A stretch of DNA of 64,000 nt from the NCBI RefSeq assembly GCF_024198255.1, contig NZ_JAJVKW010000011.1, positions 124,001 to 188,000 of the forward strand. Reading direction: 5' to 3'. The notes beneath the pieces were generated by a model. That model searched no databases and was not told the origin of the DNA. It worked only from the letters and a program-made list of their open reading frames with translations. This document shows positions 1-64,000 of this stretch, one piece after another (the first letter of the stretch is position 1; every line of letters begins with the position of its first letter). The DNA comes from Myxococcus guangdongensis (GTDB lineage: Bacteria > Myxococcota > Myxococcia > Myxococcales > Myxococcaceae). The translations under genes and the position numbers were made by a program.

Positions 1-478
<478 letters not shown>

Positions 479-485
479 CCTCACG

Positions 486-2114
486 TCACCGCACCCGGAT
501 GGCGTCCGCCATGACGACGTAGCCCTCGGTGGCCCAGCGGCTCAGCTGCACCGTGTTCCAGCCCGCGTTGAACGAGTACGTGCCCAGCGTGTTCCACGCC
601 GCGCCGCCGGCCTGCTGGTTCGCCGTCACCGTGGCCTTGCCGCCCGCGTGGTTGATGATGAAGGGCGCTGCCGGGGAGCGGTTGGTGCCCGCCACCCACC
701 ACGCGTCGATGGTCTTCGTGCCGGCCGAGGCCAGGTAGAAGTTGAACACCACGGGCTCCGAGATGGGCTGCGTGGAGGCGAAGTAGTAGCCGCTGCCGTA
801 GTAGCCGGCGCTGGTGCCGGACGACCACGTGGCGGGCACGTCCGCGCGCGCCTTCGTCGTGTCGTTGTTGGCGTTGTGGCTGTCCACGACGATGGTGCCC
901 GTGGGCGTGCCGCCGTCACCGCAGTGGCTCTTGATCTTGCTGATGTAGCTGCTCCACGGCCAGTTCGGACCCGGGTCCGTGCGGGACGCGGGCTGGAGCT
1001 TGCCGTGCGCGACGATGTGGTAGCTGTCGCGGACGATGCCCTGGTCGGTGGAGATGTTGCAGGACAGCTTCGCGGAGGCGTCGATCTGCCCGGCCGGGAA
1101 GGACGTCTGGCTGGCGAAGCCGCCGTGCTCGATGCCCACCGAGAAGTGGTTCACCGACGTGCCCTGCAGACCGCAGTCCACCTTGCCGTTGAGGTTGCAG
1201 TCGTAGGACGCCCCCACGTGCCAGGCGCGGGCCGACTCGCGCACCAGCTGCGAAATCTCGCTGCCGCTCTCGTTGACCACGTAGTGCGCGGACACGCCCG
1301 CCGCGGAGTTCGTCAGCCAGCCCCAGCACCCGGCGTAGCCGCCCTCGCAGGTGTGGATGATGATCATCGACACGTTGGTGCCGGCCGGCCGCGCGTTGAA
1401 GTTGGGCGACTCGCGCCAGATGGAGCCCGAGTAGTCCGGGCCCGCCGCCATCGCCTGCATCTTCGGCAGCGCGAACTTCGCCTCCACCCGCGCGCCCTCG
1501 AGCGACACGGCCACCTTGCCCTCGGGCGTGAAGGCGCCCGCGCCGTCGCGCAGCGTGGCGTACACCTCGTTGTGGACGTAGTACGCCTGCACGTCCGGGT
1601 CGCTGATGTCCGTCAGCGCCACCGCCGCCGGAGCCCACGCGCCCAGGTCCTTCCGGTCGATGCCCGCCTCGGTGGCGTGCTGGGACAACAGCGCCGCGCC
1701 CGCGCGAAGGTTCGCCAGCGGCTCGCCGCGCACCTGGTCTTCCGTCACCCCAGCCAGCGCCGCGCCCCGGGTGACCTTGTCACCGCGCAGGGCCAGGAGG
1801 CCAAACGCCGCGGGACGGCCCTCGAACTCCTCCTCGCCCTTCACGTGCTCCCAGCGCGTCTCCGTGTAGGAGATGGCCTTGAGCAGGCTCACCGGGACGT
1901 CGAACTCACGGGCCGCCTGGGCGAACAGCGCGTCCAGCTCGCTCGGCGTGCGGCGCGCCTGGTCCGCGATGGCGCGGGCCGCGTCGTCCGCCGCGCCCGA
2001 AGGCACCTCGGTCGCGGGCGGGGCCTCCGGCGGCGGCGCCTCCTGCTGCGGACCACACGCAGAAAGGGCCAGGGCCGCGGCGGTGGCCGCGAACGTCTTA
2101 CTCAACACATGCAT
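486..2114 (-). CDS. N-acetylmuramoyl-L-alanine amidase lipoprotein with SLT-like and golvesin-C-like domains
   Basis: 542 aa, starting at the ATG before a lipoprotein signal with lipobox LSAC (about residue 20). Residues ~50-200 resemble a soluble lytic transglycosylase core ([15 protein letters not shown], with the Glu as candidate catalytic acid). Residues ~215-385 are an Amidase_2/PGRP zinc amidase: [11 protein letters not shown] gives the first His ligand and [10 protein letters not shown]...DPGPNW the later His and Asp ligands. Residues ~395-542 match the golvesin C-terminal-like domain ([12 protein letters not shown], the aromatic GYYGSGYYF, a C-terminal VMADAIRVR). The likely role is cleavage of peptidoglycan between muramic acid and the stem peptide in the periplasm. 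The whole is longer than an ordinary Amidase_2 enzyme. The SLT assignment is the least certain part. Confidence 0.88.
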
Positions 2115-2567
2115 GGGAGCTCCTCGAGAGGGGATCAGCAGCTCTGCGCTCCGCACCCGTCCTCGGGCGCGGCGGTGCGGCGTGCCCTGAGCACCAGGCG
2201 TGCCAACCCCGACTTCCCCGCTTTCAGCCTCCCAGCCCACGAGAACTGGAGCACGGATGCTCCAGCCCATACCTCCTGCCACTCCACGTCAGAACCCGAG
2301 TCAACATTTCAACCCGTTGAATTCACGGACACGCCCACAGAGGGCTACCCACCTGGAGCACCCAGAATGGCCGTCGGTGTCGCAGTGGCGTGTTTCGGGA
2401 CAGGCATGACGTAAACTGACTTTACTCTTTTTCTGATGTCCCTCGTCTTTTCCCACGGGGTCGGATGGGGCCTCGTGAGGGGGGGGTGGGAGGCGCCCTG
2501 GCCGGTGGGGTGGGCGGCGGGCCGGGTTCCAGGCGCGGGAGACCACATCATCCGCTATGAGGGGGCC
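2115..2567. other. 453-bp divergent intergenic region with a small inverted repeat
   Basis: This separates the divergent amidase (minus) and metallophosphoesterase (plus) genes, so it should hold both promoters. Positions 2308-2321 form an inverted repeat with 6-bp arms (TTCAAC-cc-GTTGAA), a plausible operator. Positions ~2400-2440 are clearly richer in A/T than the surroundings, which would suit the promoter of the rightward gene, but I could not fit a convincing -35/-10 pair. Short reading frames here look like chance GC-rich frames. Confidence 0.4.
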
Positions 2568-3305
2568 ATGCGGCTTTTCGGTATCGGCGACACGCACCTG
2601 CCCTCGACGCGGAACAAGGACATGGAGCGCTTCGGGTGGATGGAGCACCCGCGGCCCCTGCAGCGCGCGTGGGACGAGAAGGTGCGGCCGGAGGACATCG
2701 TCATCGTCGCGGGGGACATCTCCTGGGCGACGCGGCCCCACGAAGTGATGGACGACCTGAAGTGGTTGGATGAGCGTCCGGGGCGCAAGCTCCTGGTGCG
2801 CGGCAACCACGACTACTGGTGGGGCGACTCGGCGTCGAAGCTGCGCAAGCTGCTCGAGCCGTTCAAGACGCTGGAGGCGTTCCTCCACAACAGCGCGGCG
2901 GTGATGGGGCCGTGGGTGATTGCCGGCACGCGGCTGTGGACGGCGCCCGAGGCCCCGCCGATGCCGGGCGGCGAGATGGGGGATGAGCCCATCGACCAGG
3001 GCTACGTGGAGCGCGAGACGCGCAGGCTCGCCACGTCCATCGAGGACGCGAAGAAGAAGGAGGCGGCCAGCCCCACGCCGCTGGTGCGCGTGGCCGCCGT
3101 GCACTTCCCGCCGCTGTACGCCAACGAGAAGGCCACCGCGTTCAGCGACCCCATCGAGGCGTTCAAGCCGAAGGTGTGCGTGTACGGCCACCTGCACTCG
3201 ACGGGCATCCCCGCGGGCTTCACCGGCGAGCGCGCCGGCGTGCGCTACGTGCTGGCGTCGTGCGACGCGGCGGGATTCTCGCCCATGCTGCTCGACGAGG
3301 TGTGA
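2568..3305 (+). CDS. Calcineurin-like metallophosphoesterase
   Basis: 245 aa. The ATG at 2568 is chosen because the protein then begins MRLFGIGDTH; the frame upstream of it is low-complexity. All five blocks of the calcineurin-like phosphoesterase fold are present in order: GDTH (~7-10), GDISWA, GNHDYWW, a VHFPP block and YGHLHS. Together these supply the usual Asp/His/Asn ligands for two metal ions. The family hydrolyses phosphomonoesters or phosphodiesters; the substrate cannot be read from the sequence. The protein is probably cytoplasmic, as there is no signal peptide. Confidence 0.9.
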   Translation: MRLFGIGDTHLPSTRNKDMERFGWMEHPRPLQRAWDEKVRPEDIVIVAGDISWATRPHEVMDDLKWLDERPGRKLLVRGNHDYWWGDSASKLRKLLEPFKTLEAFLHNSAAVMGPWVIAGTRLWTAPEAPPMPGGEMGDEPIDQGYVERETRRLATSIEDAKKKEAASPTPLVRVAAVHFPPLYANEKATAFSDPIEAFKPKVCVYGHLHSTGIPAGFTGERAGVRYVLASCDAAGFSPMLLDEV

Positions 3306-3368
3306 GGCTAAGCTCCACCGTTCACCGTCCGTACATCCAGGTCCCGTCACCGAGGCAGGAGTGGAGCG

Positions 3369-3950
3369 ATGCCGTCCAACAAGTCGGAGCTCGCCGCGCG
3401 ACTGGCGGCCACGCAGCCCGGCGACGCGGTGCGAGGGCTGTTCTTCAAGGCGGTGTTCAGCCTGGTCCAGCAGAGGGCGGGGCTGGCCGCGCTGGAGCAG
3501 GTGCGCGCGGGGGTGCTGGCCAAGGACTACTCGGACCTGCGCACCTACCCGGTGCAGGAGTTCCTGAACCTGCTCTACCTGGCGGCGGACGCGCTCGAGG
3601 AGCCGATGGGCTCCGAGGAGGCCGTGTACCACGCGTGTGGTGAGTCCAACGTCACGCGCTACTCCACGGGACCGGGGATGCTCATCTTCGGCATCATCTC
3701 CCGCGGAGACCCGCAGAAGCTCTTCTCCGGAGCGCAGATGGGCTACAGCGCGGCCGTCACGTACGGCACCCGCGAGTACGTCACCACGGGGCCCAAGTCC
3801 GGCACCCTGCGCGTGCGTCGGGACATGCTGCCCCCCGCGTACCACGAGGGCATCCTCACCGGCGCATTGAAGGTGTTGGGATTGAAGGGCACGGCGAAGG
3901 CCCATCCGCAGGGCATCGACCGCGTCGACTACGACATCACCTGGGAGTGA
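3369..3950 (+). CDS. TIGR02265/DUF2378 family protein
   Basis: 193 aa with a good Shine-Dalgarno (AGGAG) ahead of ATG 3369. I recognise the myxobacteria-restricted family TIGR02265 (DUF2378) by its AVRGLFFKAVF start, the PVQEFLNLLYLAADAL segment and the central SNVTRYSTGPGMLIFG. Genomes of this group carry many paralogues and the molecular function is unknown. No signal peptide or membrane helix is seen. The stop codon abuts, with no gap, the stop of the convergent gene on the other strand. It lies 63 bp after the phosphoesterase and could be co-transcribed with it. Confidence 0.85.
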   Translation: MPSNKSELAARLAATQPGDAVRGLFFKAVFSLVQQRAGLAALEQVRAGVLAKDYSDLRTYPVQEFLNLLYLAADALEEPMGSEEAVYHACGESNVTRYSTGPGMLIFGIISRGDPQKLFSGAQMGYSAAVTYGTREYVTTGPKSGTLRVRRDMLPPAYHEGILTGALKVLGLKGTAKAHPQGIDRVDYDITWE

Positions 3951-4973
3951 CTACTCCACGCGCTCGTAGGTGACGTCCAGCTCCGCCACGACGCGCTCGC
4001 CCACCGAGGCCTGGCAGGAGAAGACGTGGTTGGCGCCATCGCGCGACTGGCGGTGCGCGCCGAACACCACCGTCTGGCCCGCGTACGCCAGGCTGTCCGC
4101 CTTCAGGCGCACGTCCTTGGCCAGCACCCGCGCCCACGGCGCGCCCTCGAGCTTGCGCAGCAGCGTCGTCGCCACGCGCGTCATGCCGCTCGCGACGATC
4201 GCCACCGGCATCACCGGGTGCAGGGCGAAGTGGCCCTTGCACATCTCCGGGGTGACGGGACCCAGCGACGCGGTGAGGCTCTCACCGTCCGGGCGCCAGT
4301 CGCGCAGGGCCAGCGCCTTGCCGTACGGGTTGGAGCGCAGGCGGGCCCACTCCTCGGGGGTGCGCTGGATGCCGTCGTCGCGGCGCGGCTCGCGGCGCAT
4401 GTCCTGGCGCGCCTCGCCGAACAGGCGGGTGAAGGCGGCGGCGGACAGCACGTTGTAGTCCACCTCCAGGCGGAACACCGGGGTGCCGTCCGGCGCGGAC
4501 AGGAGCGTGCGCGCCGTGGCGGTGCGCTTGCCGGTGAGGCTCGCCTGCGCCAGGCCCCAGAGCAGGTCCGTGGAGCGCGCCATCGGCTCGCGGCGCAGCC
4601 ACTCACCGCGCGCGCCGCACGCCAGGTAGAAGTGCTGCCCGTCCTTGGGCGCCACCAGCGCGGACGCGCACGAGCCCAGGATGGCCAGGTGACGGCCCGC
4701 CTCCGCGATGCCGATGAGGCCCGCTTCCGCGTCCGGGTCCTGCTGCACCGGGATGCGCGCCACCACCTCGCCCTTGCCCATCACCGTCACGTCCTTCAGC
4801 GCGAAGTACGGGTCGCGGACGCAGATGCGCGGGTACAGCTCCTGCGCGCTCAGCACCGTGTGCGGGGCCAGGTTCGACCAGTCGCGCTGCGGGACGTCGT
4901 TCCAAGGCGTCGCGGAAGGGGCGCCGGAGGAGAGAGCGGAGGAGAGGATCGAAGCGGGGGCGACGTCGAGCAT
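3951..4973 (-). CDS. Double-hotdog (FabA/FabZ-like) protein, substrate unknown
   Basis: 340 aa. The ATG at 4973 begins MLDVAPAS; upstream in-frame sequence lies in an AT-richer leader. The protein looks like two hotdog folds in tandem. The first (~50-180) has the central helix GLIGIAEAGRHLAIL. The second (~215-335) has GHFALHPVMPVAIVASGM, close to the GHFxxxPVMPG catalytic-His loop of FabA/FabZ dehydratases. In the second repeat the usual acidic helix residue is replaced by Ser/Ala, while the first repeat has a Glu at the matching place but no His loop. One composite active site is therefore possible. The role may lie in 3-hydroxyacyl or polyketide dehydration, but this is inference. Confidence 0.6.
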   Translation of the reverse strand: MLDVAPASILSSALSSGAPSATPWNDVPQRDWSNLAPHTVLSAQELYPRICVRDPYFALKDVTVMGKGEVVARIPVQQDPDAEAGLIGIAEAGRHLAILGSCASALVAPKDGQHFYLACGARGEWLRREPMARSTDLLWGLAQASLTGKRTATARTLLSAPDGTPVFRLEVDYNVLSAAAFTRLFGEARQDMRREPRRDDGIQRTPEEWARLRSNPYGKALALRDWRPDGESLTASLGPVTPEMCKGHFALHPVMPVAIVASGMTRVATTLLRKLEGAPWARVLAKDVRLKADSLAYAGQTVVFGAHRQSRDGANHVFSCQASVGERVVAELDVTYERVE

Positions 4974-5559
4974 GGGGGATGACCTCAGTTCGGACACGGG
5001 GTTCTGCGCGACACCTGAAAGCACTGTAAACGAGGTGCCTTCCGTCAGTACAGGATTATTTCTGTCTGATGAAAATATTCTCGCCACAGCGTGCCGAATG
5101 TTGCCGGTGAGCGGTAATTTTCTGCCATGGAAGGAAGAAATCACCGCTTCACTGCACCAGGAGTGCGCCGAAGAGCCCCCCACACCCACACCCAACGCGT
5201 AGCGTCAACGCGCTGACTGGGGTGAGCAGCACCCCATTATCGGGACGAGTCGGCCCGTGTTTCCGGAGAGTTACACCGTCACTGAGCGCCCAGACGCAGT
5301 GCGTCTTTTCCGACCCCCAAGCGGAAGTGATGCCAACGGCGGAGGATTACAGCCCTGGCGGTGATTCCTGGAACACAGACGCGGATTCCAGGAGCGGCGT
5401 CACGCCGGTTTCACGCGGGCGGACGCAACCGGATGGGGGGCACCCGCATCGGCCCGGGAATTTCGGGGGAATTCACCGGGGGATTTCCACCGGGCGGGAG
5501 GGGCCACACCGGGGCGCGCGGGTGAAGGGCGCGCCCCGGGGCCTGCCTCGGGCCGGGTG
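4974..5559. other. 586-bp intergenic region, AT-rich leader plus GC hairpin
   Basis: This lies between two leftward genes: the end of kup on its right and the start of the hotdog gene on its left. Positions ~5030-5120 are markedly AT-rich (GGATTATTTCTG, GAAAATATTCTC) and probably carry the hotdog promoter, read leftward. I could not assign a -35/-10 pair with confidence. The right end holds the kup 3' hairpin listed separately. No protein-coding signal is convincing here. Confidence 0.4.
5509..5539 (-). terminator. GC-rich hairpin after kup
   Basis: Perfect 11-bp inverted repeat: CCGGGGCGCGC at 5509-5519 pairs with GCGCGCCCCGG at 5529-5539, leaving a 9-nt loop. It begins 20 nt past the kup stop. 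There is no T-run beyond it on the minus strand, so it may be a transcript-end stabiliser rather than a classical intrinsic terminator. Confidence 0.5.
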
Positions 5560-7482
5560 CTACAGCTCGACCTGGCTTCCCAGCTCCACCACGCGGTTGG
5601 GCGGAATCCGGAAGTAGGCGGTGGCGCTGCGGGCGTTGCGGCTCATCCAGGAGAAGAGCGCCTCGCGCCACATGGCCATGCCGGGCTTCTTGGAGGGAAT
5701 CAGCGTCTCGCGGCCCAGGAAGAAGCTGGTGCCCATGAGCTGGAACTGGAGCCCCTTCTCCCGGCAGCGCTTGAGCACGTCGGGGATGCTGGGGTTCTCG
5801 GTGAAGCCGTAGGTGGCCACCACGCGGACGAAGCCCTGCTCCAGGGGCTCCACCTCCACGCGCTCCTCGGCGGGGACGTGGGGGACGTCCTCCGTCTGTA
5901 TCGTCAGCAGCACCACCTGCTCGTGCAGCACCTTGTTGTGCTTGAGGTTGTGCAGCAGCGCGGGGGGCGTGCCCTCGGCGTTGCCCGTCATGAAGATGGC
6001 GGTGCCCGGCACGCGCACGGGCGGGTGGTCGCCGAAGCTGCCGAGCAGCTCCTTCAGGGGGATGCTCGAGGCGCGCAGCTTGGCGGCGAGGATGTCGCGG
6101 CCGCGCTTCCACGTGGTCATCAGGGTGAAGATGACGACGGCGAGCAGCAGTGGGAACCAGCCGCCATCCGCCACCTTCATCGCGTTGGCGCTGAAGAAGG
6201 CCAGCTCCACCGTGAGGAACAGGCCCGCCACGGGCAGGGCCAGCGCGCGGCTGACACCCCAGCGCTCGCGGGCGACGACGTAGGCCATGACGGAGGTGAT
6301 GAGCATCGTCGTGGACACGGCGATGCCATACGCGGACGCCAGCGCGCTCGAGGAGCGGAACGTCAGCACCAGCGTGAAGACGCCCACCATCAGCGCCCAG
6401 TTGATGCCCGGCAGATAAATCTGGCCCATCTCCTCCGCCGAGGTGTGCACCACCTCCATGCGGGGGCTGTAGCCCAGCTGCATCGCCTGGCGCGTCAGCG
6501 AGAAGGCGCCGGAGATGAGCGCCTGGGAGGCGATGACGCCCGCCACCGCCGACAGGAGCACCAGGGGATACAAGAGCCACGAGGGCGCCAGCAGGTAGAA
6601 GGGGTTTCGCGCCGCGCTCGCGTCGCGCAAGAGCAGCGCGCCCTGGCCCAGGTAGTTGAGCATCAGGGCCGGCAGCACGCCGCAGAACCAGGCCCAGCGG
6701 ATGGGCTTCCAGCCGAAGTGGCCCATGTCCGCGTAGAGCGCCTCGCAGCCCGTGACGACGAGGAACACGCCGCCCATGACCAGGAAGCCGTGCCAGCCGC
6801 TGTGCACGAAGAGCATCACCCCGTGCACGGGTGACAGCGCGCCCAGCACCGCGGGGTTGTGCACCAGCTCCTTCACCCCCAGCGCCGCCAGCGTGAGGAA
6901 CCACACGCACATCACCGGGCCGAACACCGCGCCGATGCCCGCCGTCCCGTGGCGCTGGACGAAGAAGACAAGCGCCAGGATGGCCAGGGTGATGGGCACG
7001 ACGAAGGGCTCGAACACGGGCGTGGCCACGCCCAGGCCCTCCACCGCGCTGAGCACCGTCATCGCCGGGGTGATGATGCCGTCTCCATAGAGGAGCGCCG
7101 CGCCGAAGATGCCCAGGGTGATGAGCACCGGGCGGTTCAGGTGCGTCTGTCCCTTCTGCCGCTGCATCACCAGCGCCATCAGCGCCAGGATGCCGCCCTC
7201 GCCCCGGTTGTCCGCCCGCATCACGAAGATGAGGTACTTCACCGAGACGATGATGAGCAGGGACCAGAAGATGAGCGACAGCACCCCGAGGACATTCTCC
7301 GGCGTGGGGTGGATGCCGTGCGGGCCGGTGAAACACTCGCGCAACGCGTAGAGGGGGCTCGTCCCGATGTCGCCGTAGACGATGCCCAGGGCCCCGAGGG
7401 CCAGGAGCGCCGTGCGCTTGAAGGTGTCGGGGCCTTCCCGAACCTCCTCGCCGCCCGGTACTCCGGTGGTGGTGGCTTTCAC
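5560..7482 (-). CDS. kup: Kup-type low-affinity potassium uptake transporter
   Basis: About 640 aa from a GTG at 7482. This start follows AAAGGGGGG by 3 nt; an in-frame ATG at 7506 lies upstream of that Shine-Dalgarno. The protein has the Kup/HAK signature GDIGTSPLYAL in the first membrane segment, about twelve hydrophobic helices over ~25-460, and a C-terminal cytoplasmic part with GTAIFMTG and GFTENPSIPDVL, all typical of the family. Length agrees with known members (~620-660 aa). The predicted role is K+/H+ symport at the inner membrane. It stands alone, with a terminal hairpin downstream, so it is probably monocistronic. Confidence 0.95.
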   Translation of the reverse strand: MKATTTGVPGGEEVREGPDTFKRTALLALGALGIVYGDIGTSPLYALRECFTGPHGIHPTPENVLGVLSLIFWSLLIIVSVKYLIFVMRADNRGEGGILALMALVMQRQKGQTHLNRPVLITLGIFGAALLYGDGIITPAMTVLSAVEGLGVATPVFEPFVVPITLAILALVFFVQRHGTAGIGAVFGPVMCVWFLTLAALGVKELVHNPAVLGALSPVHGVMLFVHSGWHGFLVMGGVFLVVTGCEALYADMGHFGWKPIRWAWFCGVLPALMLNYLGQGALLLRDASAARNPFYLLAPSWLLYPLVLLSAVAGVIASQALISGAFSLTRQAMQLGYSPRMEVVHTSAEEMGQIYLPGINWALMVGVFTLVLTFRSSSALASAYGIAVSTTMLITSVMAYVVARERWGVSRALALPVAGLFLTVELAFFSANAMKVADGGWFPLLLAVVIFTLMTTWKRGRDILAAKLRASSIPLKELLGSFGDHPPVRVPGTAIFMTGNAEGTPPALLHNLKHNKVLHEQVVLLTIQTEDVPHVPAEERVEVEPLEQGFVRVVATYGFTENPSIPDVLKRCREKGLQFQLMGTSFFLGRETLIPSKKPGMAMWREALFSWMSRNARSATAYFRIPPNRVVELGSQVEL

Positions 7483-7742
7483 GCGCCCCCCTTTAGCCGA
7501 ACCCACGTCGGTAGCAACTCACCCGGGGACCGGCCTCGTGGATTCCGACGCCCAGGTGCGCCCATGTGCGAGCAGGTAGCCCCAGGCTGGCCTCGTCCGT
7601 CGGTCCGCGACGGAGCGGGCGTCCGGAACGAACAGTCAGAGGGGGGCGTATGTTGATTGGCCATGAAGGAAGGCCCGGGGGCCTCGGGGGACATGCCCCT
7701 GCCTGCTTTCACGTGCTCCCATGCCACCTCGCGGGGGGCGTG

Positions 7743-10457
7743 ATGACGATGGCGGTATCCCGGTACGCGGACGCACGACAGTTCGGGGCCCATGCTCCGG
7801 AGGTGGAGGAGCGCCTGGCGCTGCTGGCGGAGGCCTCGCGGGTGCTGGCCGACGCCAGCCTGGAGCCTCCCGCCGTCATGGAGCGGCTGTGCGCCCTGGT
7901 GGTGCCCTTCCTGGGCGCCGCGTGCACGCTGCGCCTGCTGTCCGAGGATGGCCTGTGGCTGCGCACCATGGCCTCGGCCGCCGCCTCGCCCGAGGCCCGG
8001 CTCCTGTTCCAGACGCTCAGCCCTCCGGCGCTGCGCGCGGACGAGGGCCCCTCGCGCGAGGTGCTGCGCACGGGCGAGGCGCAGTGGGCGCCGGACGCGA
8101 CCCCCGAGGAGCTGCGCCAGCTGGTGCCGCCCCAGCAGCACGGGCTGCTGGAGGACTTCCCCTTCACGCGGTGGATGGTGCTGCCGCTGCGTGCCCGGGG
8201 CAAGGCGCTGGGCACCCTCACCGTGTGGAAGGCCCCCACGGCCGAACGCACCGTCGAGGCTGGGGAGCAGCTGCTCCTGCAGGAGCTGGCGGACCGGGCC
8301 GCGATGGCGCTGGACGTGGCGCGCGCGTACGCGGCGGAGAAGCAGGCGCGGCAGGCGGCGGAGGTGGCCGCGGGGCGGCTGTCGCGGCTGCAGCGGGTGA
8401 CGGCGGAGCTGTCCCAGGTGCTGTCGGCGGCGCGCGTGGCGGACGTCATCGTCGAGCTGGGCGTGGAGGCCGTGGGCGCGGCGCGCGGCGCGCTGTGGGT
8501 GGTGGAGGACGGGCACGCCCGGCTCTTGCGGTGCTCGGGCTATGACGACGCCGACTCGGTCCAGGGCGCGTTCGGCCTGCTGCCGCTGGAGACCCGGGGG
8601 CCGGTGACGGAGGCGGTGCGGGAGGCGAGGCCCGTGTGGCTGGAGTCGCCCGAGGCGCTGACGGAGCGCTATCCCGAGGTGGACACGAAGCGCCATCAGG
8701 CCATCCGCGCGCCCTCCCCCGCGTCGGCGTGTCTGCCCTTGATGGTGGAGGGCCGGGCGCTGGGCTCGCTGCTGTTCGCCTTCGCCGAGCCGCGCGTGTT
8801 CGACGCGGACGAGCGCGCGTTCCTGGAGCTGCTCGCCCATCACGCGGGGCAGGCGCTGGCGCGGGCGCGGCTGCTGGAGCAGGAGGAGCGGGCGCGCGCG
8901 CAGCTGGCCGAGGCCAACGAGCGGCTGGCGGCCATCATCCAGGCCTCGCCGGCCTCCATCATCCTGGTGGACGCGGACGGCACGGTGCGGATGTGGAACC
9001 CCGCCGCGGAGCGCATCTTCGGGTGGTCGGCCCAGGAGGCGATGGGACAGGTGCTGCCGGTGGTGCCCCCCGGCAAGCAGGAGGAGTTCCACGGCAACCT
9101 GGCCCGCGCGGGCCGGGGGGAGTCGCTGGGCGGCGCGGTGATGCAGCGCATGCGCAAGGACGGCACGCCCCTGCAGGTGGCGCTGTGGACGGCGGTGGTG
9201 CAGCCGGCGAGCGGCGCCCCCGAGCAGGTGCTGAGCATGGCGGTGGACGTCACCGAGCGGCAGCGCAGCGAGAGCGCGCAGCGCTTCCTCGCGGAGGCGG
9301 GCGGCGTGCTGGCCACCAGCCTGGAGCAGGAGGAGACGCTGGAGCGCGTGGCGCACCTGGCGGTGCCGTCCTACGCGGACTGCTGCGGCGTCTTCCTGGC
9401 GGACGAGGACGGGCAGGTGCGGTGCGTGGCCTCGGCGCACGCGGACGCGGGCTTCAAGGCGTTGGATGGACAGCCCTCGCCGGGGCTCGCCGTGGTCGCG
9501 CGGGTGGTGGCCTCCGGACAGGCGGAGCTGCGCACGGGGCTGAGCGCCGACGCGCCCGAGTGCGTGCGTCCGCCCGGCGGGGCGGGCTGCTGGGCGTGGC
9601 TGTGCGTGCCGCTCCAGGTGCGCGGGCAGACGCTGGGGGCGCTGTCCTTCGTCACCTCGCGGCGCGACTACGACGCGCAGGACCTGGCGCTGGCGCAGGA
9701 GCTGGCGCGGCGCTCGGCGCTGGCCATCGACAACGCGCGGCTGTACCGCGAGGCCCGGCACGCCATCCGCCTGCGCGAGGAGTTCCTCTCCATCGCCAGC
9801 CACGAGCTGAAGACGCCCATCAGCGCGCTGCAGCTCCAGGTGCAGAGCCTGCTGGCGGGGCTCAAGCGCGGGCCAGCGGCCCTCACGCCGGAGCGGCTGG
9901 GACGGGCGCTGGAGGTGGTGGACCGGCAGGTGAAGCGCCAGACGCAGCTCATCCACGACCTGCTGGACGTGTCGCGCATCAGCGCGGGGCGGCTGGAGCT
10001 CAGCCCGGAGCCGTTGGATTTGTCGGCGCTGGTGCGCGAGGTGGTGGAGCGCTTCGAGCCGGAGCTGGAGCGCACGGGCACGCGGCTGGAGCTGGAGCTC
10101 GCGCCGGAGTCGTTCGGGCTGTGGGACAAGCTGCGCATCGACCAGGTGCTGACGAACCTGGTGAGCAACGCGGTGAAGTATGGGCGCGGCAACCCGGTGC
10201 ACGTGGTGATGACGGTGGGCCCGGAGTCGGTGCGCGTGGAGGTGCGCGACGGCGGCATCGGAGTCAGCGAGGAGAACCTGGCGCGGCTGTTCCACCGCTT
10301 CCAGCGCGCCGTGTCCGAGCGGAACTACGGCGGCTTCGGTCTGGGGCTGTGGATTTCGCGCCAGATTGTGGAGGCCATGGGAGGCCTCATCACCGTGAAG
10401 AGCGAGCTGGGCGTGGGCTCCACCTTCAGCGTGGAGCTGCCACGCACCCGCCCTTGA
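7743..10457 (+). CDS. Multi-sensor histidine kinase (GAF-GAF-PAS-GAF-HisKA-HATPase)
   Basis: 904 aa. ATG 7743 follows GCGGGGGGCG; sequence further upstream in this frame is Arg-rich and unlike a domain. Order: GAF-like ~10-185, GAF-like ~210-380, PAS ~395-515 (ASIILVDADGTVRMWNPAAERIFGW), GAF ~520-665, HisKA with the phospho-acceptor His at 687 (IASHELKTP), then HATPase with the N-box LVSNAVKYG and the G-boxes GGIGV and GFGLGLW. There is no membrane helix or receiver, so it is a soluble kinase sensing a cytoplasmic ligand and needing a separate response regulator. None is adjacent. It is convergent with the next gene, 9 bp apart. Confidence 0.92.
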   Translation: MTMAVSRYADARQFGAHAPEVEERLALLAEASRVLADASLEPPAVMERLCALVVPFLGAACTLRLLSEDGLWLRTMASAAASPEARLLFQTLSPPALRADEGPSREVLRTGEAQWAPDATPEELRQLVPPQQHGLLEDFPFTRWMVLPLRARGKALGTLTVWKAPTAERTVEAGEQLLLQELADRAAMALDVARAYAAEKQARQAAEVAAGRLSRLQRVTAELSQVLSAARVADVIVELGVEAVGAARGALWVVEDGHARLLRCSGYDDADSVQGAFGLLPLETRGPVTEAVREARPVWLESPEALTERYPEVDTKRHQAIRAPSPASACLPLMVEGRALGSLLFAFAEPRVFDADERAFLELLAHHAGQALARARLLEQEERARAQLAEANERLAAIIQASPASIILVDADGTVRMWNPAAERIFGWSAQEAMGQVLPVVPPGKQEEFHGNLARAGRGESLGGAVMQRMRKDGTPLQVALWTAVVQPASGAPEQVLSMAVDVTERQRSESAQRFLAEAGGVLATSLEQEETLERVAHLAVPSYADCCGVFLADEDGQVRCVASAHADAGFKALDGQPSPGLAVVARVVASGQAELRTGLSADAPECVRPPGGAGCWAWLCVPLQVRGQTLGALSFVTSRRDYDAQDLALAQELARRSALAIDNARLYREARHAIRLREEFLSIASHELKTPISALQLQVQSLLAGLKRGPAALTPERLGRALEVVDRQVKRQTQLIHDLLDVSRISAGRLELSPEPLDLSALVREVVERFEPELERTGTRLELELAPESFGLWDKLRIDQVLTNLVSNAVKYGRGNPVHVVMTVGPESVRVEVRDGGIGVSEENLARLFHRFQRAVSERNYGGFGLGLWISRQIVEAMGGLITVKSELGVGSTFSVELPRTRP

Positions 10458-10466
10458 GGAAGCGGC

Positions 10467-11012
10467 TCACAGCGCCAGCAGCAGCAGGGCGGCTTTCTCC
10501 TCGGGGCTGGCCGCGAGGAACTCATCCGGCAGCCAGACCTCCGACTCGGGCACCGTGACGGAGTCGCAGCTGCGGCGGCCCGCGTAGGAGCGCCCCGGCT
10601 CGCGCGCCTTCAGCCGGTACGTGCAGTCCCGGATGTAGATTTTCAGCTCGTCCTTGCTGAACTTCACGGTGGCGGGACGGCCGCCGAAGCCGCCCTCGGC
10701 CTCCAGCGTGTCGCCGTCGCGCTTCACCTTCAGGTTCACCGCCGCGGGGCCCAGCGAGCCCTTCACCGCGCCGTCCTTGAACTCCACGTCCACCACGCCC
10801 AGGTACGTCCTGCCCCGCAGGCCCTTGCCGGTCCGGGTCACCTGGAAGTCCTGGCCGGTGACCTCGTCGGCCGTCATCACCAGGTTGTACTGCTGCCGGG
10901 CGATTCGCAGGTTGATGGCGTCCTGCTTCGGCGCGGACACCGCCACGCCCGCCCCCAGGACCACCGCCAGAGCCAAGACTCCCCGCCGCAGCGGGCTCAG
11001 AAAGCGCTTCAT
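10467..11012 (-). CDS. Small exported protein of unknown function (tandem paralogue A)
   Basis: 181 aa. ATG 11012 is preceded by AGGAG with good spacing. It begins with a Sec signal peptide (MKRFLSPLRRGVLALAVV, with a likely cleavage after AVSA). The mature part is a compact, strand-rich protein with GRTYLGVVDVEFKDGAVKG and the repeated idea NLKVKRDGDTLEAEGGFGG, plus two Cys near the end. It ends in SPEEKAALLLLAL, a short hydrophobic tail. The next gene is a close paralogue in tandem with the same signal peptide. I do not recognise the family. Confidence 0.75.
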   Translation of the reverse strand: MKRFLSPLRRGVLALAVVLGAGVAVSAPKQDAINLRIARQQYNLVMTADEVTGQDFQVTRTGKGLRGRTYLGVVDVEFKDGAVKGSLGPAAVNLKVKRDGDTLEAEGGFGGRPATVKFSKDELKIYIRDCTYRLKAREPGRSYAGRRSCDSVTVPESEVWLPDEFLAASPEEKAALLLLAL

Positions 11013-11181
11013 CGGAATGCTCCTCGTCGTGGAATACCTTCCTTGAAACGTCCTTCTTCCCATCGCATACCGCGACAGCCCCAACTCCCCGGATTCGCAT
11101 CCGGGGCATGACACTCTGCCGGGTCGGCCGCCTGCTCGCCCCACTCCCGGGACGGTCCGCGATGCCCGGAGACGGACAACG

Positions 11182-11730
11182 TCAAACCGCCAGCAGCAGC
11201 AGGGTCACCTTCTCCTCGGGGCTGGCCTCGAGGAACGCGTCCGGCAGCCAGAGCTCCGCGCCCCCAGCGGAGCCGCTCACGCTGCAGTTGCTCTGACCCG
11301 AGTAGGAGCGCCCCGCCTCACTCGCGCTCAGCCGGTGCGTGCAGTCCCGGATGTAGATTTCCAACGAGTCCTTGGTGAGCTTCACGGTGGCGGGCCGCCC
11401 GCCGAAGCCGCCCTCGGCCTCCACCGTGTCGCCGTCGCGCTTCACCTTCAGGTTCACCAGCGAGGGGCCCAGCGAGCCCTTCACCGCGCCGTCCTCGAAC
11501 TTCACGGCCACCAGGCCCACGGCGGTCCTCCCCCGCAGGCCCATGCCCTTCCGGCTCACCTGGAAGTCCTGGCCCGTCACGTCCTCGGCTCGCATGGTGA
11601 GGTTGACCTGCCGCAGGCCGAACCGGAGGTTGATGGCGTCCTGCTTGGGCGCGGACACCGCCGCCCCCGCACCCAGGACCACCGCCAGCGCCAGGACACC
11701 CCGCCGGAGCGGGCTCAGAAAGCGCTTCAT
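11182..11730 (-). CDS. Small exported protein of unknown function (tandem paralogue B)
   Basis: 182 aa and nearly collinear with the gene downstream of it. The first ~34 residues of the two proteins are almost identical, including the signal peptide, and so is the central block NLKVKRDGDT[LV]EAEGGFGGRPATVK. Divergence concentrates in the strands around residues 38-60 and in the Cys-containing region near the end (YSGQSNCSVSG here). ATG 11730 has the same AGGAGCATTCCG leader as its copy, so the duplication included the ribosome-binding region. Function unknown; probably periplasmic or secreted. Confidence 0.75.
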   Translation of the reverse strand: MKRFLSPLRRGVLALAVVLGAGAAVSAPKQDAINLRFGLRQVNLTMRAEDVTGQDFQVSRKGMGLRGRTAVGLVAVKFEDGAVKGSLGPSLVNLKVKRDGDTVEAEGGFGGRPATVKLTKDSLEIYIRDCTHRLSASEAGRSYSGQSNCSVSGSAGGAELWLPDAFLEASPEEKVTLLLLAV

Positions 11731-11834
11731 CGGAATGCTCCTCATCATGGGACGTCGTGGAACGACCTTCGTGGAACGCGCGGCCGCCCGGGACATACCG
11801 GAATGTCCCGGGGGCATACGCTGTGTCCGGGCGG

Positions 11835-13859
11835 CTACTTCGGCGCGGGCGCCTGGGGTGCGCCCAGGTGTTTCTCGAAGAACATCATCGTCGTCATCTG
11901 TGCGTAGTCGCGGGTGGGCTTCTTCTGGAAGCCGTGGCCCTCGTCGGTGGCCAGCATGTACCAGACGTCCGGCGAGCGCTGCCGCACGGCCTGGACGATC
12001 TGCTCCGCCTCCGACTGCGGCACGCGCGGGTCATTGGCCCCCTGCTGCACGAAGAGCGCCGCGCGAATCTTGTCCACCGAGCCCAGCGGGGAGATGCGCT
12101 CCTGCACGCGGCGCACCTCGGGGATGCGCTCGTCGCCGTACTCCGCGCGCCGCAGGTCCCGGCGGTACGCCTGCGTGTTCTCCAGGAAGCTGGGCAGCGA
12201 GGAGATGCCCACCACGTCCACCGCGGCCTTGAAGCGCTCGGGGTAGAAGGCCACCGACGCCAGCGTCATGTACCCCCCGTACGAGCCGCCCGAGACGCCC
12301 ACGCGCGTGGCGTCCAGCTCCGGGCGCGAGGCGATGAAGTCCAGCGTCGCGCCGATGTCCTTCAGGCTCTGCTCGCGCTTCACGCCGTCATCCATGGCGC
12401 GGTACGCCTTGCCGTACCCATCCGAGCCACGCACGTTGGGCACCAGCACCGCCATGCCCAGCTCGCCGGTGATGAACTGGGTGAAGTTGCTGAACATTGG
12501 CCGGCTCTGTCCCTCGGGCCCGCCGTGGAAGCTGACGACGACGGGCACCTTCTTGCCGCCGGTGTTCCTGGGCACATAGAGGAGCGCGGGCACCTGCACC
12601 CCATCCGTGGACGGATAGCGCACGAGCGTGGGCTCCACGAATCCCTCCGTGTCCAGGCCGCCCACCTCCGAGCGCGTCCAGCGCGTCGGCTTGCGCGACT
12701 TCAAGTCCACCGTCCACACATCCATGGGGCTGCGCGCGCTGCCCAGCGAGAGCGCGAGCATGTCCGAGCGCTTGCGCGGGAACTTCAGCCCGCCCCCCAC
12801 GCCCTTGGGCAGGGTCGACAGCGCGGACAAGGCGCGCGTGCGCGTGTCGAGCAGCGACACCGTGGTGTAGCCGTCCTCGTTGAAGGCCACCGCCAGCTTG
12901 CGGCCGTCCGGGGACAGCGCCAGGTCCGTCACGCTCCACCGCACCGACTTCGTCAGCGACGCGGGCGGCTGGGCCGTGGGCGCGGTGCGCGTGTCGAGCA
13001 GGTAGAGCTCGGAGAAGTCGCTGTAGCGGTCCGTCACCAGATAGACGCCCTGGCCGTCCTTCGTGAAGGTGGCGCCGTCGACGCTGCCCTTGCCCTCGGA
13101 GGGCGTGAGCTGACGGCGCTCGCCGGACGCCACGTCCACCACGAACAGGTCCGAGTCATCCGCGGCGCGGAAGCGCTGCACCAGCACCTTCGCGCCATCC
13201 GCGGAGAACTCCAGCGGTGAGTACGTGCCCTCCAGCTCCGTGAGGCGGCGCGCCTTCGTGGGCTCCGACGTGGAGGCCACGTACACGTCCGTGTCCTTGC
13301 CGTTGCGGCCCGTGCCCGCGTACGCCAGCCAGCGACCGTCCGAGGAGACGCGCAGCGCCTCATGGCGGCTCTTGCCGTCCGTCAAGAGCTCCGAGCGCCC
13401 CGTGCGCCGGTCCAGCTTGAACACCTGGAAGAACTCACCGCCGCCCTTGTCCTGGAGGAAATAGAGGACGTTCGCGTCGCCCGGCTGGAAGAGGGCCCGG
13501 TTGATGGGCTCCTTCGCGAAGGTGATTTGCGTGCGCGCCCCCATGGGCATCTCCACCACGTGGAGCTGGTTGGTGTCCGCGAAGCGCGTGGTGATGAGCA
13601 GCTGCTTGCCGTCATCACTGGCATCCGAGAGCCCCGCGGCGCGGGACTCCAGGTACTGCTCCATCCGGCGACGCAGCGCGTCCGGCACCGGGGGCACGTT
13701 GCTCACCCACACGTTCGGCTGACCGGGCAGCGGCGCGATTCCAGGCACCTGTGATGGTTTCGCGGCGGCACCCTGCGCGGCGGCGGCGGGAGTCGCGGTG
13801 GGCGCGGGCGCCTGGGTCCAGAGCAGGGACACGACGAGGGGAATCAGGCCTGGGTTCAT
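11835..13859 (-). CDS. S9 family prolyl oligopeptidase-type serine peptidase, exported
   Basis: 674 aa, starting MNPGLIPLVVSLLWTQ, a signal peptide. Residues ~60-400 form a seven-bladed TolB/WD40-like propeller (for example SSDGRWLAYAG, SADGAKVLVQ, SPDGRKLAVAF). Residues ~420-670 form the alpha/beta-hydrolase domain with the nucleophile elbow GGSYGG (Ser526), Asp610 in GANDPRVP and His642 in DEGHGF. The architecture is that of acylaminoacyl-peptidase/DPP-IV-like S9 enzymes, which cleave short peptides admitted through the propeller. A signal peptide places it in the periplasm or outside. A second S9 enzyme of the same plan lies at 35.8 kb. Confidence 0.92.
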   Translation of the reverse strand: MNPGLIPLVVSLLWTQAPAPTATPAAAAQGAAAKPSQVPGIAPLPGQPNVWVSNVPPVPDALRRRMEQYLESRAAGLSDASDDGKQLLITTRFADTNQLHVVEMPMGARTQITFAKEPINRALFQPGDANVLYFLQDKGGGEFFQVFKLDRRTGRSELLTDGKSRHEALRVSSDGRWLAYAGTGRNGKDTDVYVASTSEPTKARRLTELEGTYSPLEFSADGAKVLVQRFRAADDSDLFVVDVASGERRQLTPSEGKGSVDGATFTKDGQGVYLVTDRYSDFSELYLLDTRTAPTAQPPASLTKSVRWSVTDLALSPDGRKLAVAFNEDGYTTVSLLDTRTRALSALSTLPKGVGGGLKFPRKRSDMLALSLGSARSPMDVWTVDLKSRKPTRWTRSEVGGLDTEGFVEPTLVRYPSTDGVQVPALLYVPRNTGGKKVPVVVSFHGGPEGQSRPMFSNFTQFITGELGMAVLVPNVRGSDGYGKAYRAMDDGVKREQSLKDIGATLDFIASRPELDATRVGVSGGSYGGYMTLASVAFYPERFKAAVDVVGISSLPSFLENTQAYRRDLRRAEYGDERIPEVRRVQERISPLGSVDKIRAALFVQQGANDPRVPQSEAEQIVQAVRQRSPDVWYMLATDEGHGFQKKPTRDYAQMTTMMFFEKHLGAPQAPAPK

Positions 13860-13995
13860 GGGGCGGGCACGGTAGCAGCGCTCGCGCGGACACGTCCCAT
13901 CAACCAGGTCCACCGGCTCGTTTCGTAAGGGCCCTCCAACAACGAACAGGCCCTGGCTCCCCCCGAGCCCGAAGGCCGCTTCCCTGGAGGCGCAC

Positions 13996-15459
13996 ATGAA
14001 GAGGAACGCCTGGAATCGCCGTGGCATCACCCTGGCGCTGGCCGCCACGCTGTCCGCGCTCGTCGGCTGCGGAGATGACGAGACGCCCGACGACCCGAAG
14101 CCGTCCACCCAGGCGAAGCTGCGCGTGGTGCACGCATCCCCGGACGCGCCCGCCGTGGACATCTACGCGGAGGGCCAGGCCACGCCACTGTTCACCAACG
14201 TGCGTTACGGCGACACCACCGCGTACGCCACGGTGCCGACGGGGACGTACAACGTGCAGGTGCGCGCGGCGGGCTCGGCGGCCACGTCCGCGCCCGTCTA
14301 CTCCACAGGTCCGCTGACGCTGACGAAGGACCAGAGCGTGAGCGCGGTGGCCGCGGGCCTGCTCACCGCCACCGACAGCGCGAGCGGCTTCCGCGTGCTG
14401 CCCCTCACCGAGGGCTTCGGCGCGCCGTCGGAGGGACGGGCGCGGGTGCGAATCGTCCACGCGGGCGCGGACGCGCCCACCGTCGCGCTGGACGTGGGTG
14501 ACGACGGCACCTCCGAAATCACCGGGCTCGCGCGCTTCCAGGACACGGGCGCCGCGGGGGTGGAGTTGCCCTCGGGACAGTCGCTCCAGGTGGGCGTGCG
14601 CACGGCCGACAACCAGAAGGTGACGTCCTTCACCGTGCCCGCCCTGCCCTCGCGCGGCGAGGTGTTCGTCATCGCCACCGGCAGGCTGTCCGAGAAGGCG
14701 CACGCTCCCGCGGGCTTCGGGTTGCTCGCGGCGGGGGTGGGCATGGTCCGCCAGAACCCCGTCGTCTACGCGCTGCACGCCTCGCCGGACGCGCCCTCCG
14801 TGGACGTCTTCGTCGGCACCACGGAGCTGGTGGATGACCTGAGCTTCGGCGAGCTGTCCGCGCCCATCCAGGTGCCGCCGGGCAGCTACAGCCTGGACTT
14901 CTTCGCCAGCGCCTCGGGCGGCACGCGCCCCTCGGGCGCTCCCGCCGCCAGCCGGCCCACGCCCGCGCTGGTGGCCGGTGAGCGCTACCTGGTCCTGGCC
15001 TCGGGCTTCCTGAGCCCGGCGGCGGATGACCCGGCGGACTCCACCTTCGAGCTGCTCGCCTTCACGGAGGGCTTCACGCGCGACACGGACAGCCTGCGGC
15101 TGCGCGTGGTGCACGCCTCGCCGGACGCGCCGGTGGTGGACGTGTCGCCGGTGGAGGGCGGAATCGTTCCGGCCGCCGCCGCCTTCGATGACATCCCGTA
15201 CCGGCTGGCCACCTCCGTGGAGGGCCGCGAGCTGCCCGGCGCCCAGCTGCTGGTGGGCGTGGCGGCGTCCAGCGCGTCCAACCGCTCGCCGGTGGCGCGG
15301 TTCCTGTTGGACACCAACGCGTTCCTGGGCCGGGGCGTCTTCGCGGTGGCCGCGGGCGCGCTGTCGCCCTCGACGTCGGGTGAGGCGGGCTTCCGGTTGG
15401 TGCTGGTGGACACGAGCACCACGCCCTGGAGCGCCCTCAACGTGCATCCGCAGCCGTAA
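13996..15459 (+). CDS. DUF4397 repeat lipoprotein
   Basis: 487 aa with a lipoprotein signal whose lipobox is LVGC (Cys at about 27). The mature part has four DUF4397 repeats of ~110 aa. Each opens with a variant of LRVVHASPDAPAVDI, at about residues 38, 150, 254 and 368; the second is degenerate (VRIVHAGADAPTV). DUF4397 is a beta-sandwich-like surface domain of unknown function, common in myxobacterial lipoproteins. A T-tailed hairpin follows within 50 bp, so the gene probably forms its own transcription unit. Confidence 0.85.
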   Translation: MKRNAWNRRGITLALAATLSALVGCGDDETPDDPKPSTQAKLRVVHASPDAPAVDIYAEGQATPLFTNVRYGDTTAYATVPTGTYNVQVRAAGSAATSAPVYSTGPLTLTKDQSVSAVAAGLLTATDSASGFRVLPLTEGFGAPSEGRARVRIVHAGADAPTVALDVGDDGTSEITGLARFQDTGAAGVELPSGQSLQVGVRTADNQKVTSFTVPALPSRGEVFVIATGRLSEKAHAPAGFGLLAAGVGMVRQNPVVYALHASPDAPSVDVFVGTTELVDDLSFGELSAPIQVPPGSYSLDFFASASGGTRPSGAPAASRPTPALVAGERYLVLASGFLSPAADDPADSTFELLAFTEGFTRDTDSLRLRVVHASPDAPVVDVSPVEGGIVPAAAAFDDIPYRLATSVEGRELPGAQLLVGVAASSASNRSPVARFLLDTNAFLGRGVFAVAAGALSPSTSGEAGFRLVLVDTSTTPWSALNVHPQP

Positions 15460-15506
15460 CGCATTTTCGCGTCACCCGTCAGCAAAGACATCCAGGCCAG
15501 CAAGCT

Positions 15507-15547
15507 GGCGCCGCGCGAGCCTCGTGCCCGCGGCGCCTGTCGTTTTT
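15507..15547 (+). terminator. Intrinsic terminator after the DUF4397 gene
   Basis: GGCGCCGCG (15507-15515) pairs perfectly with CGCGGCGCC (15529-15537) across a 13-nt interval. It is followed 6 nt later by five T residues (15543-15547). This separates the DUF4397 gene from the RCC1 gene, which starts 20 bp further on. Confidence 0.7.
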
Positions 15548-15566
15548 CCTTCGGGAGGGAGGCTCC

Positions 15567-16784
15567 ATGAAGCGCCGCGTCGCGCCCATCCTGCTGCTCC
15601 TCACCGCGCTGACGGGCGCGTGCCTGGACCCCATCCGGAGCGCCCCGACGGACGCGTGCGTGGAGGACACCGAGGGGTGCCCGGACACGGACCCCGAGCC
15701 GCGGGGTGTGGCGCGAAAGGTGACGGTGGGGCGGCATCACGCGTGCGCGCTGCTCGAGAGCGGCGGCGTGCGGTGCTGGGGCGGCACGGGGCTGGTGGGA
15801 GACGGCACGCGCGCGCTGCGGGCCTCGGCCGTGGCGGCGAAGGGCCTGTCCACCGGCGTGCTCGGCATCTCCGCGGGCGCGGACCACACCTGCGCGGTGC
15901 TGGAGGGCGGCACCGTGCGCTGCTGGGGAGACAACGCGTCGGGTCAGCTGGGCCAGGCCTCGCTGTCGTCCTCGCTGGAGCCGCTGGATGTCGGCGGACT
16001 GGGCTCCAACGTGCTGACGGTCGCCTCGGGTGAGGCGCACACGTGCGCGCTGCACGCGGGGGGACAGGTGACGTGCTGGGGCGACAACTCACGGCTCCAA
16101 TTGGGTTCGGAGGTGAGCCAGCGGAGCCACGCGCCCATCGCGGTGCCGGGCCTGCCCGCGAACCTCACGGTGCTCGCGGCGGGCGCGTACCACACCTGCG
16201 CGGCCACCACGGCGGGCGAGGCGTGGTGCTGGGGCGACAACGCGTACGGCGGGCTGGGGGATGGGCTCGCCGGCGCGGGGCTGAAGTCTCCTCCCGTCCG
16301 GGCGCGGAGCCTGGCCCTGCCCGTGAGGGCGCTGACGGCGGGCAGGGGACACACCTGCGCGCGCGTGGGCGACGGAGCGGTGGAGTGCTGGGGCTTCAAT
16401 GCCTCGGGGGCGCTGGGGGATGACACCGCGCTCGACAGCACGGTGCCGGTGCGTCCGGTGGGGCTGAAGGTGGACATGCGTCAGGTGCGCGCGGGCACGG
16501 ACTTCACCTGCGCGCTGAGCGCCGAGGGGCGGGTGCGCTGCTGGGGCCTGAACGAGGCCGGGCAGCTCGGCGACGGGACGCGGGTGCATCGCGCGGCGCC
16601 GGTGGACGTGTCGGGGCTGGCGAACGAGGTGGTGGACCTGGCCACGGGTGTGACGAGCACGTGCACGGTGCTGAGGGATGGGCGCGCGCAGTGCTGGGGC
16701 GCCAACGCCGCCGGACAGCTGGGTGACGGGACGCAGACGGAGCGCGCCGGACCCGTCGAGGTCCAGGGGCTCGAGGCCCCTTGA
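15567..16784 (+). CDS. RCC1-repeat seven-bladed propeller lipoprotein
   Basis: 405 aa with signal peptide and lipobox LTGAC (Cys ~19). From residue ~55 there are seven RCC1/BNR-like repeats of ~50 aa, each of the form HTCAxxxxGxVxCWGxNxxGQLG. They begin near VGRHHAC, AGADHTC, SGEAHTC, AGAYHTC, AGRGHTC, AGTDFTC and TGVTSTC. Seven repeats make one closed propeller, and each blade has a Cys pair (HTC...CWG) that could form one disulfide. It is therefore likely an extracytoplasmic binding propeller. Only 12 bp separate it from the sigma factor gene, suggesting a shared transcript. Confidence 0.88.
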   Translation: MKRRVAPILLLLTALTGACLDPIRSAPTDACVEDTEGCPDTDPEPRGVARKVTVGRHHACALLESGGVRCWGGTGLVGDGTRALRASAVAAKGLSTGVLGISAGADHTCAVLEGGTVRCWGDNASGQLGQASLSSSLEPLDVGGLGSNVLTVASGEAHTCALHAGGQVTCWGDNSRLQLGSEVSQRSHAPIAVPGLPANLTVLAAGAYHTCAATTAGEAWCWGDNAYGGLGDGLAGAGLKSPPVRARSLALPVRALTAGRGHTCARVGDGAVECWGFNASGALGDDTALDSTVPVRPVGLKVDMRQVRAGTDFTCALSAEGRVRCWGLNEAGQLGDGTRVHRAAPVDVSGLANEVVDLATGVTSTCTVLRDGRAQCWGANAAGQLGDGTQTERAGPVEVQGLEAP

Positions 16785-16796
16785 GGGGAGGACGGC

Positions 16797-17483
16797 ATGT
16801 CGCTGTTGAAGGACGACCCGCGGTTGCTGCAGGCCTTCCGTCGAGGGGAGCCGGAGGCGCTCGCGCGCGTCTATCGGGCCTACTCCGCGCACGTGGCGCG
16901 GTTCCTGTCGCGCACGTACGTGTCGCATGGGCCCGGGGGACTGGGACGCGTGGGTCCGTTGGATTTGGAGGCCGCGCACCAGGAGACCTTCGTGCGTGCC
17001 TTTCGTGAGCAGGCGCGGCTCGCGTACGACGGCGTGCGTCCGTATTCGACGTGGCTCAACGCGGTGGCGAAGCAGGCGGCGGTGGACGTGCTGCGCTCGG
17101 CGGGTCGCATCGCGCGCGAGGCGGTGGCGCTGGATGACACGCCGATGGCGGAGCGGCTGGCGAGCACGTCGCCCTCTCCCGAGGACCGGGCGCTCGAGGG
17201 GGAGATGCGTGAGTTGGTGAGGCGCTTCCTCGCGGGGCTCGACGAGGGGACGCGGCGGTTGGCGGACCTGCGCTTCGTGCAGGGGTTGTCCCAGGAGCGC
17301 GCGGGGCTGCTGTTGGGGTGGTCCCGACAGGAGTTGAGGACGCGCGAGATGAAGCTGCGGCGCGCGATGACGGCGTTTCTGGTAGAGGAGGGATGGCTCG
17401 TGTCGGAGTCGCCCGAGGGTCTGCCTTCCGCCGCGGCCACGGCCGCGATGCTGGCCCTGCTCTTCCCTCTCTTCGTGCCCTGA
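16797..17483 (+). CDS. ECF-type RNA polymerase sigma factor with hydrophobic C-terminal tail
   Basis: 228 aa. Region 2 is visible at ~10-105 (ALARVYRAYSAHVARFL ... HQETFVRAF ... YSTWLNAVAKQAAVDVLR). Region 4 is at ~145-195 (LDEGTRRLADLRFVQGLSQERAGLLLGWS, then the recognition helix RQELRTREMKLRRAM). The promoter-reading fold is complete. Unusually, the protein ends in an Ala/Leu-rich stretch (AAATAAMLALLFPLFVP) long enough to enter a membrane. The next gene, 16 bp on, looks like its zinc-finger anti-sigma partner. Which genes it controls is unknown; its own cluster is the natural first guess. Confidence 0.8.
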   Translation: MSLLKDDPRLLQAFRRGEPEALARVYRAYSAHVARFLSRTYVSHGPGGLGRVGPLDLEAAHQETFVRAFREQARLAYDGVRPYSTWLNAVAKQAAVDVLRSAGRIAREAVALDDTPMAERLASTSPSPEDRALEGEMRELVRRFLAGLDEGTRRLADLRFVQGLSQERAGLLLGWSRQELRTREMKLRRAMTAFLVEEGWLVSESPEGLPSAAATAAMLALLFPLFVP

Positions 17484-17499
17484 CCCGAGTGAGTTGACC

Positions 17500-18324
17500 A
17501 TGGCCTTGTTCACTCCCCACGTGGACCGACAGCTCGTCCACCTCGCGAACGACGGCACCCTGCCTCCAAGACAGTGGAGCCGGGTGCTGAGTCATGCGCG
17601 GGGCTGCGAGCGCTGTGGCGCCCGCTATGAGCAGGTGATGAACCTGCGCCGCGTGTTCGCGCGGGACACCGTCACCGAGCCGACCTCGGGTGAGCTGGAG
17701 CGGCTGTCCGCGCACGGCTTGCAGGCGGTGCTGGGGGCGCTGGAGGAGCGGCGTGAGTGCTCGGAGTCAGAGGACGAGACGAAGGGTCCTTGGGCGCGAG
17801 TGGTGGAGTGGGTGCGCGGGGCGTGGGACCCGCCGTCGCTCGGGCACGTGGGCACGGCGTGGGTGCTGGCGTTGATGGTGTCCGCCGGAGTGCTGTGGAC
17901 GGGCGCTTCTGAAGACACGGGAGAGTGGGCGGCACGCGGCGAGGGCCCTGGCACCGCGGTGCTGCGATTGTTCTGCGTGCCCTCGGACGCGGAGCTGCGT
18001 GAGGTGCGCGGACAGGGCACGTGTCCTTCGGGGGCATCGCTCGCGTTCGCGGCAGGCGTGCGGGCGCCGTACACGCATGTCGCGGTGGTGGTGCGTACGG
18101 AGCAGGGCTCGCGTGTGGAGGGACCATTCGAAGTGAAGGCGGCTCCGGGCTCGGAGGTCGCGCTGGACATCACGCCTCGGCTGCCCGAGGCGGGCGAGGT
18201 GGAGCTCACCGCGGTCTTCGCGTCGAGCGCGAGCGTCGCGCTCTCAGCCGCGCGCGGAGAGACGGTGCAAGGCGAAGTGGTCCAGGTGCGGCATCGGATT
18301 CAAGTGGGGGGCGGCACGCCATGA
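17500..18324 (+). CDS. Putative anti-sigma factor, single-pass membrane protein with HxxxCxxC motif
   Basis: 274 aa from ATG 17500; an in-frame TTG two codons upstream is the weaker choice. The N-terminus carries HARGCERCGARY (~30-41), the H-x3-C-x2-C zinc site of ZAS-type anti-sigma domains. One membrane helix follows at ~117-140 (TAWVLALMVSAGVLW). The periplasmic part (~145-274) is strand-rich, like a small sandwich, with two Cys near its start. Position directly after an ECF sigma gene supports the anti-sigma role. Its stop overlaps the start of the caspase-like gene (ATGA), indicating coupled translation. Confidence 0.7.
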   Translation: MALFTPHVDRQLVHLANDGTLPPRQWSRVLSHARGCERCGARYEQVMNLRRVFARDTVTEPTSGELERLSAHGLQAVLGALEERRECSESEDETKGPWARVVEWVRGAWDPPSLGHVGTAWVLALMVSAGVLWTGASEDTGEWAARGEGPGTAVLRLFCVPSDAELREVRGQGTCPSGASLAFAAGVRAPYTHVAVVVRTEQGSRVEGPFEVKAAPGSEVALDITPRLPEAGEVELTAVFASSASVALSAARGETVQGEVVQVRHRIQVGGGTP

Positions 18325-20072
18325 GGCACGGGTTGAAACGGGGGCACCACCCCATCCTCGCGCAACTGTGCGTCGTGCTGCTCCTGTGCACGGCGCCCCG
18401 GAGCGCCGCCCAGGCCGAGAATCCGGCCTCATCGGAGCCATCCCCCGTGCGGCGCGCGCTGGTCGTCGCGTACAACGGAAGCGACGCGCCAGGCATGCCG
18501 CCGCTGCGCTACGCGGATGACGACGGCGTGCGCTGGGCCGAGACGCTGCGTCGACTCGGCGTGGACGTGGTCCTGCTCACCGTCCCCGATGCCGAGACCG
18601 CCCAGGCCGAGCGCGAGCGACTCGCCGACGCTCGCCTCCCCACGCTCACGGTGCTCGATGAGACCGTGGACCAGCTCGCGCGTCGCAACGCCGTGGACCG
18701 CGCCGCCGGGCGCACCGTGGACTTCCTCTTCGTCTACGTGGGCCATGGACGCACCGGTGAGTCGGGCCGCGCCTACCTCACGCTCGCCGACGGGCAGCTC
18801 GACCAGGAGGGCCTCTACTCGCGCGTGGTGGAGAAGCTCGACGCGGACTACGTGCACCTGCTCGTCGACGCGTGTCACGCGGCGGGCGTCGTCGGCAGTC
18901 GCGGTGGAGACCCGCTCGTGCTGCGCAGGCTTCGACGCGCGTTGGAACAGGAACAACTCGCCGGCCACCCCCGCGTGGGCGCCATCTTCGCGGAGAGCAC
19001 CGAAGGCGAGACACACGAGTGGTCCCGCATCCGCGCGGGTGTCTTCAGTCACGCGGCGCGCTCCGCGCTGCTCGGCGGCGCGGACGTCAACGGGGATGGC
19101 CGCGTCGAGTACAGCGAGCTGGACGCCTTCGTCGCCGCCGCCATCCGCGGCGTGAAGTCCCCTCAAGCCCGGCTCGCCGTGCGCACCTTCCCTCCCGCCC
19201 TCAGCCCCTCACGAGCCCTCGTCGGCCCCGCCCCGGACGGCCCTCGCCTGGACCTCCCCCCTGCCCCCCGAGGCGCGCGCATCTCCGTGGAGGACACCTC
19301 GGGCGTGCGGCTCGTGGACGCACACCAGGCCGCCGGAGAGCCCCTGACCCTCGCGTTGCCGGAGCGCGCGGCGTACTGGCTGCGCACGCCCGGCGGCGAG
19401 GCGCGTGTCCGTCGCTCGGACCTCGGGTCCGGAGAGCTCCCGTCCGTCGCCCCACCCGAGGTCGCCTCTCGCGGCGCCGCCGAGGAGAGCCTGCTCCAGG
19501 GTCTCTTCGCCCTGCCCTTCGGCCGCGACTTCTACGAGGGCTATGTCGCCTCCACCGGAGTGCCCGCCGTCGACTTCTCCAACCCCCTCTCCCCAGGCGA
19601 ACCCTCCGGCGTCCCGCGCGCACTGGGCCTCGAAGTGGGGCTCACGCTGGGCGCGCCGTCCCTGGGAGGACGCGGTGTCGCGCGCGGACTCGCCCTGTCC
19701 TGGCGCGTCCCCGGTCCCGGCCCCGTCCGGGTCGGCGCGCGCGCCACCTACGCGCTGGCACCCGACGCCTGGGTGGACGACGCCACGCTCCAGCGCATGT
19801 CCGTGCTCGCGATGGCGGGCCTGGGCGGCCGAGGCACCCTGGCCCCCTTCGCCGAGGTGGGCGCGGGCTGGCTGATGACCGTGGTGGACCGACCGGGCCG
19901 CCGAGAAGGTGACGCCCTGGGCCTGTCCGCGCGCGCCGCCGCGGGCCTCCGATGGAAGACGGGCGACTTCGCGCTGAGGGGCACGCTGGGGCTGGATTGG
20001 GACTCGGTCCGCGTGGACGGACAACGGCGGGGACAGTGGATGCCCGGCGTCGAGCTGGGCCTGGAGCGCTGA
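18321..20072 (+). CDS. Caspase-like (C14) protein with EF-hand and putative C-terminal beta-barrel, exported
   Basis: 583 aa from ATG 18321, overlapping the previous stop by 4 bp. A signal peptide covers ~1-31. Residues ~42-290 are a caspase-like domain with the catalytic dyad His142 (YVGHGRTGESG) and Cys185 (LLVDACHAAG), and the early Asp triplet YADDDGV. Inside this part, DVNGDGRVEYSEL (~255-267) is a canonical EF-hand calcium loop. The last ~200 residues alternate hydrophobic strands (LGLEVGLTLG, GLALSWRVPG, VRVGARATYAL, FAEVGAGWLM, FALRGTLGLDW, MPGVELGLER), resembling an outer-membrane barrel. This would be a calcium-sensitive envelope protease-like protein; activity is not proven. It is the last gene of the unit with the sigma and anti-sigma genes. 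Confidence 0.8.
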   Translation: MRHGLKRGHHPILAQLCVVLLLCTAPRSAAQAENPASSEPSPVRRALVVAYNGSDAPGMPPLRYADDDGVRWAETLRRLGVDVVLLTVPDAETAQAERERLADARLPTLTVLDETVDQLARRNAVDRAAGRTVDFLFVYVGHGRTGESGRAYLTLADGQLDQEGLYSRVVEKLDADYVHLLVDACHAAGVVGSRGGDPLVLRRLRRALEQEQLAGHPRVGAIFAESTEGETHEWSRIRAGVFSHAARSALLGGADVNGDGRVEYSELDAFVAAAIRGVKSPQARLAVRTFPPALSPSRALVGPAPDGPRLDLPPAPRGARISVEDTSGVRLVDAHQAAGEPLTLALPERAAYWLRTPGGEARVRRSDLGSGELPSVAPPEVASRGAAEESLLQGLFALPFGRDFYEGYVASTGVPAVDFSNPLSPGEPSGVPRALGLEVGLTLGAPSLGGRGVARGLALSWRVPGPGPVRVGARATYALAPDAWVDDATLQRMSVLAMAGLGGRGTLAPFAEVGAGWLMTVVDRPGRREGDALGLSARAAAGLRWKTGDFALRGTLGLDWDSVRVDGQRRGQWMPGVELGLER

Positions 20073-20212
20073 ACCCCCACCGTCCACCCGGTGCGCGGCC
20101 GGTGTGAACGGCGTTGACAGTCCCGCCCGCGCGCCCGCCCAAGCCCCTGGAATCAGGCCCGTCCCCCGCTGGCAGGGCGCTTGCGATGGCCCCCTCCCGA
20201 AAGGGACGGGCC

Positions 20213-21142
20213 ATGGACACGAGCGACACACGGTGGGGCGAGGCGCGGTGGGACATGGGGAAGCTCGCCCGGTGGAGCGTCCTCCACGTGGCGGCGCTGC
20301 TCGGCGGCGCGCGGTACCTCGAGTGGAGCGCCGTGGCGGTGTGGGCCGGCCTCACGGGCGTGACGATGTGCCTGGGCGTCTCGGTGGGCATCCACCGGGG
20401 CCTCATCCACCGGGCCTTCCGCGCCCCGCTCGCGGTGGAGCGCGCGCTCGGACTGCTCGGCACCCTGGCGGGACTGGGCGGCGTCATCGCCATGAGCCGC
20501 ATGCACCACCTGCGCGACTTCCACCAGAACCAGCCGGAGGCGGACTGCCCGGAGTACTTCGGCTACCGCGACGGCTTCGTGAGCGCCATGAGCCACGCCC
20601 TCTTCCGCACGTGGCATCCGGAGGGCCCCACCGCCTCGGCCCCGGTGGAGCCCGCGGTGGCGGACGATGCCTTCTTCCTCGCGTTGGAGCGCTGGGGCCT
20701 GTGGCTCCAGGTGCCGCTGGCGCTCGGGCTGTACGCGCTCGGCGGCCCCGCGTGGGTGGTGTGGGGCGTGTTCGTCCGGCTGGCGCTCACGCAGGACGGC
20801 TTCTGGTTCGTCCACTACGTGAGCCACGTCGAGGGCGAGCAACCCTACGAGCTGCCCGGCTGCGCGGAGCAGGGCCGCAACGCGGGCTGGCTCGCCTTCG
20901 TCAGCATGGGTGAGTCGTGGCACAACAACCACCATGCGTGGCCGCGCTCGGCGCGGATGGGCCTCGGCTGGCGCCAGCCGGACCCGGGATGGTGGATGGT
21001 GCGAGGGCTCGCCGCGCTGGGACTGCTGCACGACATCAAGACGCCCGCGAACCTCCCGCCGCGCCCCGGTGTGAAGGAGCGCCCCGCGCCCCCACGCGGC
21101 CAGGGCCCCTGCCCCCGAGGCGCGCACGGCGTCGCGCTGTAG
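20213..21142 (+). CDS. Membrane fatty acid desaturase (acyl-CoA desaturase type)
   Basis: 309 aa from ATG 20213, preceded by AAGGGACGGG. Three His clusters of the membrane di-iron desaturases are present: HRGLIH (61-66), MHHLRDFHQ (97-105) and HNNHHAW (~245). Four hydrophobic helices flank them. The enzyme would introduce a double bond in membrane acyl chains at the inner membrane. It is convergent with the next gene at a 2-bp interval. A second desaturase with a different sequence lies at 47.7 kb. Confidence 0.88.
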   Translation: MDTSDTRWGEARWDMGKLARWSVLHVAALLGGARYLEWSAVAVWAGLTGVTMCLGVSVGIHRGLIHRAFRAPLAVERALGLLGTLAGLGGVIAMSRMHHLRDFHQNQPEADCPEYFGYRDGFVSAMSHALFRTWHPEGPTASAPVEPAVADDAFFLALERWGLWLQVPLALGLYALGGPAWVVWGVFVRLALTQDGFWFVHYVSHVEGEQPYELPGCAEQGRNAGWLAFVSMGESWHNNHHAWPRSARMGLGWRQPDPGWWMVRGLAALGLLHDIKTPANLPPRPGVKERPAPPRGQGPCPRGAHGVAL

Positions 21143-21144
21143 CG

Positions 21145-21792
21145 TCAGAAGGCCCAGCCCAGGGACACTTGAAGTCGCTCATCGAAGGTCCAGCTCCGCC
21201 CCTTCGTGGAGGTGTTCTCCTCGCCATTCGGCAGCACCGGCTGACGGCTCTCATACCGGTCCGAGGAATGGCGGGCACCCACGCCGACGCCCGCCTGCAC
21301 CGCGAGCCCCTGGCCCAGGATGGCGGTGTAGCCCACCAGGACCGCGCCCCCGAACTGCAGGGAGCGGATGCGACTCTCACTGCGCTGCTCCTCGACGACG
21401 AACTGCGCGTACTTCCGCCACTGATGGATGGCCTCCACCTGCGGTGACACCCAGAGCCCCTCGGGCGCCGCCCCGGACAGGAAGAACCGGGCGCGCGGCA
21501 CGACGCCCAACTCGAAGAAGGAGTCTCGCGTCTCCAGTCGTTGCTCCGCCATCTCCAGGTCCCGGCTGCCATTCGAGACCCGGACGCCGACATGCAACCC
21601 CAATCCCACGCTGACCCGCGGACCCACGACCCGCTCTCCCTCCAGCACCACCTGCCCCCAATCCGTGGGATTGACGGCCAGCCCCACCACCGTCTTGCGA
21701 GGCACGGCATCGGTCGACACGGGGCTCGACGGGTTGGCCTGGGCGCCGGCGGACGACAGCAACATCAGACACAGCCACGGCATGACTCTCAT
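21145..21792 (-). CDS. Exported outer-membrane-barrel-like protein, unknown function
   Basis: 215 aa; ATG 21792 has AGGAGG at good spacing. It starts with a signal peptide cleaved near AQA-NP (~20). The rest is a series of amphipathic strands (VVGLAVNPTDWGQVVLEG, VSVGLGLHVGVRVS, FFELGVVPRARFFLSG, GAVLVGYTAILGQGLAVQAGVGVG) and ends LQVSLGWAF. An aromatic C-terminal residue is typical of outer-membrane barrels of about eight strands. No specific family recognised. Confidence 0.7.
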   Translation of the reverse strand: MRVMPWLCLMLLSSAGAQANPSSPVSTDAVPRKTVVGLAVNPTDWGQVVLEGERVVGPRVSVGLGLHVGVRVSNGSRDLEMAEQRLETRDSFFELGVVPRARFFLSGAAPEGLWVSPQVEAIHQWRKYAQFVVEEQRSESRIRSLQFGGAVLVGYTAILGQGLAVQAGVGVGARHSSDRYESRQPVLPNGEENTSTKGRSWTFDERLQVSLGWAF

Positions 21793-22093
21793 GTGCGGAA
21801 CTCCTCCTGTGGATGCAACACCCCGGGAGGCCTCTCCCTGAGCAACACGCGCCCACTGCAACCCGCGTGCACAACCCACCACGAGAGTGAGCCGCTCTCG
21901 ATGAAGACCGACACCGACGACAACCTGTCAGCACGCCCTGTTCCAGCGTCGGACACGGTGACAGCGATTCCGGGATTCGACGCGAGGCATTGCGCAAGAA
22001 ACCCACGGCCAGGGTTCTTCCCTGCGTGAGCGGGGGGGACAGCGACCGGAGCCGGCGCGCCAGGACTCCCTCGTATGGGAATGGAGACCGTCG
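21793..22093. other. 301-bp divergent intergenic region
   Basis: This lies between the leftward barrel gene and the rightward lipoprotein gene and should hold both promoters. The only structure I see is an imperfect inverted repeat near 21996-22019 (AAGAAACCC / GGGTTCTT, one bulged A). No convincing coding frame or promoter boxes were found. Confidence 0.35.
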
Positions 22094-22726
22094 ATGTCGC
22101 GTTCGCGTGTGCTGTGGGTGGTGGGGTTGCTGGCGCTTGGCGCGTGTGGTGGCGAGGACCCTGAGCCCCGGGAGGAGCCGGGGAACAGTCCGCCACCGGG
22201 CGGCTCCCGTCCGCCCGTCACGTATCAGCGCTCCAACGTGACGGGCACCTACGCCGTCACGGGCACGCTGCAGAGCAACGCCCAGGACGGGAGCGGGCAC
22301 AGCATCGCCAACCTCCGGGACACCATCACCGTCTCGGAGAACACGAGCGGCCTCAACCTGCTGAGCATCGACATCGCCAGCATGAGCTGTGGCGGCGGCA
22401 TCCGCGCGGCAATGAACGGGGAGCGCACCTTCGACGTCAGCGGAGGCACGTGCCCGGTGGACGTGGAGTCGGGCTGCACCGCGAGCATGAAGGTCAACGA
22501 CGGGAACGGCAGCCGTGACGCGGGCGGCTCCTTCCAGCTCGAGCTGCGCGGCGACGTCTCGATGACATGCGGGCCGGTCACCCAACGCCGGGTGTTCGTC
22601 ATGAGACTGGCGGGCACGTCCTCGGGGCTGTCCGCGCCGGACACGACGTTCGAGCGGTTGTCGCTCGGGACGAGCATCTCCGACACGTTGGGCCTGCTGT
22701 CGACGGATACCGGACACACGCCGTGA
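22094..22726 (+). CDS. Lipoprotein of unknown function (paralogue of the next gene)
   Basis: 210 aa with lipobox LGAC (Cys ~18), followed by a Pro/Glu/Gly-rich linker. The mature domain begins QRSNVTGTYAVTGT and continues through TITVSENTSG, a Cys-containing MSCGGGIRAAMNGERTFDV and SFQLELRGDVS. The pattern is strand-rich, probably a small beta-barrel or sandwich, with five or six Cys that could pair. The same outline recurs in the following gene. No family or function recognised. Confidence 0.75.
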   Translation: MSRSRVLWVVGLLALGACGGEDPEPREEPGNSPPPGGSRPPVTYQRSNVTGTYAVTGTLQSNAQDGSGHSIANLRDTITVSENTSGLNLLSIDIASMSCGGGIRAAMNGERTFDVSGGTCPVDVESGCTASMKVNDGNGSRDAGGSFQLELRGDVSMTCGPVTQRRVFVMRLAGTSSGLSAPDTTFERLSLGTSISDTLGLLSTDTGHTP

Positions 22727-22822
22727 CGCGAACGGATGACGCACCGTCGCCGTGAATTGCGTGACGGGGACGTCGTAAGAATACTCCGGCCCCAGGATTC
22801 CAGTCGGGAGCGGAGGATGTCG

Positions 22823-23326
22823 ATGATGCGGATGCGCGTGGTGACGGCGGCGCTGTTGCTGGGGCTCGGAGCGTGTGGTGGGGACGGTGACGACGATGGC
22901 GACGGCGGGACGGCCGACCAGCGCTCCAACGTGACGGGCGCCTACGCCAGCACGGGGACGATGACCCTGGTCATCTTCGGCCAGTCGCAGACCAATGACT
23001 TCTCGGACACGATTCGCATCGCCGCGGGCGCGGGCGCGAAGACGGCCCTGAACCTGCGCTCCGATACCTTCGAGTGCGGGAACGGCTTTCCGGGCACCAT
23101 GACCGAGGAGCGCGCGTTCTCCGTGCAGCAGACCGAGTGCCAGGTCCACCTGGACGAGCAGGACTGCGACGGGACGCTGACGGTGCGCTCGGGCACCGGC
23201 AACCGGGACGAGGCGGGCACGCTCCACCTCTCCATGAAGGGCGACTTCGCCTCGCGCAACTGCGCCCCCATCCCCGTCACCGGCCAGTTCACCATGGAGC
23301 TGACCGGCAACCGCACCGGCGAGTAA
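22823..23326 (+). CDS. Lipoprotein of unknown function (second paralogue)
   Basis: 167 aa from ATG 22823, which stands 6 nt after GGAGG; an ATG at 22817 would touch that site. Lipobox LGAC, then an Asp/Gly-rich linker. The domain starts QRSNVTGAYASTGT, matching the previous protein, and keeps the same Cys layout (FECGNGF, QTECQV, QDCDG, RNCAP) and the FTMEL ending. It is shorter at the C-terminus than its neighbour. It lies 96 bp downstream of the first copy, and a bidirectional hairpin follows. Confidence 0.75.
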   Translation: MMRMRVVTAALLLGLGACGGDGDDDGDGGTADQRSNVTGAYASTGTMTLVIFGQSQTNDFSDTIRIAAGAGAKTALNLRSDTFECGNGFPGTMTEERAFSVQQTECQVHLDEQDCDGTLTVRSGTGNRDEAGTLHLSMKGDFASRNCAPIPVTGQFTMELTGNRTGE

Positions 23327-23338
23327 TCCCCGAGCCGA

Positions 23339-23369
23339 CGCGCGCCCCGACGAACCTCCGGGGCGCGCG
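23339..23369. terminator. Bidirectional GC hairpin between convergent genes
   Basis: An 11-bp perfect inverted repeat, 23339-23349 pairing with 23359-23369 (core GCGCGCCCC/GGGGCGCGC), sits in the 48-bp gap between two converging genes. It shares its core with the hairpin after kup. There is no T-run on either side, so its role as terminator is inferred from place and stability. Confidence 0.5.
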
Positions 23370-23374
23370 AAGCC

Positions 23375-26300
23375 TCACGGCTCCAGCACCGCCTGCGCGC
23401 GGCGCAGCTGGAGCACGCGCACGTCCGGGTCCACCACCCACTTCTCGGGCGGATAGTCGGTGCGCAGCGTCACCTCGGCGGACTCGCCCGCGCCCAGCAC
23501 CACCTGGCCGCGCGTGTCGCGGTAGTCGGGAGACTGCACCTCGGGCGTCTTCGTGTCCTTGCGCGGCGCGAAGCGCTCGCCCTTCACCGCGGCCACCTCC
23601 ACCGGCATGCGGCCCTCGCCCGCGTTGCGCACCGTCACCGTGGACACCCACTGAGCGCCGTCCTGCTTCACCCGGGCGTCCGACAGCTGGTACTCGGGCA
23701 CGCGCACCTCACGGAACCACTGCTGCACGAAGGCGTCATACGCCGCCGCGTCCTTCGCGAAGGGGCGCATCCTCGCGATGAAGTCCTGGAGCACCGGGTG
23801 GTCCGTGGACTCGATGGACTCGCGCAGGAAGGCCTGCAGCCCCGCGTGCATCGCCTCGCGCCCCATGAGCTGCTCCAGCATGGTGAACACCCAGCCGCCC
23901 TTGTCGTAGAGCACGGTGGTGTCACCAGAGCGCGAGCCGTCCAGCTTGAGCAGCGAGCGCTCCGAGTCCACGTGACGCTCCTCGGCGTAGCGCTCCTCCA
24001 GTCGCTTCGCCGTCTCCATCCGCGAGCGCGGCCCCTCGACCTGTTCCATCAGCTTCATCGCCGAGTAGTGCGACATGCCCTCCGACAGCACCGCGCCGCC
24101 CGGGCCCTTGCCGGGGACGAGCATGTTGCCCCACCACTGGTGCGCGGCCTCGTGCGCGGTAATCAGCAGCACGGCGTTCGCCTCGGGCGTGCTCCGGGCG
24201 AGGAAGCCGATGCTCTCCGAGAACGTGATGTTGGTGGCGAAGCCCTGCGCGTAGGTGGCGAGCCCGGGGAACTCCGACAGCTTCAATTCCTTCCACGGAT
24301 AGGGATGGAACCATTCGGAGTAGTACCGGCGCGCGGCATCCAGCCCCCGGCGCATCTCCTCCACGTTGTAGACGTGCGCGGGGTGGTGGAAGACGGCGGT
24401 GCCCTCGCCGCGCAGCACGGACCAGCGGCCCGCGACGAGGTTGAACATGCGCACCTTCTGGTCGCTCTTCCACACGCTGACGCGGCGTCCGTCCTTCACC
24501 TCGTCACTCTCCAGCACGCCCACGGAGTTGAGCGTGTACTCGGCGGGCCCCGTCACGCGGATGCGCGTGGTGAACGGCGCGCTGGAGCCATACGCGGCCG
24601 GCGTGGGGCCCAGGTGGAAGTCGTCCGGGTAGTCGCGCGGCTCGTACGCGTTCTCCTTCGGGTCCACGCCGATGTCCTCCTGGTAGCCCACCAGCGGCGC
24701 GAAGCTCGGATTGAAGCTGGTGAGCACCACGCCCGAGGGCAGGATGAACTCGGACACCTTGCCGCCGTTCTTCGTCGCGCCCCGGGGGAACGTCCCGTGG
24801 AACTCGAAGCCCACGCGCACGACGGCGCCGGGAGCGAGCCCCGCCTCGGGCGTGAAGACATACAAGCGGGAGCGGTCGTCCGGCTTGAAGTCCTGGCCGT
24901 TCATCGTCCAGCGCACGTCCTCCCAGTGGTCACCGCCCGTGAGCGCGAAGGCCAACAGCGGCTTGTCGTGCCGGTTCACCAGCGTGTACGTGCCCTTCGT
25001 GCGGAAGGCGCGCCCCGCGGGGTCCAGGTCCACGTCCTGGTCCACGTCCTGGATGTCGGGCTGGGGCGCGTGGAGCCACGTGGCCAGGTTGCGCTGCCAG
25101 TAGTCCTTGGCGCGCTTCTTCGACGCGTCCCCCTGCCAGCCCGCGCCCACCTGCACCGCCGCCGCCACCAGCGCCACCACGGGCACCAACGCCCACGGCG
25201 CCATCCGCCACGCCTCGCGCACGAGGCCCCTGGGACGCAGCTTCTCCAACAAGCTCACCGGGTCCACCGCGCGTCGACCGCTCAGCCGCACCGCGAGCGC
25301 CCCGAAGAAGGCCGCGAGCCCCAGCACGCCCACGCGGTTGAGCACGAGCACCGTCCGGTCCACCTCGAAGGCCCCCATGTCGGACCACTGCACCGCGCCC
25401 CACAGCGGCCAGTTCAGCGCCCAGTTGAGCTTGCCCTCCACCGCCGCGTAGCCGGTGAGGCTCAGCGCCGCGAGCGCCACGCCGTACGCGCCGAAGCGTC
25501 CGCCCGCCACCGCGCGCGCCGCCAGCACGAAGCACGTCCACGCGAGGAAGGTGGGCACCAACAGGCCCCAGGCAAGCAGGTACGGCCACAGCGAGAACGG
25601 CACCTGTCCCTGTGACACCTGCGCGAGCGCACCCGCCGCCCCCGCGGCCATCACCACCACCAGCCCCACGATGCTGTTGGCCAGCGCCTTGCCCAGCAGC
25701 ACCGACACCGTGCTCACCGGCGTGGCGTCATGGATGGGCGAGAAGCCCGTGGCGTTCTCCCGCTCCAGCGACTCCACCGTGTAGAAGAGCAGCAGCAGGC
25801 ACGCGAGCGTGGTGAGCTGCCCCAGCGAGGCCACGGCGAAGAACCCCGAGGACGTCAGCAGCTTGGTGTCGAAGGGGCCGATGCGATTGAGCGCCTGCGT
25901 CACCGACTGCAACAGAATCATCGGCGTGAAGACGTAGAGCCCCGCCTGGGACACCAGCCCTCGCAGCTCCGCGCGCGCCACCACGCCCAGGCCCGCCAGC
26001 ACCCCGGGCACGCGCACGCGCATCCCCAGCTCCGACAGGGGCGACGTCTCGCGCGACTGCGCGTCGGGCGTCGCCAGCGGGATGTCGGCCAGCTGCTTCT
26101 TCCCGGCGGCGGGCACCTTCGCGCCGCGCAGCCCGAGCGTCATGTGCCGCGACGTCCACGCCACGCAGCCCAGCCCCAGCGCCATCACCGCGAGACGGCT
26201 GCCGAGGAAGACCGCGTCCAGCCCCACGCGCTGCGTGTTGTAGAAGGCCACGCCCCGGTCGACCTTCACCCACGTCTCGCTCAGCCAGCGCAGGCCGGCC

Positions 26301-26977
26301 GGGTCCAACGCCTGGAGCAGCCGGTTCACGCGCGGGTCCAACCAACCCGGGGACCAGCTCCACAGGAAGAAGGCGCAGACGAACAGCAGCGTCACCGGCA
26401 GGAAGTACACGAGCACCGGGCGGCGCGTGCCCTCCCCCAGCGCGAACGCGGTGCCCCCGAAGAACACCAGCAGCGGCACGCCGAAGAAGAGCGCGGGCCG
26501 CAGGTAGTTGAGCCACGACAGCGGCCCCCGGAACTCCGCCTGGTCTCCCGCCGGCACCACGTGGTGGAAGAAGACAAGGAAGAACACCAGCGCCACGAGC
26601 CCCAGGCCGTACGCGCCCAGCGTGGCGAGGAACTTGCCCCACACGTACTCGCGCGGCGTCAGCGGCGTGGTGTGGAGGATGGGCCCCACGCGCGCCTCCT
26701 CATCCGCGATGACGCTCATGCCCGCGCCGACGCAGAGGAAGAAGCTGTGCATCAGGAAGAGGATGTAGATGATGTTCTGCGAGACGGCGAACTCGCTCGT
26801 CGCCCAGGCCTTGGGGCCGCCCACCTGGCTGGCGCCGGTCGAGATGGTGACGGCCCCGGACGACAGGCCCCACACCACCAGGAACGTGATGAGCAGCAGG
26901 ATGAAGAACAGCGGGCGACGAAGCTGGTGGAGCAGCTCCGTGCGAATCACCGTGCCCATGCGGGCCGCGGTGCTCAT
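23375..26977 (-). CDS. ABC-2 permease fused to an M1-family aminopeptidase
   Basis: 1200 aa, starting at ATG 26977, which overlaps the true stop of the ATPase (ATGA). Residues ~1-570 hold about twelve membrane helices of ABC-2 permease type in two halves. A short soluble linker follows, then from ~600 a beta-rich M1 N-domain. The gluzincin motif HEAAHQWW (942-949) comes next, with its Glu ligand in VLSEGM (Glu966). This permease/M1 aminopeptidase fusion is a known family of unclear substrate. The peptidase half would face the periplasm. As sequenced, this frame also reads continuously upstream into the ATPase because of the frameshift described there. Confidence 0.9.
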   Translation of the reverse strand: MSTAARMGTVIRTELLHQLRRPLFFILLLITFLVVWGLSSGAVTISTGASQVGGPKAWATSEFAVSQNIIYILFLMHSFFLCVGAGMSVIADEEARVGPILHTTPLTPREYVWGKFLATLGAYGLGLVALVFFLVFFHHVVPAGDQAEFRGPLSWLNYLRPALFFGVPLLVFFGGTAFALGEGTRRPVLVYFLPVTLLFVCAFFLWSWSPGWLDPRVNRLLQALDPAGLRWLSETWVKVDRGVAFYNTQRVGLDAVFLGSRLAVMALGLGCVAWTSRHMTLGLRGAKVPAAGKKQLADIPLATPDAQSRETSPLSELGMRVRVPGVLAGLGVVARAELRGLVSQAGLYVFTPMILLQSVTQALNRIGPFDTKLLTSSGFFAVASLGQLTTLACLLLLFYTVESLERENATGFSPIHDATPVSTVSVLLGKALANSIVGLVVVMAAGAAGALAQVSQGQVPFSLWPYLLAWGLLVPTFLAWTCFVLAARAVAGGRFGAYGVALAALSLTGYAAVEGKLNWALNWPLWGAVQWSDMGAFEVDRTVLVLNRVGVLGLAAFFGALAVRLSGRRAVDPVSLLEKLRPRGLVREAWRMAPWALVPVVALVAAAVQVGAGWQGDASKKRAKDYWQRNLATWLHAPQPDIQDVDQDVDLDPAGRAFRTKGTYTLVNRHDKPLLAFALTGGDHWEDVRWTMNGQDFKPDDRSRLYVFTPEAGLAPGAVVRVGFEFHGTFPRGATKNGGKVSEFILPSGVVLTSFNPSFAPLVGYQEDIGVDPKENAYEPRDYPDDFHLGPTPAAYGSSAPFTTRIRVTGPAEYTLNSVGVLESDEVKDGRRVSVWKSDQKVRMFNLVAGRWSVLRGEGTAVFHHPAHVYNVEEMRRGLDAARRYYSEWFHPYPWKELKLSEFPGLATYAQGFATNITFSESIGFLARSTPEANAVLLITAHEAAHQWWGNMLVPGKGPGGAVLSEGMSHYSAMKLMEQVEGPRSRMETAKRLEERYAEERHVDSERSLLKLDGSRSGDTTVLYDKGGWVFTMLEQLMGREAMHAGLQAFLRESIESTDHPVLQDFIARMRPFAKDAAAYDAFVQQWFREVRVPEYQLSDARVKQDGAQWVSTVTVRNAGEGRMPVEVAAVKGERFAPRKDTKTPEVQSPDYRDTRGQVVLGAGESAEVTLRTDYPPEKWVVDPDVRVLQLRRAQAVLEP

Positions 26978-27883
26978 CGCGCCACCTGCGCCGCGACAGG
27001 CGCCGGGGCCTCGCGCGTGTCCTTCATCAAGAGCAGGTACGCGTCCTCGAGCGTGGGCGTGACGCGCTCGAAGCCCGTGGGCACCTGAGCGTCCGGCGCG
27101 TGGATGCGCACGCGGTTGTGTCCCTCGAAGAGCACCGCCTGGGTGACGCGGTGGGAGCGCTGGAGCGCGTGGCAGCTCGGCGGTGGACGCGGTGCCCTCG
27201 AAGATGGTGCCGTGGATGGCCTGCTTCGCCTCGGTGGGGGACGTAATCGCCACCACCTGTCCCTGACGGATGACGGCGAAGCGCGGGCAGAGCATCGCCA
27301 CGTCCTCGACGATGTGCGTGGAGAGCAGCACGGTGCGCTCGCCCGCGACCTCCGCGAGCAGGCGGTAGAAGCGCAGGCGCTCCTCGGGGTCCAGGCCCGC
27401 GGTGGGCTCGTCCACGATGATGAGCTTGGGGTTGCCCGCGAGCGCCTGGGCGATTCCCAGCCGCTGCCGCATGCCACCTGAATACTCCTTCACCTTGCGC
27501 TTCGCCGCGAACGTGAGGTTCACCCGCTCGAGCAGCTCCGCGCACAGCTTCTTGAGTCCCTGCGGCGCGCTGACGCCCTTGAGCTTCAGCAGGTACAGCA
27601 GCATGTCCTCGCCGTTGAGGTACGGATAGAAGCCGAACTCCTGCGGCAGGTAGCCCAGGTGCGGGCGCAGCGCCTCCGGGTGACGGACGATGTCCACGCC
27701 GTCCAGCGTCACCTCACCCGAGGTGGGCTCCAGCAGGCCGGAGAGAATCTTCATCAGCGTGGACTTGCCCGCGCCATTGGGGCCCAGCAGTCCGAACATC
27801 CCGAGCGGAATCTCCAGGTCCACGCCACGCAGCGCGGACACCGGCCCCGGGTACACCTTCACCAGCTTGCGGAGGGAGAGCAT
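26974..27883 (-). CDS. ABC transporter ATP-binding protein, interrupted by a frameshift
   Basis: About 302 aa if repaired. Walker A GPNGAGKST (34-42), signature SGGMRQ, Walker B LIIVDEPTAG and the H-loop LLSTHI are all intact. At about residue 237 the frame breaks. The frame after AELP becomes Arg/Pro-rich nonsense, while the next frame resumes a proper C-terminus (RVTQAVLFEGHNRVRIHA ... VTPTLEDAYLLLM) and stops at 26974, overlapping the permease ATG by 4 bp. Dropping one base of the GG pair at 27171-27172 restores one frame throughout. It is therefore a recent mutation, a sequencing or assembly error, or a programmed shift. It drives the permease/aminopeptidase downstream. Confidence 0.88.
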
Positions 27884-28013
27884 CGCTCCCTCTACGCAGA
27901 CGACCTCCCGCCATTTCCCGCCCTCGGGCGAACCATGACGACGAAGGTCTTCGTATGAAACGCAATCGGATGGCGGTGAATCCCCGCTCGGCCCGAAAGC
28001 CAGACACCACAGC

Positions 28014-28964
28014 TCACGGCGCCGAGCGCACCAGCCGCAACGGCACTCGAGCCCCCGTGGCCGCCGAGGCCGCCAGCATGGGCACCTCCGGCCACGTCGT
28101 CTCCGGCGTGCCCTGCGCGAGGAACTCCACCGCCGGCGCCACCACCTCCGGCGCGTACAGGATGCGGTGGTGCCCCAGCCCCTGCGTGCGCGTCAGCTTC
28201 GCGCCCGGCCACGCCCGCGCCACCGCCTCACCCGCGACGAGCGGCACCTCCTTGTCTCCCACGTCGTGGAACACGTGCAGCGGCACCTGCCCCAACTGCG
28301 GCACGAAGTTCGGCAGCGCCAAATCCTTGAGCCGCACGCTGAAGCGCCGCTCGATGCGCTCCTCCATCCGCATCCACACGCCATCCGTCAGTCCGAAGGC
28401 GCGCGCGAAGGCCTGGATGCCCCCACGCGGGTCCGCCGGCGGCGACACGAACACCGCGCGCCCCACCTTCAGCCCATCCCGCATCGCCACCGCCGTCGCC
28501 GCCGCGCCCAGCGAGTGCGCCACCACCGCGTACGGCCCACCTGTCGCCTTCGCCACGTCCGCCACCACCTCCGCCATCTCCGGCAGCGAGCTGGTGCGCC
28601 CCGACGAGCGCCCATGCCCCGGCGCGTCGTACGTCACCACCGAGAACCCCGCCGCCACCAACGGGTCCACGAACGCCGTCAGCTGCCCGCCGTACCCGCT
28701 CCACCCATGCACCAGCAGCACCCGCGGCCCCTCGCCCCAGCTCCACACCGCCACCTCCTCGCCCCCGAGCGTGAGCATCCTCGGCTGCCCCCGCGCCAAC
28801 ACCGCCTCCGCCGTCCGGGAGCGGTGCGGCCGCCACGGCGTGCGGAACCGCTCGTCCGCCCACGCCGCCGTCAGCCCGGGCGCCACCGTCCCCGCCCCCA
28901 ACGCCGCCGCACGCATTCCCCACTTCGCCAGTTTAACGCGAACGTTCGTGCTATTTTCTGCCAT
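28014..28964 (-). CDS. Alpha/beta hydrolase
   Basis: 316 aa. Alpha/beta-hydrolase motifs: the oxyanion-loop HGWSG (86-90), DAPGHGRS, a nucleophile elbow AHSLGAA with Ser151 (Ala in place of the usual first Gly of GxSxG), Asp237 in HDVGDKEVP and His265 in GLGHHRI. Residues ~15-35 are hydrophobic and may form a weak membrane anchor or uncleaved signal. The TetR-type regulator gene ends 40 bp upstream in the same direction, so it probably controls this hydrolase. Substrate unknown (ester or lipid likely). Confidence 0.85.
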   Translation of the reverse strand: MAENSTNVRVKLAKWGMRAAALGAGTVAPGLTAAWADERFRTPWRPHRSRTAEAVLARGQPRMLTLGGEEVAVWSWGEGPRVLLVHGWSGYGGQLTAFVDPLVAAGFSVVTYDAPGHGRSSGRTSSLPEMAEVVADVAKATGGPYAVVAHSLGAAATAVAMRDGLKVGRAVFVSPPADPRGGIQAFARAFGLTDGVWMRMEERIERRFSVRLKDLALPNFVPQLGQVPLHVFHDVGDKEVPLVAGEAVARAWPGAKLTRTQGLGHHRILYAPEVVAPAVEFLAQGTPETTWPEVPMLAASAATGARVPLRLVRSAP

Positions 28965-29004
28965 GACGAGGTCCTCCTCGGAGGGACACAGAACCCAAAA
29001 GAAG

Positions 29005-29604
29005 TCAGGAGCCCGTGGGGCGGGCGGCGCGCAGCAGGGCCTCGAAGCCGCGGCGGGCCCACATCTCGGCGCGGGGCTCCTTCAGGAGCCGGGCCGCGTG
29101 GTGGAAGCCCAGGAGCAGGGCGTTCTCGTCGTGGGCGAACTGCTCCACGTCCACGTCCTTGTGGAAGTGCCCCTCGGCCACGGCGATGCGCGCGCCCTGG
29201 GCCAGGCAGTCCATCCAATCCCGCTGCGTCTGCACCAGCCTGTCCCTGGCGGGGCCCGGGGCGTCATCCAGCTCCGTCGCCGCGGCGACGAAGATGCACC
29301 CGCCCTCCGGCACCAGCTCCCGCTCCCACGTCAGCCAGTTCTCGAAGAGCGCCCGCACCCGGGGCTCACCCCGAGGCTGCATCAGCGCCGGGCGGATGAC
29401 CCGCTCGGTGAACAGCGCCGTGGCCGCCTCCAGGATTTCCACCTGGAGCGACGTCTTGGAGCGGAAGTGCGCGAACAGGCCGCTCTTGGAGAGCTGCAGT
29501 TCCTCCGCTAGCCCTCCGATGCTCAGCCCCTGCAGGCCCACCCGGCTGGCGAGCTGGATGGCCCGCTCGAGAATCGCCTGATGGGTGAGCTCGCCCTTGC
29601 GCAT
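29005..29604 (-). CDS. TetR family transcriptional regulator
   Basis: 199 aa. The N-terminal helix-turn-helix is clear: ILERAIQLASRVGLQGLSIGGLAEELQLSKSGLFAHF (about residues 11-47), ending in the typical LFAHFRSK. The C-terminal part is an all-helical ligand domain with GGCIFVAAATELDD, a pattern shared with TetR members that sense small organic molecules. It lies just upstream of the hydrolase gene and is likely autoregulatory. Confidence 0.9.
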   Translation of the reverse strand: MRKGELTHQAILERAIQLASRVGLQGLSIGGLAEELQLSKSGLFAHFRSKTSLQVEILEAATALFTERVIRPALMQPRGEPRVRALFENWLTWERELVPEGGCIFVAAATELDDAPGPARDRLVQTQRDWMDCLAQGARIAVAEGHFHKDVDVEQFAHDENALLLGFHHAARLLKEPRAEMWARRGFEALLRAARPTGS

Positions 29605-29658
29605 GGAGCCTTTCTAAACGCCCGTGCTTTTTTCCGCAAGTCGACGGTGAAGGGCGAC

Positions 29659-30114
29659 TCAGCCCTCGGTGTTGCGCAGGAAGTCGGCCACCTGGGCGAA
29701 GCGCTCGTCCAGGAAGCGGCGCAGCCCGCCCGTCACGCCCCGGGCGTCCATGGCGCGCTGCATGGCGCGCAGCCAGGCATCCCGCATGGACAGATCCACC
29801 GGCACATGGCCGTGGCGCATGCGCAGCCGCGGGTGCCCATGGCGCTCCGCGTAATGCTGCGGCCCCCCCAGCCAACCCATGAGGAACAGGCCGAAGCGCT
29901 CGCGGGTGCCGGGGTTCACGCGCCCCTCCGCGTCCAGCTCGTGCAGCTTCGCCAGGGCGGGCTCATGGGCGTCCATCGCGTCATAGAACGCGGCCGCCAG
30001 CGCCATCGCCGCCTCCGCGCCACCCAGGCGCTGGTACGGGGTGTCCTCCAGCGAGGGAACCCAGTCATCCGAGGAAGGAGCGTTGAGCTCCAAGGGCTTC
30101 AAATCAACAGACAT
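29659..30114 (-). CDS. Group II truncated hemoglobin
   Basis: 151 aa. After a ~25-residue lead the globin begins PYQRLGG. The group II hallmarks are present: GWLGGPQHYAERHGHPRLRMRH, where His101 is the proximal heme ligand, and RDAWLRAM, with Trp114 as the G8 Trp. Such proteins bind O2 or NO and act in redox or nitrosative protection. It is divergent from the receiver-PAS-kinase gene across a 177-bp region, which hints at shared control. Confidence 0.9.
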   Translation of the reverse strand: MSVDLKPLELNAPSSDDWVPSLEDTPYQRLGGAEAAMALAAAFYDAMDAHEPALAKLHELDAEGRVNPGTRERFGLFLMGWLGGPQHYAERHGHPRLRMRHGHVPVDLSMRDAWLRAMQRAMDARGVTGGLRRFLDERFAQVADFLRNTEG

Positions 30115-30249
30115 GACTTCCTTCAACGGCACGCAGGGCCCGGCGGCTTCCCTCTCGCACTGCTCGTCACGAGCGCTCGCACCACCGCCAACAGAGGTGT
30201 CGAGAGGGCGACAGGTTGACAGGCCCACCGTGCGTTGCCCATCGAAGAA

Positions 30250-30278
30250 TTGACCGCGACAAGAATCGATTGCTAGAG
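30250..30278 (+). promoter_or_regulatory. Possible sigma-70-type promoter for the REC-PAS kinase gene
   Basis: TTGACC (30250-30255) and CTAGAG (30273-30278) are 17 bp apart. If used, transcription would begin within a few bases of the GTG at 30292, giving a nearly leaderless mRNA, which would fit the lack of a Shine-Dalgarno there. This is a weak match only. Confidence 0.25.
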
Positions 30279-30291
30279 CCTCCCTCCACCC

Positions 30292-31938
30292 GTGCCCCCC
30301 ACCGACCCACGCATGCCGGACCCGATGCAGGGCGCGCCCCTCGTGTGGGTGCTCGACGACAGCTCGGCGGAGACCGAGGCCATCCGCCGCGCGCTCTCGG
30401 TCGTCTGCCAGGTGGTGACCTTCACGGACGGCGCCGCGCTGCTGGAGGCGCTGGGCCAGGGCCGCACGCCGGACGTGCTGGTGCTGGACTGGTACCTGCC
30501 GGGCATGACGGGCCTGGAGGTGTGCCGCTTCGTGCGTCAGGCCTCCGGCACCTCGCTGCTGCCGGTGTTGCTGCTCACCGTCAACACGCGCGCGGCGGAC
30601 GTGGTGGAGGCGATGGCGGCGGGCGCCAATGACTATGTCTTCAAGCCCTTCCGCCCGCTGGAGCTCCAGGCGCGCGTCACGGCCCTGGCCAGCCACGAGC
30701 GCAAGCGGCGCCAGCAATTGGAGGACGAGCGCGCGCGGCGGCTGCTCGCGGAGGGCACGCTGACGGAGATGCAGGCGGCCGAGGAGCGCGCGTGGCGAAG
30801 CGAGCTGCGCTTCCGGCTGGCCGCCCGGGCCACGCGGGACGCCGTCTGGGAATGGGACCCGCGCACGGGCGCGGTGGATTGGACGAGCGGCCTGCACGAG
30901 CAGTTCGGCTACGCCTCCTCCACCATCCGGGACACGCGCGCCTGGTGGGAGGAGCGGCTGCACCCGGAGGACCGCGAGCGCGTGGTGCGCGGCCTGCGTC
31001 TGGCGGTGTCCAGCCAGAGCCACGAGTGGCAGGAGAACTACCGCTTCCAGCGCGGCGACGGCACCTGGGCGCACGTGGTGGACCGCTGCCACATCGTCCG
31101 CGACACCGACGGACAAGCGGTGCAGGTGGTCGGCGCGATGCAGGACGTCACCGAGATGCAGCAGACGGAGTCGGAGCGCCTGCGTCTGCTCGCGGAGGTG
31201 CATGCCCAGGCGGACTTCGAAAGGCAGCTCATCGGCATCGTCAGCCACGATTTGCGCAACCCCCTGGGGGCGATAACCCTGGCGGCGTCGCTCTTGGCGC
31301 AGACGCCGGACGCGGACGAGCGGCAGCAGCGCAACGTGCAGCGCATCCAGCGCGCGGCGGACCGGGCCACGCGGATGATTCGCGACCTGCTCGACTTCAC
31401 GCGCGCGCGTCAGGGCCGGGGCCTGCCCGTCTACCCCCGGCTGATGGACCTGCACGAGGTGGTGCACACCGCGCTGGACGAGCTGCAGGTGGCGTGGCCG
31501 GACCGGCGCATCCTCTCCGAGTACACGGGCAACGGCGTGGGCCAGTGGGACCCGGACCGCGTGGCGCAGGTGCTCGGCAACCTGGTGGGCAACGCCATGC
31601 AGTACAGCGCGCCGGAGTCGGTGGTGCGCGTCGTGGCGCGGGGCGAGGACTCGGGCGGCGTGGTGCTGGAGGTCCACAACCAGGGCCTGCCCATCCCGCT
31701 GGACCTCAAGCCGCGCATCTTCGAGCCGCTCGAGCGCGGCATGGAGCGGCCCGAGGACCGGGGCATGCGCAGCATCGGCCTGGGCCTCTACATCGTGCGC
31801 AGCATCGTCGTGGCGCACGGCGGGACGGTGGACGTGCGCTCCACGCAGGACGACGGCACCACCTTCACCGTGCGCCTGCCGCGACAGGCGCCCGTCGCCC
31901 TCGTGCCCCAGGACAAGGGCGACAAGGCCGCTGGCTAG
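30292..31938 (+). CDS. Hybrid histidine kinase: receiver-PAS-HisKA-HATPase
   Basis: 548 aa from GTG 30292; ATG 30313 or 30325 are possible, and none has a clear ribosome site. An N-terminal receiver (~16-130) has DD near its start (VLDDS), phospho-acceptor Asp66 (LVLDWYLPG) and Lys in FKPFRPL. A coiled linker leads to a PAS domain (~175-290, with a PAC segment YRFQRGDGTWAHVVDR). HisKA follows with His319 (IVSHDLRNP), then a HATPase with NLVGNAMQYS and GLGLYIV. The receiver-first order means another kinase probably controls this one. The 3' end overlaps the convergent exonuclease gene by 4 bp. Confidence 0.9.
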   Translation: MPPTDPRMPDPMQGAPLVWVLDDSSAETEAIRRALSVVCQVVTFTDGAALLEALGQGRTPDVLVLDWYLPGMTGLEVCRFVRQASGTSLLPVLLLTVNTRAADVVEAMAAGANDYVFKPFRPLELQARVTALASHERKRRQQLEDERARRLLAEGTLTEMQAAEERAWRSELRFRLAARATRDAVWEWDPRTGAVDWTSGLHEQFGYASSTIRDTRAWWEERLHPEDRERVVRGLRLAVSSQSHEWQENYRFQRGDGTWAHVVDRCHIVRDTDGQAVQVVGAMQDVTEMQQTESERLRLLAEVHAQADFERQLIGIVSHDLRNPLGAITLAASLLAQTPDADERQQRNVQRIQRAADRATRMIRDLLDFTRARQGRGLPVYPRLMDLHEVVHTALDELQVAWPDRRILSEYTGNGVGQWDPDRVAQVLGNLVGNAMQYSAPESVVRVVARGEDSGGVVLEVHNQGLPIPLDLKPRIFEPLERGMERPEDRGMRSIGLGLYIVRSIVVAHGGTVDVRSTQDDGTTFTVRLPRQAPVALVPQDKGDKAAG

Positions 31939-32819
31939 TCCACCCAGCGCTTCGGTCGGCGCTTGAGGGTGTTGACGCCCAGCCTGTCGCAGAGCGCCTC
32001 GAACTGCTGGCGCGGCACGCCCGCCCAGGCCACGTCCGCGAGCGTCTTCGTCCCGGGCAGCGGCGCGTCCGTCACCAGCGTGGCGAGCTTGCGGTACAAG
32101 AGCGCGTCGTCACGGTGCGCGCGCAGCGTGGCGGCCAGCTTGTCCGCGCCGCGCGGACGCACGGACCAGGTGGAGGCGTCGTCCGGAATCGCCTCCAGCC
32201 GGCCGTACGCGGACACGAGCGCGGACGCGCCCTTCTCCCCGAAGCCATCCAGCCCGGGGATTCCGTCCGCGACATCGCCCATCAGCGCCAAGAGGTCCGG
32301 CACGCTGGCGGCCGGCACGCCCAGCTTCGCGCGCACCGCGTCCTCGTCCAGCACCTTCTCCTGACGCCGGTCCACCTGCACCACGCGCTGGCCGCGCACG
32401 CACTGGCCCAGGTCCTTGTCCGGCGTGCAGATGCGCACCTGCTCCACCTCGCCAGCGAAGCGCGCCGCCGCGGTGGCCAGCGCGTCGTCCGCCTCGTGCT
32501 CCTTCATGGACCACACGCGCACGCCCAACGACGCCACCGCCTCCTCGGCCAGGTCGAACTGCGCGCGCAGCTCCGGCGGCACGCCCTCGTCGCCCTTGTA
32601 GCCGTCGAACAGCGCGTTGCGGAACGAGCGGATGGGGTTGTCGAACGCCACCGCCATGTGCGTCACCGCCTCGTCCGCGTCGTGCAGCAGCATCAGCAGC
32701 GACGACATCAACCCCACCGTCGCCTTCACGTCCTGGCCATCCGGCGCGGCGTGGCCCGGCCGGGGCGAGAAGTGGGCGCGGTACAGCTCGTACGTGCCAT
32801 CCACCAGGTGCAGACGCAT
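31935..32819 (-). CDS. Stand-alone 5'-3' exonuclease (Pol I N-domain/H3TH type)
   Basis: 294 aa. It starts MRLHLVDGTYELYRAHF, the first Asp-containing block of the PIN/FEN-like fold. DGYKGDEGVPPEL, then EHEADDALATAA and CTPDKDLGQCV supply the acidic metal ligands. The helix-three-turn-helix DVADGIPGLDGFGEKGA then binds DNA. The polymerase part of Pol I is absent, so this is a small independent flap/5' nuclease for repair or primer removal. It overlaps the convergent kinase gene by 4 bp. Confidence 0.88.
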   Translation of the reverse strand: MRLHLVDGTYELYRAHFSPRPGHAAPDGQDVKATVGLMSSLLMLLHDADEAVTHMAVAFDNPIRSFRNALFDGYKGDEGVPPELRAQFDLAEEAVASLGVRVWSMKEHEADDALATAAARFAGEVEQVRICTPDKDLGQCVRGQRVVQVDRRQEKVLDEDAVRAKLGVPAASVPDLLALMGDVADGIPGLDGFGEKGASALVSAYGRLEAIPDDASTWSVRPRGADKLAATLRAHRDDALLYRKLATLVTDAPLPGTKTLADVAWAGVPRQQFEALCDRLGVNTLKRRPKRWVD

Positions 32820-33040
32820 AGGCCCCCCGTCCTATCGCTTGCGACGACGGGCGGCCAGCGCGCGCTGCCCCACCGTCACGCGGCTTCGCGCGCGCAACCC
32901 CTGCCCGCCCCGCCCCGAAGATGGCCGGTCCCTCCCCGGGCGACTTGTGCCCCGTGGATTGCCGCGCTGTCGGCCCGAGCACACTTCTGGACCTGGGGCG
33001 CGACACCCGCGCTCCGTGGACCGACGGCTGGAGGTAGACC

Positions 33041-33400
33041 GTGCGCCCGAAGCTGCTTGCCGCGATGCTGTGCGCCACCCTGTTGGGGTGCGCCAGTCAG
33101 AGCGTGAAACCCACCTCGAATGCCCGACGGACGGAGGCGGTGGCCTCCATGCGCGCCGCGGAAGGAGCCGGCGCAGCGCGCATCCCGGAAGCCGCGCGCC
33201 ATCTGGAGTTCGCCCGCCAGCAAGTGAACCACGGCGAGCAGCTGCTGATGGACGATGACGCCGAAGGCGCGGAGCTGAGCTTCATGCAGGCGGACGCGGA
33301 CGCGGACCTCGCGTTGGCGCTCGCACGCGCGCTGCCCATGGAGCAACAGGCGAAGAGAACCACCCAGCAGGCCGAAGCGCTGCGGCGCGGCCTGCAGTGA
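33041..33400 (+). CDS. DUF4398-type lipoprotein
   Basis: 119 aa from GTG 33041, with GGAGG about 7 nt upstream. Lipobox LLGC (Cys ~17). The mature part is a two-helix coiled domain: RIPEAARHLEFARQQV, then DDAEGAELSFMQADADADLALALAR. This is the DUF4398 pattern seen in small lipoproteins that sit next to OmpA-like proteins. That partner follows 24 bp downstream, so the two are co-expressed. Probably an outer-membrane structural or peptidoglycan-linking role. Confidence 0.8.
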   Translation: MRPKLLAAMLCATLLGCASQSVKPTSNARRTEAVASMRAAEGAGAARIPEAARHLEFARQQVNHGEQLLMDDDAEGAELSFMQADADADLALALARALPMEQQAKRTTQQAEALRRGLQ

Positions 33401-33424
33401 GCCCCAGTCCGGGAGGAGACCGTC

Positions 33425-34672
33425 ATGGCAGGCAGCAAACATGGATGGAAGGCCCTCGTCGGAGCGTCGGCGCTCCTCGTGGCGGGGAGCGCGAGCGCGG
33501 CCGCGCCGAAGGAGCTGGTGGAGGCCCGCGCGGCCTATCAACAGCTCGCGGCGAGTCCACAGGGGCGTGAGCGTCCCCGCGACGTGGCCGAGGCCCGCGA
33601 CGCCCTGCGCGCCGCGGAGCGCGAGTACCAGCGCGACGAGAAGTCCCAGCGCACGCGGGTGCTCTCCTACGTGGCCCTGCGCAAGGCGGAGACGGCGGGC
33701 GCCTGGGGCATGGCGGACATCGCCGCGCGCCAGCAGGCCCAGGCGGAGGTCGCCCTGAGCCAGGCCCATGCGCTCCAGGAGCAGCAGCGCATGGCGCAGG
33801 CCCGCCAGCAGGAGGGCGAGATGCGGCTGTCCGAGGAGGCCTCGCGGCGTCAGCAGGTGGAGCAGGAGGCGCAGCAGCTGCGCGCGCAGAACGAGGAGCT
33901 CCAGCGGCAGGCCCAGGCCCTCCAGGGGGCGCAGCAGACGAAGAGCCAGGCGGACCAGCAGGCCGCGCAGCAGCTCGAGGCCGAGCGTCAGGCGCGCGTG
34001 GACGCCGAGCGTCAGGCGGCCGAGGCCATCTCCAAGCTGGACCAGGCCAACAAGGACCTGAAGGTCCGCGAGGAGGCGCGCGGCACGGTGCTGACGTTGT
34101 CGGGCAGCGTGCTCTTCGCGTCCGGGGCCTCGGACCTGCTGCCGGTGGCGCGTGACAGGCTGGCGGACGTGGCCCAGGTGCTGAAGGAAGGCGACCGGCC
34201 GCTGCTCATCGAGGGACACACGGACTCGCAGGGCTCCGACGCCCTCAACGAGCGGCTGTCCTATCAGCGCGCCGAGCGGGTGAAGGAGTTCCTCATCAAC
34301 CAGGGCGTGCCGGCCAACCGCATCGAGGCGCGCGGCATGGGTGAGTACCGGCCGGTGGCCTCCAACTCCACCGCCGAGGGCCGCGCGAACAACCGCCGCG
34401 TGGAGATCATCCTCGAGCGCGGAGGCTCGCGCGCCGTCGGTGGCAGCGGCCAGGAGCAGCCCGGCACGGGCGGCGGCTCATCCAGCGGCAATGAGCAACA
34501 GCAGGCGCCGGAGTCGGGCGCGGTGCACGACGAGGATTTGGGAGACGTCCAGCAGCCCGGCACGGGCGGCTCGGGCAACACCTCCGAGAGTGGCGGCCAG
34601 CAGGGCACGTCCGACGACCACCAGACGTTCCATGGCTCGGGCGACGGTGCGAGTCAGGACGTGCGGCAGTAA
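33425..34672 (+). CDS. OmpA-family protein with N-terminal DUF4398-like and coiled-coil regions
   Basis: 415 aa. A signal peptide ends near GSASA (~26). Residues ~30-95 repeat the DUF4398 motif of the upstream lipoprotein (DVAEARDALRAAEREYQRDE). Residues ~100-215 are a long Gln/Ala/Glu coiled coil. Residues ~225-335 are the OmpA C-terminal peptidoglycan-binding domain (VLFASGASDLLP, IEGHTDSQGSDALNERLS, RIEARGMGEYRPVASN, NRRVEIILE). The last ~80 residues are Gly/Ser/Gln-rich and disordered. It would tether the outer envelope to peptidoglycan. A strong terminator follows. Confidence 0.9.
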   Translation: MAGSKHGWKALVGASALLVAGSASAAAPKELVEARAAYQQLAASPQGRERPRDVAEARDALRAAEREYQRDEKSQRTRVLSYVALRKAETAGAWGMADIAARQQAQAEVALSQAHALQEQQRMAQARQQEGEMRLSEEASRRQQVEQEAQQLRAQNEELQRQAQALQGAQQTKSQADQQAAQQLEAERQARVDAERQAAEAISKLDQANKDLKVREEARGTVLTLSGSVLFASGASDLLPVARDRLADVAQVLKEGDRPLLIEGHTDSQGSDALNERLSYQRAERVKEFLINQGVPANRIEARGMGEYRPVASNSTAEGRANNRRVEIILERGGSRAVGGSGQEQPGTGGGSSSGNEQQQAPESGAVHDEDLGDVQQPGTGGSGNTSESGGQQGTSDDHQTFHGSGDGASQDVRQ

Positions 34673-34681
34673 CGCCTCACC

Positions 34682-34724
34682 GCTCCCGCCCGGAGAATCC
34701 TCTTCCGAGCGGGAGCTTTCTTTT
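34682..34724 (+). terminator. Intrinsic terminator after the OmpA-family gene
   Basis: GCTCCCGC (34682-34689) pairs with GCGGGAGC (34709-34716). An inner 4-bp helix (CGGA/TCCG) follows after one mismatch, leaving a 9-nt loop. TTTCTTTT (34717-34724) comes directly after. This is the clearest rho-independent terminator in the window and starts 10 bp past the stop. Confidence 0.88.
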
Positions 34725-34782
34725 CGTGGGAGGCGTGCGGGACAGCGCGCGGCGCGTTAGCTTCTCCGGCCGCCGACACGCC

Positions 34783-35370
34783 ATGGACTCCGACAAGCTC
34801 ATCGTCCTGCTCACCGAGCGACTGCGCATCGCCCAGCTTCCTCCGGACGGGGCCGCGCGCGTGGTCGCCTACCACGAGGCCAACCGCGACCACCTGGGCC
34901 CGGTGTCCCCCTCGCGTCCCGCCCACTTCTACACGCTGACGTACTGGCGCACGCGGCTGGCGCAGGACCTGGAGGACGCGCGGTTCGACCGCTCACTCCG
35001 CCTCCTCGTGATGCCCCGTGAGGCCCCGCCCTCCTCCGCGCCCGTCATCGGCAACATCTCGCTCGCGCACATCCGCCGAGGGCCGCTGCAGGCCACCGAT
35101 TTGGGCTACGGGCTGGACCATCGCCACGAGGGCAAGGGGCTGATGACGGAGGCCCTGCGCGCCGTCTGCGCCCACGCGTTCCACGGCATGGGCCTGCACC
35201 GCATCCAGGCCAACCACCTGCCGGAGAACCTGCGCAGCGCGGCGGTGCTGCGCCGGATGGGCTTCGTGGTGGAGGGCTACGCCCGCGACTTCCTCGAAAT
35301 CAACGGCCGATGGAGGGACCATGTGCTCACCTCCCTCGTCGCCCCCGAGGACAGGCCCGCCGCCCGGTAG
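34783..35370 (+). CDS. GNAT acetyltransferase, RimJ/RimL type
   Basis: 195 aa from ATG 34783. The GNAT fold is recognisable: SLAHIRRGPLQATDLGYGLDHRHEGKGLMTEALRAV contains the acetyl-CoA loop (HRHEGKG), followed by GLHRIQANHLPENLRSAAVLRRMGFVVEGYARDF, the canonical C-terminal part of ribosomal-protein or peptide N-terminal acetyltransferases. The acceptor is unknown. It lies between a terminator and the SMR gene. Confidence 0.85.
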   Translation: MDSDKLIVLLTERLRIAQLPPDGAARVVAYHEANRDHLGPVSPSRPAHFYTLTYWRTRLAQDLEDARFDRSLRLLVMPREAPPSSAPVIGNISLAHIRRGPLQATDLGYGLDHRHEGKGLMTEALRAVCAHAFHGMGLHRIQANHLPENLRSAAVLRRMGFVVEGYARDFLEINGRWRDHVLTSLVAPEDRPAAR

Positions 35371-35486
35371 CCCACCCTCGCGAGACATTCGGCGGCGTCC
35401 ACCGACCCGGCGTCCCAGCCGGAGCAAAGACTCACTGGCGACGCGCCCCCGAAGCGTCTACGGACTCCAGAAATGGAGGTCGGCAC

Positions 35487-35807
35487 ATGGCGTATCTCTT
35501 CCTGCTCGGGGCCATCGCGTTCGAGGTGGCCGCCACGAGCTTGATGAAGTCCACCGAGGGCTTCACCCGGCTGTGGCCCACGGTGGCGTGCCTGAGTGGC
35601 TACGGCGTGGCCTTCGCGCTGCTCTCGCAGGCGGTGAAGCAGGTGCCCATCGGCGTCGCCTACGCGATGTGGTCCGGGCTGGGCACCGCGGCCATCGTCG
35701 TCATCGGCGTCACCTTCCTCGGAGAGAACATCAACCTCACCAAGGTGGCCGGCGTGCTGCTCATCATCGGCGGCGTCGTGCTGCTCAACCTGCGCGGCGC
35801 CCACTGA
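35487..35807 (+). CDS. Small multidrug resistance (EmrE/QacE-like) transporter
   Basis: 106 aa, with GGAGG 8 nt before ATG 35487. Four membrane helices fill the protein. The key SMR residues are present: Glu13 (AFEVAATS, proton/substrate site), the SLMKSTEGFTRLWP block close to EmrE, and Tyr59/Trp62 in AYAMWSGLG. Such proteins work as antiparallel dimers exporting cationic compounds or guanidinium against protons. I saw no guanidine riboswitch in the 116-bp leader. Confidence 0.92.
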   Translation: MAYLFLLGAIAFEVAATSLMKSTEGFTRLWPTVACLSGYGVAFALLSQAVKQVPIGVAYAMWSGLGTAAIVVIGVTFLGENINLTKVAGVLLIIGGVVLLNLRGAH

Positions 35808-35832
35808 ACCACAGGCCCCGCGCGCCCTCACC

Positions 35833-37917
35833 TCAACGGGGAAGCAGCGAGGTCCGCGCCGCGCCACCGGCCGAGCCCAAGGGCAGGTTCGCGTCCATCC
35901 ACTCCACCGTGCGCCGCATCCGGTCCACCACGTGCTCGGGCTTGCGCAGGGTGTGGCCCTCGTCCGCGTAGACGACGAGCTGCGTCTTCACGCCCAGCTC
36001 CTTCAGCGCGCGGTGGAACTCGTGGCTTTGCGTCACGGGCACTTCCAGGTCCCGCTCGCCGTGCAGCACCAGCGTGGGCGTGCGCGCCAGCTTCATCGAG
36101 TTGATGGGAGAGCTGCGCGTATAGATTTCTGGCTCGTCGTACAGGGACACGCCGAAGTACGGCTTCATCCACGCGTCGATGCGGTTGGTGCCGTAGTAGC
36201 TCTGCCAGTTGGAGATGCCCGCACCCGCCACCGCCGCGCGGAAGCGCTGCGTCTGCGTCACCGCCCACATCGCCATGAAGCCGCCGTAGCTCCACCCCGT
36301 CACGCCCAGCCGCGCGGGGTCCACCGGCGCGCGCGCCAGCACCGCGTCCACGCCGGACAGGATGTCGCGCAAGTCCCCGAAGCCGAAGTCGCGCCGGTTG
36401 GCCTGCGCGAACTGCGCCCCCTGGCCGAAGCTGCCCCGGTAGTTGGGCAGGAACACGTAGTAGCCGCGCGCGGTGAACATCAGCACGTCCGGACGGAAGC
36501 CCGGGACGACGCCCGCCGCGGGGCCTCCATGCACCATGGTCACCATGGGCGCCCGCACCCCGGCGGGCGGCGTCATCGACGGAGGCGGCGCCACCAGCCA
36601 GCCCTGCACCTCCGCCCCGTCGCTCTTCCACGTCAGGTCCTTCGCCTCGCCCACCAGCGCGCGCAGGTCCTCCTCACGCCGCGTGACGCGCTCCCACGCC
36701 CCCACCGGCCCCACCCAGAGGTTCTGCGCCTGGGAGAACGACTCGCGCACCACCGCGCTCACCTTGCCGTCGCGCGACAGCGACAGCCCCAGCTGGCCGC
36801 GCGCGCTGATGCGCTCGGCCCCCTTCCACAACACGCGCGGCTCCCCCCCGGTCGGGTCCACCGTGGCCACCGCCGACTCGCCTCGCACCTGCGCGCCGAA
36901 CACCAGCGAGCGCGCCGACACCCACTCGAGCGACATCGCCGTCGCCTTCATCCCCGGCGTGAGGTTGCGCGGCTTGCCGCCGTCCAGCGGTACGCACATC
37001 ACGTCTCCGCCGTTGGAGCCGTGGTCGCTCATCAGCCCCTCGATGACGGCCACCTGCTTGCCGTCCGGGCTCCACGTGGGCTCGGTGAGCTGCCACTTCG
37101 GCGCGTACAGCACGCGCGAGCGCGCGTTCGCCGTCTCCACCACGTGCAGCTTCGCCAACCACCAGCTCGCGTCCCCCGGCGGCGGCGCGCCGATGTACGC
37201 GAGCCGGGCCGCATCCGGGCTCCACGCGAACTCGTAGACGAAGGTCTGCTCCGGCGTGACGAAGCGGTGCGAGCCCTCCGCCACCGACACCACCGCCACG
37301 CGCTGCACTGGATGTGACTCGCGCACCACGCCCGTCTCGCGAGCGCCAGGCTCCCGGGGCCCCAGGGCCTGCGCGGCCCCTTCCCCCTGCATCACCAGCA
37401 CCGCCACCGACGCGCCGTCCGGCGACCAGCGGGGCGAGGCGATGGGGCTCTCGAAGGACGTCCGCTTCGTCGCGACGCCCTCCTTCAGGTCCGCCACGTA
37501 CACCTGCTTCCTGCCACGCTGGTGCCCGTCCGACAGGAACAACAGTCGCGTCCCCTCCGGGCTCCACTCGATGGAGGACTCGTCACACGTCTTGCCTTCG
37601 GGACAGGCGCTCACGAGCAGCGCCTTCGGCTCGCGCGCGCCCAGCTCCATCGCCTGGATGAGCGTGCCGCCCGTCGCCGCCACCTCCACCCACGCCAGCC
37701 ACGTGCCGTCCGGCGACACCGCCACCTGTTTGAAGCGCGTGGTGCGTCCAATCACGCCCAACAGGCTCTCCACCGAGGGCTTGCTCGACTTCGCCGCGCT
37801 CCCCCGGGTGACGCTCACCGCCGGGTCGAACGCGGACGGCGCGGGCGCCGACTCCTGCGCGACGACGGGCGCCGCGAAACCCAGCACGGCGACCACGGCC
37901 AGCATTCTCTCCACCAT
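35833..37917 (-). CDS. S9 family prolyl oligopeptidase-type peptidase, exported (second copy)
   Basis: 694 aa from ATG 37917; ATG 37905 is also possible. The signal peptide ends near PVVAQ (~21). Residues ~60-400 are a TolB-like propeller (VSPDGTWLAWVE, WSPEGTRLLFLSD, WSPDGASVAVL, WSPDGKQVAVIEG). The hydrolase domain has the triad Ser543 (GWSYGG), Asp623 (HGERDLEVP) and His655 (DEGHTLRK). It has the same plan as the S9 enzyme at 11.8 kb but clearly different sequence, so it is not a recent duplicate. It is likely periplasmic or secreted and involved in oligopeptide breakdown. Confidence 0.92.
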   Translation of the reverse strand: MVERMLAVVAVLGFAAPVVAQESAPAPSAFDPAVSVTRGSAAKSSKPSVESLLGVIGRTTRFKQVAVSPDGTWLAWVEVAATGGTLIQAMELGAREPKALLVSACPEGKTCDESSIEWSPEGTRLLFLSDGHQRGRKQVYVADLKEGVATKRTSFESPIASPRWSPDGASVAVLVMQGEGAAQALGPREPGARETGVVRESHPVQRVAVVSVAEGSHRFVTPEQTFVYEFAWSPDAARLAYIGAPPPGDASWWLAKLHVVETANARSRVLYAPKWQLTEPTWSPDGKQVAVIEGLMSDHGSNGGDVMCVPLDGGKPRNLTPGMKATAMSLEWVSARSLVFGAQVRGESAVATVDPTGGEPRVLWKGAERISARGQLGLSLSRDGKVSAVVRESFSQAQNLWVGPVGAWERVTRREEDLRALVGEAKDLTWKSDGAEVQGWLVAPPPSMTPPAGVRAPMVTMVHGGPAAGVVPGFRPDVLMFTARGYYVFLPNYRGSFGQGAQFAQANRRDFGFGDLRDILSGVDAVLARAPVDPARLGVTGWSYGGFMAMWAVTQTQRFRAAVAGAGISNWQSYYGTNRIDAWMKPYFGVSLYDEPEIYTRSSPINSMKLARTPTLVLHGERDLEVPVTQSHEFHRALKELGVKTQLVVYADEGHTLRKPEHVVDRMRRTVEWMDANLPLGSAGGAARTSLLPR

Positions 37918-38122
37918 CCGAATCAACACGTCCCCCCACGGGTCAGGAAGAGGGCACCAGACTACATGAGTGGGACGGCGCTTCGCGGCCATTCCCACCC
38001 CACACCGCATTCGTTGGACCTCGGAAGTTTGGGCGTGCGAGCACAATCCCTCTCGTCCATCCCCCAACGAAGACCCCGACATCTCACGCCTCGTGCCCAC
38101 GCGGGCGTGGACACTGCCGGCC

Positions 38123-38683
38123 ATGGCACGGACCGAGATGGAGAAGATGCTGGCCGGCGAGCTGTACAACGGCTGGGACGCACAGCTCACGGCGGCGCGC
38201 TCGCGGGCGCGGCGGCTCTTGCGCCCCTACAACGACACGCTCATGGAGGACGAGGACCTGCGCAAGCAGCTGCTCGGACAGCTCCTCGGAGCCATGGGCG
38301 AGGGCGTCTACATCGAGCCGCCGTTCCACTGCGACTACGGCAGCTTCATCCAGCTGGGCAAGCGCGTGTACATGAACTTCCAGTGCGTCATCCTGGACTG
38401 CAACCGGGTGACGATTGGGGACGACGTGTCCTTCGGCCCCAACGTGCACATCTACGCGGCCACGCACCCGCTCGACGCGGACGAGCGCATCAAGGGCCCG
38501 GAGCTGTCCAAGCCCGTCACCATCGGCGCGAAGACGTGGGTGGGCGGCGGCACCATCATCCTCCCCGGCGTCACCGTCGGGGAGGGCGTCACGCTGGGCG
38601 CCGGCAGCGTGGTGACCAAGGACGTGCCGCCCTACGTCCTGGCCGCGGGCAACCCCGCCCGCGTCATCCGCGCGCTGCGCTGA
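38123..38683 (+). CDS. Maltose/galactoside O-acetyltransferase family protein (Maa/LacA type)
   Basis: 186 aa. The N-terminal cap MARTEMEKMLAGELYNGWD is the Maa motif. Left-handed beta-helix hexapeptide repeats follow (VYIEPPFHCDYGSFIQLGKRV, VTIGDDVSFGPNVHIY). The catalytic His is in AATHPLDADERI, and the C-terminal repeats TWVGGGTIILPGVTVG and PARVIRAL complete the family pattern. It transfers acetyl from acetyl-CoA to a sugar hydroxyl; the natural sugar is unknown. Starts upstream of 38123 would add a low-complexity extension. Confidence 0.9.
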   Translation: MARTEMEKMLAGELYNGWDAQLTAARSRARRLLRPYNDTLMEDEDLRKQLLGQLLGAMGEGVYIEPPFHCDYGSFIQLGKRVYMNFQCVILDCNRVTIGDDVSFGPNVHIYAATHPLDADERIKGPELSKPVTIGAKTWVGGGTIILPGVTVGEGVTLGAGSVVTKDVPPYVLAAGNPARVIRALR

Positions 38684-38687
38684 GGCT

Positions 38688-39437
38688 TCAGCGCTTGGTC
38701 ATGTCGAACAGCGCGCGCGCCTGCGGGCCCAGAAAGCCGTCGAAGTCCGGCGCGCGCTGGGCAATCTCGAAGTACGCGTAGGGCCACGGGCGACGGCCTC
38801 CCTCGCGCAGGGCCACCGACAGCGGGGCCGCCTGGGTGGCCGTCTGCCTCAGCGACGTGCCCGGCGCGCCCTCGATGTCCGACTTCATGGGCACGCCCGC
38901 CTCCCGCATGCGGTGCTGCCACGCCTCCACGTCATCCACGGAGCCGGTGAAGTGGTTCACCTTGCGGCCGAAGGCGAGCAGCCAGGCGCCGTACTGCGAC
39001 TCCTTCTCCAGCTCCAGCAGCGCGGCCTCCGACGGCGGCGGCGGCGAGCAGAACCACGACGCCAGCGCGTCCACGTCCTCGGGCGGAGGCGGGTCATCCG
39101 GCAGCGTGGCGAGCAGCTCCCGGGCGCGCGGCGACAGCTCCTCCGACTTCAGCTCGGAGATGAAGACGCGCGGCAGCCCCTCCGGGTGCGACAGGTAGAT
39201 GGCGGACAGGTGCGCGTCGGGGAAGGTGTACGCCCCCGCCGGCTTCCAGCCCAGCCGCTCGAAGGGACGCGAGAACAGCGCGATGCCTCCGCCGGGCCGG
39301 GCCAGCGAGCGCAGCGCGACGTGGTCATTGCGGAAGCTGCCCCCGGAGAGCTGCACGAAGGTGCGCGCGTACGGCACCTCCGAGGCATAACGCTCCCAGA
39401 GGAGGTCCAACAGTCGGGTGGCCTGTGAGGTCGACAT
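38688..39437 (-). CDS. DUF1338 protein, HglS-like 2-oxoadipate dioxygenase/decarboxylase family
   Basis: 249 aa. The fold is that of DUF1338, whose characterised member HglS converts 2-oxoadipate to 2-hydroxyglutarate in lysine breakdown. The three expected metal ligands are visible: His39 (FRNDHVALRSL), His162 (GRKVNHFTG) and Glu224 (PYAYFEIAQR). The protein is shorter than HglS, which suggests a divergent subfamily, and the substrate may differ. It converges with the acetyltransferase gene 4 bp away. Confidence 0.75.
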   Translation of the reverse strand: MSTSQATRLLDLLWERYASEVPYARTFVQLSGGSFRNDHVALRSLARPGGGIALFSRPFERLGWKPAGAYTFPDAHLSAIYLSHPEGLPRVFISELKSEELSPRARELLATLPDDPPPPEDVDALASWFCSPPPPSEAALLELEKESQYGAWLLAFGRKVNHFTGSVDDVEAWQHRMREAGVPMKSDIEGAPGTSLRQTATQAAPLSVALREGGRRPWPYAYFEIAQRAPDFDGFLGPQARALFDMTKR

Positions 39438-39922
39438 GACGGAACAGTCTAATCCGCCAGGAAAAGTGCGGCGGCGCGCGGCCCCGAGCCCTTGGAGGGG
39501 ACTTCGTTCGGAGACGCGCGCCGCGCGCTAGAGACTCGCCTTGGAGTTTCGAGTCTCTGTGTCCTTGTCCTTGGTATGCATTGACTTCCGTTCCGGCCCG
39601 CTCCGCACCACTCGAAGTCGTGCCGGCAAATAGGGTGTGGCGTTGGAAAACGCCAGCGCTACGCAAGAGTGAGCATCAAAGTCCCATTGCGCCAGCCTGA
39701 AGCCCCACTAATTGACACAATTGTGATCGTAAAGTTTCGCCCCCGCTGTGCCGTCACCGTCGGATTGAAACGAAAACCCCCGAGCGAGCCGGCGTGCGCA
39801 ACACCTTCCGAGAATGAGAGCGGTTCGGATGACCTCGTCCCCTCTCGATTTCTCGCCGCGCGGAAGGCCCCTGACGGAGGGCGCTCGAGGATGACGCACC
39901 GCTCCATGCGTCATGAAAGCGG
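39438..39922. other. 485-bp AT-richer intergenic region with hairpin and palindrome
   Basis: This lies between two leftward genes and is noticeably lower in GC than its surroundings. TGGCGTT-ggaa-AACGCCA at 39638-39655 is a 7-bp hairpin with a GNRA tetraloop. CACAATTGTG (39716-39725) is a 10-bp palindrome overlapping a TTGACA (39712-39717), which could be a promoter with an operator on the plus strand, but no -10 fits at 16-18 bp. Short reading frames here lack codon bias. Some of the region may be the leader of the DUF1338 gene or an old gene remnant. Confidence 0.4.
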
Positions 39923-40447
39923 TCAGTGGAGGTGCTCGGGGTACATGGGCAGGCCGTGGAAGAAGCGGCGGCCAGACTCGAAGCGGCGGTGGAAACAGAC
40001 GCGGTCCTCCACGTAGAGGCGGGCCATGTCCTCCTCGCCGTAGGCGCGGAAGAAGGCGGCGCGAGCCTCGTCGCAGGCGGCCTCGTATTCGGCGAGCAGG
40101 GCCTCCCAGTCCTCGGGGGGCGGCTCGTCGGCGTCGTGCCACACGCCGTCCTCCATGCCGTACTCGCGCTCCATCAGGTCCAGCTCCAGCGCGAGCCGCT
40201 GGACGCGCGGCACCTCCGTCAGCGCCTCGTCCGCCATGGCGGTGAGGATGTGGGCCACCAGGAAGAAGCCGGCGTCCGGCGGTACGACGCCCTCCTCGCG
40301 CGCGGCGCGAAATGCCACCAGCAGCTGCGCGTCCATGGCGTCGTCACCGAGCTCCAGGAGCCGGGCGGCGAGTCCACGCCACTTCTCCTCGGTCTCACGG
40401 GCCTCCTGGAGGGCCAGGCTCAGCTCGGGGTCTCGGGTCTTCTTCAT
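39923..40447 (-). CDS. Hypothetical acidic helical protein
   Basis: 174 aa. It starts MKKTRDPELSLALQEARETEEKWRGLAARLLELG, an Ala/Glu/Leu-rich helical region. The middle (VVPPDAGFFLVAHILTAMADEAL) is a hydrophobic helix pair, and the end is rich in Trp, Tyr and Phe (EDWEALLAEYEAACDEARAAFFRAYGEEDMARLYVEDRVCFHRRFE). There is no signal peptide. I do not recognise the family. Codon bias is good and the gene looks real. Confidence 0.65.
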   Translation of the reverse strand: MKKTRDPELSLALQEARETEEKWRGLAARLLELGDDAMDAQLLVAFRAAREEGVVPPDAGFFLVAHILTAMADEALTEVPRVQRLALELDLMEREYGMEDGVWHDADEPPPEDWEALLAEYEAACDEARAAFFRAYGEEDMARLYVEDRVCFHRRFESGRRFFHGLPMYPEHLH

Positions 40448-40589
40448 CGCGTACTCCTATCGGGAATGCACCGAAGCTCTCATCCAGGTCTGACGTCCGG
40501 CCCGCGTCTGGCGGACGTGGGGGCGCGGGGTTGCACGCGGGCACAGGCGGGTCCTGTCGTGTGGTGGACGCCCGGGTGTCCGCGCGTCC

Positions 40590-41102
40590 ATGCTGCCCGG
40601 CACCGTGCCGCTCGCCTCGCGTCCCCGCGCCCCTTCCGACGACGTCTTCCTCTTCGACCTGTACGCCAGCACGCGCGCGGGTGAGCTGGCGACGTGGGGT
40701 TGGACACCCGCGCAGCGCGAGGCGTTCCTGCGCATGCAGTGGTTGGCTCGCGGGCGGGACTGGTCCGTGCGCTATCCGACGGCGGAGGACCAGGTGGTGC
40801 TGGTGGCGGGTCAGCCCGCCGGCAGGCTGTTGGTGGCGAAGGGTGCGCAGGAGTGGCGATTGGTGGAGATTGCCCTGCTGCCCTCCCACCAGGGCGGCGG
40901 CTTGGGGACGCGGCTCCTGCGGGAGCTGCTGGACGCGGCCGCGACGGCCCGGGTGCCCGTGCGGCTGCACGTGCTGCACGACAGCCCCGCGCGCGGGCTG
41001 TACGCCCGGCTGGGCTTCCAGGAGGAGCAGGCCGCGGAGTCTCCGAGCCCGGGGCTTCCGTATGTCGCCATGCAGTGGAGTCCCGCGTCGCGCGCGGGGT
41101 GA
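40590..41102 (+). CDS. GNAT family acetyltransferase
   Basis: 170 aa. The GNAT core is visible: QVVLVAGQPAGRLLV (strand), EWRLVEIALLPSHQGGGLGTRLLRELLDAA (acetyl-CoA loop QGGGLG) and VRLHVLHDSPARGLYARLGFQE. The N-terminal ~25 residues are Pro/Arg-rich; a later start is possible but no good internal ATG precedes the domain. Acceptor unknown. Confidence 0.82.
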   Translation: MLPGTVPLASRPRAPSDDVFLFDLYASTRAGELATWGWTPAQREAFLRMQWLARGRDWSVRYPTAEDQVVLVAGQPAGRLLVAKGAQEWRLVEIALLPSHQGGGLGTRLLRELLDAAATARVPVRLHVLHDSPARGLYARLGFQEEQAAESPSPGLPYVAMQWSPASRAG

Positions 41103-41604
41103 GGGCCAGGAGGGCCGTCTCGGGGGAAACGCGCCATGCCTCGAAGGACGAACGGGCCTCGCGCCGATTGCGCGCGAGGGTTCCCTGTCCGTGAGGCAAC
41201 GAAGCGCCTCGCCTTCGTGGCCCGCGTGATTGCGCGGCCCCCTCCGACACGAAGGCGAGTCGTTCCGCCCGGCTTCAGACCGCATCCGCCGCGACGACGC
41301 GTCATGGGCCCCGTGAGGAGCCGCGCGACGCGCGCCGGGATGCGCCGCCGCCCGGAGGTGGGCCGACCTTCCGGGGCGCAACCTCCGCGGGAGACACGCG
41401 GCACCGGCGCGCGAGGGCCGGGCGTCCTGTCGCTTCCGCGAAGTCCTGCCGAGGCAAAGCCCGCTCGGGCCGCCTCACCGTCAGCATGAACAGCATGGCG
41501 CCACGCGCCGCCGCGAGTTCCTCAATCCCCCGACGCGACCTGGGGGCCGCGTCCCATCGCCGGTCCAGAGGGGCCGACGATGGGCGCGGTCGACTCCCCT
41601 CGAA
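41103..41604. other. 502-bp convergent intergenic region with two strong inverted repeats
   Basis: This lies between the GNAT gene (plus) and the collagen-like gene (minus). The first hairpin is CCTCGCGC (41157-41164) with GCGCGAGG (41172-41179). The second is CTCGCCTTCGTG (41208-41219) with CACGAAGGCGAG (41248-41259), extendable by four or five more pairs outside one mismatch. The 28-nt interval of the second contains its own CCGCG/CGCGG helix (41222-41226 with 41233-41237). The rest (41265-41604) shows nothing I can name beyond a weak inverted repeat near 41569-41601, just past the collagen-like gene. Confidence 0.5.
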
Positions 41605-43491
41605 TCAGAGGAAGAGGTTCTCCGGGTTCGGCACCACGGTCTGGATGACGTAGCCATCCGAACCATTGCCGGGGTTGATGGGGGTCGTGGTGTTTCCGCC
41701 ACCTCCCGAGCCACCCGCGCCGCCCATCGCACCACCACCACCACCCGCCTGGATGGCGGCGCTGGCGCCAGTGGGAGCAGCCGTCGTCCCAGGCGCACCG
41801 CCCGTCACCACGAGGCCACCGCTGACGGTGGGCGACACCGAGGAGACGACCTGGATGATGCCGCCGCCGCCACCGCCACCGCCGCCCTTGCCCGCGCCGC
41901 CCAGGTTGTTGCCGTTCACGCCGTTGCCGCCCTGCGCGCGGACGAAGCCCTGCACCGTCACGCCGGCCTTGCCGAGGATGACCACCACGCCACCCGCGCC
42001 ACCGCCAGCGCCGGGGGTGTTGTCGATGACATTCCCGCCCGACGCGCCCGAGGCGTTGATGGCGCCCGTGGCCTGGATGCGCACGGTCCCCTGGGACAGG
42101 ATGACCAGCGAGCCACCGCCGCCGCTGAAGGGCCCCGCCGCGCTGCGCGCGCCCGAACCGCCGCCCTTGTTGCCGGGCCGCAAGAGCTGCGCCGCGTGGA
42201 CGGGCGAGACGCCGAGCCCACCCGCGGGCTCACCCGCCGGAGCGCGGGACAGGCCCGAATCCGCCCCACCCGGGCCCGTGTCCAACGAGCCCGGGTCGAC
42301 GATGACGGTGCCGCTGATGGTGACGTCCCCCGTGGCCCGGACGACGGTGCCGCTCGGGACGATGAGCGTGCCGGTGATGTTGACGGTGGTGAACTGCATG
42401 TGGTGCCGCCCCGTGAGGGAGGAGAAGCCACTCGCCGTGGTCAGGTCGACCGTGCTCGAGACGGAGAACGCGCCCGCCGAGCCATCACCGAACACGCCCG
42501 TCGAGCCCGCCGGGCCCTGAGGCCCCGTGGCGCCCGTCGCGCCCGTGGCCCCCGTCGCTCCGGTGGCGCCCACCGGCCCCTGCGCGCCCGTGGCACCCGT
42601 GGCGCCCGTGGCGCCGGGCTGGCCCTGCGGACCCTGGGGCCCGTTGCACACGTAGCGCGTCAGCGCCGCGTTGACCTCGCCCGCGTCCAGCACGCCGTTG
42701 CCATTGCCGTCCTGGCCGAACTGCAGCCGCACGCCGCCCGTCGCGCAGTTGGCGCCCGTGGGCTCGGCGGCCGTGGCCGCGACCGAGTGGATGCCCGCGG
42801 CGCCCTGCGGACCCGTCTCGCCGCGCAGGCCCTGCGGCCCCTGGGGACCCTGCACCCCCGTCTCACCGCGCACGCCCTGCTCGCCGCGCGGACCCGTCTC
42901 GCCCTGCGGGCCGATGGGGCCCACGGCGCCGGTCTCACCCCGTACGCCCTGCTCACCGCGAGGACCCGTCTCACCTTGAGGTCCCACGGGGCCCTGCGGG
43001 CCCGTCTCACCGCGCGCGCCCTGCGGACCCTGGGGGCCGTTGCACACGTAGCGGGTGGCATCCACCTCGTCTTCGTCCAGCGTCCCATCGCTGTCGTCGT
43101 CGACGCCGGTCTCGATTTTCACGCCGCTCGTCGCACAGTTGGCTCCCGCGGCCTCCACGGACGTGCGGGCCAACGAGCGCTTGCCCTCGGGACCTTGGGG
43201 ACCCACGGGACCACCGGCGGGGCCCTGGGGACCCTCTGGACCTTGCGGACCCACCGGGCCGACGTTGCCCGTGTCGCCCTTCGGACCCACCTCACCCTGC
43301 GCGCCCGCGGGCCCCTGCCCCCCCGCGGGTCCCTGCTCACCGGCTGGCCCCGCGGGACCTTGCGGCCCCTGCGGCCCCTGTGGCCCCTGCTGACCTTCGT
43401 CACATCCGGTCAACGACAACATCGCCACCACAGGTAGAGCCGTCAGCCACCGCGACCAGGTCGCGGCGCCTTGCCATTTCATCTGAGCCAT
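41605..43491 (-). CDS. Collagen-like repeat lipoprotein
   Basis: 628 aa; lipobox LTGC (Cys ~26) after a signal peptide. Collagen-like Gly-X-Y tracts ([11 protein letters not shown] type) alternate with two copies of a ~40-residue module: [28 protein letters not shown] and [28 protein letters not shown]. Each ends in TRYVCNG and contains an Asp-rich calcium-loop-like segment. A third Gly-X-Y tract ([16 protein letters not shown]) follows. The C-terminal ~280 residues start [12 protein letters not shown], run as short repeated strands and become very Gly-rich. It is probably a surface filament or matrix component. The DNA repeats make it prone to length change. Confidence 0.88.
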
Positions 43492-43844
43492 TGATGCTTC
43501 TCCCCTCTTGTCGAGCCTCGGCGCGCGACCCACAGCAAGTCACGAGCCAGGATGGATTATCGAGCCGCGCGCCACCAACCCACCAGGGCAGGCGTGGTTG
43601 TGATTCGAATCCAGTCGCCCCAAGAACGACTGTTCGCGTCCCCGTGGGACGCGGAGCCGTCACACCGGAACGCATGACGCACGTGGACGGGAAAGCCACC
43701 CGGGGGTGTCACTCCTCTTGGAGCGGGGCGGGACACGAGGCCCTGATTCGCTTCAGACCCAGGAGCAAGGACTGGCCGATGCTTTGCTCTGGTGTGTGAC
43801 GCGTACTCATCTGCACGTGAAACACACACACGAAAGGCGTACCC
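43492..43844. other. 353-bp divergent intergenic region
   Basis: This lies between the leftward collagen-like gene and the rightward collar-domain gene. CGCGTCCC (43635-43642) and GGGACGCG (43646-43653) form an 8-bp hairpin with a CGT triloop, similar in outline to the triloop hairpins of the repeat array 850 bp downstream. Promoters of both genes should be here but I could not place them. No coding frame is convincing. Confidence 0.4.
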
Positions 43845-44369
43845 ATGTCCGAGCCATACATTGGTGAAATCCGCATGTTCGCGGGCAACTTCGCACCGCG
43901 CGGTTGGGCCTTCTGCCAGGGGCAGATTCTGTCCATCGCGCAGAACACGGCGTTGTTCGCGATTCTGGGCACGACGTATGGAGGCAACGGGCAGACGACG
44001 TTCGCGCTGCCGGACCTGCGCGGCCGCTATCCGATGCAGCCGGGCCAGGGGCCGGGGCTGTCGCCGCGGACGCTCGGCGAGCAGGGCGGCACCGAGACGG
44101 TGACGCTGATTGCGAACCAGATGCCGCAGCACACCCACAGCCTCAACGTCAGCTCACAGCAGGGTGACACGGAGACGCCGGTGGGCACGGTGCTCGCGGC
44201 GGACAACAACGGCACCATCTTCAACTACCGCGCGGCGCCCATCGACGGGACCATGAACCCGGCGGCCATCGGCATCGCGGGCGGCGGCCAGCCCCACAAC
44301 AACATGTCGCCGTTCCTCTGCATCAACTTCATCATCGCGCTGGAAGGCATCTTCCCCTCGCGCAACTGA
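43845..44369 (+). CDS. Phage tail Collar-domain protein (microcystin-dependent protein-like)
   Basis: 174 aa. It has the opening EPYIGEIRMFAGNFAPRGWAFCQGQILSI, then LFAILGTTYGGNGQTTFALPDLRGRYPM, LGEQGGTETVTL and the closing HNNMSPFLCINFIIALEGIFPSRN. These are the marks of the Collar domain found in phage tail fibres and in cellular MdpB-like proteins. No other phage genes are near, so this is a domesticated, probably secreted-system or surface protein rather than a prophage remnant. Such genes often occur in sets of two or three; here there is one. Confidence 0.88.
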   Translation: MSEPYIGEIRMFAGNFAPRGWAFCQGQILSIAQNTALFAILGTTYGGNGQTTFALPDLRGRYPMQPGQGPGLSPRTLGEQGGTETVTLIANQMPQHTHSLNVSSQQGDTETPVGTVLAADNNGTIFNYRAAPIDGTMNPAAIGIAGGGQPHNNMSPFLCINFIIALEGIFPSRN

Positions 44370-44942
44370 CGGGCCTCACGTCACGGACAGGCGCGTTCCC
44401 CCTCACGCGCCGCTGACAGGCCCTTCGGCTCACACGGCGTATCGTCCCCTCCTGCATGGCTGACGGGCGCCCTCGGGCGCACGCGACGACGTCCCGTGGA
44501 CGTGGTCATGGCGCGTCACGGGCACGCACTGCTGACAGGCGCTCCCAGCCAACGCGGCGACGTCCCGTGGACGTGGCCACGGCGCATGCCGCTCACTCGT
44601 CGAGGAGGAGGCACCCCACGCGCACACAACGATGTCCCTTGAACGTGTGATGGCCCACCGCCCTCACTCGCCGCTGACACGCGCCCGCTGCACGCGGCAT
44701 CGACGGTGCGTCGTGACCGGGAGGCTCGCCCTGGCGTGGCCCCTTGCCTGCCGCGGCGGGAGCCAGCGGCGCCCCTGACGAGCAACCCGACCTGTCGACC
44801 CGTGGACAGCCTTCTCGATGGCGGGACATCGGGCTGGAGCCCACTCCACAGCCGGGCCGCTTCGAGCATGCGGGCACTGGCGCTCCGGCCCGGGCGTGCT
44901 TACCGCGACACGGTGAACGGCGAGCCGGGGCCCGGGGGTACG
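44370..44942. other. 573-bp intergenic region carrying the 71-bp repeat array
   Basis: This lies between the collar gene and the AI-2E permease gene. The left half is the tandem array listed separately. The right part (44714-44942) holds the leader of the permease gene and some in-frame codons ahead of its likely GTG start. No other structure was seen. Confidence 0.45.
44411..44713 (+). repeat. Degenerate ~71-bp tandem repeat, about 4.5 units, each with a triloop hairpin
   Basis: Unit starts of the type GCTGACAGGCGC fall at about 44412, 44459, 44531, 44602 (degenerate) and 44673. The first spacing is short (47) and the others are 71-72. Each full unit has an inverted repeat at the same place: ACGTCC-cgt-GGACGT at 44489-44503 and again at 44560-44574, a decayed form ATGTCC-ctt-GAACGT at 44632-44646, and CGACG-gtg-CGTCG at 44701-44713. 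A motif like CATGGCGC follows the hairpin in units two to four. The units differ in sequence yet mostly keep the hairpin. It is non-coding by codon bias. Confidence 0.7.
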
Positions 44943-46043
44943 GTGGCGGAGCAGGAAGGAGCGAAGCAGCGCTCTCAGGTGACACCGAAGACGGTGTTCA
45001 CCGTGTGTTTCGCGGTGCTGGCGGTGCTGGCGCTCGTGGTGCTCGTGGTGCGCACCCGCGTGGCGCTCACGCTGACGGGCATCGCGGCGCTGATCGCGCT
45101 CGCGCTGGAGCATGGCGTCTCGCGGCTGCAGCGCTGGAAGGTGCCGCGCGCCCTGGCCATCGCGCTGATGCTGACCGGCGCCCTGACGGTCCTGGCGACG
45201 CTGGCGCTGCTGGTGATTCCGGCGACGGCGGCGCAGGTGGACGCGCTCGTGGTGCAGTGGCCCCAGCTCTGGCAGGAGGTGCGCGAGTCCCGCCCGTTCC
45301 GCGGGCTGAACTCGCGACTGCACAACCTGGGCTGGATTCGTCCGCTCGAGGACGCGACGCCCCAGCTGGCGACGGGGACCTTGCCCTCGCTGCTCATGTA
45401 CGCCCTGGGCAGCATGGTGGGGCTCGTCGGCGGCGCGCTCAGCGTCTTCTTCCTGGTCGTGTTCATGCTCGTGTTCGGCGGCGGCCTGCTCAAGCGGATG
45501 CTCGACCTGCCGAAGCCCGAGCATCGGCTCCGCTACGTGCGCGTGATGCGCAACGTATACCGGGCCACGGGCGGCTACCTGACGGGGCTCACGCTCATCT
45601 GCACGTTCAACGCGCTGCTCACCTCCGCGGTGCTCGCGGCCCTGGGCGTGCCGTACTTCCTCCCGCTGGGCATCATGAGCGGCTTCTCCAGCATGGTCCC
45701 CTACGCGGGGCCTGTGGTGGCCGGTGGCTTCATCACCCTGCTGACCTGGGCCACGGGTGACATGTGGATGGCGCTCGGCGTGATGACGTACTTCGTGCTG
45801 TACGGACAGCTCGAGGGCAACGTGCTGGCGCCGCTCGTCTTCCGGCGCACCGTGCACGTCAACCCGCTGCTCATCCTGCTCGCGGTGCTCTTCTGCGCGG
45901 AGCTGGGAGGCATCGTCGGCGCGGTGGTGGCGGTGCCCGTCGCGGCCACGGTGCAGATCATCATCCGGGAGATTCTCCTCTTCCGGCAGGAGCGCCGCAT
46001 CGCGAGACCCGAAGCGCCACCACCGCCCTCCGTGCTGACGTGA
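44943..46043 (+). CDS. AI-2E family transporter (PerM-like permease)
   Basis: 366 aa from GTG 44943, with GGGGG 5 nt upstream. Earlier in-frame starts (for example ATG 44868) would add an Arg/Pro-rich leader, whereas this one gives the family length of ~350 aa. It has seven to eight hydrophobic helices. The AI-2E/PerM signature is in the second half: LTLICTFNALLTSAVLAALGVPYFLPLGIMSG, SMVPYAGPVVAG and LEGNVLAPLVFRRTVHVNPL. Members include the AI-2 exporter TqsA and many transporters of unknown substrate, so substrate is not assigned. Confidence 0.85.
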   Translation: MAEQEGAKQRSQVTPKTVFTVCFAVLAVLALVVLVVRTRVALTLTGIAALIALALEHGVSRLQRWKVPRALAIALMLTGALTVLATLALLVIPATAAQVDALVVQWPQLWQEVRESRPFRGLNSRLHNLGWIRPLEDATPQLATGTLPSLLMYALGSMVGLVGGALSVFFLVVFMLVFGGGLLKRMLDLPKPEHRLRYVRVMRNVYRATGGYLTGLTLICTFNALLTSAVLAALGVPYFLPLGIMSGFSSMVPYAGPVVAGGFITLLTWATGDMWMALGVMTYFVLYGQLEGNVLAPLVFRRTVHVNPLLILLAVLFCAELGGIVGAVVAVPVAATVQIIIREILLFRQERRIARPEAPPPPSVLT

Positions 46044-46153
46044 GTCACCCGGACTGACGCGAGGCAGGTGGCCGCTCCACGCGGCGGACCTCCGCACGCA
46101 CGGCCGCGAGCGACGCGCCTCGCGAGACGGTGGGCCCCGAAGCGGCGAGCGCC

Positions 46154-47485
46154 TCAGCCCCCAGCGACCTCGCGCAGCGACTCCTCCATGCCGCCCAGCA
46201 GCTCATCGAGCGCGGCGTCCGGGATGTTCAGCGCGGGGGCGATGTACACGGTGTCCCCGAGCGGGCGCAGGTACAGCCCCCGCTTGCGCGCGGCCTCGTA
46301 CACACGCCATCCACCGCTCGCGAGATAGCCCCCGCCGCCCAGGTCCACCGCGCCCACCATGCCCACCGCGCGCGGGCGCACCAGGCCCGGAATCGTCGCG
46401 GCCATCCGCTCGAACGCGGCCTTCACCTTCGGCGCCTTGCGCGCCACCTGCCCCAGCACGTCCTCGTCCCGATACACCGCGAGCACCTCGCGAGCGATGG
46501 CCGCGCCCAGCGGGTTGCCGCAGTACGAGTGCCCGTAATACAGCGCCCGGGACGACGCGCCGAGGAAGCCCGAGAAGATGCGCTCCGACGCGAGCGTCAC
46601 CGCGAAGGGCATCAGCCCGCCCGACAGCGCCTTCGCGAGGCAGAGCAGGTCCGGCACCACGCCCGCCAGGTCCACCGCGAAGCGCGCGCCCGTGCGCCCC
46701 ATGCCGGTGAAGACCTCGTCGGCGATGAGGAACGTGTCCACCGCGCGCGTGGCCTCGCGCACCGCGCGCAGGAAGTCCGGCGAGTACATCTGCATGCCGG
46801 AGGCGCCCTGGATGACGGGCTCCACGATGACCCCCGCGATGTCCTCCGGGTGCTCGCGCAGCGCGGCCTGGACCTGGGCGAAGGCGCGCTCCCAGCCGCC
46901 CTCCTCCGCTGGCGAGGGCACGTGCACCACGTCGAACAGCAGCGGGCCGAAGATGTCGCGGAACTCGCGCACGCCGCCCACGCTCGTGGAGCCCAGCGTC
47001 TCGCCGTGGAACGCGCCCGTCAGCGTGATGAAGCGCGTGCGCTCCGGCTGCCCGTTCTGCGCCCAGTACTGCGCGGCCATCTTGATGGCCACCTCCACCG
47101 CGGTGCTCCCGTTGTCCGAGTAGAAGACGCGCGACAGGCGCTCCCCCGAGGGCAGGTCCGCGCGCTCCGAGCCCGGGGCGATGGCGACCAGCTCGGCGGC
47201 GAGCGCGGCGGCGGGTTCGTGCGTGATTCCAGCGAGCGAGACATGGGGCAGCCGGCCCGCCTGCTCGACGAGGGTCCGCACCAGGCGCGGGTGACGGTGG
47301 CCCAGGGTGGACACCCACCAGGAGCCGTTCGCGTCCAGGTAGCGCCGCCCGTCCACGTCGAAGAGGTAGGGCCCCTCCGAGCGCGCGATGACCAGCGGGT
47401 TCGTCCCCGCGATGTACGCCTCCATGGCGGTGTACGGGTGCCAGACGTGCTGCTTGTCCAGCTTGACGATGTCGGCCCGCTCCAT
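46154..47485 (-). CDS. bioA: Adenosylmethionine-8-amino-7-oxononanoate aminotransferase
   Basis: 443 aa from ATG 47485. Class III PLP aminotransferase with BioA-specific blocks: DKQHVWHPYTAM at the start, DANGSWWVSTLGH, FYSDNGSTAVEVA and GAFHGET. FLIADEVFTGMGRTG carries the Asp that contacts the pyridine nitrogen, and LLCLAKALSGG carries the PLP Lys. It makes 7,8-diaminopelargonate from KAPA and SAM in biotin synthesis, in the cytoplasm. No other bio genes are adjacent. It converges with the AI-2E gene (110 bp apart). Confidence 0.93.
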   Translation of the reverse strand: MERADIVKLDKQHVWHPYTAMEAYIAGTNPLVIARSEGPYLFDVDGRRYLDANGSWWVSTLGHRHPRLVRTLVEQAGRLPHVSLAGITHEPAAALAAELVAIAPGSERADLPSGERLSRVFYSDNGSTAVEVAIKMAAQYWAQNGQPERTRFITLTGAFHGETLGSTSVGGVREFRDIFGPLLFDVVHVPSPAEEGGWERAFAQVQAALREHPEDIAGVIVEPVIQGASGMQMYSPDFLRAVREATRAVDTFLIADEVFTGMGRTGARFAVDLAGVVPDLLCLAKALSGGLMPFAVTLASERIFSGFLGASSRALYYGHSYCGNPLGAAIAREVLAVYRDEDVLGQVARKAPKVKAAFERMAATIPGLVRPRAVGMVGAVDLGGGGYLASGGWRVYEAARKRGLYLRPLGDTVYIAPALNIPDAALDELLGGMEESLREVAGG

Positions 47486-47709
47486 GGGTGTTCCCCTTCC
47501 CCTGCGTGTGACGTGTAGGCGGAGCGCTCCGTACCGGAAACCGGCCCCCTTGCGCCCCGCGTCAACGCGGCGGGCCACACGTTGGACTGATGGCGCCCTG
47601 AAGCCCGGGCCCCTTCGGAGCCCCCGGGGAGGCATCTTCCGTCCCGGGATGACGTGGCCATGACATGGGCGGTGTTGGCTCTCCTGGACACCGAACCGGG
47701 AAAAGCGCC

Positions 47710-48504
47710 ATGGCCGTCCTCATCTTCTTCGTCTCGCACTGGCTGCTCTGTGTGTTCTTCCAGAGCTTCTTCCAGCACCGGTACGCCGCGCACCGCATGT
47801 ACACCATGGGTCCGCGCACGGAGCGGGTGATGCACCTGCTCACCTACCTGGTGCAGGGCTCGTCGTACCTGTCGCCCAAGGCCTACGCGATTCTTCACCG
47901 CGAGCACCACGCCTTCTCGGACACGGAGAAGGACCCGCACTCGCCGCACTTCTTCACGGACGTGTTCCGGATGATGCTGCACACGAAGAAGCGCTACGAC
48001 GACTTCGCGGCGGGCAAGGGTGAGACGGAGAAGCGCTTCCTCGGGGGCTATCCCGAGTGGCCGCTGGTGGACGACACGCTGCGCACCTCGTGGGTGGCGA
48101 CGCTGGGCTGGGTGGCATTCTACGCCTCGTTCTACGTGCTGTTCGCCACGTCGCCCTGGCAGTTCCTGCTGCTGCCGGTGCACTTCCTGATGGGGCCGGT
48201 GCACGGGGCCATCGTGAACTGGTGCGGCCACAAGTACGGCTACCGGAACTTCGACAGCAGCGACAAGTCGCGCAACACGCTGCCCGTGGAGGTGCTGTGC
48301 ATGGGCGAGCTGTTCCAGAACAACCACCACAAGTACGGCAGCAGCCCGAACTTCGCGGCGCGCAAGTTCGAGGTGGACCCCACGTGGCAGGTGATGCGCG
48401 TGCTGGCGAAGCTGGGCGTCATCCGCATCGCCACTCCCCAGCGCGCGGTGTGGCCGGAGCCCCGCGAGGCGGCGCGTGAGGCAGGGGTCGCCCGGGCGGC
48501 CTGA
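47710..48504 (+). CDS. Fatty acid desaturase (second copy, acyl-CoA desaturase type)
   Basis: 264 aa from ATG 47710. Di-iron His clusters: HRYAAHR (23-29), REHHAFSDTEKDPHSPH (~73-90) and NNHHKYG (~205). Four membrane helices lie between them. Sequence around the second cluster (EHHAFSDTEKDPH) is closer to sterol-desaturase-like/acyl-CoA desaturases than to the enzyme at 20.2 kb. It would alter membrane acyl chains. It is divergent from bioA and ends in a strong hairpin. Confidence 0.88.
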   Translation: MAVLIFFVSHWLLCVFFQSFFQHRYAAHRMYTMGPRTERVMHLLTYLVQGSSYLSPKAYAILHREHHAFSDTEKDPHSPHFFTDVFRMMLHTKKRYDDFAAGKGETEKRFLGGYPEWPLVDDTLRTSWVATLGWVAFYASFYVLFATSPWQFLLLPVHFLMGPVHGAIVNWCGHKYGYRNFDSSDKSRNTLPVEVLCMGELFQNNHHKYGSSPNFAARKFEVDPTWQVMRVLAKLGVIRIATPQRAVWPEPREAAREAGVARAA

Positions 48505-48551
48505 AGCCTCCGGGGGCCCGCCAGGCTCCTCGCAAGACCTTGAAGGACACG

Positions 48552-48585
48552 TCGCGCCGAGGGGATGACCGTCCCCCCGGCGCGA
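48552..48585 (+). terminator. Hairpin terminator after the desaturase
   Basis: TCGCGCCG (48552-48559) pairs with CGGCGCGA (48578-48585). After one A-C mismatch, five more pairs (GGGGA/TCCCC) leave a 6-nt loop. It is followed by GTCGTTTCC, only a weak T-run. It lies 48 bp past the desaturase stop. Confidence 0.6.
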
Positions 48586-48673
48586 GTCGTTTCCGGCCGT
48601 TACCTCCACCGGAGGCCGGGCGAGCGGGCGGGTGGGCGGCGCGAACGCGGGGCCCGCGTTAGAACTGCTCCCC

Positions 48674-49855
48674 GTGCCTACAGAGACCCCGCTCCGCCTC
48701 CGTATCCTCGACGCAGTCACAGACGTCCCGGCCGCTGACTGGGACGCGCTGGCCGGCCTGGACGCACCGCCCTTCATCCGGCACGCGTGGCTGGCGGCGA
48801 TGGAGGAGAGCGGCAGCGCCACCGAGGAGACCGGCTGGGCGCCACATCACCTGACGCTGTGGCGGGGCGAGAGGCTGGTGGCGTCGGCGCCCGCGTATCG
48901 CAAGTTCCACAGCATGGGCGAGTACATCTACGACTTCGGGTGGGCGGACGCGGCGGCCCGGCTCGGCGTGGAGTACTACCCGAAGCTCATCGTCGGTGGG
49001 CCGTTGTCCCCGGCCACGGTGCCGCGCCTGCTCGTGGCCCAGGGTGAGGACGTGCCCGCGATGCGCAAGGCGCTGTTGGCCGCGGCGGTGGAGAGCGCGC
49101 AGGAGGCGGGTTGCTCGTCGGTGCACTTCCTCTACCCGACGGACGACGAGGCTGACTTCCTGGAGGAGCAGGGGCTGGCGCGGCGGGTGACGCTCCAGTT
49201 CCATTGGAAGAACCCGGGGTACGGCGGGTACGACGACTACCTCTCGCGGTTCGACTCCAAGCGGCGCAACCAGCTCAAGCGCGAGCGGGCGGCGGCAGCC
49301 ACGCAGGGAATCCTCCTGCGCACGGTGCGGACCACGGAGCTGACCCCGGCGCACGCGAAGCGCGCGTACGAGTTCTACACGGCCACGTGCGAGCGGCACG
49401 CGTGGGGGCAGATACAGCTCACGCCGGGGTTCTTCTCGCGGGTGTTCAAGGCGATGCCGGACCAGGTGGAGATGGTGGAGGCGGTGCGCGAGGGACGGGT
49501 CATCGCGGGGGCCTTCAACCTGGCGACGAAGGAGCGGCTGTATGGCCGCTATTGGGGCAGCACGGAAGAGCACCCGTTCCTGCACTTCCACGTGTGCCTG
49601 TACCACTCGGTGGACGACTGCATCCGCGCGGGGCGCAAGGTGTTCGAGCCGGGCGCGGGCGGCGAGCACAAGGTGTCACGAGGCTTCGAGCCCACCGCGG
49701 TGCACAGCGCGCACGTCATCTTCGACCGCAGGTTGGACGGCGCGGTGCGCGACTACGTGCGGCGTGAGCGGGCGAGGTTGAACATGGCGGTGGAGGAGGC
49801 CGAGCAGATCTGCGGCCTCAAGCCCTGGCCCTTGAAGCAGGCCAGCGGCACCTGA
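48674..49855 (+). CDS. FemAB/GNAT-like protein (DUF482-type peptidogalycan family)
   Basis: 393 aa from GTG 48674, which gives the natural start PTETPLRLRILDAV; GTG 48632 would add 14 residues. The family pattern (PF04339/COG3146) is clear: DAPPFIRHAWLAAMEESG, APAYRKFHSMGEYIYDFGWADAA, YYPKLIVGGPLSPATVPRLL, SVHFLYPTDDEADFL, QFHWKNPGYGGYDDYLSRFDSKRRNQLKRE and GRYWGSTEEHPFLHFHVCLYH. These proteins join two GNAT folds like FemX and Leu/Phe transferases. The likely function is aminoacyl transfer to an envelope component, but no substrate is established. Confidence 0.85.
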   Translation: MPTETPLRLRILDAVTDVPAADWDALAGLDAPPFIRHAWLAAMEESGSATEETGWAPHHLTLWRGERLVASAPAYRKFHSMGEYIYDFGWADAAARLGVEYYPKLIVGGPLSPATVPRLLVAQGEDVPAMRKALLAAAVESAQEAGCSSVHFLYPTDDEADFLEEQGLARRVTLQFHWKNPGYGGYDDYLSRFDSKRRNQLKRERAAAATQGILLRTVRTTELTPAHAKRAYEFYTATCERHAWGQIQLTPGFFSRVFKAMPDQVEMVEAVREGRVIAGAFNLATKERLYGRYWGSTEEHPFLHFHVCLYHSVDDCIRAGRKVFEPGAGGEHKVSRGFEPTAVHSAHVIFDRRLDGAVRDYVRRERARLNMAVEEAEQICGLKPWPLKQASGT

Positions 49856-49900
49856 CCCGCGTCGACTGATAAGACTCTGTGTCTGAAAGGGGCAGGGTCG

Positions 49901-51325
49901 ATGTCGGGAATCGTCGCGCTGTGGGATGCATGGTGTGCGCGTCAGCGTCGCGCGGGCTTCGAGGGGCGCCAGGGAGTCGAGCCACTCACCCGCGAAGAAC
50001 TCGAGCGCTACGAGGCCGCGTTCTGGCGACGAGGCTTCGAGCTGCCTGGAGACTTGAGGGCGCTGCTCGAGGCACGCGGCATCGTCTGGGTGACGCCCAT
50101 CGAATCGGACGAAGGAGAGACGATTCCTGGGCTGCGCCTCCTGAACGACCTGTGGCGGCTCGATGACGACGACCGCCACCTGGAGCTGGCCGAGCTGAAT
50201 GGCGTGGCGGCCGCGCGGCACTGGTTGTTGTTCACCACGGAGCGAGGAGACCTGGAGCCCGCGTGGGCGTTCGACCACCGCTTCGGCGCGCAGGGCGTGG
50301 GCAGTTATCACCAGGACCTCGTCTGCACCGACCCGGTGGGAGAGGACGAGCCGTTGCCCCTGGCGTCTCCCAATCTGGAGGCGTGGCTCGCCGCGAAGCT
50401 CGACGACATCGAGACACGACGACGAGGACTGAGCCTCGAGTCCCTCCCCCAGGAGCAACACCCCGTCGAGAGCTTCACGCAGCAGCAAGCGGCGGTGCTC
50501 GCGAGGGTGGAGGCGAGGCATCAGCGAGAGGCCTTGAACTGGAAGACCCTCGACCGTGACTGGCGGTACCTCGCGAGCGGGACACGAGACGAAGCCGTGC
50601 TCCGTCAAATCCTCGAGGGAGTCCGTCGAGACCGACAGCAAGGCCGCCCGGGCGTGCCCTTCGACGCGATTGCACGAGGGGGAAGCTGGCCCTGGGACTA
50701 TCCAGGTCCTGCCCAGTTGGCGGCGCGGCTCGATGAGCCTTCGAGACGCAAGGTGATGGCCTGGGCGCTCGAACGGGCGGGAGGTACGGCGCTCTCCGCC
50801 GCCATCGAAACGCTGCGCTCGGGGCAACCGGGCTCACGTGAGCTGCAGCGACAAGTCTCGGCGGCCGGCTGGGTCGAGCGAGCCATCGACCTGTCGACGC
50901 CAGCGGGTCGAGGACGTGTCCTCGCACGTGCGTCGGCGCTCGCGCTGTCATCGGACCTGTCCGAGAGCAACATGGAGCGAGTGCTGACGCTCTGCGCGAA
51001 CGTGGGCGGAGGGGCCCCCGGCGCATGGAACCTGCTCGACGCCTGGGACCACCTCGAAGAAGTCCTGGCCGGACGCACCCAGCCGGGCATCGAGCGAGCA
51101 GCGCCGCCACCCGAATCAGCGCTCGTCCACGAGCTGCGGGCCTATGTGCAAACCCATCCAGGTCCACAGCGAGCCCTCGCCGATGACCTGGCCACGAGCT
51201 GGGGCCCACGGCTCACCACCGCCGCGCCCACGGACCGCGAGTCGCTGACACGGGTCCTGAAATCAGCCCTCAAGTCCCCGAAGCTCGCCGAGGCACTGAG
51301 CGCACTGCTCGCACGACTGCCCTGA
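49901..51325 (+). CDS. Hypothetical protein with N-terminal SMI1/KNR4 (SUKH)-like region
   Basis: 474 aa. Residues ~25-170 resemble the SUKH fold: LTREELERYEAAFWRRGFELPGDLRALLEARG, then PGLRLLNDLWRL, ARHWLLFTTERG and SPNLEAWLAAKLDD. The second half is helical and Arg/Glu/Leu-rich without known motifs (for example RRKVMAWALERAGGTALSAAI). SUKH proteins often act as immunity factors against polymorphic toxins, yet no toxin lies next to this one. Codon use is good. The assignment rests on pattern only. Confidence 0.6.
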   Translation: MSGIVALWDAWCARQRRAGFEGRQGVEPLTREELERYEAAFWRRGFELPGDLRALLEARGIVWVTPIESDEGETIPGLRLLNDLWRLDDDDRHLELAELNGVAAARHWLLFTTERGDLEPAWAFDHRFGAQGVGSYHQDLVCTDPVGEDEPLPLASPNLEAWLAAKLDDIETRRRGLSLESLPQEQHPVESFTQQQAAVLARVEARHQREALNWKTLDRDWRYLASGTRDEAVLRQILEGVRRDRQQGRPGVPFDAIARGGSWPWDYPGPAQLAARLDEPSRRKVMAWALERAGGTALSAAIETLRSGQPGSRELQRQVSAAGWVERAIDLSTPAGRGRVLARASALALSSDLSESNMERVLTLCANVGGGAPGAWNLLDAWDHLEEVLAGRTQPGIERAAPPPESALVHELRAYVQTHPGPQRALADDLATSWGPRLTTAAPTDRESLTRVLKSALKSPKLAEALSALLARLP

Positions 51326-51337
51326 CTGGCCCAGCGG

Positions 51338-51943
51338 TCAGGTCCCAGTTCCCTGCCGCAAGTACGACGCGAGGTCGGGCCACTCCACCCACTCCTGGCT
51401 CTCGGCCCGCCGATTCACGACCTTGAAACCCCGAGGGGTCATCTCGCCATGTCCGATGAGCACCAGGTCCTCGACGGCGGGGGGATATCTCCATTTCCCC
51501 TTGATGGCTGACTCACGAATCGCGGTGACGTACTCCTCCACATGGTTCGCGTCGCGCCCGTAGCCAATCATCACCCGAAGCGGCGCATAGCCGACCATGA
51601 GCTTCCAGAAGTCCTCCATGAAGGAGTGGACGTTCCAGTTGTTTTCATGCTCGAGAATCACGACCGGCTGGGTGAACGTGCCCCAATCAGAAAAGAGGGT
51701 GTAGTCGAAGAGGAACTCACGCGCCCACCCCGTCTTCATCATGCTCGGCGCCCAATCGCGGGGGGCTTCGATGCTGGTCGAGCAGGCCGCCAGATTGAGT
51801 TCGCGAGCAGCGGCCTGAAGCCTTCTCGCCATGAACTGGGTCCAGTTCTTCGACCCCTCGACGGGCTCCTCGACGTTCCAGTCCACCGGCAACGCGTTCG
51901 TCAGAGACCGCGCGAAGTCCAAGGCATTCACGGCGTCAGGCAT
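51338..51943 (-). CDS. Hypothetical protein
   Basis: 201 aa from ATG 51943, preceded by GGGGGG. Aromatic and acidic strands occur around WAREFLFDYTLFSDWGTFTQPVVILEHEN, followed by a helix FMEDFWKLMVGYAPLRVMIGYGRD. An Asp (FDYTLF) followed by a Glu-x-Glu-like strand (ILEHEN) and then a helix recalls PD-(D/E)XK nuclease-like folds, but the usual Lys is absent, so this is a weak hint only. It converges with the SUKH-like gene 12 bp away. Confidence 0.6.
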   Translation of the reverse strand: MPDAVNALDFARSLTNALPVDWNVEEPVEGSKNWTQFMARRLQAAARELNLAACSTSIEAPRDWAPSMMKTGWAREFLFDYTLFSDWGTFTQPVVILEHENNWNVHSFMEDFWKLMVGYAPLRVMIGYGRDANHVEEYVTAIRESAIKGKWRYPPAVEDLVLIGHGEMTPRGFKVVNRRAESQEWVEWPDLASYLRQGTGT

Positions 51944-52094
51944 GTACCCCCCACGTTCAGGCGCTTCGTCCGCGAAGCGTGCGCGGGTCAATCGCGCACC
52001 GTGCCGAACTCAATACCAGAAGCACGCTCAGGCATTCACTCGGCACGGCGGGGTCTGAACGGCACCTGACATCCAGACCCGCGCGGGCCCAAGC

Positions 52095-53150
52095 TCACCG
52101 CACCGGATGCGTCGTCCAGCGCATCCCATCCGCGCTCGAGGCCAGCACGTGGCTCCCGGCCAACCACAGCCGGTCCGCGCCAGCGATCAACCGCCCCACG
52201 TCCGGCACGTTCCTCGCCACCGAGGACTCCTTGGGAACGGCGCGCCGCTCGAACCCCGAGGCATCCACGCGGTACACCCCCTCCGCGTCCGCGACATAGA
52301 ACTCGCCGCCCCACCGCTCCGCCGAGTGGATGCGACCCACGCGCGCGACCACGCGGCACCCCTCTGCCGTGCCCAGGATGACATCCCCCCGCGTCGTCCC
52401 CGCGACCACCGCTCCCGAGGGGAAACACCGCACGAACGACACCTCGCCACTCACGAAGGAGTGGACCTCGCGCCACCCCCCCTCCCCGTGCATCCAGAGG
52501 CCCTGGCCCCCCGCGTAGAGCACCCGCCGCCCGTCCGCGCCCAGGCAGCTGTCCAGCGCGAGCACCCGCCCCGGCAGCGCGCCCAGGGACTGCGCCCAGC
52601 GCATCACCCCGCCCTCGCGCACGAGCACCCCCACCTCCGCTGGCGAGTCGAGCCCGAACCCCCGGCTCCCCGCCAACACGACCTCCTCGCCGCTGAAGCA
52701 CGCCTGCGTCCCCACGAGCCCCGCGGGCGCCCCCTCGTACTGCAACGCCTCCCACACCCCACCCTCGCCCGCCCGCACGGCCATGAACCAGGCTGAGCCC
52801 CCATACGAAACCAGCGCGCCGTGGCGCCCCGACCCCAACAGGCGCAGCGCGTCGACCGTCCCCGTCTGCGTCACCCGCTCCAGCGTCCACCCACCCGCCG
52901 TGCGGACCGCCACCGACTGGTACGCGTCCACCTCGAACCTGGCGTCCTCCCCACCGTCCTCGTCGTCCTCGGAGCCGGAGTCGACCAGGGTGGAGTACGC
53001 CTCCGAATCGATGGGCAGGTTCCAGTCCTCGACCGGCCCCGGCCCACCCCCGTGGTCATTGTCCGGATGGGGATGGCTGACGAGCAGCATCAGCTCCTGC
53101 TCATCGCGGATGCAGCCCGTCGACACGACGCCTCGAAACGTGTGCTCCAA
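52095..53150 (-). CDS. Hypothetical propeller-like protein
   Basis: 351 aa. The first ~70 residues are polar and Asp/Glu-rich (SGSEDDEDGGEDARFEV). From ~75 on, ~40-residue repeats suggest a beta-propeller: GGWTLERVTQTGTVDALRLLG, GALVSYGGSAWFMAVRAGEGGVWEAL, RRVLYAGGQGLWMHGEGGWREV, GRIHSAERWGGEFYVADAEGVYRV and ADRLWLAGSHVLASSADGMRW. There is no signal peptide. Function unknown; a binding scaffold is likely. Confidence 0.6.
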   Translation of the reverse strand: MEHTFRGVVSTGCIRDEQELMLLVSHPHPDNDHGGGPGPVEDWNLPIDSEAYSTLVDSGSEDDEDGGEDARFEVDAYQSVAVRTAGGWTLERVTQTGTVDALRLLGSGRHGALVSYGGSAWFMAVRAGEGGVWEALQYEGAPAGLVGTQACFSGEEVVLAGSRGFGLDSPAEVGVLVREGGVMRWAQSLGALPGRVLALDSCLGADGRRVLYAGGQGLWMHGEGGWREVHSFVSGEVSFVRCFPSGAVVAGTTRGDVILGTAEGCRVVARVGRIHSAERWGGEFYVADAEGVYRVDASGFERRAVPKESSVARNVPDVGRLIAGADRLWLAGSHVLASSADGMRWTTHPVR

Positions 53151-53321
53151 GCACCCTCCCAGGACGAGGTCCGCTGCCTACACCACGGGAGGCAAGCCGG
53201 GCCAGCACCCCCTCCCCGGCCCCCTCCGGAGGCCGTCCCGTGTCTCCCACCAGCCAGGCGCGCGCCCGGCCCCTCACGGGGAAGTTGAGAAACCGGGGTG
53301 ACCCTCTAGAGTAGAACCGTC

Positions 53322-54011
53322 ATGAAAGCCCCGGAGAAGGACGAAGACTTCATCCAGTGGTACGAGGACTGCTGGGCGGACCGCGATGAAGTCGAGTACC
53401 CCAAGATGTTCGGCGCCATCGACGAAGGCGTCTTCACACTCGACCAGACGGACGCCATCCAGGCCTGGATGGAGAGCGAAATCGCGCAGGTAGAAGGTGA
53501 ACCGGACCCCAACTGGGGCCCCATGGGCGTGCGAGTGGCCAAGCCCAGCCCCGACTATCCCTACTGGACCTACGTCACCAGCGGCCTGTCCAACCCCTTC
53601 ACCATCGCCCCCGGTGAGGAGATCGCCGCCGACGCCACCAGCGGCATCGGCTACGAGATGGTCATCCACACCCCGGAGGAGGCCAAGTGGCCCGTGTTCC
53701 GGCTGCTGGACATGATGGCCTACAACCTCGTGTGCATGCGCGCCTTCGCGCTCAACCACCGCTACCCCGTCGAGGGCACCCTGGACGGCGGCGACTCCAA
53801 GCTCAGCGGCTTCGTGTTCGTCAGGGACCCCTCGCGCCCCGACCACTTCGCCCTGGAGAGCGGCAAGGTGCAGCTGCTCACGCTCGTCGGCGTCACCAAG
53901 AACGAGATGGCCTTCGCGCGCTCCAACGGCATGGACAAGCTGATGGAGAAGCTGGTCGCCGCGGGCTCGGGCTACATCACCCAGCCCGAGCGCGACGAAG
54001 TGAAGCTGTAG
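53322..54011 (+). CDS. Suppressor-of-fused (SUFU)-like domain protein
   Basis: 229 aa. The central part fits the SUFU superfamily: PYWTYVTSGLSNPFTI, then GYEMVIHTPEEAKWPVFRLLDMMAYNLV, GFVFVRDPSRPDHFAL and KVQLLTLVGVTKNEMAFARSNGMDKLMEKL. Bacterial SUFU-domain proteins are frequent immunity proteins, and this could be one, but no toxin gene adjoins it. The stop (TAG) abuts the stop of the convergent kinase gene with no space between. No signal peptide. Confidence 0.65.
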   Translation: MKAPEKDEDFIQWYEDCWADRDEVEYPKMFGAIDEGVFTLDQTDAIQAWMESEIAQVEGEPDPNWGPMGVRVAKPSPDYPYWTYVTSGLSNPFTIAPGEEIAADATSGIGYEMVIHTPEEAKWPVFRLLDMMAYNLVCMRAFALNHRYPVEGTLDGGDSKLSGFVFVRDPSRPDHFALESGKVQLLTLVGVTKNEMAFARSNGMDKLMEKLVAAGSGYITQPERDEVKL

Positions 54012-56036
54012 TCACCCTCTTCGCGCCACGCGCGGCAGCGGCTCCAGGGCCCTGTCGCGCGGGGGCGCGCCCTCCACCAGCGCCCTGAGCGTCCCCGGGT
54101 CGAACGGCTTCTCGATTCGAGGCAGCGGCACCGACTGGAGGAACGCCCGCGCCCGCTCCGTGAAGGCGCCGCCCGTCATGAAGACGAAGCGCGACAGGAG
54201 CTCCGGCCCGCGCGCCGTCAGCTCCGCGTGCAGGTCCATCCCCGTCAGGTCCGCCATCATCAGGTCGCAGAACACGCGGTCGAAGTCCGCGTCCCGCTCG
54301 AGCAGCGCCAGCGCCTCGCGGCCACTATGCGTCACCACCACCTCGTGGTGCCGTCCCAGCAGCCGCCGCAGGAGCGATGCGAGCTGAGGCTCGTCGTCCA
54401 CCACCAGCACCCGCTTGCGCTCCGGCACGTCCCTGGGCGCGCCCTTGGCCACCGTGTCCGCCACCACCGCCGTCACTGGCAGGCGCACGCGGAACATGCT
54501 CCCCGTGCCGGGCGAGGTGTCCACGCTCAGCTCGCCACGCATGCTGCGCACCATGCCCAGGCTGGTGGACAAGCCCAGCCCGCTGCCCTCGCCCACCGCG
54601 CGCGTGGTGAAGAACGGCTCGAAGACGCGCTCGGCCACCTCGGGCGTCATGCCGTGCCCCGTGTCCGCCACCTCCACCACCACCCACGGGCCCTCCAGCC
54701 ATGTGGACAGCGTGACGCGGTGCCGGGTGAAGTCGCCCTCGGGAATCGCGTGCGCCGCGTTGACGAGCAGGTGCAGGAACACCTGCCCCAGCCGCGCCTC
54801 GTGCGCCATCACCGTGGGCACCTGCGAGTAGCGCCGCACCACCTCCGCCCGGTAGCGCAGGTGCGGCATCGCCATGGCCAGCCCGAACTCCAGCGCCGCG
54901 TGCACGTCCACCGGGGACAGGTGCGGCTCGTCCGCGCGGGCGAACGTCTGCAAATCGCGCACGATGACGCGGATGCGCTCGGCGCCCTCGCGGGCCTCGC
55001 GCAGCGCATCCAAGGCCTCGGCCAGCGGACCGCCCTGCACCTGGCCCTGCAGCACCGTCTCCATCTGCTCCAGCGCGAACTGGAGGTTGCCGCTGACGTA
55101 GGAGAGCGGGTTGTTGATTTCGTGCCCCACGCCCTCCGCGAGCTGCCCCGCCATGGCCAGCTTCTCCGACTGCACCAGCCGCTCGCGCGCGGCCACCAGC
55201 TCCTGCGTGCGCTCGCGCACCAGGGCCTCGGCCTCCAGGCGCCCCGAGTGCTCACGCGTCAGCAGCGCGTCCCGCTCCGCCTCCGCGCGCTTCTTGCCGG
55301 TGATGTCGCGCGAGAAGACGGAGACGTTCTGCCCCGAGCACCACGCGTGCACCTCGTGCCAGCGCTCCGGCGCGGTGCGCACCTCGAAGATGGTGGACGA
55401 GCCCTCGGCGGCCACGCGCCGCAGCTCGCGCTCGAACAGCGTGCCCACCAGCTCCGGGCACGCCTGCCACAGAATCCGGCGGAAGACCTGCTCCTGCGTG
55501 CGCCCGGTGATTTCGGCGGCCTGGCGATTCACGTAGGTGATGCGCCACTCGGCGTCCACGGTGAAGAACGCCTCGGGTGTGCTCTCCAGCACGTCGCGCA
55601 CCCAGTCCAGCGTGTCGCGAAGGCCCTCCTCCATCCGCAGCGCGCTGGTGACGTCGCGCAGGCGCAACAGCACACCGTCACGCAGCGGCACCGCGGTGCC
55701 GAGCAGCCACGCATCGCCCTCCGGGAAGCTGTCCGCGGCGGGTCGCCCGGACTCCACCACCTGCTTGAGGACGGCGAGCCGCCCCCCGAGTCCCGCCACC
55801 GGCGAGATGTCGCCCAATCGCTTGCCACGCAGCGAATCGGTGCCGTGCCCGAGCGCGCGGGACGCGGCGGGGTTGGCCCACAGCCACTCGAAGTCGACGA
55901 TGGCGCCGGACGCGTCGCGCACGGCGCTCAACACCATGCACCCTTCCGAGTCATGGCGCTCCGCTTCTTCCAGCGCCTCCAAGAGCGTGTCCGCGCCCAG
56001 GGCCGGGACTGTCTGTCTCGTGTCCTTCGCCGACAT
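54012..56036 (-). CDS. Hybrid histidine kinase: PAS-PAS-HisKA-HATPase-receiver
   Basis: 674 aa. Two PAS-type sensors: ~25-130 (DFEWLWANPAASRALGHG) and ~150-270 (AFFTVDAEWRITYVNRQAAEITG). A coiled linker leads to the dimerisation helix with His305 (AEGVGHEINNPLSYV), of the NtrB-like class. HATPase ~400-530 has LLVNAAHAI, DTGHGM and GSGLGLSTSLG. The C-terminal receiver (~550-670) has VDDEPQ, phospho-acceptor Asp591 (VFCDLMM) and Lys in IEKPF. There is no membrane helix, so it senses a soluble signal. Confidence 0.92.
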   Translation of the reverse strand: MSAKDTRQTVPALGADTLLEALEEAERHDSEGCMVLSAVRDASGAIVDFEWLWANPAASRALGHGTDSLRGKRLGDISPVAGLGGRLAVLKQVVESGRPAADSFPEGDAWLLGTAVPLRDGVLLRLRDVTSALRMEEGLRDTLDWVRDVLESTPEAFFTVDAEWRITYVNRQAAEITGRTQEQVFRRILWQACPELVGTLFERELRRVAAEGSSTIFEVRTAPERWHEVHAWCSGQNVSVFSRDITGKKRAEAERDALLTREHSGRLEAEALVRERTQELVAARERLVQSEKLAMAGQLAEGVGHEINNPLSYVSGNLQFALEQMETVLQGQVQGGPLAEALDALREAREGAERIRVIVRDLQTFARADEPHLSPVDVHAALEFGLAMAMPHLRYRAEVVRRYSQVPTVMAHEARLGQVFLHLLVNAAHAIPEGDFTRHRVTLSTWLEGPWVVVEVADTGHGMTPEVAERVFEPFFTTRAVGEGSGLGLSTSLGMVRSMRGELSVDTSPGTGSMFRVRLPVTAVVADTVAKGAPRDVPERKRVLVVDDEPQLASLLRRLLGRHHEVVVTHSGREALALLERDADFDRVFCDLMMADLTGMDLHAELTARGPELLSRFVFMTGGAFTERARAFLQSVPLPRIEKPFDPGTLRALVEGAPPRDRALEPLPRVARRG

Positions 56037-56282
56037 GCCCCGCTCACTCCGGGCATCCGCGCCACCCGGAGGCCAAATCTCCGGAACCCTTCATCAGGGC
56101 CGCAATTCCTGGAAACGTCCGGAGTCCCCGCATGTCGCCATGAAAGGCCCGCAGGCACAAGCCGAGGATGCGAGACCCACATCCGCCTCCCTGACACCTC
56201 GGAGCACCGGGTTGAATACGATGGGCCGACCTCTCGCGTGTCCCCTTCTATCCAGGGAGCGGACCAGGATGCCTTCCCGGAC

Positions 56283-57359
56283 ATGACGCCCACCCTCATC
56301 ACCGACGTCCGCTTCGAGCCGTTGGACCTGCCGCTGACGGAGCCGTTCGGCATCGCCACGGGAGCGCAGCACGCGGCCGAGAACGTGTTGGTGAAGCTGA
56401 CGCTCGCGGACGGCACGGTGGGGTTGGGCGAGGCGGCGCCGTTCCCCGCGGTGAGTGGGGAGACGCAGGCGAGCACGCTCGCGGCGCTGGAGGCGGTGCG
56501 CGCGGGACTCATGGGTCGAGACGTGCGTGCCTGGCGGCCCTTGTCCGAGTGGCTCGGGGATGGACTGGCGCTGGCGCCGGCGGGGCGGGCGGGCGTGGAG
56601 ATGGCGGTGCTGGACGCGCTGGCGCGGCATCACCGCGTGCCGCTGTACGTGATGCTGGGCGGGGCGGGGACGGTGCTGGACATCGACATGACGGTGACGG
56701 TGGGGGACGTCAGGCATGCCGCGGAGTCGGCGCGGTCCATCCTGAAGCGCGGCATCACCACGTTGAAGGTGAAGGTCGGCGCGCTCTCGCCGGACCAGGA
56801 CGCGGCGCGGATGGTGGCCATCCACGAGGTGGCGCCCCAGGCGCGGCTGTTCGCGGACGCGAATGGGGGTTACGACGTGGCGGAGGCGCTCGCGTTCGTG
56901 AAGGAGCTGGAGCGGGCGGGGGTGCCGCTGGCGTTGTTGGAGCAGCCAGTGCCGGCCTCCGACCTGGCGGGGATGGCGGAGGTGGCGAAGCGCTCGAAGG
57001 TGCGGGTGTGCGCGGACGAGTCGGCGCGCTCGGCGAAGGACGTGATGCGGCTCATCCGCGAGGGCGCGGCGCACGGCATCAACATCAAGACGATGAAGTG
57101 CGGGGTGGTGGAGTCGCTGACGATGTGGAGCCTGGCGCGGGCGGCGGGGTTGGAGTTGATGGTGGGAGGGATGGTGGAGAGCGTGTTGGCGATGAGCGCG
57201 TCGGCGCACCTGGCGGCGGGGTTGGGGGGCTTCACGTACGCGGATCTGGACACGCCGTTGTTCATCGCGCGGCATCCGTTCCGGAGCGGGATTCGGTACG
57301 AGGGCTCGCGGCTGCACCTGGAGGAAGGGGCGGTGGGGCACGGCGTCACGTTGAGCTGA
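56283..57359 (+). CDS. Dipeptide epimerase (enolase superfamily, muconate-lactonizing subgroup)
   Basis: 358 aa from ATG 56283. The reading frame runs far upstream, but that part is an antisense shadow of the kinase. The catalytic KxK is at Lys162/Lys164 (TLKVKVG). The metal ligands are Asp192 (ADANGG), Glu220 (LLEQPV) and Asp245 (CADES). The second-side Lys is in NIKTMKCG, and MVGGMVES is the family's closing motif. Members epimerise L-Ala-D/L-Glu and related dipeptides from peptidoglycan turnover; the exact dipeptide is not readable here. Confidence 0.9.
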   Translation: MTPTLITDVRFEPLDLPLTEPFGIATGAQHAAENVLVKLTLADGTVGLGEAAPFPAVSGETQASTLAALEAVRAGLMGRDVRAWRPLSEWLGDGLALAPAGRAGVEMAVLDALARHHRVPLYVMLGGAGTVLDIDMTVTVGDVRHAAESARSILKRGITTLKVKVGALSPDQDAARMVAIHEVAPQARLFADANGGYDVAEALAFVKELERAGVPLALLEQPVPASDLAGMAEVAKRSKVRVCADESARSAKDVMRLIREGAAHGINIKTMKCGVVESLTMWSLARAAGLELMVGGMVESVLAMSASAHLAAGLGGFTYADLDTPLFIARHPFRSGIRYEGSRLHLEEGAVGHGVTLS

Positions 57360-57394
57360 CCCAAGGGGCGGCGAGGGCGCGCTAGGATGGGCGC

Positions 57395-57763
57395 ATGGGT
57401 CTGGCCGTCTGTGTGGGTTGCGGCGAAGCGAAGGAGGGCGCGTTCGACGTCTGCGATGGGTGTGGTCTGGACCCCGCGCGCGGCGGGACGGACCGGATGC
57501 TCCAGGCGCGCAGCCTGTGGTTGTCGGAGCGGTTCTTCTCGGAGCGGGAGCTGGCGGAGCTGGGGCGCAAGCTGCGCACGGGCGAGCCGGTGGGCTACGA
57601 CTCGGGGCAGCTGTCGCAGCTGGTGGATGAGCTGAAGACGCAGAAGCTGCCGGTCATCTCCCGTGCGTCGCCGGGGTGCTCCATCGTGACGTGGAGCCTG
57701 TTGGGCATGTTGCTGGCGCTGGCCGCGGGTCTCGCGTACCTGTATGGCACGTGGCGACACTGA
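57395..57763 (+). CDS. Small zinc-ribbon membrane protein
   Basis: 122 aa. The N-terminus has two CxxC knuckles (CVGCGEAKEG and CDGCGLD), the pattern of a zinc ribbon. The middle is helical (LWLSERFFSERELAELGRKLRTG). A single C-terminal membrane helix follows (IVTWSLLGMLLALAAGLAYLYG). This is a tail-anchored arrangement with the ribbon in the cytoplasm. Function unknown. It starts 35 bp after the epimerase and may share its transcript. Confidence 0.75.
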   Translation: MGLAVCVGCGEAKEGAFDVCDGCGLDPARGGTDRMLQARSLWLSERFFSERELAELGRKLRTGEPVGYDSGQLSQLVDELKTQKLPVISRASPGCSIVTWSLLGMLLALAAGLAYLYGTWRH

Positions 57764-57773
57764 GACTGTTGCA

Positions 57774-58961
57774 TCAGGGTGACGGGACCGCCGCGGCGGC
57801 GACATCGAGGGCCTTGTCGAGCTGCGGGTCCTTGCCGGAGGCGTAGGGCAGTGCGTCGGGGACCTCGACGTCCACGGGGACGCCGACGCCCTCGAGCAGG
57901 ACGCCTTCGACTTCGACGGCTTCGACGGCGAGGTAGAGCAGGTCTCCGGTGGACAGGCGCAGCGGGGTGCCAGCGAGCACGGCGCCCGCGGTGTGCTGCC
58001 CCACGAGGGTGGCGAGCCCGAGTCGCTTCATGGTGAAGGCGACGATCTCCTTGCCGCTTCGGGAGTTGCCGTTGACGAGGAGGACGACGGGTTTCTGCCA
58101 GGTGGCGGACCACGCGTTGCGGCGGCCGTCACGGCCGATGCCGACGAAGCGGGGGACGGCGCGGTTGAAGAGGTTGAGGAAGGTGGGGTTGCAGCCGCCC
58201 CAGCCGTCGCGGAAGTCGATGACGACGGCGTCAGCCTGGGCGAAGTCGTCCGAGAGGGCGTCCTGGAGCTTCTGTTGATGCTCGGGGCCGGCGCACGAGT
58301 AGAGCTGTTGGTAGGCGACACGGCGGCCCTGGTGGTCGACGACGCGGGTGCTGGCGTGCTGGGTGTCGAGCCACTCGGCCTTGGGGTTCACGAGGCGCGG
58401 GGTGAGGGTGAGGACGACGGGTTGGGCGCCTTGGGTGCGCTCGATGGTGAAGCGCGTGGGCTTGTTGACGCGCTGGGTGAGTGAGGCGACGGAGGTGAAG
58501 GGTTTGCCTTCGACGGAGAGGAGACGGTCTCCGCGCAGCAGGCCCGCTTTCGCGGCGGGGCCGTGGGCGAAGACGTGGCGGGCGAAGAACCCCTGTGGGG
58601 TCTCCTGGATGTCGGCGCCGATGCTGGGGACCTCGACCTTGGGGAGCTTGAGGTGGCGCTGGAAGATGGCGGAGAGGTCGGCGTGGCCGGTGGTGCCGCG
58701 CGGGTAGAAGACGGTGTGCGAGGCGTTGAGTTCGGCGAGGGCGGCCTGGGTGCGCTGGGCGAAGTCTTCGGCGGTGGTGGCGGCGGCGCCGTAGCCCTGG
58801 TGCTTCGTGGCCCAGGCCTCGCCGCGCTTCGCGTCGTAGAAGCGCGAGCGGACATGGTCGACGACTTCGTCACCGGGCTTGAGGAACGGGCTGGCGGCGT
58901 GGGCGCTCGTGGCGAGCAGGACGGTGGCCAGCAGGAGGCGGGGATAGAGACGCGTCGGCAT
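57774..58961 (-). CDS. S41 family (CtpA/tricorn-core) serine peptidase, exported
   Basis: 395 aa from ATG 58961. A signal peptide ends near TSAHA (~22). A PDZ-like region is visible at ~115-195 (IGADIQETPQGFFARHVFAHGPAAKAGLLRGDRLLSVEG). The S41 core follows: VVIDFRDGWGGCNPTFLNLF, then LVNGNSRSGKEIVAFTM with the candidate catalytic Ser and nearby Lys, and TLVGQHTAGAVLAGTPLRL. It is a periplasmic protease, possibly in peptidoglycan or tail-specific processing. It converges with the zinc-ribbon gene 10 bp away. Confidence 0.88.
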   Translation of the reverse strand: MPTRLYPRLLLATVLLATSAHAASPFLKPGDEVVDHVRSRFYDAKRGEAWATKHQGYGAAATTAEDFAQRTQAALAELNASHTVFYPRGTTGHADLSAIFQRHLKLPKVEVPSIGADIQETPQGFFARHVFAHGPAAKAGLLRGDRLLSVEGKPFTSVASLTQRVNKPTRFTIERTQGAQPVVLTLTPRLVNPKAEWLDTQHASTRVVDHQGRRVAYQQLYSCAGPEHQQKLQDALSDDFAQADAVVIDFRDGWGGCNPTFLNLFNRAVPRFVGIGRDGRRNAWSATWQKPVVLLVNGNSRSGKEIVAFTMKRLGLATLVGQHTAGAVLAGTPLRLSTGDLLYLAVEAVEVEGVLLEGVGVPVDVEVPDALPYASGKDPQLDKALDVAAAAVPSP

Positions 58962-59037
58962 GGCTGCGGGCTCCTCGTGGTGGACAGTATCAGGCGCGTC
59001 ATTCGAGCGAGCACCCATGAGTCACGAACTGCCCCTT

Positions 59038-59109
59038 CAGAACTTCAAAGGCATCGAGTCAGCGAAGCTCGGTCTGGAGCGCGCGAAAGTCACAGGCGCC
59101 CGAAGCAGC
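59038..59109 (+). pseudogene. Possible remnant of an immunity-gene 3' end
   Basis: The forward frame reads ESAKLGLERAKVTGA, close to the C-terminus of the Imm11 protein 2 kb downstream (EDLKVALERAKITGA). The DNA TGGAGCGCGCGAAA-TCACAGG is shared apart from one or two bases. The match covers about 25-45 bases only and no full gene precedes it. It lies just upstream of the toxin gene, where a displaced earlier immunity copy could leave a trace. Confidence 0.45.
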
Positions 59110-59192
59110 CTACTCCTCGGGTCGTCTGTCAGCGTCGTCTGGTATTGCCAGGGAGTGCCCGCCTCACCGCGGGCCTCTTGCCGGGGCCTACC

Positions 59193-60527
59193 ATGACACT
59201 TCGTTGGGTGGTGTTGCTGCTCCTGTGGATGGCCATTACGGGGTGTGCGACGGGTCGCGTCGTGAGGATGGAGACCGGGGAGGACATCTTCCTCGTCACC
59301 CCTCACGAAGAGCCTGATGCCGAAATCAGTGCGGCTGAACTCGGAGACGACGAATTCGAGGAGGCCCTCACGGAGCTGGCGCGAGATGTTCCTCTCTCTC
59401 TCAATCCCATGCAGGCCGCGCGGGAGCGCTTCGGCGTTCCGTCCCGGAGCGGGGTGTATGGGTATGAGCGTGGTTCGGCGCGACTCATCCCTCAAAGTCG
59501 AGGGGATGCGGAGGGTCCCCGGCTGCTGGAGGATTATGCGGACGAGGCACTCACGCGCGCCTACGGCCAGTGGTGCGAACGGAAGGACCGCCCTGGGGAC
59601 TGCTTGCGGCTGCTGGACGAGGGCCCGCTGTTGGCCAGTGATGGCAAGTACACGTGGGCCCTGGCCATCGCCATGGACTCGGTGTGGGAGGAGACCGCCG
59701 AAGCACTGGAGGACATGACGGACCCTCAGGCTGTCGTCGCTGGCATCACCGCCTCCGCGACGATGTACCTGCTCTTGTGGTCGCTGCCCGAGCCGGTGAG
59801 CAAAGGCGTGGCGGCGACCCTGACGGCATGCCTCATCGCCTACCTGGGCGTGGACACAGTGTGGAGCATGCTGGACGGGTGGTTGACCCTGATGCGGCAG
59901 GTGGACCGGGCGACGAGCTTCGAGCAGATCCATGCGGCGGGTGAAGCGTACGGCGAGGTGCTCGGGGAGAACGCGGCACGCGTCTTCGTCATGCTGGCCA
60001 CGGTGGCCATCGGAAACACGGCGGGGCTGGCGGCGAAGTCAGTGAGGCTGCCGGGTTCCGCCCAGGCGGCCCTGGCCGTGGAGTCCCAAGCGGGCTTCCA
60101 GTACGCGGCCATGGGCAGCGTGAGTTCGGTCGCCTTGACGGCGGAGGGGTTCACCATCGCGCTCGCGCCGAACGCCGTGGCCATGGCGAGCCGGAAAGGG
60201 CGCAGCGAGCGTCATCACATCGCAACGAACAAGAACGATGTCTCCGCCGCTCGCGGTGGGCCCTGGACGCCAAGGTTCAGGAAGCTATTCGCAGGAGCCG
60301 GGATGAAGCTGAAGGACCCCGAGAACGTTGTCGAAGTCGTAGGCCACAAGGGGCCACATCCGCGGCAGTATCACGAGTACGTCCATGATCGACTGGAGCA
60401 AGCCTTGGGGGAGTGCCGCAAGGTAGAAGATTGCCGGAAGGCTCTGACGGATACGCTCCGTGTTCTCGCCAGAGAAGCGCAGACCCCAGGAACCAGAATC
60501 CACAGGCTTTTGACTCGCACCCCGTGA
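59193..60527 (+). CDS. Lipoprotein toxin with C-terminal AHH nuclease domain (SitA-like)
   Basis: 444 aa with a lipoprotein signal, lipobox ITGC (Cys ~18). The middle has hydrophobic helices at ~185-235 and ~265-290, which could cross a membrane. The last ~105 residues are an AHH HNH-like nuclease: the His pair at 341-342 (RHHIATNK), FRKLFAGAGMKLKDPENVVEVV, then the HKGPH...YHEYVHDRL block with His385, His389 and His394. A lipoprotein start plus a nuclease end is the plan of SitA toxins, which myxobacteria pass between kin by TraA/TraB outer-membrane exchange. The immunity gene follows 19 bp later. Delivery route is inferred. Confidence 0.82.
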   Translation: MTLRWVVLLLLWMAITGCATGRVVRMETGEDIFLVTPHEEPDAEISAAELGDDEFEEALTELARDVPLSLNPMQAARERFGVPSRSGVYGYERGSARLIPQSRGDAEGPRLLEDYADEALTRAYGQWCERKDRPGDCLRLLDEGPLLASDGKYTWALAIAMDSVWEETAEALEDMTDPQAVVAGITASATMYLLLWSLPEPVSKGVAATLTACLIAYLGVDTVWSMLDGWLTLMRQVDRATSFEQIHAAGEAYGEVLGENAARVFVMLATVAIGNTAGLAAKSVRLPGSAQAALAVESQAGFQYAAMGSVSSVALTAEGFTIALAPNAVAMASRKGRSERHHIATNKNDVSAARGGPWTPRFRKLFAGAGMKLKDPENVVEVVGHKGPHPRQYHEYVHDRLEQALGECRKVEDCRKALTDTLRVLAREAQTPGTRIHRLLTRTP

Positions 60528-60546
60528 GGACTCTAGGAAGTCCACC

Positions 60547-61122
60547 ATGCCGAATCCGTCCCGATACTTCAGGCTCAGAGAAGACGTTCAGGGTGGGAAC
60601 TGGTTCCTTGGAGACCCGCTGGATGAGACAGGCAGCGAGGTCGAAGCCATCTGGCAGTTCACCCGGGGGCGGTCCATCCAGCTTGCAGGCCGCCTGAAGT
60701 TTCCTATTGAGGAGCCCGGAAGGTGGTTGGACTACTGTACAGCCGGCGCCGGTGGCGCTCCTGTTGTCCACGTCCGGGTGGCCAACCTCTTCGCCGAGCT
60801 GGCGCCTGATGATGTGCAGTTGATACCCGTCGATGTCGAAGGTCGCCCGGAACAACATGTCCTGCTCGTCGCCACGAAGCTGATCCGCTGCATCGACGAC
60901 GAGGCCTCGGAAGAGGCGACGTACTACCAGCCCGAGGATGATGTGCCGGAGAAGCTCGGCCAGTACAAAGGCATCTACGGGATGCGAATCGACCGCACGA
61001 AGGTGGGCGGCGCAAAGGTCTTCCGCACCTGGGGATGGGAGATCGCCCTCGTCATCTCCGAGGACCTCAAGGTGGCCCTGGAGCGCGCGAAAATCACAGG
61101 GGCGAAGTTCGAGGAGGTCTGA
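60547..61122 (+). CDS. Imm11-family immunity protein
   Basis: 191 aa; AGGAAG precedes ATG 60547. It has the Imm11 (PF07791, MXAN_0049-type) layout: a start RYFRLREDVQGGNWFLGDPLD, a middle HVRVANLFAELAPDDVQLIPVDVEG, IRCIDDEASEE, and the typical end VFRTWGWEIALVISEDLKVALERAKITGAKFEEV. It lies 19 bp after the toxin gene on the same strand, so it should neutralise that AHH nuclease in the producer. No signal peptide, so it acts in the cytoplasm. Confidence 0.85.
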   Translation: MPNPSRYFRLREDVQGGNWFLGDPLDETGSEVEAIWQFTRGRSIQLAGRLKFPIEEPGRWLDYCTAGAGGAPVVHVRVANLFAELAPDDVQLIPVDVEGRPEQHVLLVATKLIRCIDDEASEEATYYQPEDDVPEKLGQYKGIYGMRIDRTKVGGAKVFRTWGWEIALVISEDLKVALERAKITGAKFEEV

Positions 61123-61292
61123 GCGGACACGCAGACTCCGGGCGGCGAGGGGTACTCCTACCCCGGCTCCGTGAGTCCCCGTGCTCCTGACCTCTTCCGG
61201 ACTCGGTGACTCCACCCCTTCGCGCTCAGTCGTGAGCAATCACGGCGCCGACGCGAGCGACGCGTGGGGCGCCCCGTTATGGAAGAGGCTCC

Positions 61293-61940
61293 GTGTTGGA
61301 TGCATCCCTCTCACCCTTGCGTCTCGCGTTGGTCGCGGAGGACCCGCTCGCTCGGGGTGCGCTCTCACGGGTGCTCGGGGACCAGGGGAGCGAGCTGCAG
61401 TTGCTGGCCTCGGGCACACAGGTGGAGCTGGAGACCACGCGAGGCGAAGCGCCTGACGTGGTCCTCTGGGACACCGGTCTGCGCCTCGCCGATACAGAGG
61501 CGCGAGTGGACACACCGGACCTGGGCGCGCCGGTGCTCGCGCTGGTCGCGGACGAAGCAGCGGGCGAGCTGGCACTCGGAGCAGGAGCCAAGGGACTGTT
61601 GTTCCGAGACGTAAGCCCGGGTCCGCTCACGGCGGCGCTGTACGCCGTGGCGAGAGGGCTCTCGGTGTTCGACCCGGGGCTCTCGGAGCTGCGGGCAAGC
61701 ACGAGGACCTCGGCCGCCGTGAGCACGAACACGCAGGGACCAGATGCCCTCACGCCGAGGGAGCGAGAGGTGCTCGCGTTGCTGGCCGAGGGCCTGTCGA
61801 ACAAGGCCATCGCGGACCGACTCGGCATCAGCGAGCACACGGCCAAGTTCCACGTGAACGCGGTGCTCGCCAAGCTGGGGGTCCAGCGACGCACCGAGGC
61901 CGTCGTCCGCGCCGCCCGAATGGGCCTCGTCACGCTGTGA
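61293..61940 (+). CDS. LuxR-type response regulator with degenerate receiver
   Basis: 215 aa from GTG 61293, with GAAGAGG just upstream. The receiver (~8-125) keeps the acidic pair Glu16/Asp17 (VAEDPL) and Asp60 (VVLWDTG) but has Arg105 (LLFRDVSPG) where active receivers have the conserved Lys. The linker is long. The LuxR helix-turn-helix is complete at ~150-212 ([45 protein letters not shown]). It may be phosphorylation-independent. No kinase is adjacent; the next gene starts 35 bp later on the same strand. Confidence 0.88.
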
Positions 61941-61975
61941 GCCAATCGCCCCAGCGATGCTAGGCTCCCACCCGC

Positions 61976-63517
61976 ATGGCGAACCAGGATTGGGTGTCGC
62001 GCCTGCTGTCCGGGCGCGCGTCGGTGGACAAGGGGCTCAACGTCCACCTCTCCGAGCGTGACGGCGGCAGCCTCCACGACAAGATGCGGCAGGCGTACTG
62101 GTGGATCACCAACAACGCCGTCATCTGCCCCTACTACGACATCGAGTTCGGCGGCTCCGCCGCCCTCAAGAGCAGCGCCGGGGACGAGCTCCACCTCCCC
62201 GAGGACATGAGCTACAGCTCCTTCGTCCTCATCCCCCTGCTCACCCTCTTCACCTGCCGCCGAGCCCTCCTCATCGGCGGCCCCGGCCGCGGAAAGACCA
62301 CCTCCGCCGTCCTCATGGCCCTGCTCTCCGGCATGTCCCGCGAGGACATCCACCGCTCCATCCAACGCGGCCACCCCCAGCTCTCCATCGCCGACCTGCT
62401 CGGCGCCCCCCTCCCGTCCGACATGCTCAAGGCGGAGGACCTCTCCGCCGTCAAGGTGAGCTGGCGCAAGTGGATCACCCAACGCGTCAAGATCATCGAC
62501 GAGTACAACCGCATCCCCACCAAGACGCAGTCCGCCCTGCTCTCCCTCATGGCCGAGGGCTACGCGGAGATGATGGACCAGTACGTCTACGCGGGCCGCT
62601 CGTCCTGGTTCCTCACCGCCAATGACGACCAGGGCGGCGGCACCTTCCAGGTCATCGAGGCCCTCAAGGACCGCCTCGACGTCGTCGTGCGCGCCGTCCC
62701 CTTCAACTCGAACTTCATCGACACCCTCCTCCAGCGCATCGAAGCCGACAAGTCCCCGGAGGAGATGCTCCCCAAGGACATCGTCTTCACCCCTGGCGAG
62801 CTGGAGCGCGCCTACACGTCCATCCTCGAAGTCGAGGTCCCCCGCGACGTCCTCGAGCGCGTGGCCTTCTTCCTGGGCCAGCTCGACTTCTGCCGCATGG
62901 CGTCCCCCCGCTTCGAGTTCAAGCACAAGGACACCCTCAAGCTCGCCGGGCAGACGGTGTCCGCCGTGTGCAACGAGCAGTGCCCGCTCGACAAGAAGGT
63001 GCACCTCTGCACGCAGACGGAGAACGGCGTCAGCGTGCGCGCCTACCAGACCATCCTCCACTACGCGAAGGCGCTCGCCTTCTTCCGCGGCCACTCCGTC
63101 GTGGAGCTGGAGGACTTCCGTCAAATCGCCCCGTGGGTGCTGCACGAGAAGCTGGTCCCCAACACCCGCAGCGCCTTCTTCGAGGTGAAGGGCCACAAGC
63201 TCCTCCTCCAGGACCGCGTCGCGTGGATTCGCCACATGTTCGACATGGCCATGGGCCACCACGACAAGCACGAGCCCATCCGCCGCAAGGTGGGCGTGCT
63301 GCGCGAGCAACTCGACAAGGGCCTGTCAGGCATCGACCTGCCCACCACCGAGAAGCGCCTCACCACCGTCACCGCGCTGATGAACGAGCTGCTCACGAAG
63401 CAGGAGCTCTCCGGCCCCATCTATGAGGACCTCATCCACTTGAAGTCCATGTACAGCCGCTATCGGAACTACGCGACGTGGCTCAAGGAGAACCCGGGCG
63501 GCGGAGGTCGGCCATGA
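61976..63517 (+). CDS. MoxR-like AAA+ ATPase
   Basis: 513 aa. Walker A GGPGRGKTT (101-109) and Walker B IIDEYNRIP with Asp175/Glu176. A sensor-type segment follows (FLTANDDQGGGTFQVIEALKDRLD), containing the arginine-finger-like KDR. The lid region carries a Cys cluster (VCNEQCPLDKKVHLC), not usual in MoxR proteins and possibly metal-binding. Long helical C-terminus. MoxR ATPases usually work as chaperones with vWA-domain partners. The next gene overlaps by 4 bp (ATGA) and continues past the edge, where such a partner may lie. Confidence 0.85.
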   Translation: MANQDWVSRLLSGRASVDKGLNVHLSERDGGSLHDKMRQAYWWITNNAVICPYYDIEFGGSAALKSSAGDELHLPEDMSYSSFVLIPLLTLFTCRRALLIGGPGRGKTTSAVLMALLSGMSREDIHRSIQRGHPQLSIADLLGAPLPSDMLKAEDLSAVKVSWRKWITQRVKIIDEYNRIPTKTQSALLSLMAEGYAEMMDQYVYAGRSSWFLTANDDQGGGTFQVIEALKDRLDVVVRAVPFNSNFIDTLLQRIEADKSPEEMLPKDIVFTPGELERAYTSILEVEVPRDVLERVAFFLGQLDFCRMASPRFEFKHKDTLKLAGQTVSAVCNEQCPLDKKVHLCTQTENGVSVRAYQTILHYAKALAFFRGHSVVELEDFRQIAPWVLHEKLVPNTRSAFFEVKGHKLLLQDRVAWIRHMFDMAMGHHDKHEPIRRKVGVLREQLDKGLSGIDLPTTEKRLTTVTALMNELLTKQELSGPIYEDLIHLKSMYSRYRNYATWLKENPGGGGRP

Positions 63518-64000
63518 GCAGCTACGCCGACGAGCTCGAGTCCAGCGCCCGCGCCCGCTACGTCCGCTGGGACGCGGACCTGTGGCGCGAGCTGATTCAA
63601 GGCCCCGCCCGGAAGCTCGGTGACGCCCTCACCCAGTCCGGCGCCGCGCCAGAAGAAGCCGAGGAGCTCCTGCGCGCCTACCTGCGCCTGGGCGCCGAGG
63701 CCATCGGCCTGGGCTACCTCTACCCCGCCACCGCGGGACGCCAGAACCTCTTCACCCTCGCGTGGTCCGACCTGGTGCCCCGCCTGCTCACCGGCGTCCC
63801 GGCCTCCGAGCGCGCCGGTGTGCTCGCGCAGCTGTGGAACGTGGGGGAGAACCTGGAGTCCGCGCCGCCGTGGGTGCAGCGCATCTTCTACCGCGTGAGC
63901 CAGCGGCTCGGCTCGCTCGAGGGCATCGAGGAGCGGCTGCGCGAGACCGCCACGCTCGCGATGGAGCCCCCTACCGCCAAGCTGGGCGACAAGGCCCAGC
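63514..64000 (+). CDS. Hypothetical partner of the MoxR ATPase (partial, runs off right edge)
   Basis: About 162 codons visible, starting within the stop of the ATPase gene (ATGA), so translation is coupled. The N-terminus is helical (SYADELESSARARYVRWDADLWRELIQGPARKLGDAL). A hydrophobic middle follows (EAIGLGYLYPATAGRQNLFTLAWSDLVPRLL), then further amphipathic helices. I do not recognise a family from this part. Context suggests a co-chaperone or adaptor. Confidence 0.7.
   Translation, partial: MSSYADELESSARARYVRWDADLWRELIQGPARKLGDALTQSGAAPEEAEELLRAYLRLGAEAIGLGYLYPATAGRQNLFTLAWSDLVPRLLTGVPASERAGVLAQLWNVGENLESAPPWVQRIFYRVSQRLGSLEGIEERLRETATLAMEPPTAKLGDKAQ

Follow-up and report, generated by a model that had tools for sequence, protein, structure and literature searches.

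A core trio made up of an ECF sigma factor, a membrane anti-sigma factor with a zinc motif (HxxxCxxC), and an exported caspase homologue lies within a four-gene unit of Myxococcus guangdongensis, and the sequence evidence makes it somewhat more probable than an even chance that, in an ECF sigma pathway, the caspase homologue serves as site-1 protease and cuts the anti-sigma of its own unit. The unit was analysed in a window of 64,000 nucleotides (assembly GCF_024198255.1, contig NZ_JAJVKW010000011.1, positions 124,001 to 188,000), and all features described below lie on its forward (+) strand. The role of bacterial caspase homologues is a long-standing question that has often been framed as one of cell death, and the present reading names, for a large group of caspases, both a concrete candidate substrate and the bond at which it would be cut, R146-G147. 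If true, the bacterial envelope would have a link between caspase-type proteolysis and the control of transcription, and the sigma-caspase operons reported in 2012 would be explained; the analysis suggests that bacterial caspases acting outside the cytoplasm may switch genes on. A broader version of this proposal, in which duplicated units throughout the phylum use an exported calcium-loop caspase as a dedicated site-1 protease with a MALT1-like site, here tethered by a barrel, accompanied by a tailed sigma and reading the envelope across the periplasm, appears plausible at a little under an even chance.

The unit contains an RCC1-repeat propeller gene (15567..16784; exported product, 405 aa), an ECF sigma gene that begins 12 bp later (16797..17483; 228 aa), a membrane anti-sigma gene after another 16 bp (17500..18324; 274 aa), and a gene for a caspase homologue with a C-terminal barrel (18321..20072; exported, 583 aa), which shares an ATGA overlap with the anti-sigma gene. 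These positions, gaps and overlap are the same as those given in an initial annotation made from the DNA alone, and the spacing is compatible with a single operon. The same annotation had treated everything from RCC1 to the caspase as one system, which is correct as a description of the gene unit, but RCC1 is a clade-specific addition: it lies three genes upstream of the caspase at 12 of the 64 loci, marks one clade, and was rejected as a core part. The RCC1 protein is matched by Pfam WD40_RLD (6e-62) and RCC1_2 (E 4e-54) and has a Cys after its signal segment, but its lipobox is poor. Other units encode accessory proteins that pair DUF7151 and a receptor-L/leucine-rich domain, FG-GAP and fn3, or RCC1 and cadherin, as well as Ig-like or beta-helix proteins; among ten accessory proteins scanned, two had no Pfam match and one had only a match below cut-off.

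A total of 72 distinct caspases were collected, eight of which were dropped for short flanks, leaving 64 for analysis. A sigma of the same kind was detected by profile near the caspase in 61 of these 64 loci, so that the genes do co-occur in relatives, contrary to what would have refuted the initial annotation, and a called zinc-motif membrane anti-sigma stood beside the sigma in 50. Pairwise sequence distances of the three genes in 56 trios were correlated at r 0.97, 0.96, and 0.95 (0 of 2000 permutations in each case), showing that sigma, anti-sigma, and caspase are inherited together. Of 195 Myxococcota genomes, 141 match the caspase domain, in one case 10 times, which is the largest number, and the genome of the window has at least six sigma/anti-sigma/caspase units; the host group consists of predatory soil myxobacteria. 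Two observations count against the site-1 reading: the caspases of L049, L187, and L197 lack a sigma or anti-sigma that could be recognised, and a matching anti-sigma was not found for the second unit of L106. A tblastn search against plasmids returned no relatives.

The caspase domain (residues 41-275; 18441..19145) was assigned by fold match and conserved residues. Its Peptidase_C14 score of 21.4 bits is exactly at the cut-off, and its model aligns with Arabidopsis metacaspase 4 (6w8r) at a VIA Z of 17.5 over 226 residues (rmsd 3.7). The His/Cys dyad in a caspase fold that characterizes C14B is formed by His142 (18744-18746) and Cys185 (18873-18875), the pair that had been named beforehand, and both residues are invariant (40/40) in each of two alignments, the second of which repeats five loci of the first. 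Asp68 (18522-18524) and Asp183 (18867-18869) are likewise 40/40 in the second alignment, as are the dyad residues, and Asp183 sits two residues before Cys185, as in Arg/Lys-specific relatives. The S1 residues of TbMCA2 include Asp95 and Asp211 (PMC4357240, in the part covered), to which Asp68 and Asp183 were matched by pattern rather than by superposition, because matches to solved relatives were weak: a profile of the caspase part alone picked up GSU0716 among solved metacaspase-like chains at E 0.07, and a full-protein profile matched only EF-hand proteins among solved structures at E 0.01. The model for EACC1-associated caspases (NF047832) scored 23.7 bits, below its cut-off of 140.

Within the same domain, the loop DVNGDGRVEYSE (residues 255-266; 19083..19118) is a canonical 12-residue EF-hand loop by sequence and, in the model, lies between two helices (241-253 and 264-275). 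Asp at position 1, Asn/Asp at 3, Asp/Asn at 5, and Glu at 12 were each found in 40/40 sequences, so the EF-hand noted earlier has a canonical calcium-loop sequence but is a family-wide trait rather than one special to the window; Pfam EF-hand_5 gave 14.6 bits, under its cut-off of 25.9. Archaeal orthocaspases with EF-hand motifs have already been published (PMC6426788). For the C-terminus, where barrel-like strands had been suspected, structure prediction gave an eight-stranded OmpA/NspA-like barrel (residues 430-583; 19608..20069) with its strands between 436 and 582, pLDDT of 84-97 in blocks from 441 on and 73 at 431-440, and a match to NspA (1p4t) at a VIA Z of 18.2 (149 aligned, rmsd 2.5). 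In the model, the caspase C-terminus is an OmpA-like barrel that would insert in the outer membrane. An exported caspase-like domain and an envelope-facing arrangement of the unit are both supported.

The sigma was identified as an ECF factor by TIGR02937 (60.8 bits, cut-off 42.9) and by Sigma70_ECF PF07638 (23.1, cut-off 21.1), with the separate Pfam models of region 2 and region 4 both under cut-off. Its hydrophobic C-terminal tail (about residues 211-228; 17427..17480), rightly described as unusual at the outset, was measured as the best 15-residue hydropathy within the last 25 residues. In the barrel-type clade, which was assigned by caspase similarity and length with the window protein as its one structure model, all sigmas but that of L099 (37 of 38) reached a value of about 1.40 or more, compared with 2 of 29 other trio sigmas and 1 of the 48 remaining ECF sigmas in the genome.

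The protein encoded after the sigma is read as its anti-sigma from its zinc motif, single membrane helix, and position; position and the distance correlation suggest that it would bind and inhibit that sigma. Its motif HARGCERC (residues 32-39; 17593..17616) is of the HxxxCxxC type, with H32, C36, and C39 invariant (28/28), while among curated models its sole match, TIGR03988, lies far below cut-off (13.6 versus 62.5 bits) and the Pfam zinc-finger models gave no match. It has one membrane segment (residues 118-134; 17851..17901), supported by hydropathy and a model helix, and an extracytoplasmic domain predicted as an Ig-like sandwich (residues 151-271; 17950..18312), whose blocks from residue 151 have pLDDT of mostly 89-97, which contains two invariant Cys (159 and 175), and whose best fold match is a middling one to filamin C (VIA Z 8.8, 93 aligned, rmsd 2.6). 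Between helix and sandwich runs a linker (residues 135-148) with pLDDT below 50, predicted to be flexible.

It is this linker that carries a conserved and likely caspase cutting site, W143-A-A-R146-G147 (17926..17940), proposed from motif conservation and juxtamembrane position and picked by eye where several basic residues stand close together. R146 is invariant (28/28), one of 10 such columns of the anti-sigma, and the general context of the basic residue is hydrophobic-x-x-Arg/Lys-Gly/Ser. The motif (W/F/L/V)xxR(G/S/M), sought over the membrane-proximal 30 residues, was present in 55/55 zinc-motif trio anti-sigmas and in 58/60 of all trio anti-sigmas (MVARG and FGVKG being the other two), counts that come from related proteins and from the set on which the motif was first noticed and defined. 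In loci fetched later, with the regular expression fixed beforehand, it occurred in 25/30 (shuffled expectation 10%), or in 29/30 with Lys allowed (shuffled expectation 12%), the odd one being WTVRD; a raw-frame reading of nine loci found a basic residue at the same place in all nine. The controls came from the window's own genome and were membrane anti-sigmas with a zinc motif; the loose motif was found in 4/17 of them at first and in 3/14 after cleaning, whereas the tighter form (W/F)xxR(G/S) separated 48/55 trio anti-sigmas from 0/14 cleaned controls. The cleaning took L140, L148, and L157, which have the zinc motif and lie beside a further caspase, out of the 17; L150 is similarly placed and has no zinc motif. 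Such removal of caspase-linked controls favours the cut-site reading; the caspase-linked anti-sigmas first counted as controls carry LAVKG, NRLKG, VRVRG, and YATKG.

These control counts bear on an alternative that we consider unlikely, namely that the caspase is an output of the pathway: the sigma would induce a protease of the envelope whose task is the processing of surface proteins (RCC1, for instance) or a part in cell death, and a general site-1 protease would cut the anti-sigma. Surface lipoproteins encoded in the same units as the caspase, the divergent orientation of sigma and caspase in 8 of the 64 loci, and the cell-death role suggested in 2012 (PMC3501461, in the part covered) would all fit, but the basic-residue motif of the caspase-adjacent anti-sigmas, so much rarer in controls, is left unexplained. 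A still less probable possibility is that the Arg-Gly motif stays uncut and has a structural or interaction role, such as docking or setting the topology where the sandwich begins. Arg followed by G/S/M is in itself common near the membrane (7/14 cleaned controls), and another basic column, R156, is conserved in all but one sequence (27/28) and lies inside a strand; against this, the motif falls in the low-confidence linker, is kept in anti-sigmas whose following domain differs greatly, has Lys in place of Arg in some lineages, and is laid out like the sites of an Arg-specific caspase relative.

Under the favoured site-1 reading, an envelope signal (perhaps calcium, a barrel-assembly fault, or the adjacently encoded surface protein) would activate the caspase, which would cut the anti-sigma after R146; an M50 site-2 protease, for which the genome has several matches, and then cytoplasmic proteases would complete the breakdown, and the freed sigma would drive transcription of its own unit, with other genes as possible further targets. 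An envelope pathway ending in a peptidase had been envisaged initially; the envelope-facing unit stands, but because of the juxtamembrane motif the peptidase more likely acts on the anti-sigma. With the barrel holding the caspase at the outer membrane, as it would, and the anti-sigma sitting in the inner one, reach is a problem for cleavage unless the linkers span the periplasm or unassembled caspase acts. A special form of the site-1 reading, in which the caspase-barrel senses outer-membrane assembly and failed insertion leaves the caspase free in the periplasm to reach the anti-sigma, would suit the modelled OmpA-like barrel and the inner-membrane target in the same unit but is very improbable. 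Against it, the motif is also present in the anti-sigmas of L051-L055, L059, and L061, whose short caspases have 27-45 residues beyond position 400, not enough to form a barrel.

In systems of the DegS/RseP-RseA-RpoE type, a first protease cuts the extracytoplasmic linker of a membrane anti-sigma and an M50 protease follows. The unit resembles them in its membrane anti-sigma with an extracytoplasmic linker and in the M50 step, but the first protease proposed here has a caspase fold, is a cysteine peptidase, and is encoded within the unit itself; such proteolysis-controlled pathways are summarised in PMC10028731. According to the covered part of that source, Csx29 of type III-E CRISPR cuts Csx30, an inhibitor of the ECF-type CASP-sigma, and is thus also a caspase-like protease that relieves inhibition of a neighbour-encoded ECF-type sigma. 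Csx29, however, is RNA-triggered within a CRISPR complex, whereas the window caspase is exported and its anti-sigma is a zinc-motif membrane protein. A defence-system reading, including type III-E CRISPR, was rejected on the absence of any family for the four proteins in the PADLOC library at E 0.1. The orthocaspase MaOC1 offers another case of a bacterial caspase homologue acting on a neighbour-encoded regulator, although its substrate is the antitoxin of an adjoining toxin-antitoxin pair and its cut sites could not be mapped (PMC7935541, in the part covered).

With MALT1 and the metacaspases (C14B), the window caspase shares the fold and an expected P1 Arg/Lys, and many MALT1 sites resemble the proposed one. 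The MALT1 sites given in the covered part of PMC6237847 include LVSR↓GAA, LQPR↓GPL, FMSR↓GVG, LVPR↓GGS, and FKSK↓GNY (arrow at the cut), and of the 14 listed, 10 have L/F/M at P4 and nine have G after the cut. At P2, Ala is most frequent in the anti-sigma motif, compared with mostly Ser/Pro in MALT1; the window caspase is further distinguished by its export, the EF-hand loop in the small-subunit region, and the barrel, and its Arg/Lys cleavage is a prediction. Foldseek places caspase-Ig3 chains of MALT1 among the top matches (8v4x, E 1.7e-7), but at an rmsd of 15-26, so the match does not support a shared domain arrangement.

The closest precedent is a 2012 study by Asplund-Samuelsson et al., which placed four of five M. 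xanthus metacaspases in operons with sigma factors, the same kind of operon as that of the window, and reported sigma-70/caspase operons in Anaeromyxobacter, Haliangium, Sorangium, Ralstonia, and Fibrobacter as well (PMC3501461). This corrects the early view that the combined system was undescribed. The words anti-sigma, RCC1, EF-hand, barrel, and zinc finger were searched for in the main text and do not occur there, and no caspase substrate is proposed in the text covered. We found no report of this kind of anti-sigma as the substrate of these caspases, the sigma-caspase operons themselves having been known since 2012.

A promoter scan found no sigma-70 promoters. A candidate ECF-type promoter, AAC-N16-CGT (15458..15479), was read by eye 5′ of RCC1, where it starts at the stop codon of a DUF4397 gene; its position and spacing are kept in the window and, by eye, in seven of nine aligned orthologues (not L036 or L040), evidence that is moderate because the orthologues are close relatives. 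Among 25 paralogous units, 18 have a different ECF-like element, CGACC-N18-CGTAT, ahead of the sigma; it is not present in the window. A terminator-like hairpin with a T-run (15507..15547; 9-bp stem 15507-15515/15529-15537, then TTTTT) lies before RCC1, where a terminator scanner reported two weaker forms (15524 and 15530); a scan of 8.5 kb found five terminator-like sites versus 2.0 expected. AAC-N16-CGT stands upstream of this hairpin. By eye, the hairpin can be made out clearly in two sequences only, the window and L031, the relative nearest to it. In the clade with divergent caspases, one conserved stretch was noticed.

In the 11.2-Mb genome containing the window, four genes on the + strand occupy the positions proposed in the initial annotation: an RCC1 gene with a strong family match (15567-16784), an ECF sigma gene with a clear one (16797-17483), an anti-sigma gene recognised via its HxxxCxxC motif and membrane helix (17500-18324), and a caspase gene that matches its family at threshold (18321-20072). 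A close caspase orthologue is found in 11 of 27 genus genomes, including the window's own (76-95% identity in the ten relatives), and a nearly full-length match with identity near 50% in 26 of the 27. Across the phylum, the caspase domain was matched at E 1e-5 or better in 141 of 195 genomes (117 of the 149 good ones).

Flanking regions were read for 40 loci from the genus caspase match list and for 43 further loci; after duplicates were removed, 72 caspases remained, 64 of which had at least 2.2 kb of upstream sequence available. A sigma of the trio kind was detected nearby by profile in 61 of these 64 loci, and BLAST picks up a sigma-like gene in two of the three others (L068 and L113). In 50 loci the sigma is adjoined by a called zinc-motif membrane anti-sigma, and in eight it is divergent from the caspase. 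Among 56 trios, distance matrices were strongly correlated (sigma-caspase r 0.97, sigma-anti-sigma 0.96, anti-sigma-caspase 0.95), with none of 2000 permutations as high. Considering these co-occurrence counts and correlations, it is the trio that is inherited as a unit. The four-gene unit originally proposed is retained in part: the trio is kept across relatives, but RCC1 is a member in only 12 of the 64 loci, in each of them as the third gene ahead of the caspase, and is one among several surface repeat proteins accompanying trios. Upstream of RCC1, a DUF4397 gene (13996-15459, +) keeps its place in nine of ten orthologous loci read, a count in which one locus (L034) was ended by a contig end and another (L035) had the gene called short.

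The caspase was modelled from 34 sequences (mean pLDDT 84.8, pTM 0.67). Residues 42-307 of the model resemble Arabidopsis metacaspase 4 (VIA Z 17.5, rmsd 3.7, 226 aligned) and, equally well, legumains. MALT1 caspase-Ig3 chains stood high in the Foldseek ranking yet gave rmsd values of 15-26. The C-terminal barrel suspected from the sequence is borne out by structure prediction, in which residues 430-583 form an 8-stranded barrel of the outer-membrane type (Z 18.2, rmsd 2.5, 149 aligned to NspA). OmpA-like barrels have both ends in the periplasm, which would make the caspase domain periplasmic. Seven relatives read have merely 27-45 residues beyond position 400, insufficient for a barrel of this type. 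All 40 caspases sampled across the phylum, at loci of which five repeat ones read earlier, have His142, Cys185, Asp183, and Asp68. The proposed EF-hand scored below the family threshold, but calcium-loop positions 1 (Asp), 3 (Asn/Asp), 5 (Asp/Asn), and 12 (Glu) are likewise conserved in all 40.

In the anti-sigma model, the zinc motif sits in a helical domain at the N-terminus; a single membrane helix follows (118-134), and a linker in which pLDDT stays below 50 (135-148) leads on to an Ig-like sandwich (151-271). Among 28 aligned anti-sigmas, with identity to the window protein down to 18%, ten columns are invariant, one of which is R146 in the linker. This residue lies in a juxtamembrane motif, (W/F/L/V)xxR(G/S/M), which occurs within a 30-residue stretch at the membrane end in all 55 zinc-motif trio anti-sigmas, and in 58 of 60 when trio anti-sigmas without a called zinc motif are included (MVARG and FGVKG stand in the remaining two). 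The basic position, partly read by eye, is Arg in 94 and Lys in eight of 102 non-identical anti-sigmas. Over 100 entries, including four repeats and two in which the script picked a neighbouring Arg, P4 is F in 51, W in 32, L in nine, V in five, and another residue in three; P2 is A in 46, P in 16, V in 14, and S in 14; and P1' is G in 85 and S in ten.

Zinc-motif membrane anti-sigmas adjoining other ECF sigmas of the window's own genome served as controls. The motif occurs in four of these 17 (Fisher p 3e-11, to be taken as no more than indicative, given the relatedness of the sequences). Four control loci, three with the zinc motif, have a more distant caspase directly after the anti-sigma, and these read LAVKG, NRLKG, VRVRG, and YATKG. 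Once caspase-linked controls were removed, the loose motif was found in 3 of 14 and Arg followed by G/S/M in 7 of 14, compared with the entire trio set for both, whereas the tight form, (W/F)xxR(G/S), was found in none of the 14 and in 48 of 55 trio anti-sigmas. Since the motif had been defined on the first set, a fresh test was made on 40 loci from other genera, which yielded 34 readable anti-sigmas, four already in the first set and 30 new. The fixed motif is present in 25 of the 30 (10% expected after shuffling), and in 29 when Lys is allowed (12% after shuffling), the remaining one being WTVRD. In nine loci read from raw frames, one of which (L064) had entered the first set as a shortened gene call, the basic residue is in place, two reading YRIKG and IRLKG; the same reading did not find an anti-sigma for the second unit of locus L106 or for locus L049.

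Given a conserved linear motif, a predicted flexible linker, and an adjoining enzyme expected to cut there, the motif is best read as a candidate cut site of the neighbouring caspase. C14B enzymes cut after Arg or Lys (PMC4357240, PMC6426788), and the S1 residues of TbMCA2 include two Asp (PMC4357240). In one table passage listing 14 MALT1 sites (PMC6237847; cf. PMC10531186), P4 is L, F, or M in ten, P1 is Arg in 13 and Lys in one, and Gly follows in nine; at P2, MALT1 favours Ser/Pro, whereas the anti-sigma motif has mostly Ala. Control of an ECF-type sigma by a caspase-like protease has a precedent in Csx29, which cuts the sigma inhibitor Csx30 (PMC10028731); the proposed counterpart here would be the caspase cutting the anti-sigma. 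M50 proteases, candidates for a second step, are present, and we can only guess that the trigger might be calcium, barrel assembly, or a neighbouring surface protein. Earlier work described four of the five M. xanthus caspase operons as carrying sigma-70 genes, with further cases in other genera (2012; PMC3501461), and a 2022 review mentions CHAT-domain proteins in the neighbourhood of ECF54 sigmas, without an anti-sigma (PMC8999054). Our literature search, with most subscription papers and the main ECF classification paper (gkaa1229) outside its coverage, found no text naming a membrane anti-sigma as a caspase-homologue substrate.

The hydrophobic sigma tail, already pointed out in the initial annotation, proved typical of the barrel-type clade (37 of 38) and rare elsewhere (2 of 29 other trios, and 1 of the genome's 48 other ECF sigmas, a set that includes four sigmas lying beside a distant caspase). 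One guess is that the tail tethers the sigma to the membrane.

With regard to promoters, 18 of 25 units in the paralogous clade carry CGACC-N18-CGTAT, with fixed spacing, at 36-103 bases upstream of the called start of the sigma gene, against a chance expectation of 0.002 per shuffled sequence, the pattern having been derived from an alignment of some of those same loci. It has the look of an ECF promoter, which would be consistent with autoregulation of these units. For the RCC1 clade, the candidate is AAC-N16-CGT, found at the same position in the window and in seven of nine aligned orthologues. This element stands upstream of the terminator-like hairpin, so either the hairpin forms part of the leader or the element is not the promoter. 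In many of a set of loci with divergent sigma and caspase genes (L051-L055, L102, L103, L107, L166, L167, L170, L171, and L200-L202), the intergenic stretch contains, by eye, a sequence resembling GGTGGATCG, some bases on ATGGCA, and CCGTCA closer to the sigma, which is a possible divergent promoter region.

Further units and variants were also observed. Loci L140, L148, L150, and L157, on contigs C6, C1, C7, and C13 of the window's genome, are four more sigma/anti-sigma/caspase operons with 4-base overlaps, whose caspases are more distant (DSCRSGA, DACHSGA, DACKSGG) and whose juxtamembrane site is mostly Lys-Gly; a pattern search did not find the GHG string in L140, which is cut by the locus end, or in L148. 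Family caspases at L187 and L197 have no recognisable sigma or anti-sigma within about 3 kb upstream. Locus L049 (genome G008, contig C1, about 9938004) has a full-length barrel-type caspase preceded by just an anti-sigma fragment, with no sigma found, and looks like a decaying unit. Caspase relatives with several stop codons and frame changes in two genomes (G007, C1, about 4704307-4705643; G013, C1, about 7114725-7116139) indicate that some species are losing such units. On contig C3 of the window's genome, two DUF7151 lipoproteins with receptor-L/leucine-rich domains lie in tandem behind a paralogous trio (L042, about 460695-462368 and downstream), as do comparable tandem lipoproteins behind the paralogue in other species. 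The window itself encodes a collagen-like lipoprotein with GPQGPQ repeats (41605-43431, -), which shows part-length likeness to the lipoproteins of paralogous units (25-48% identity).
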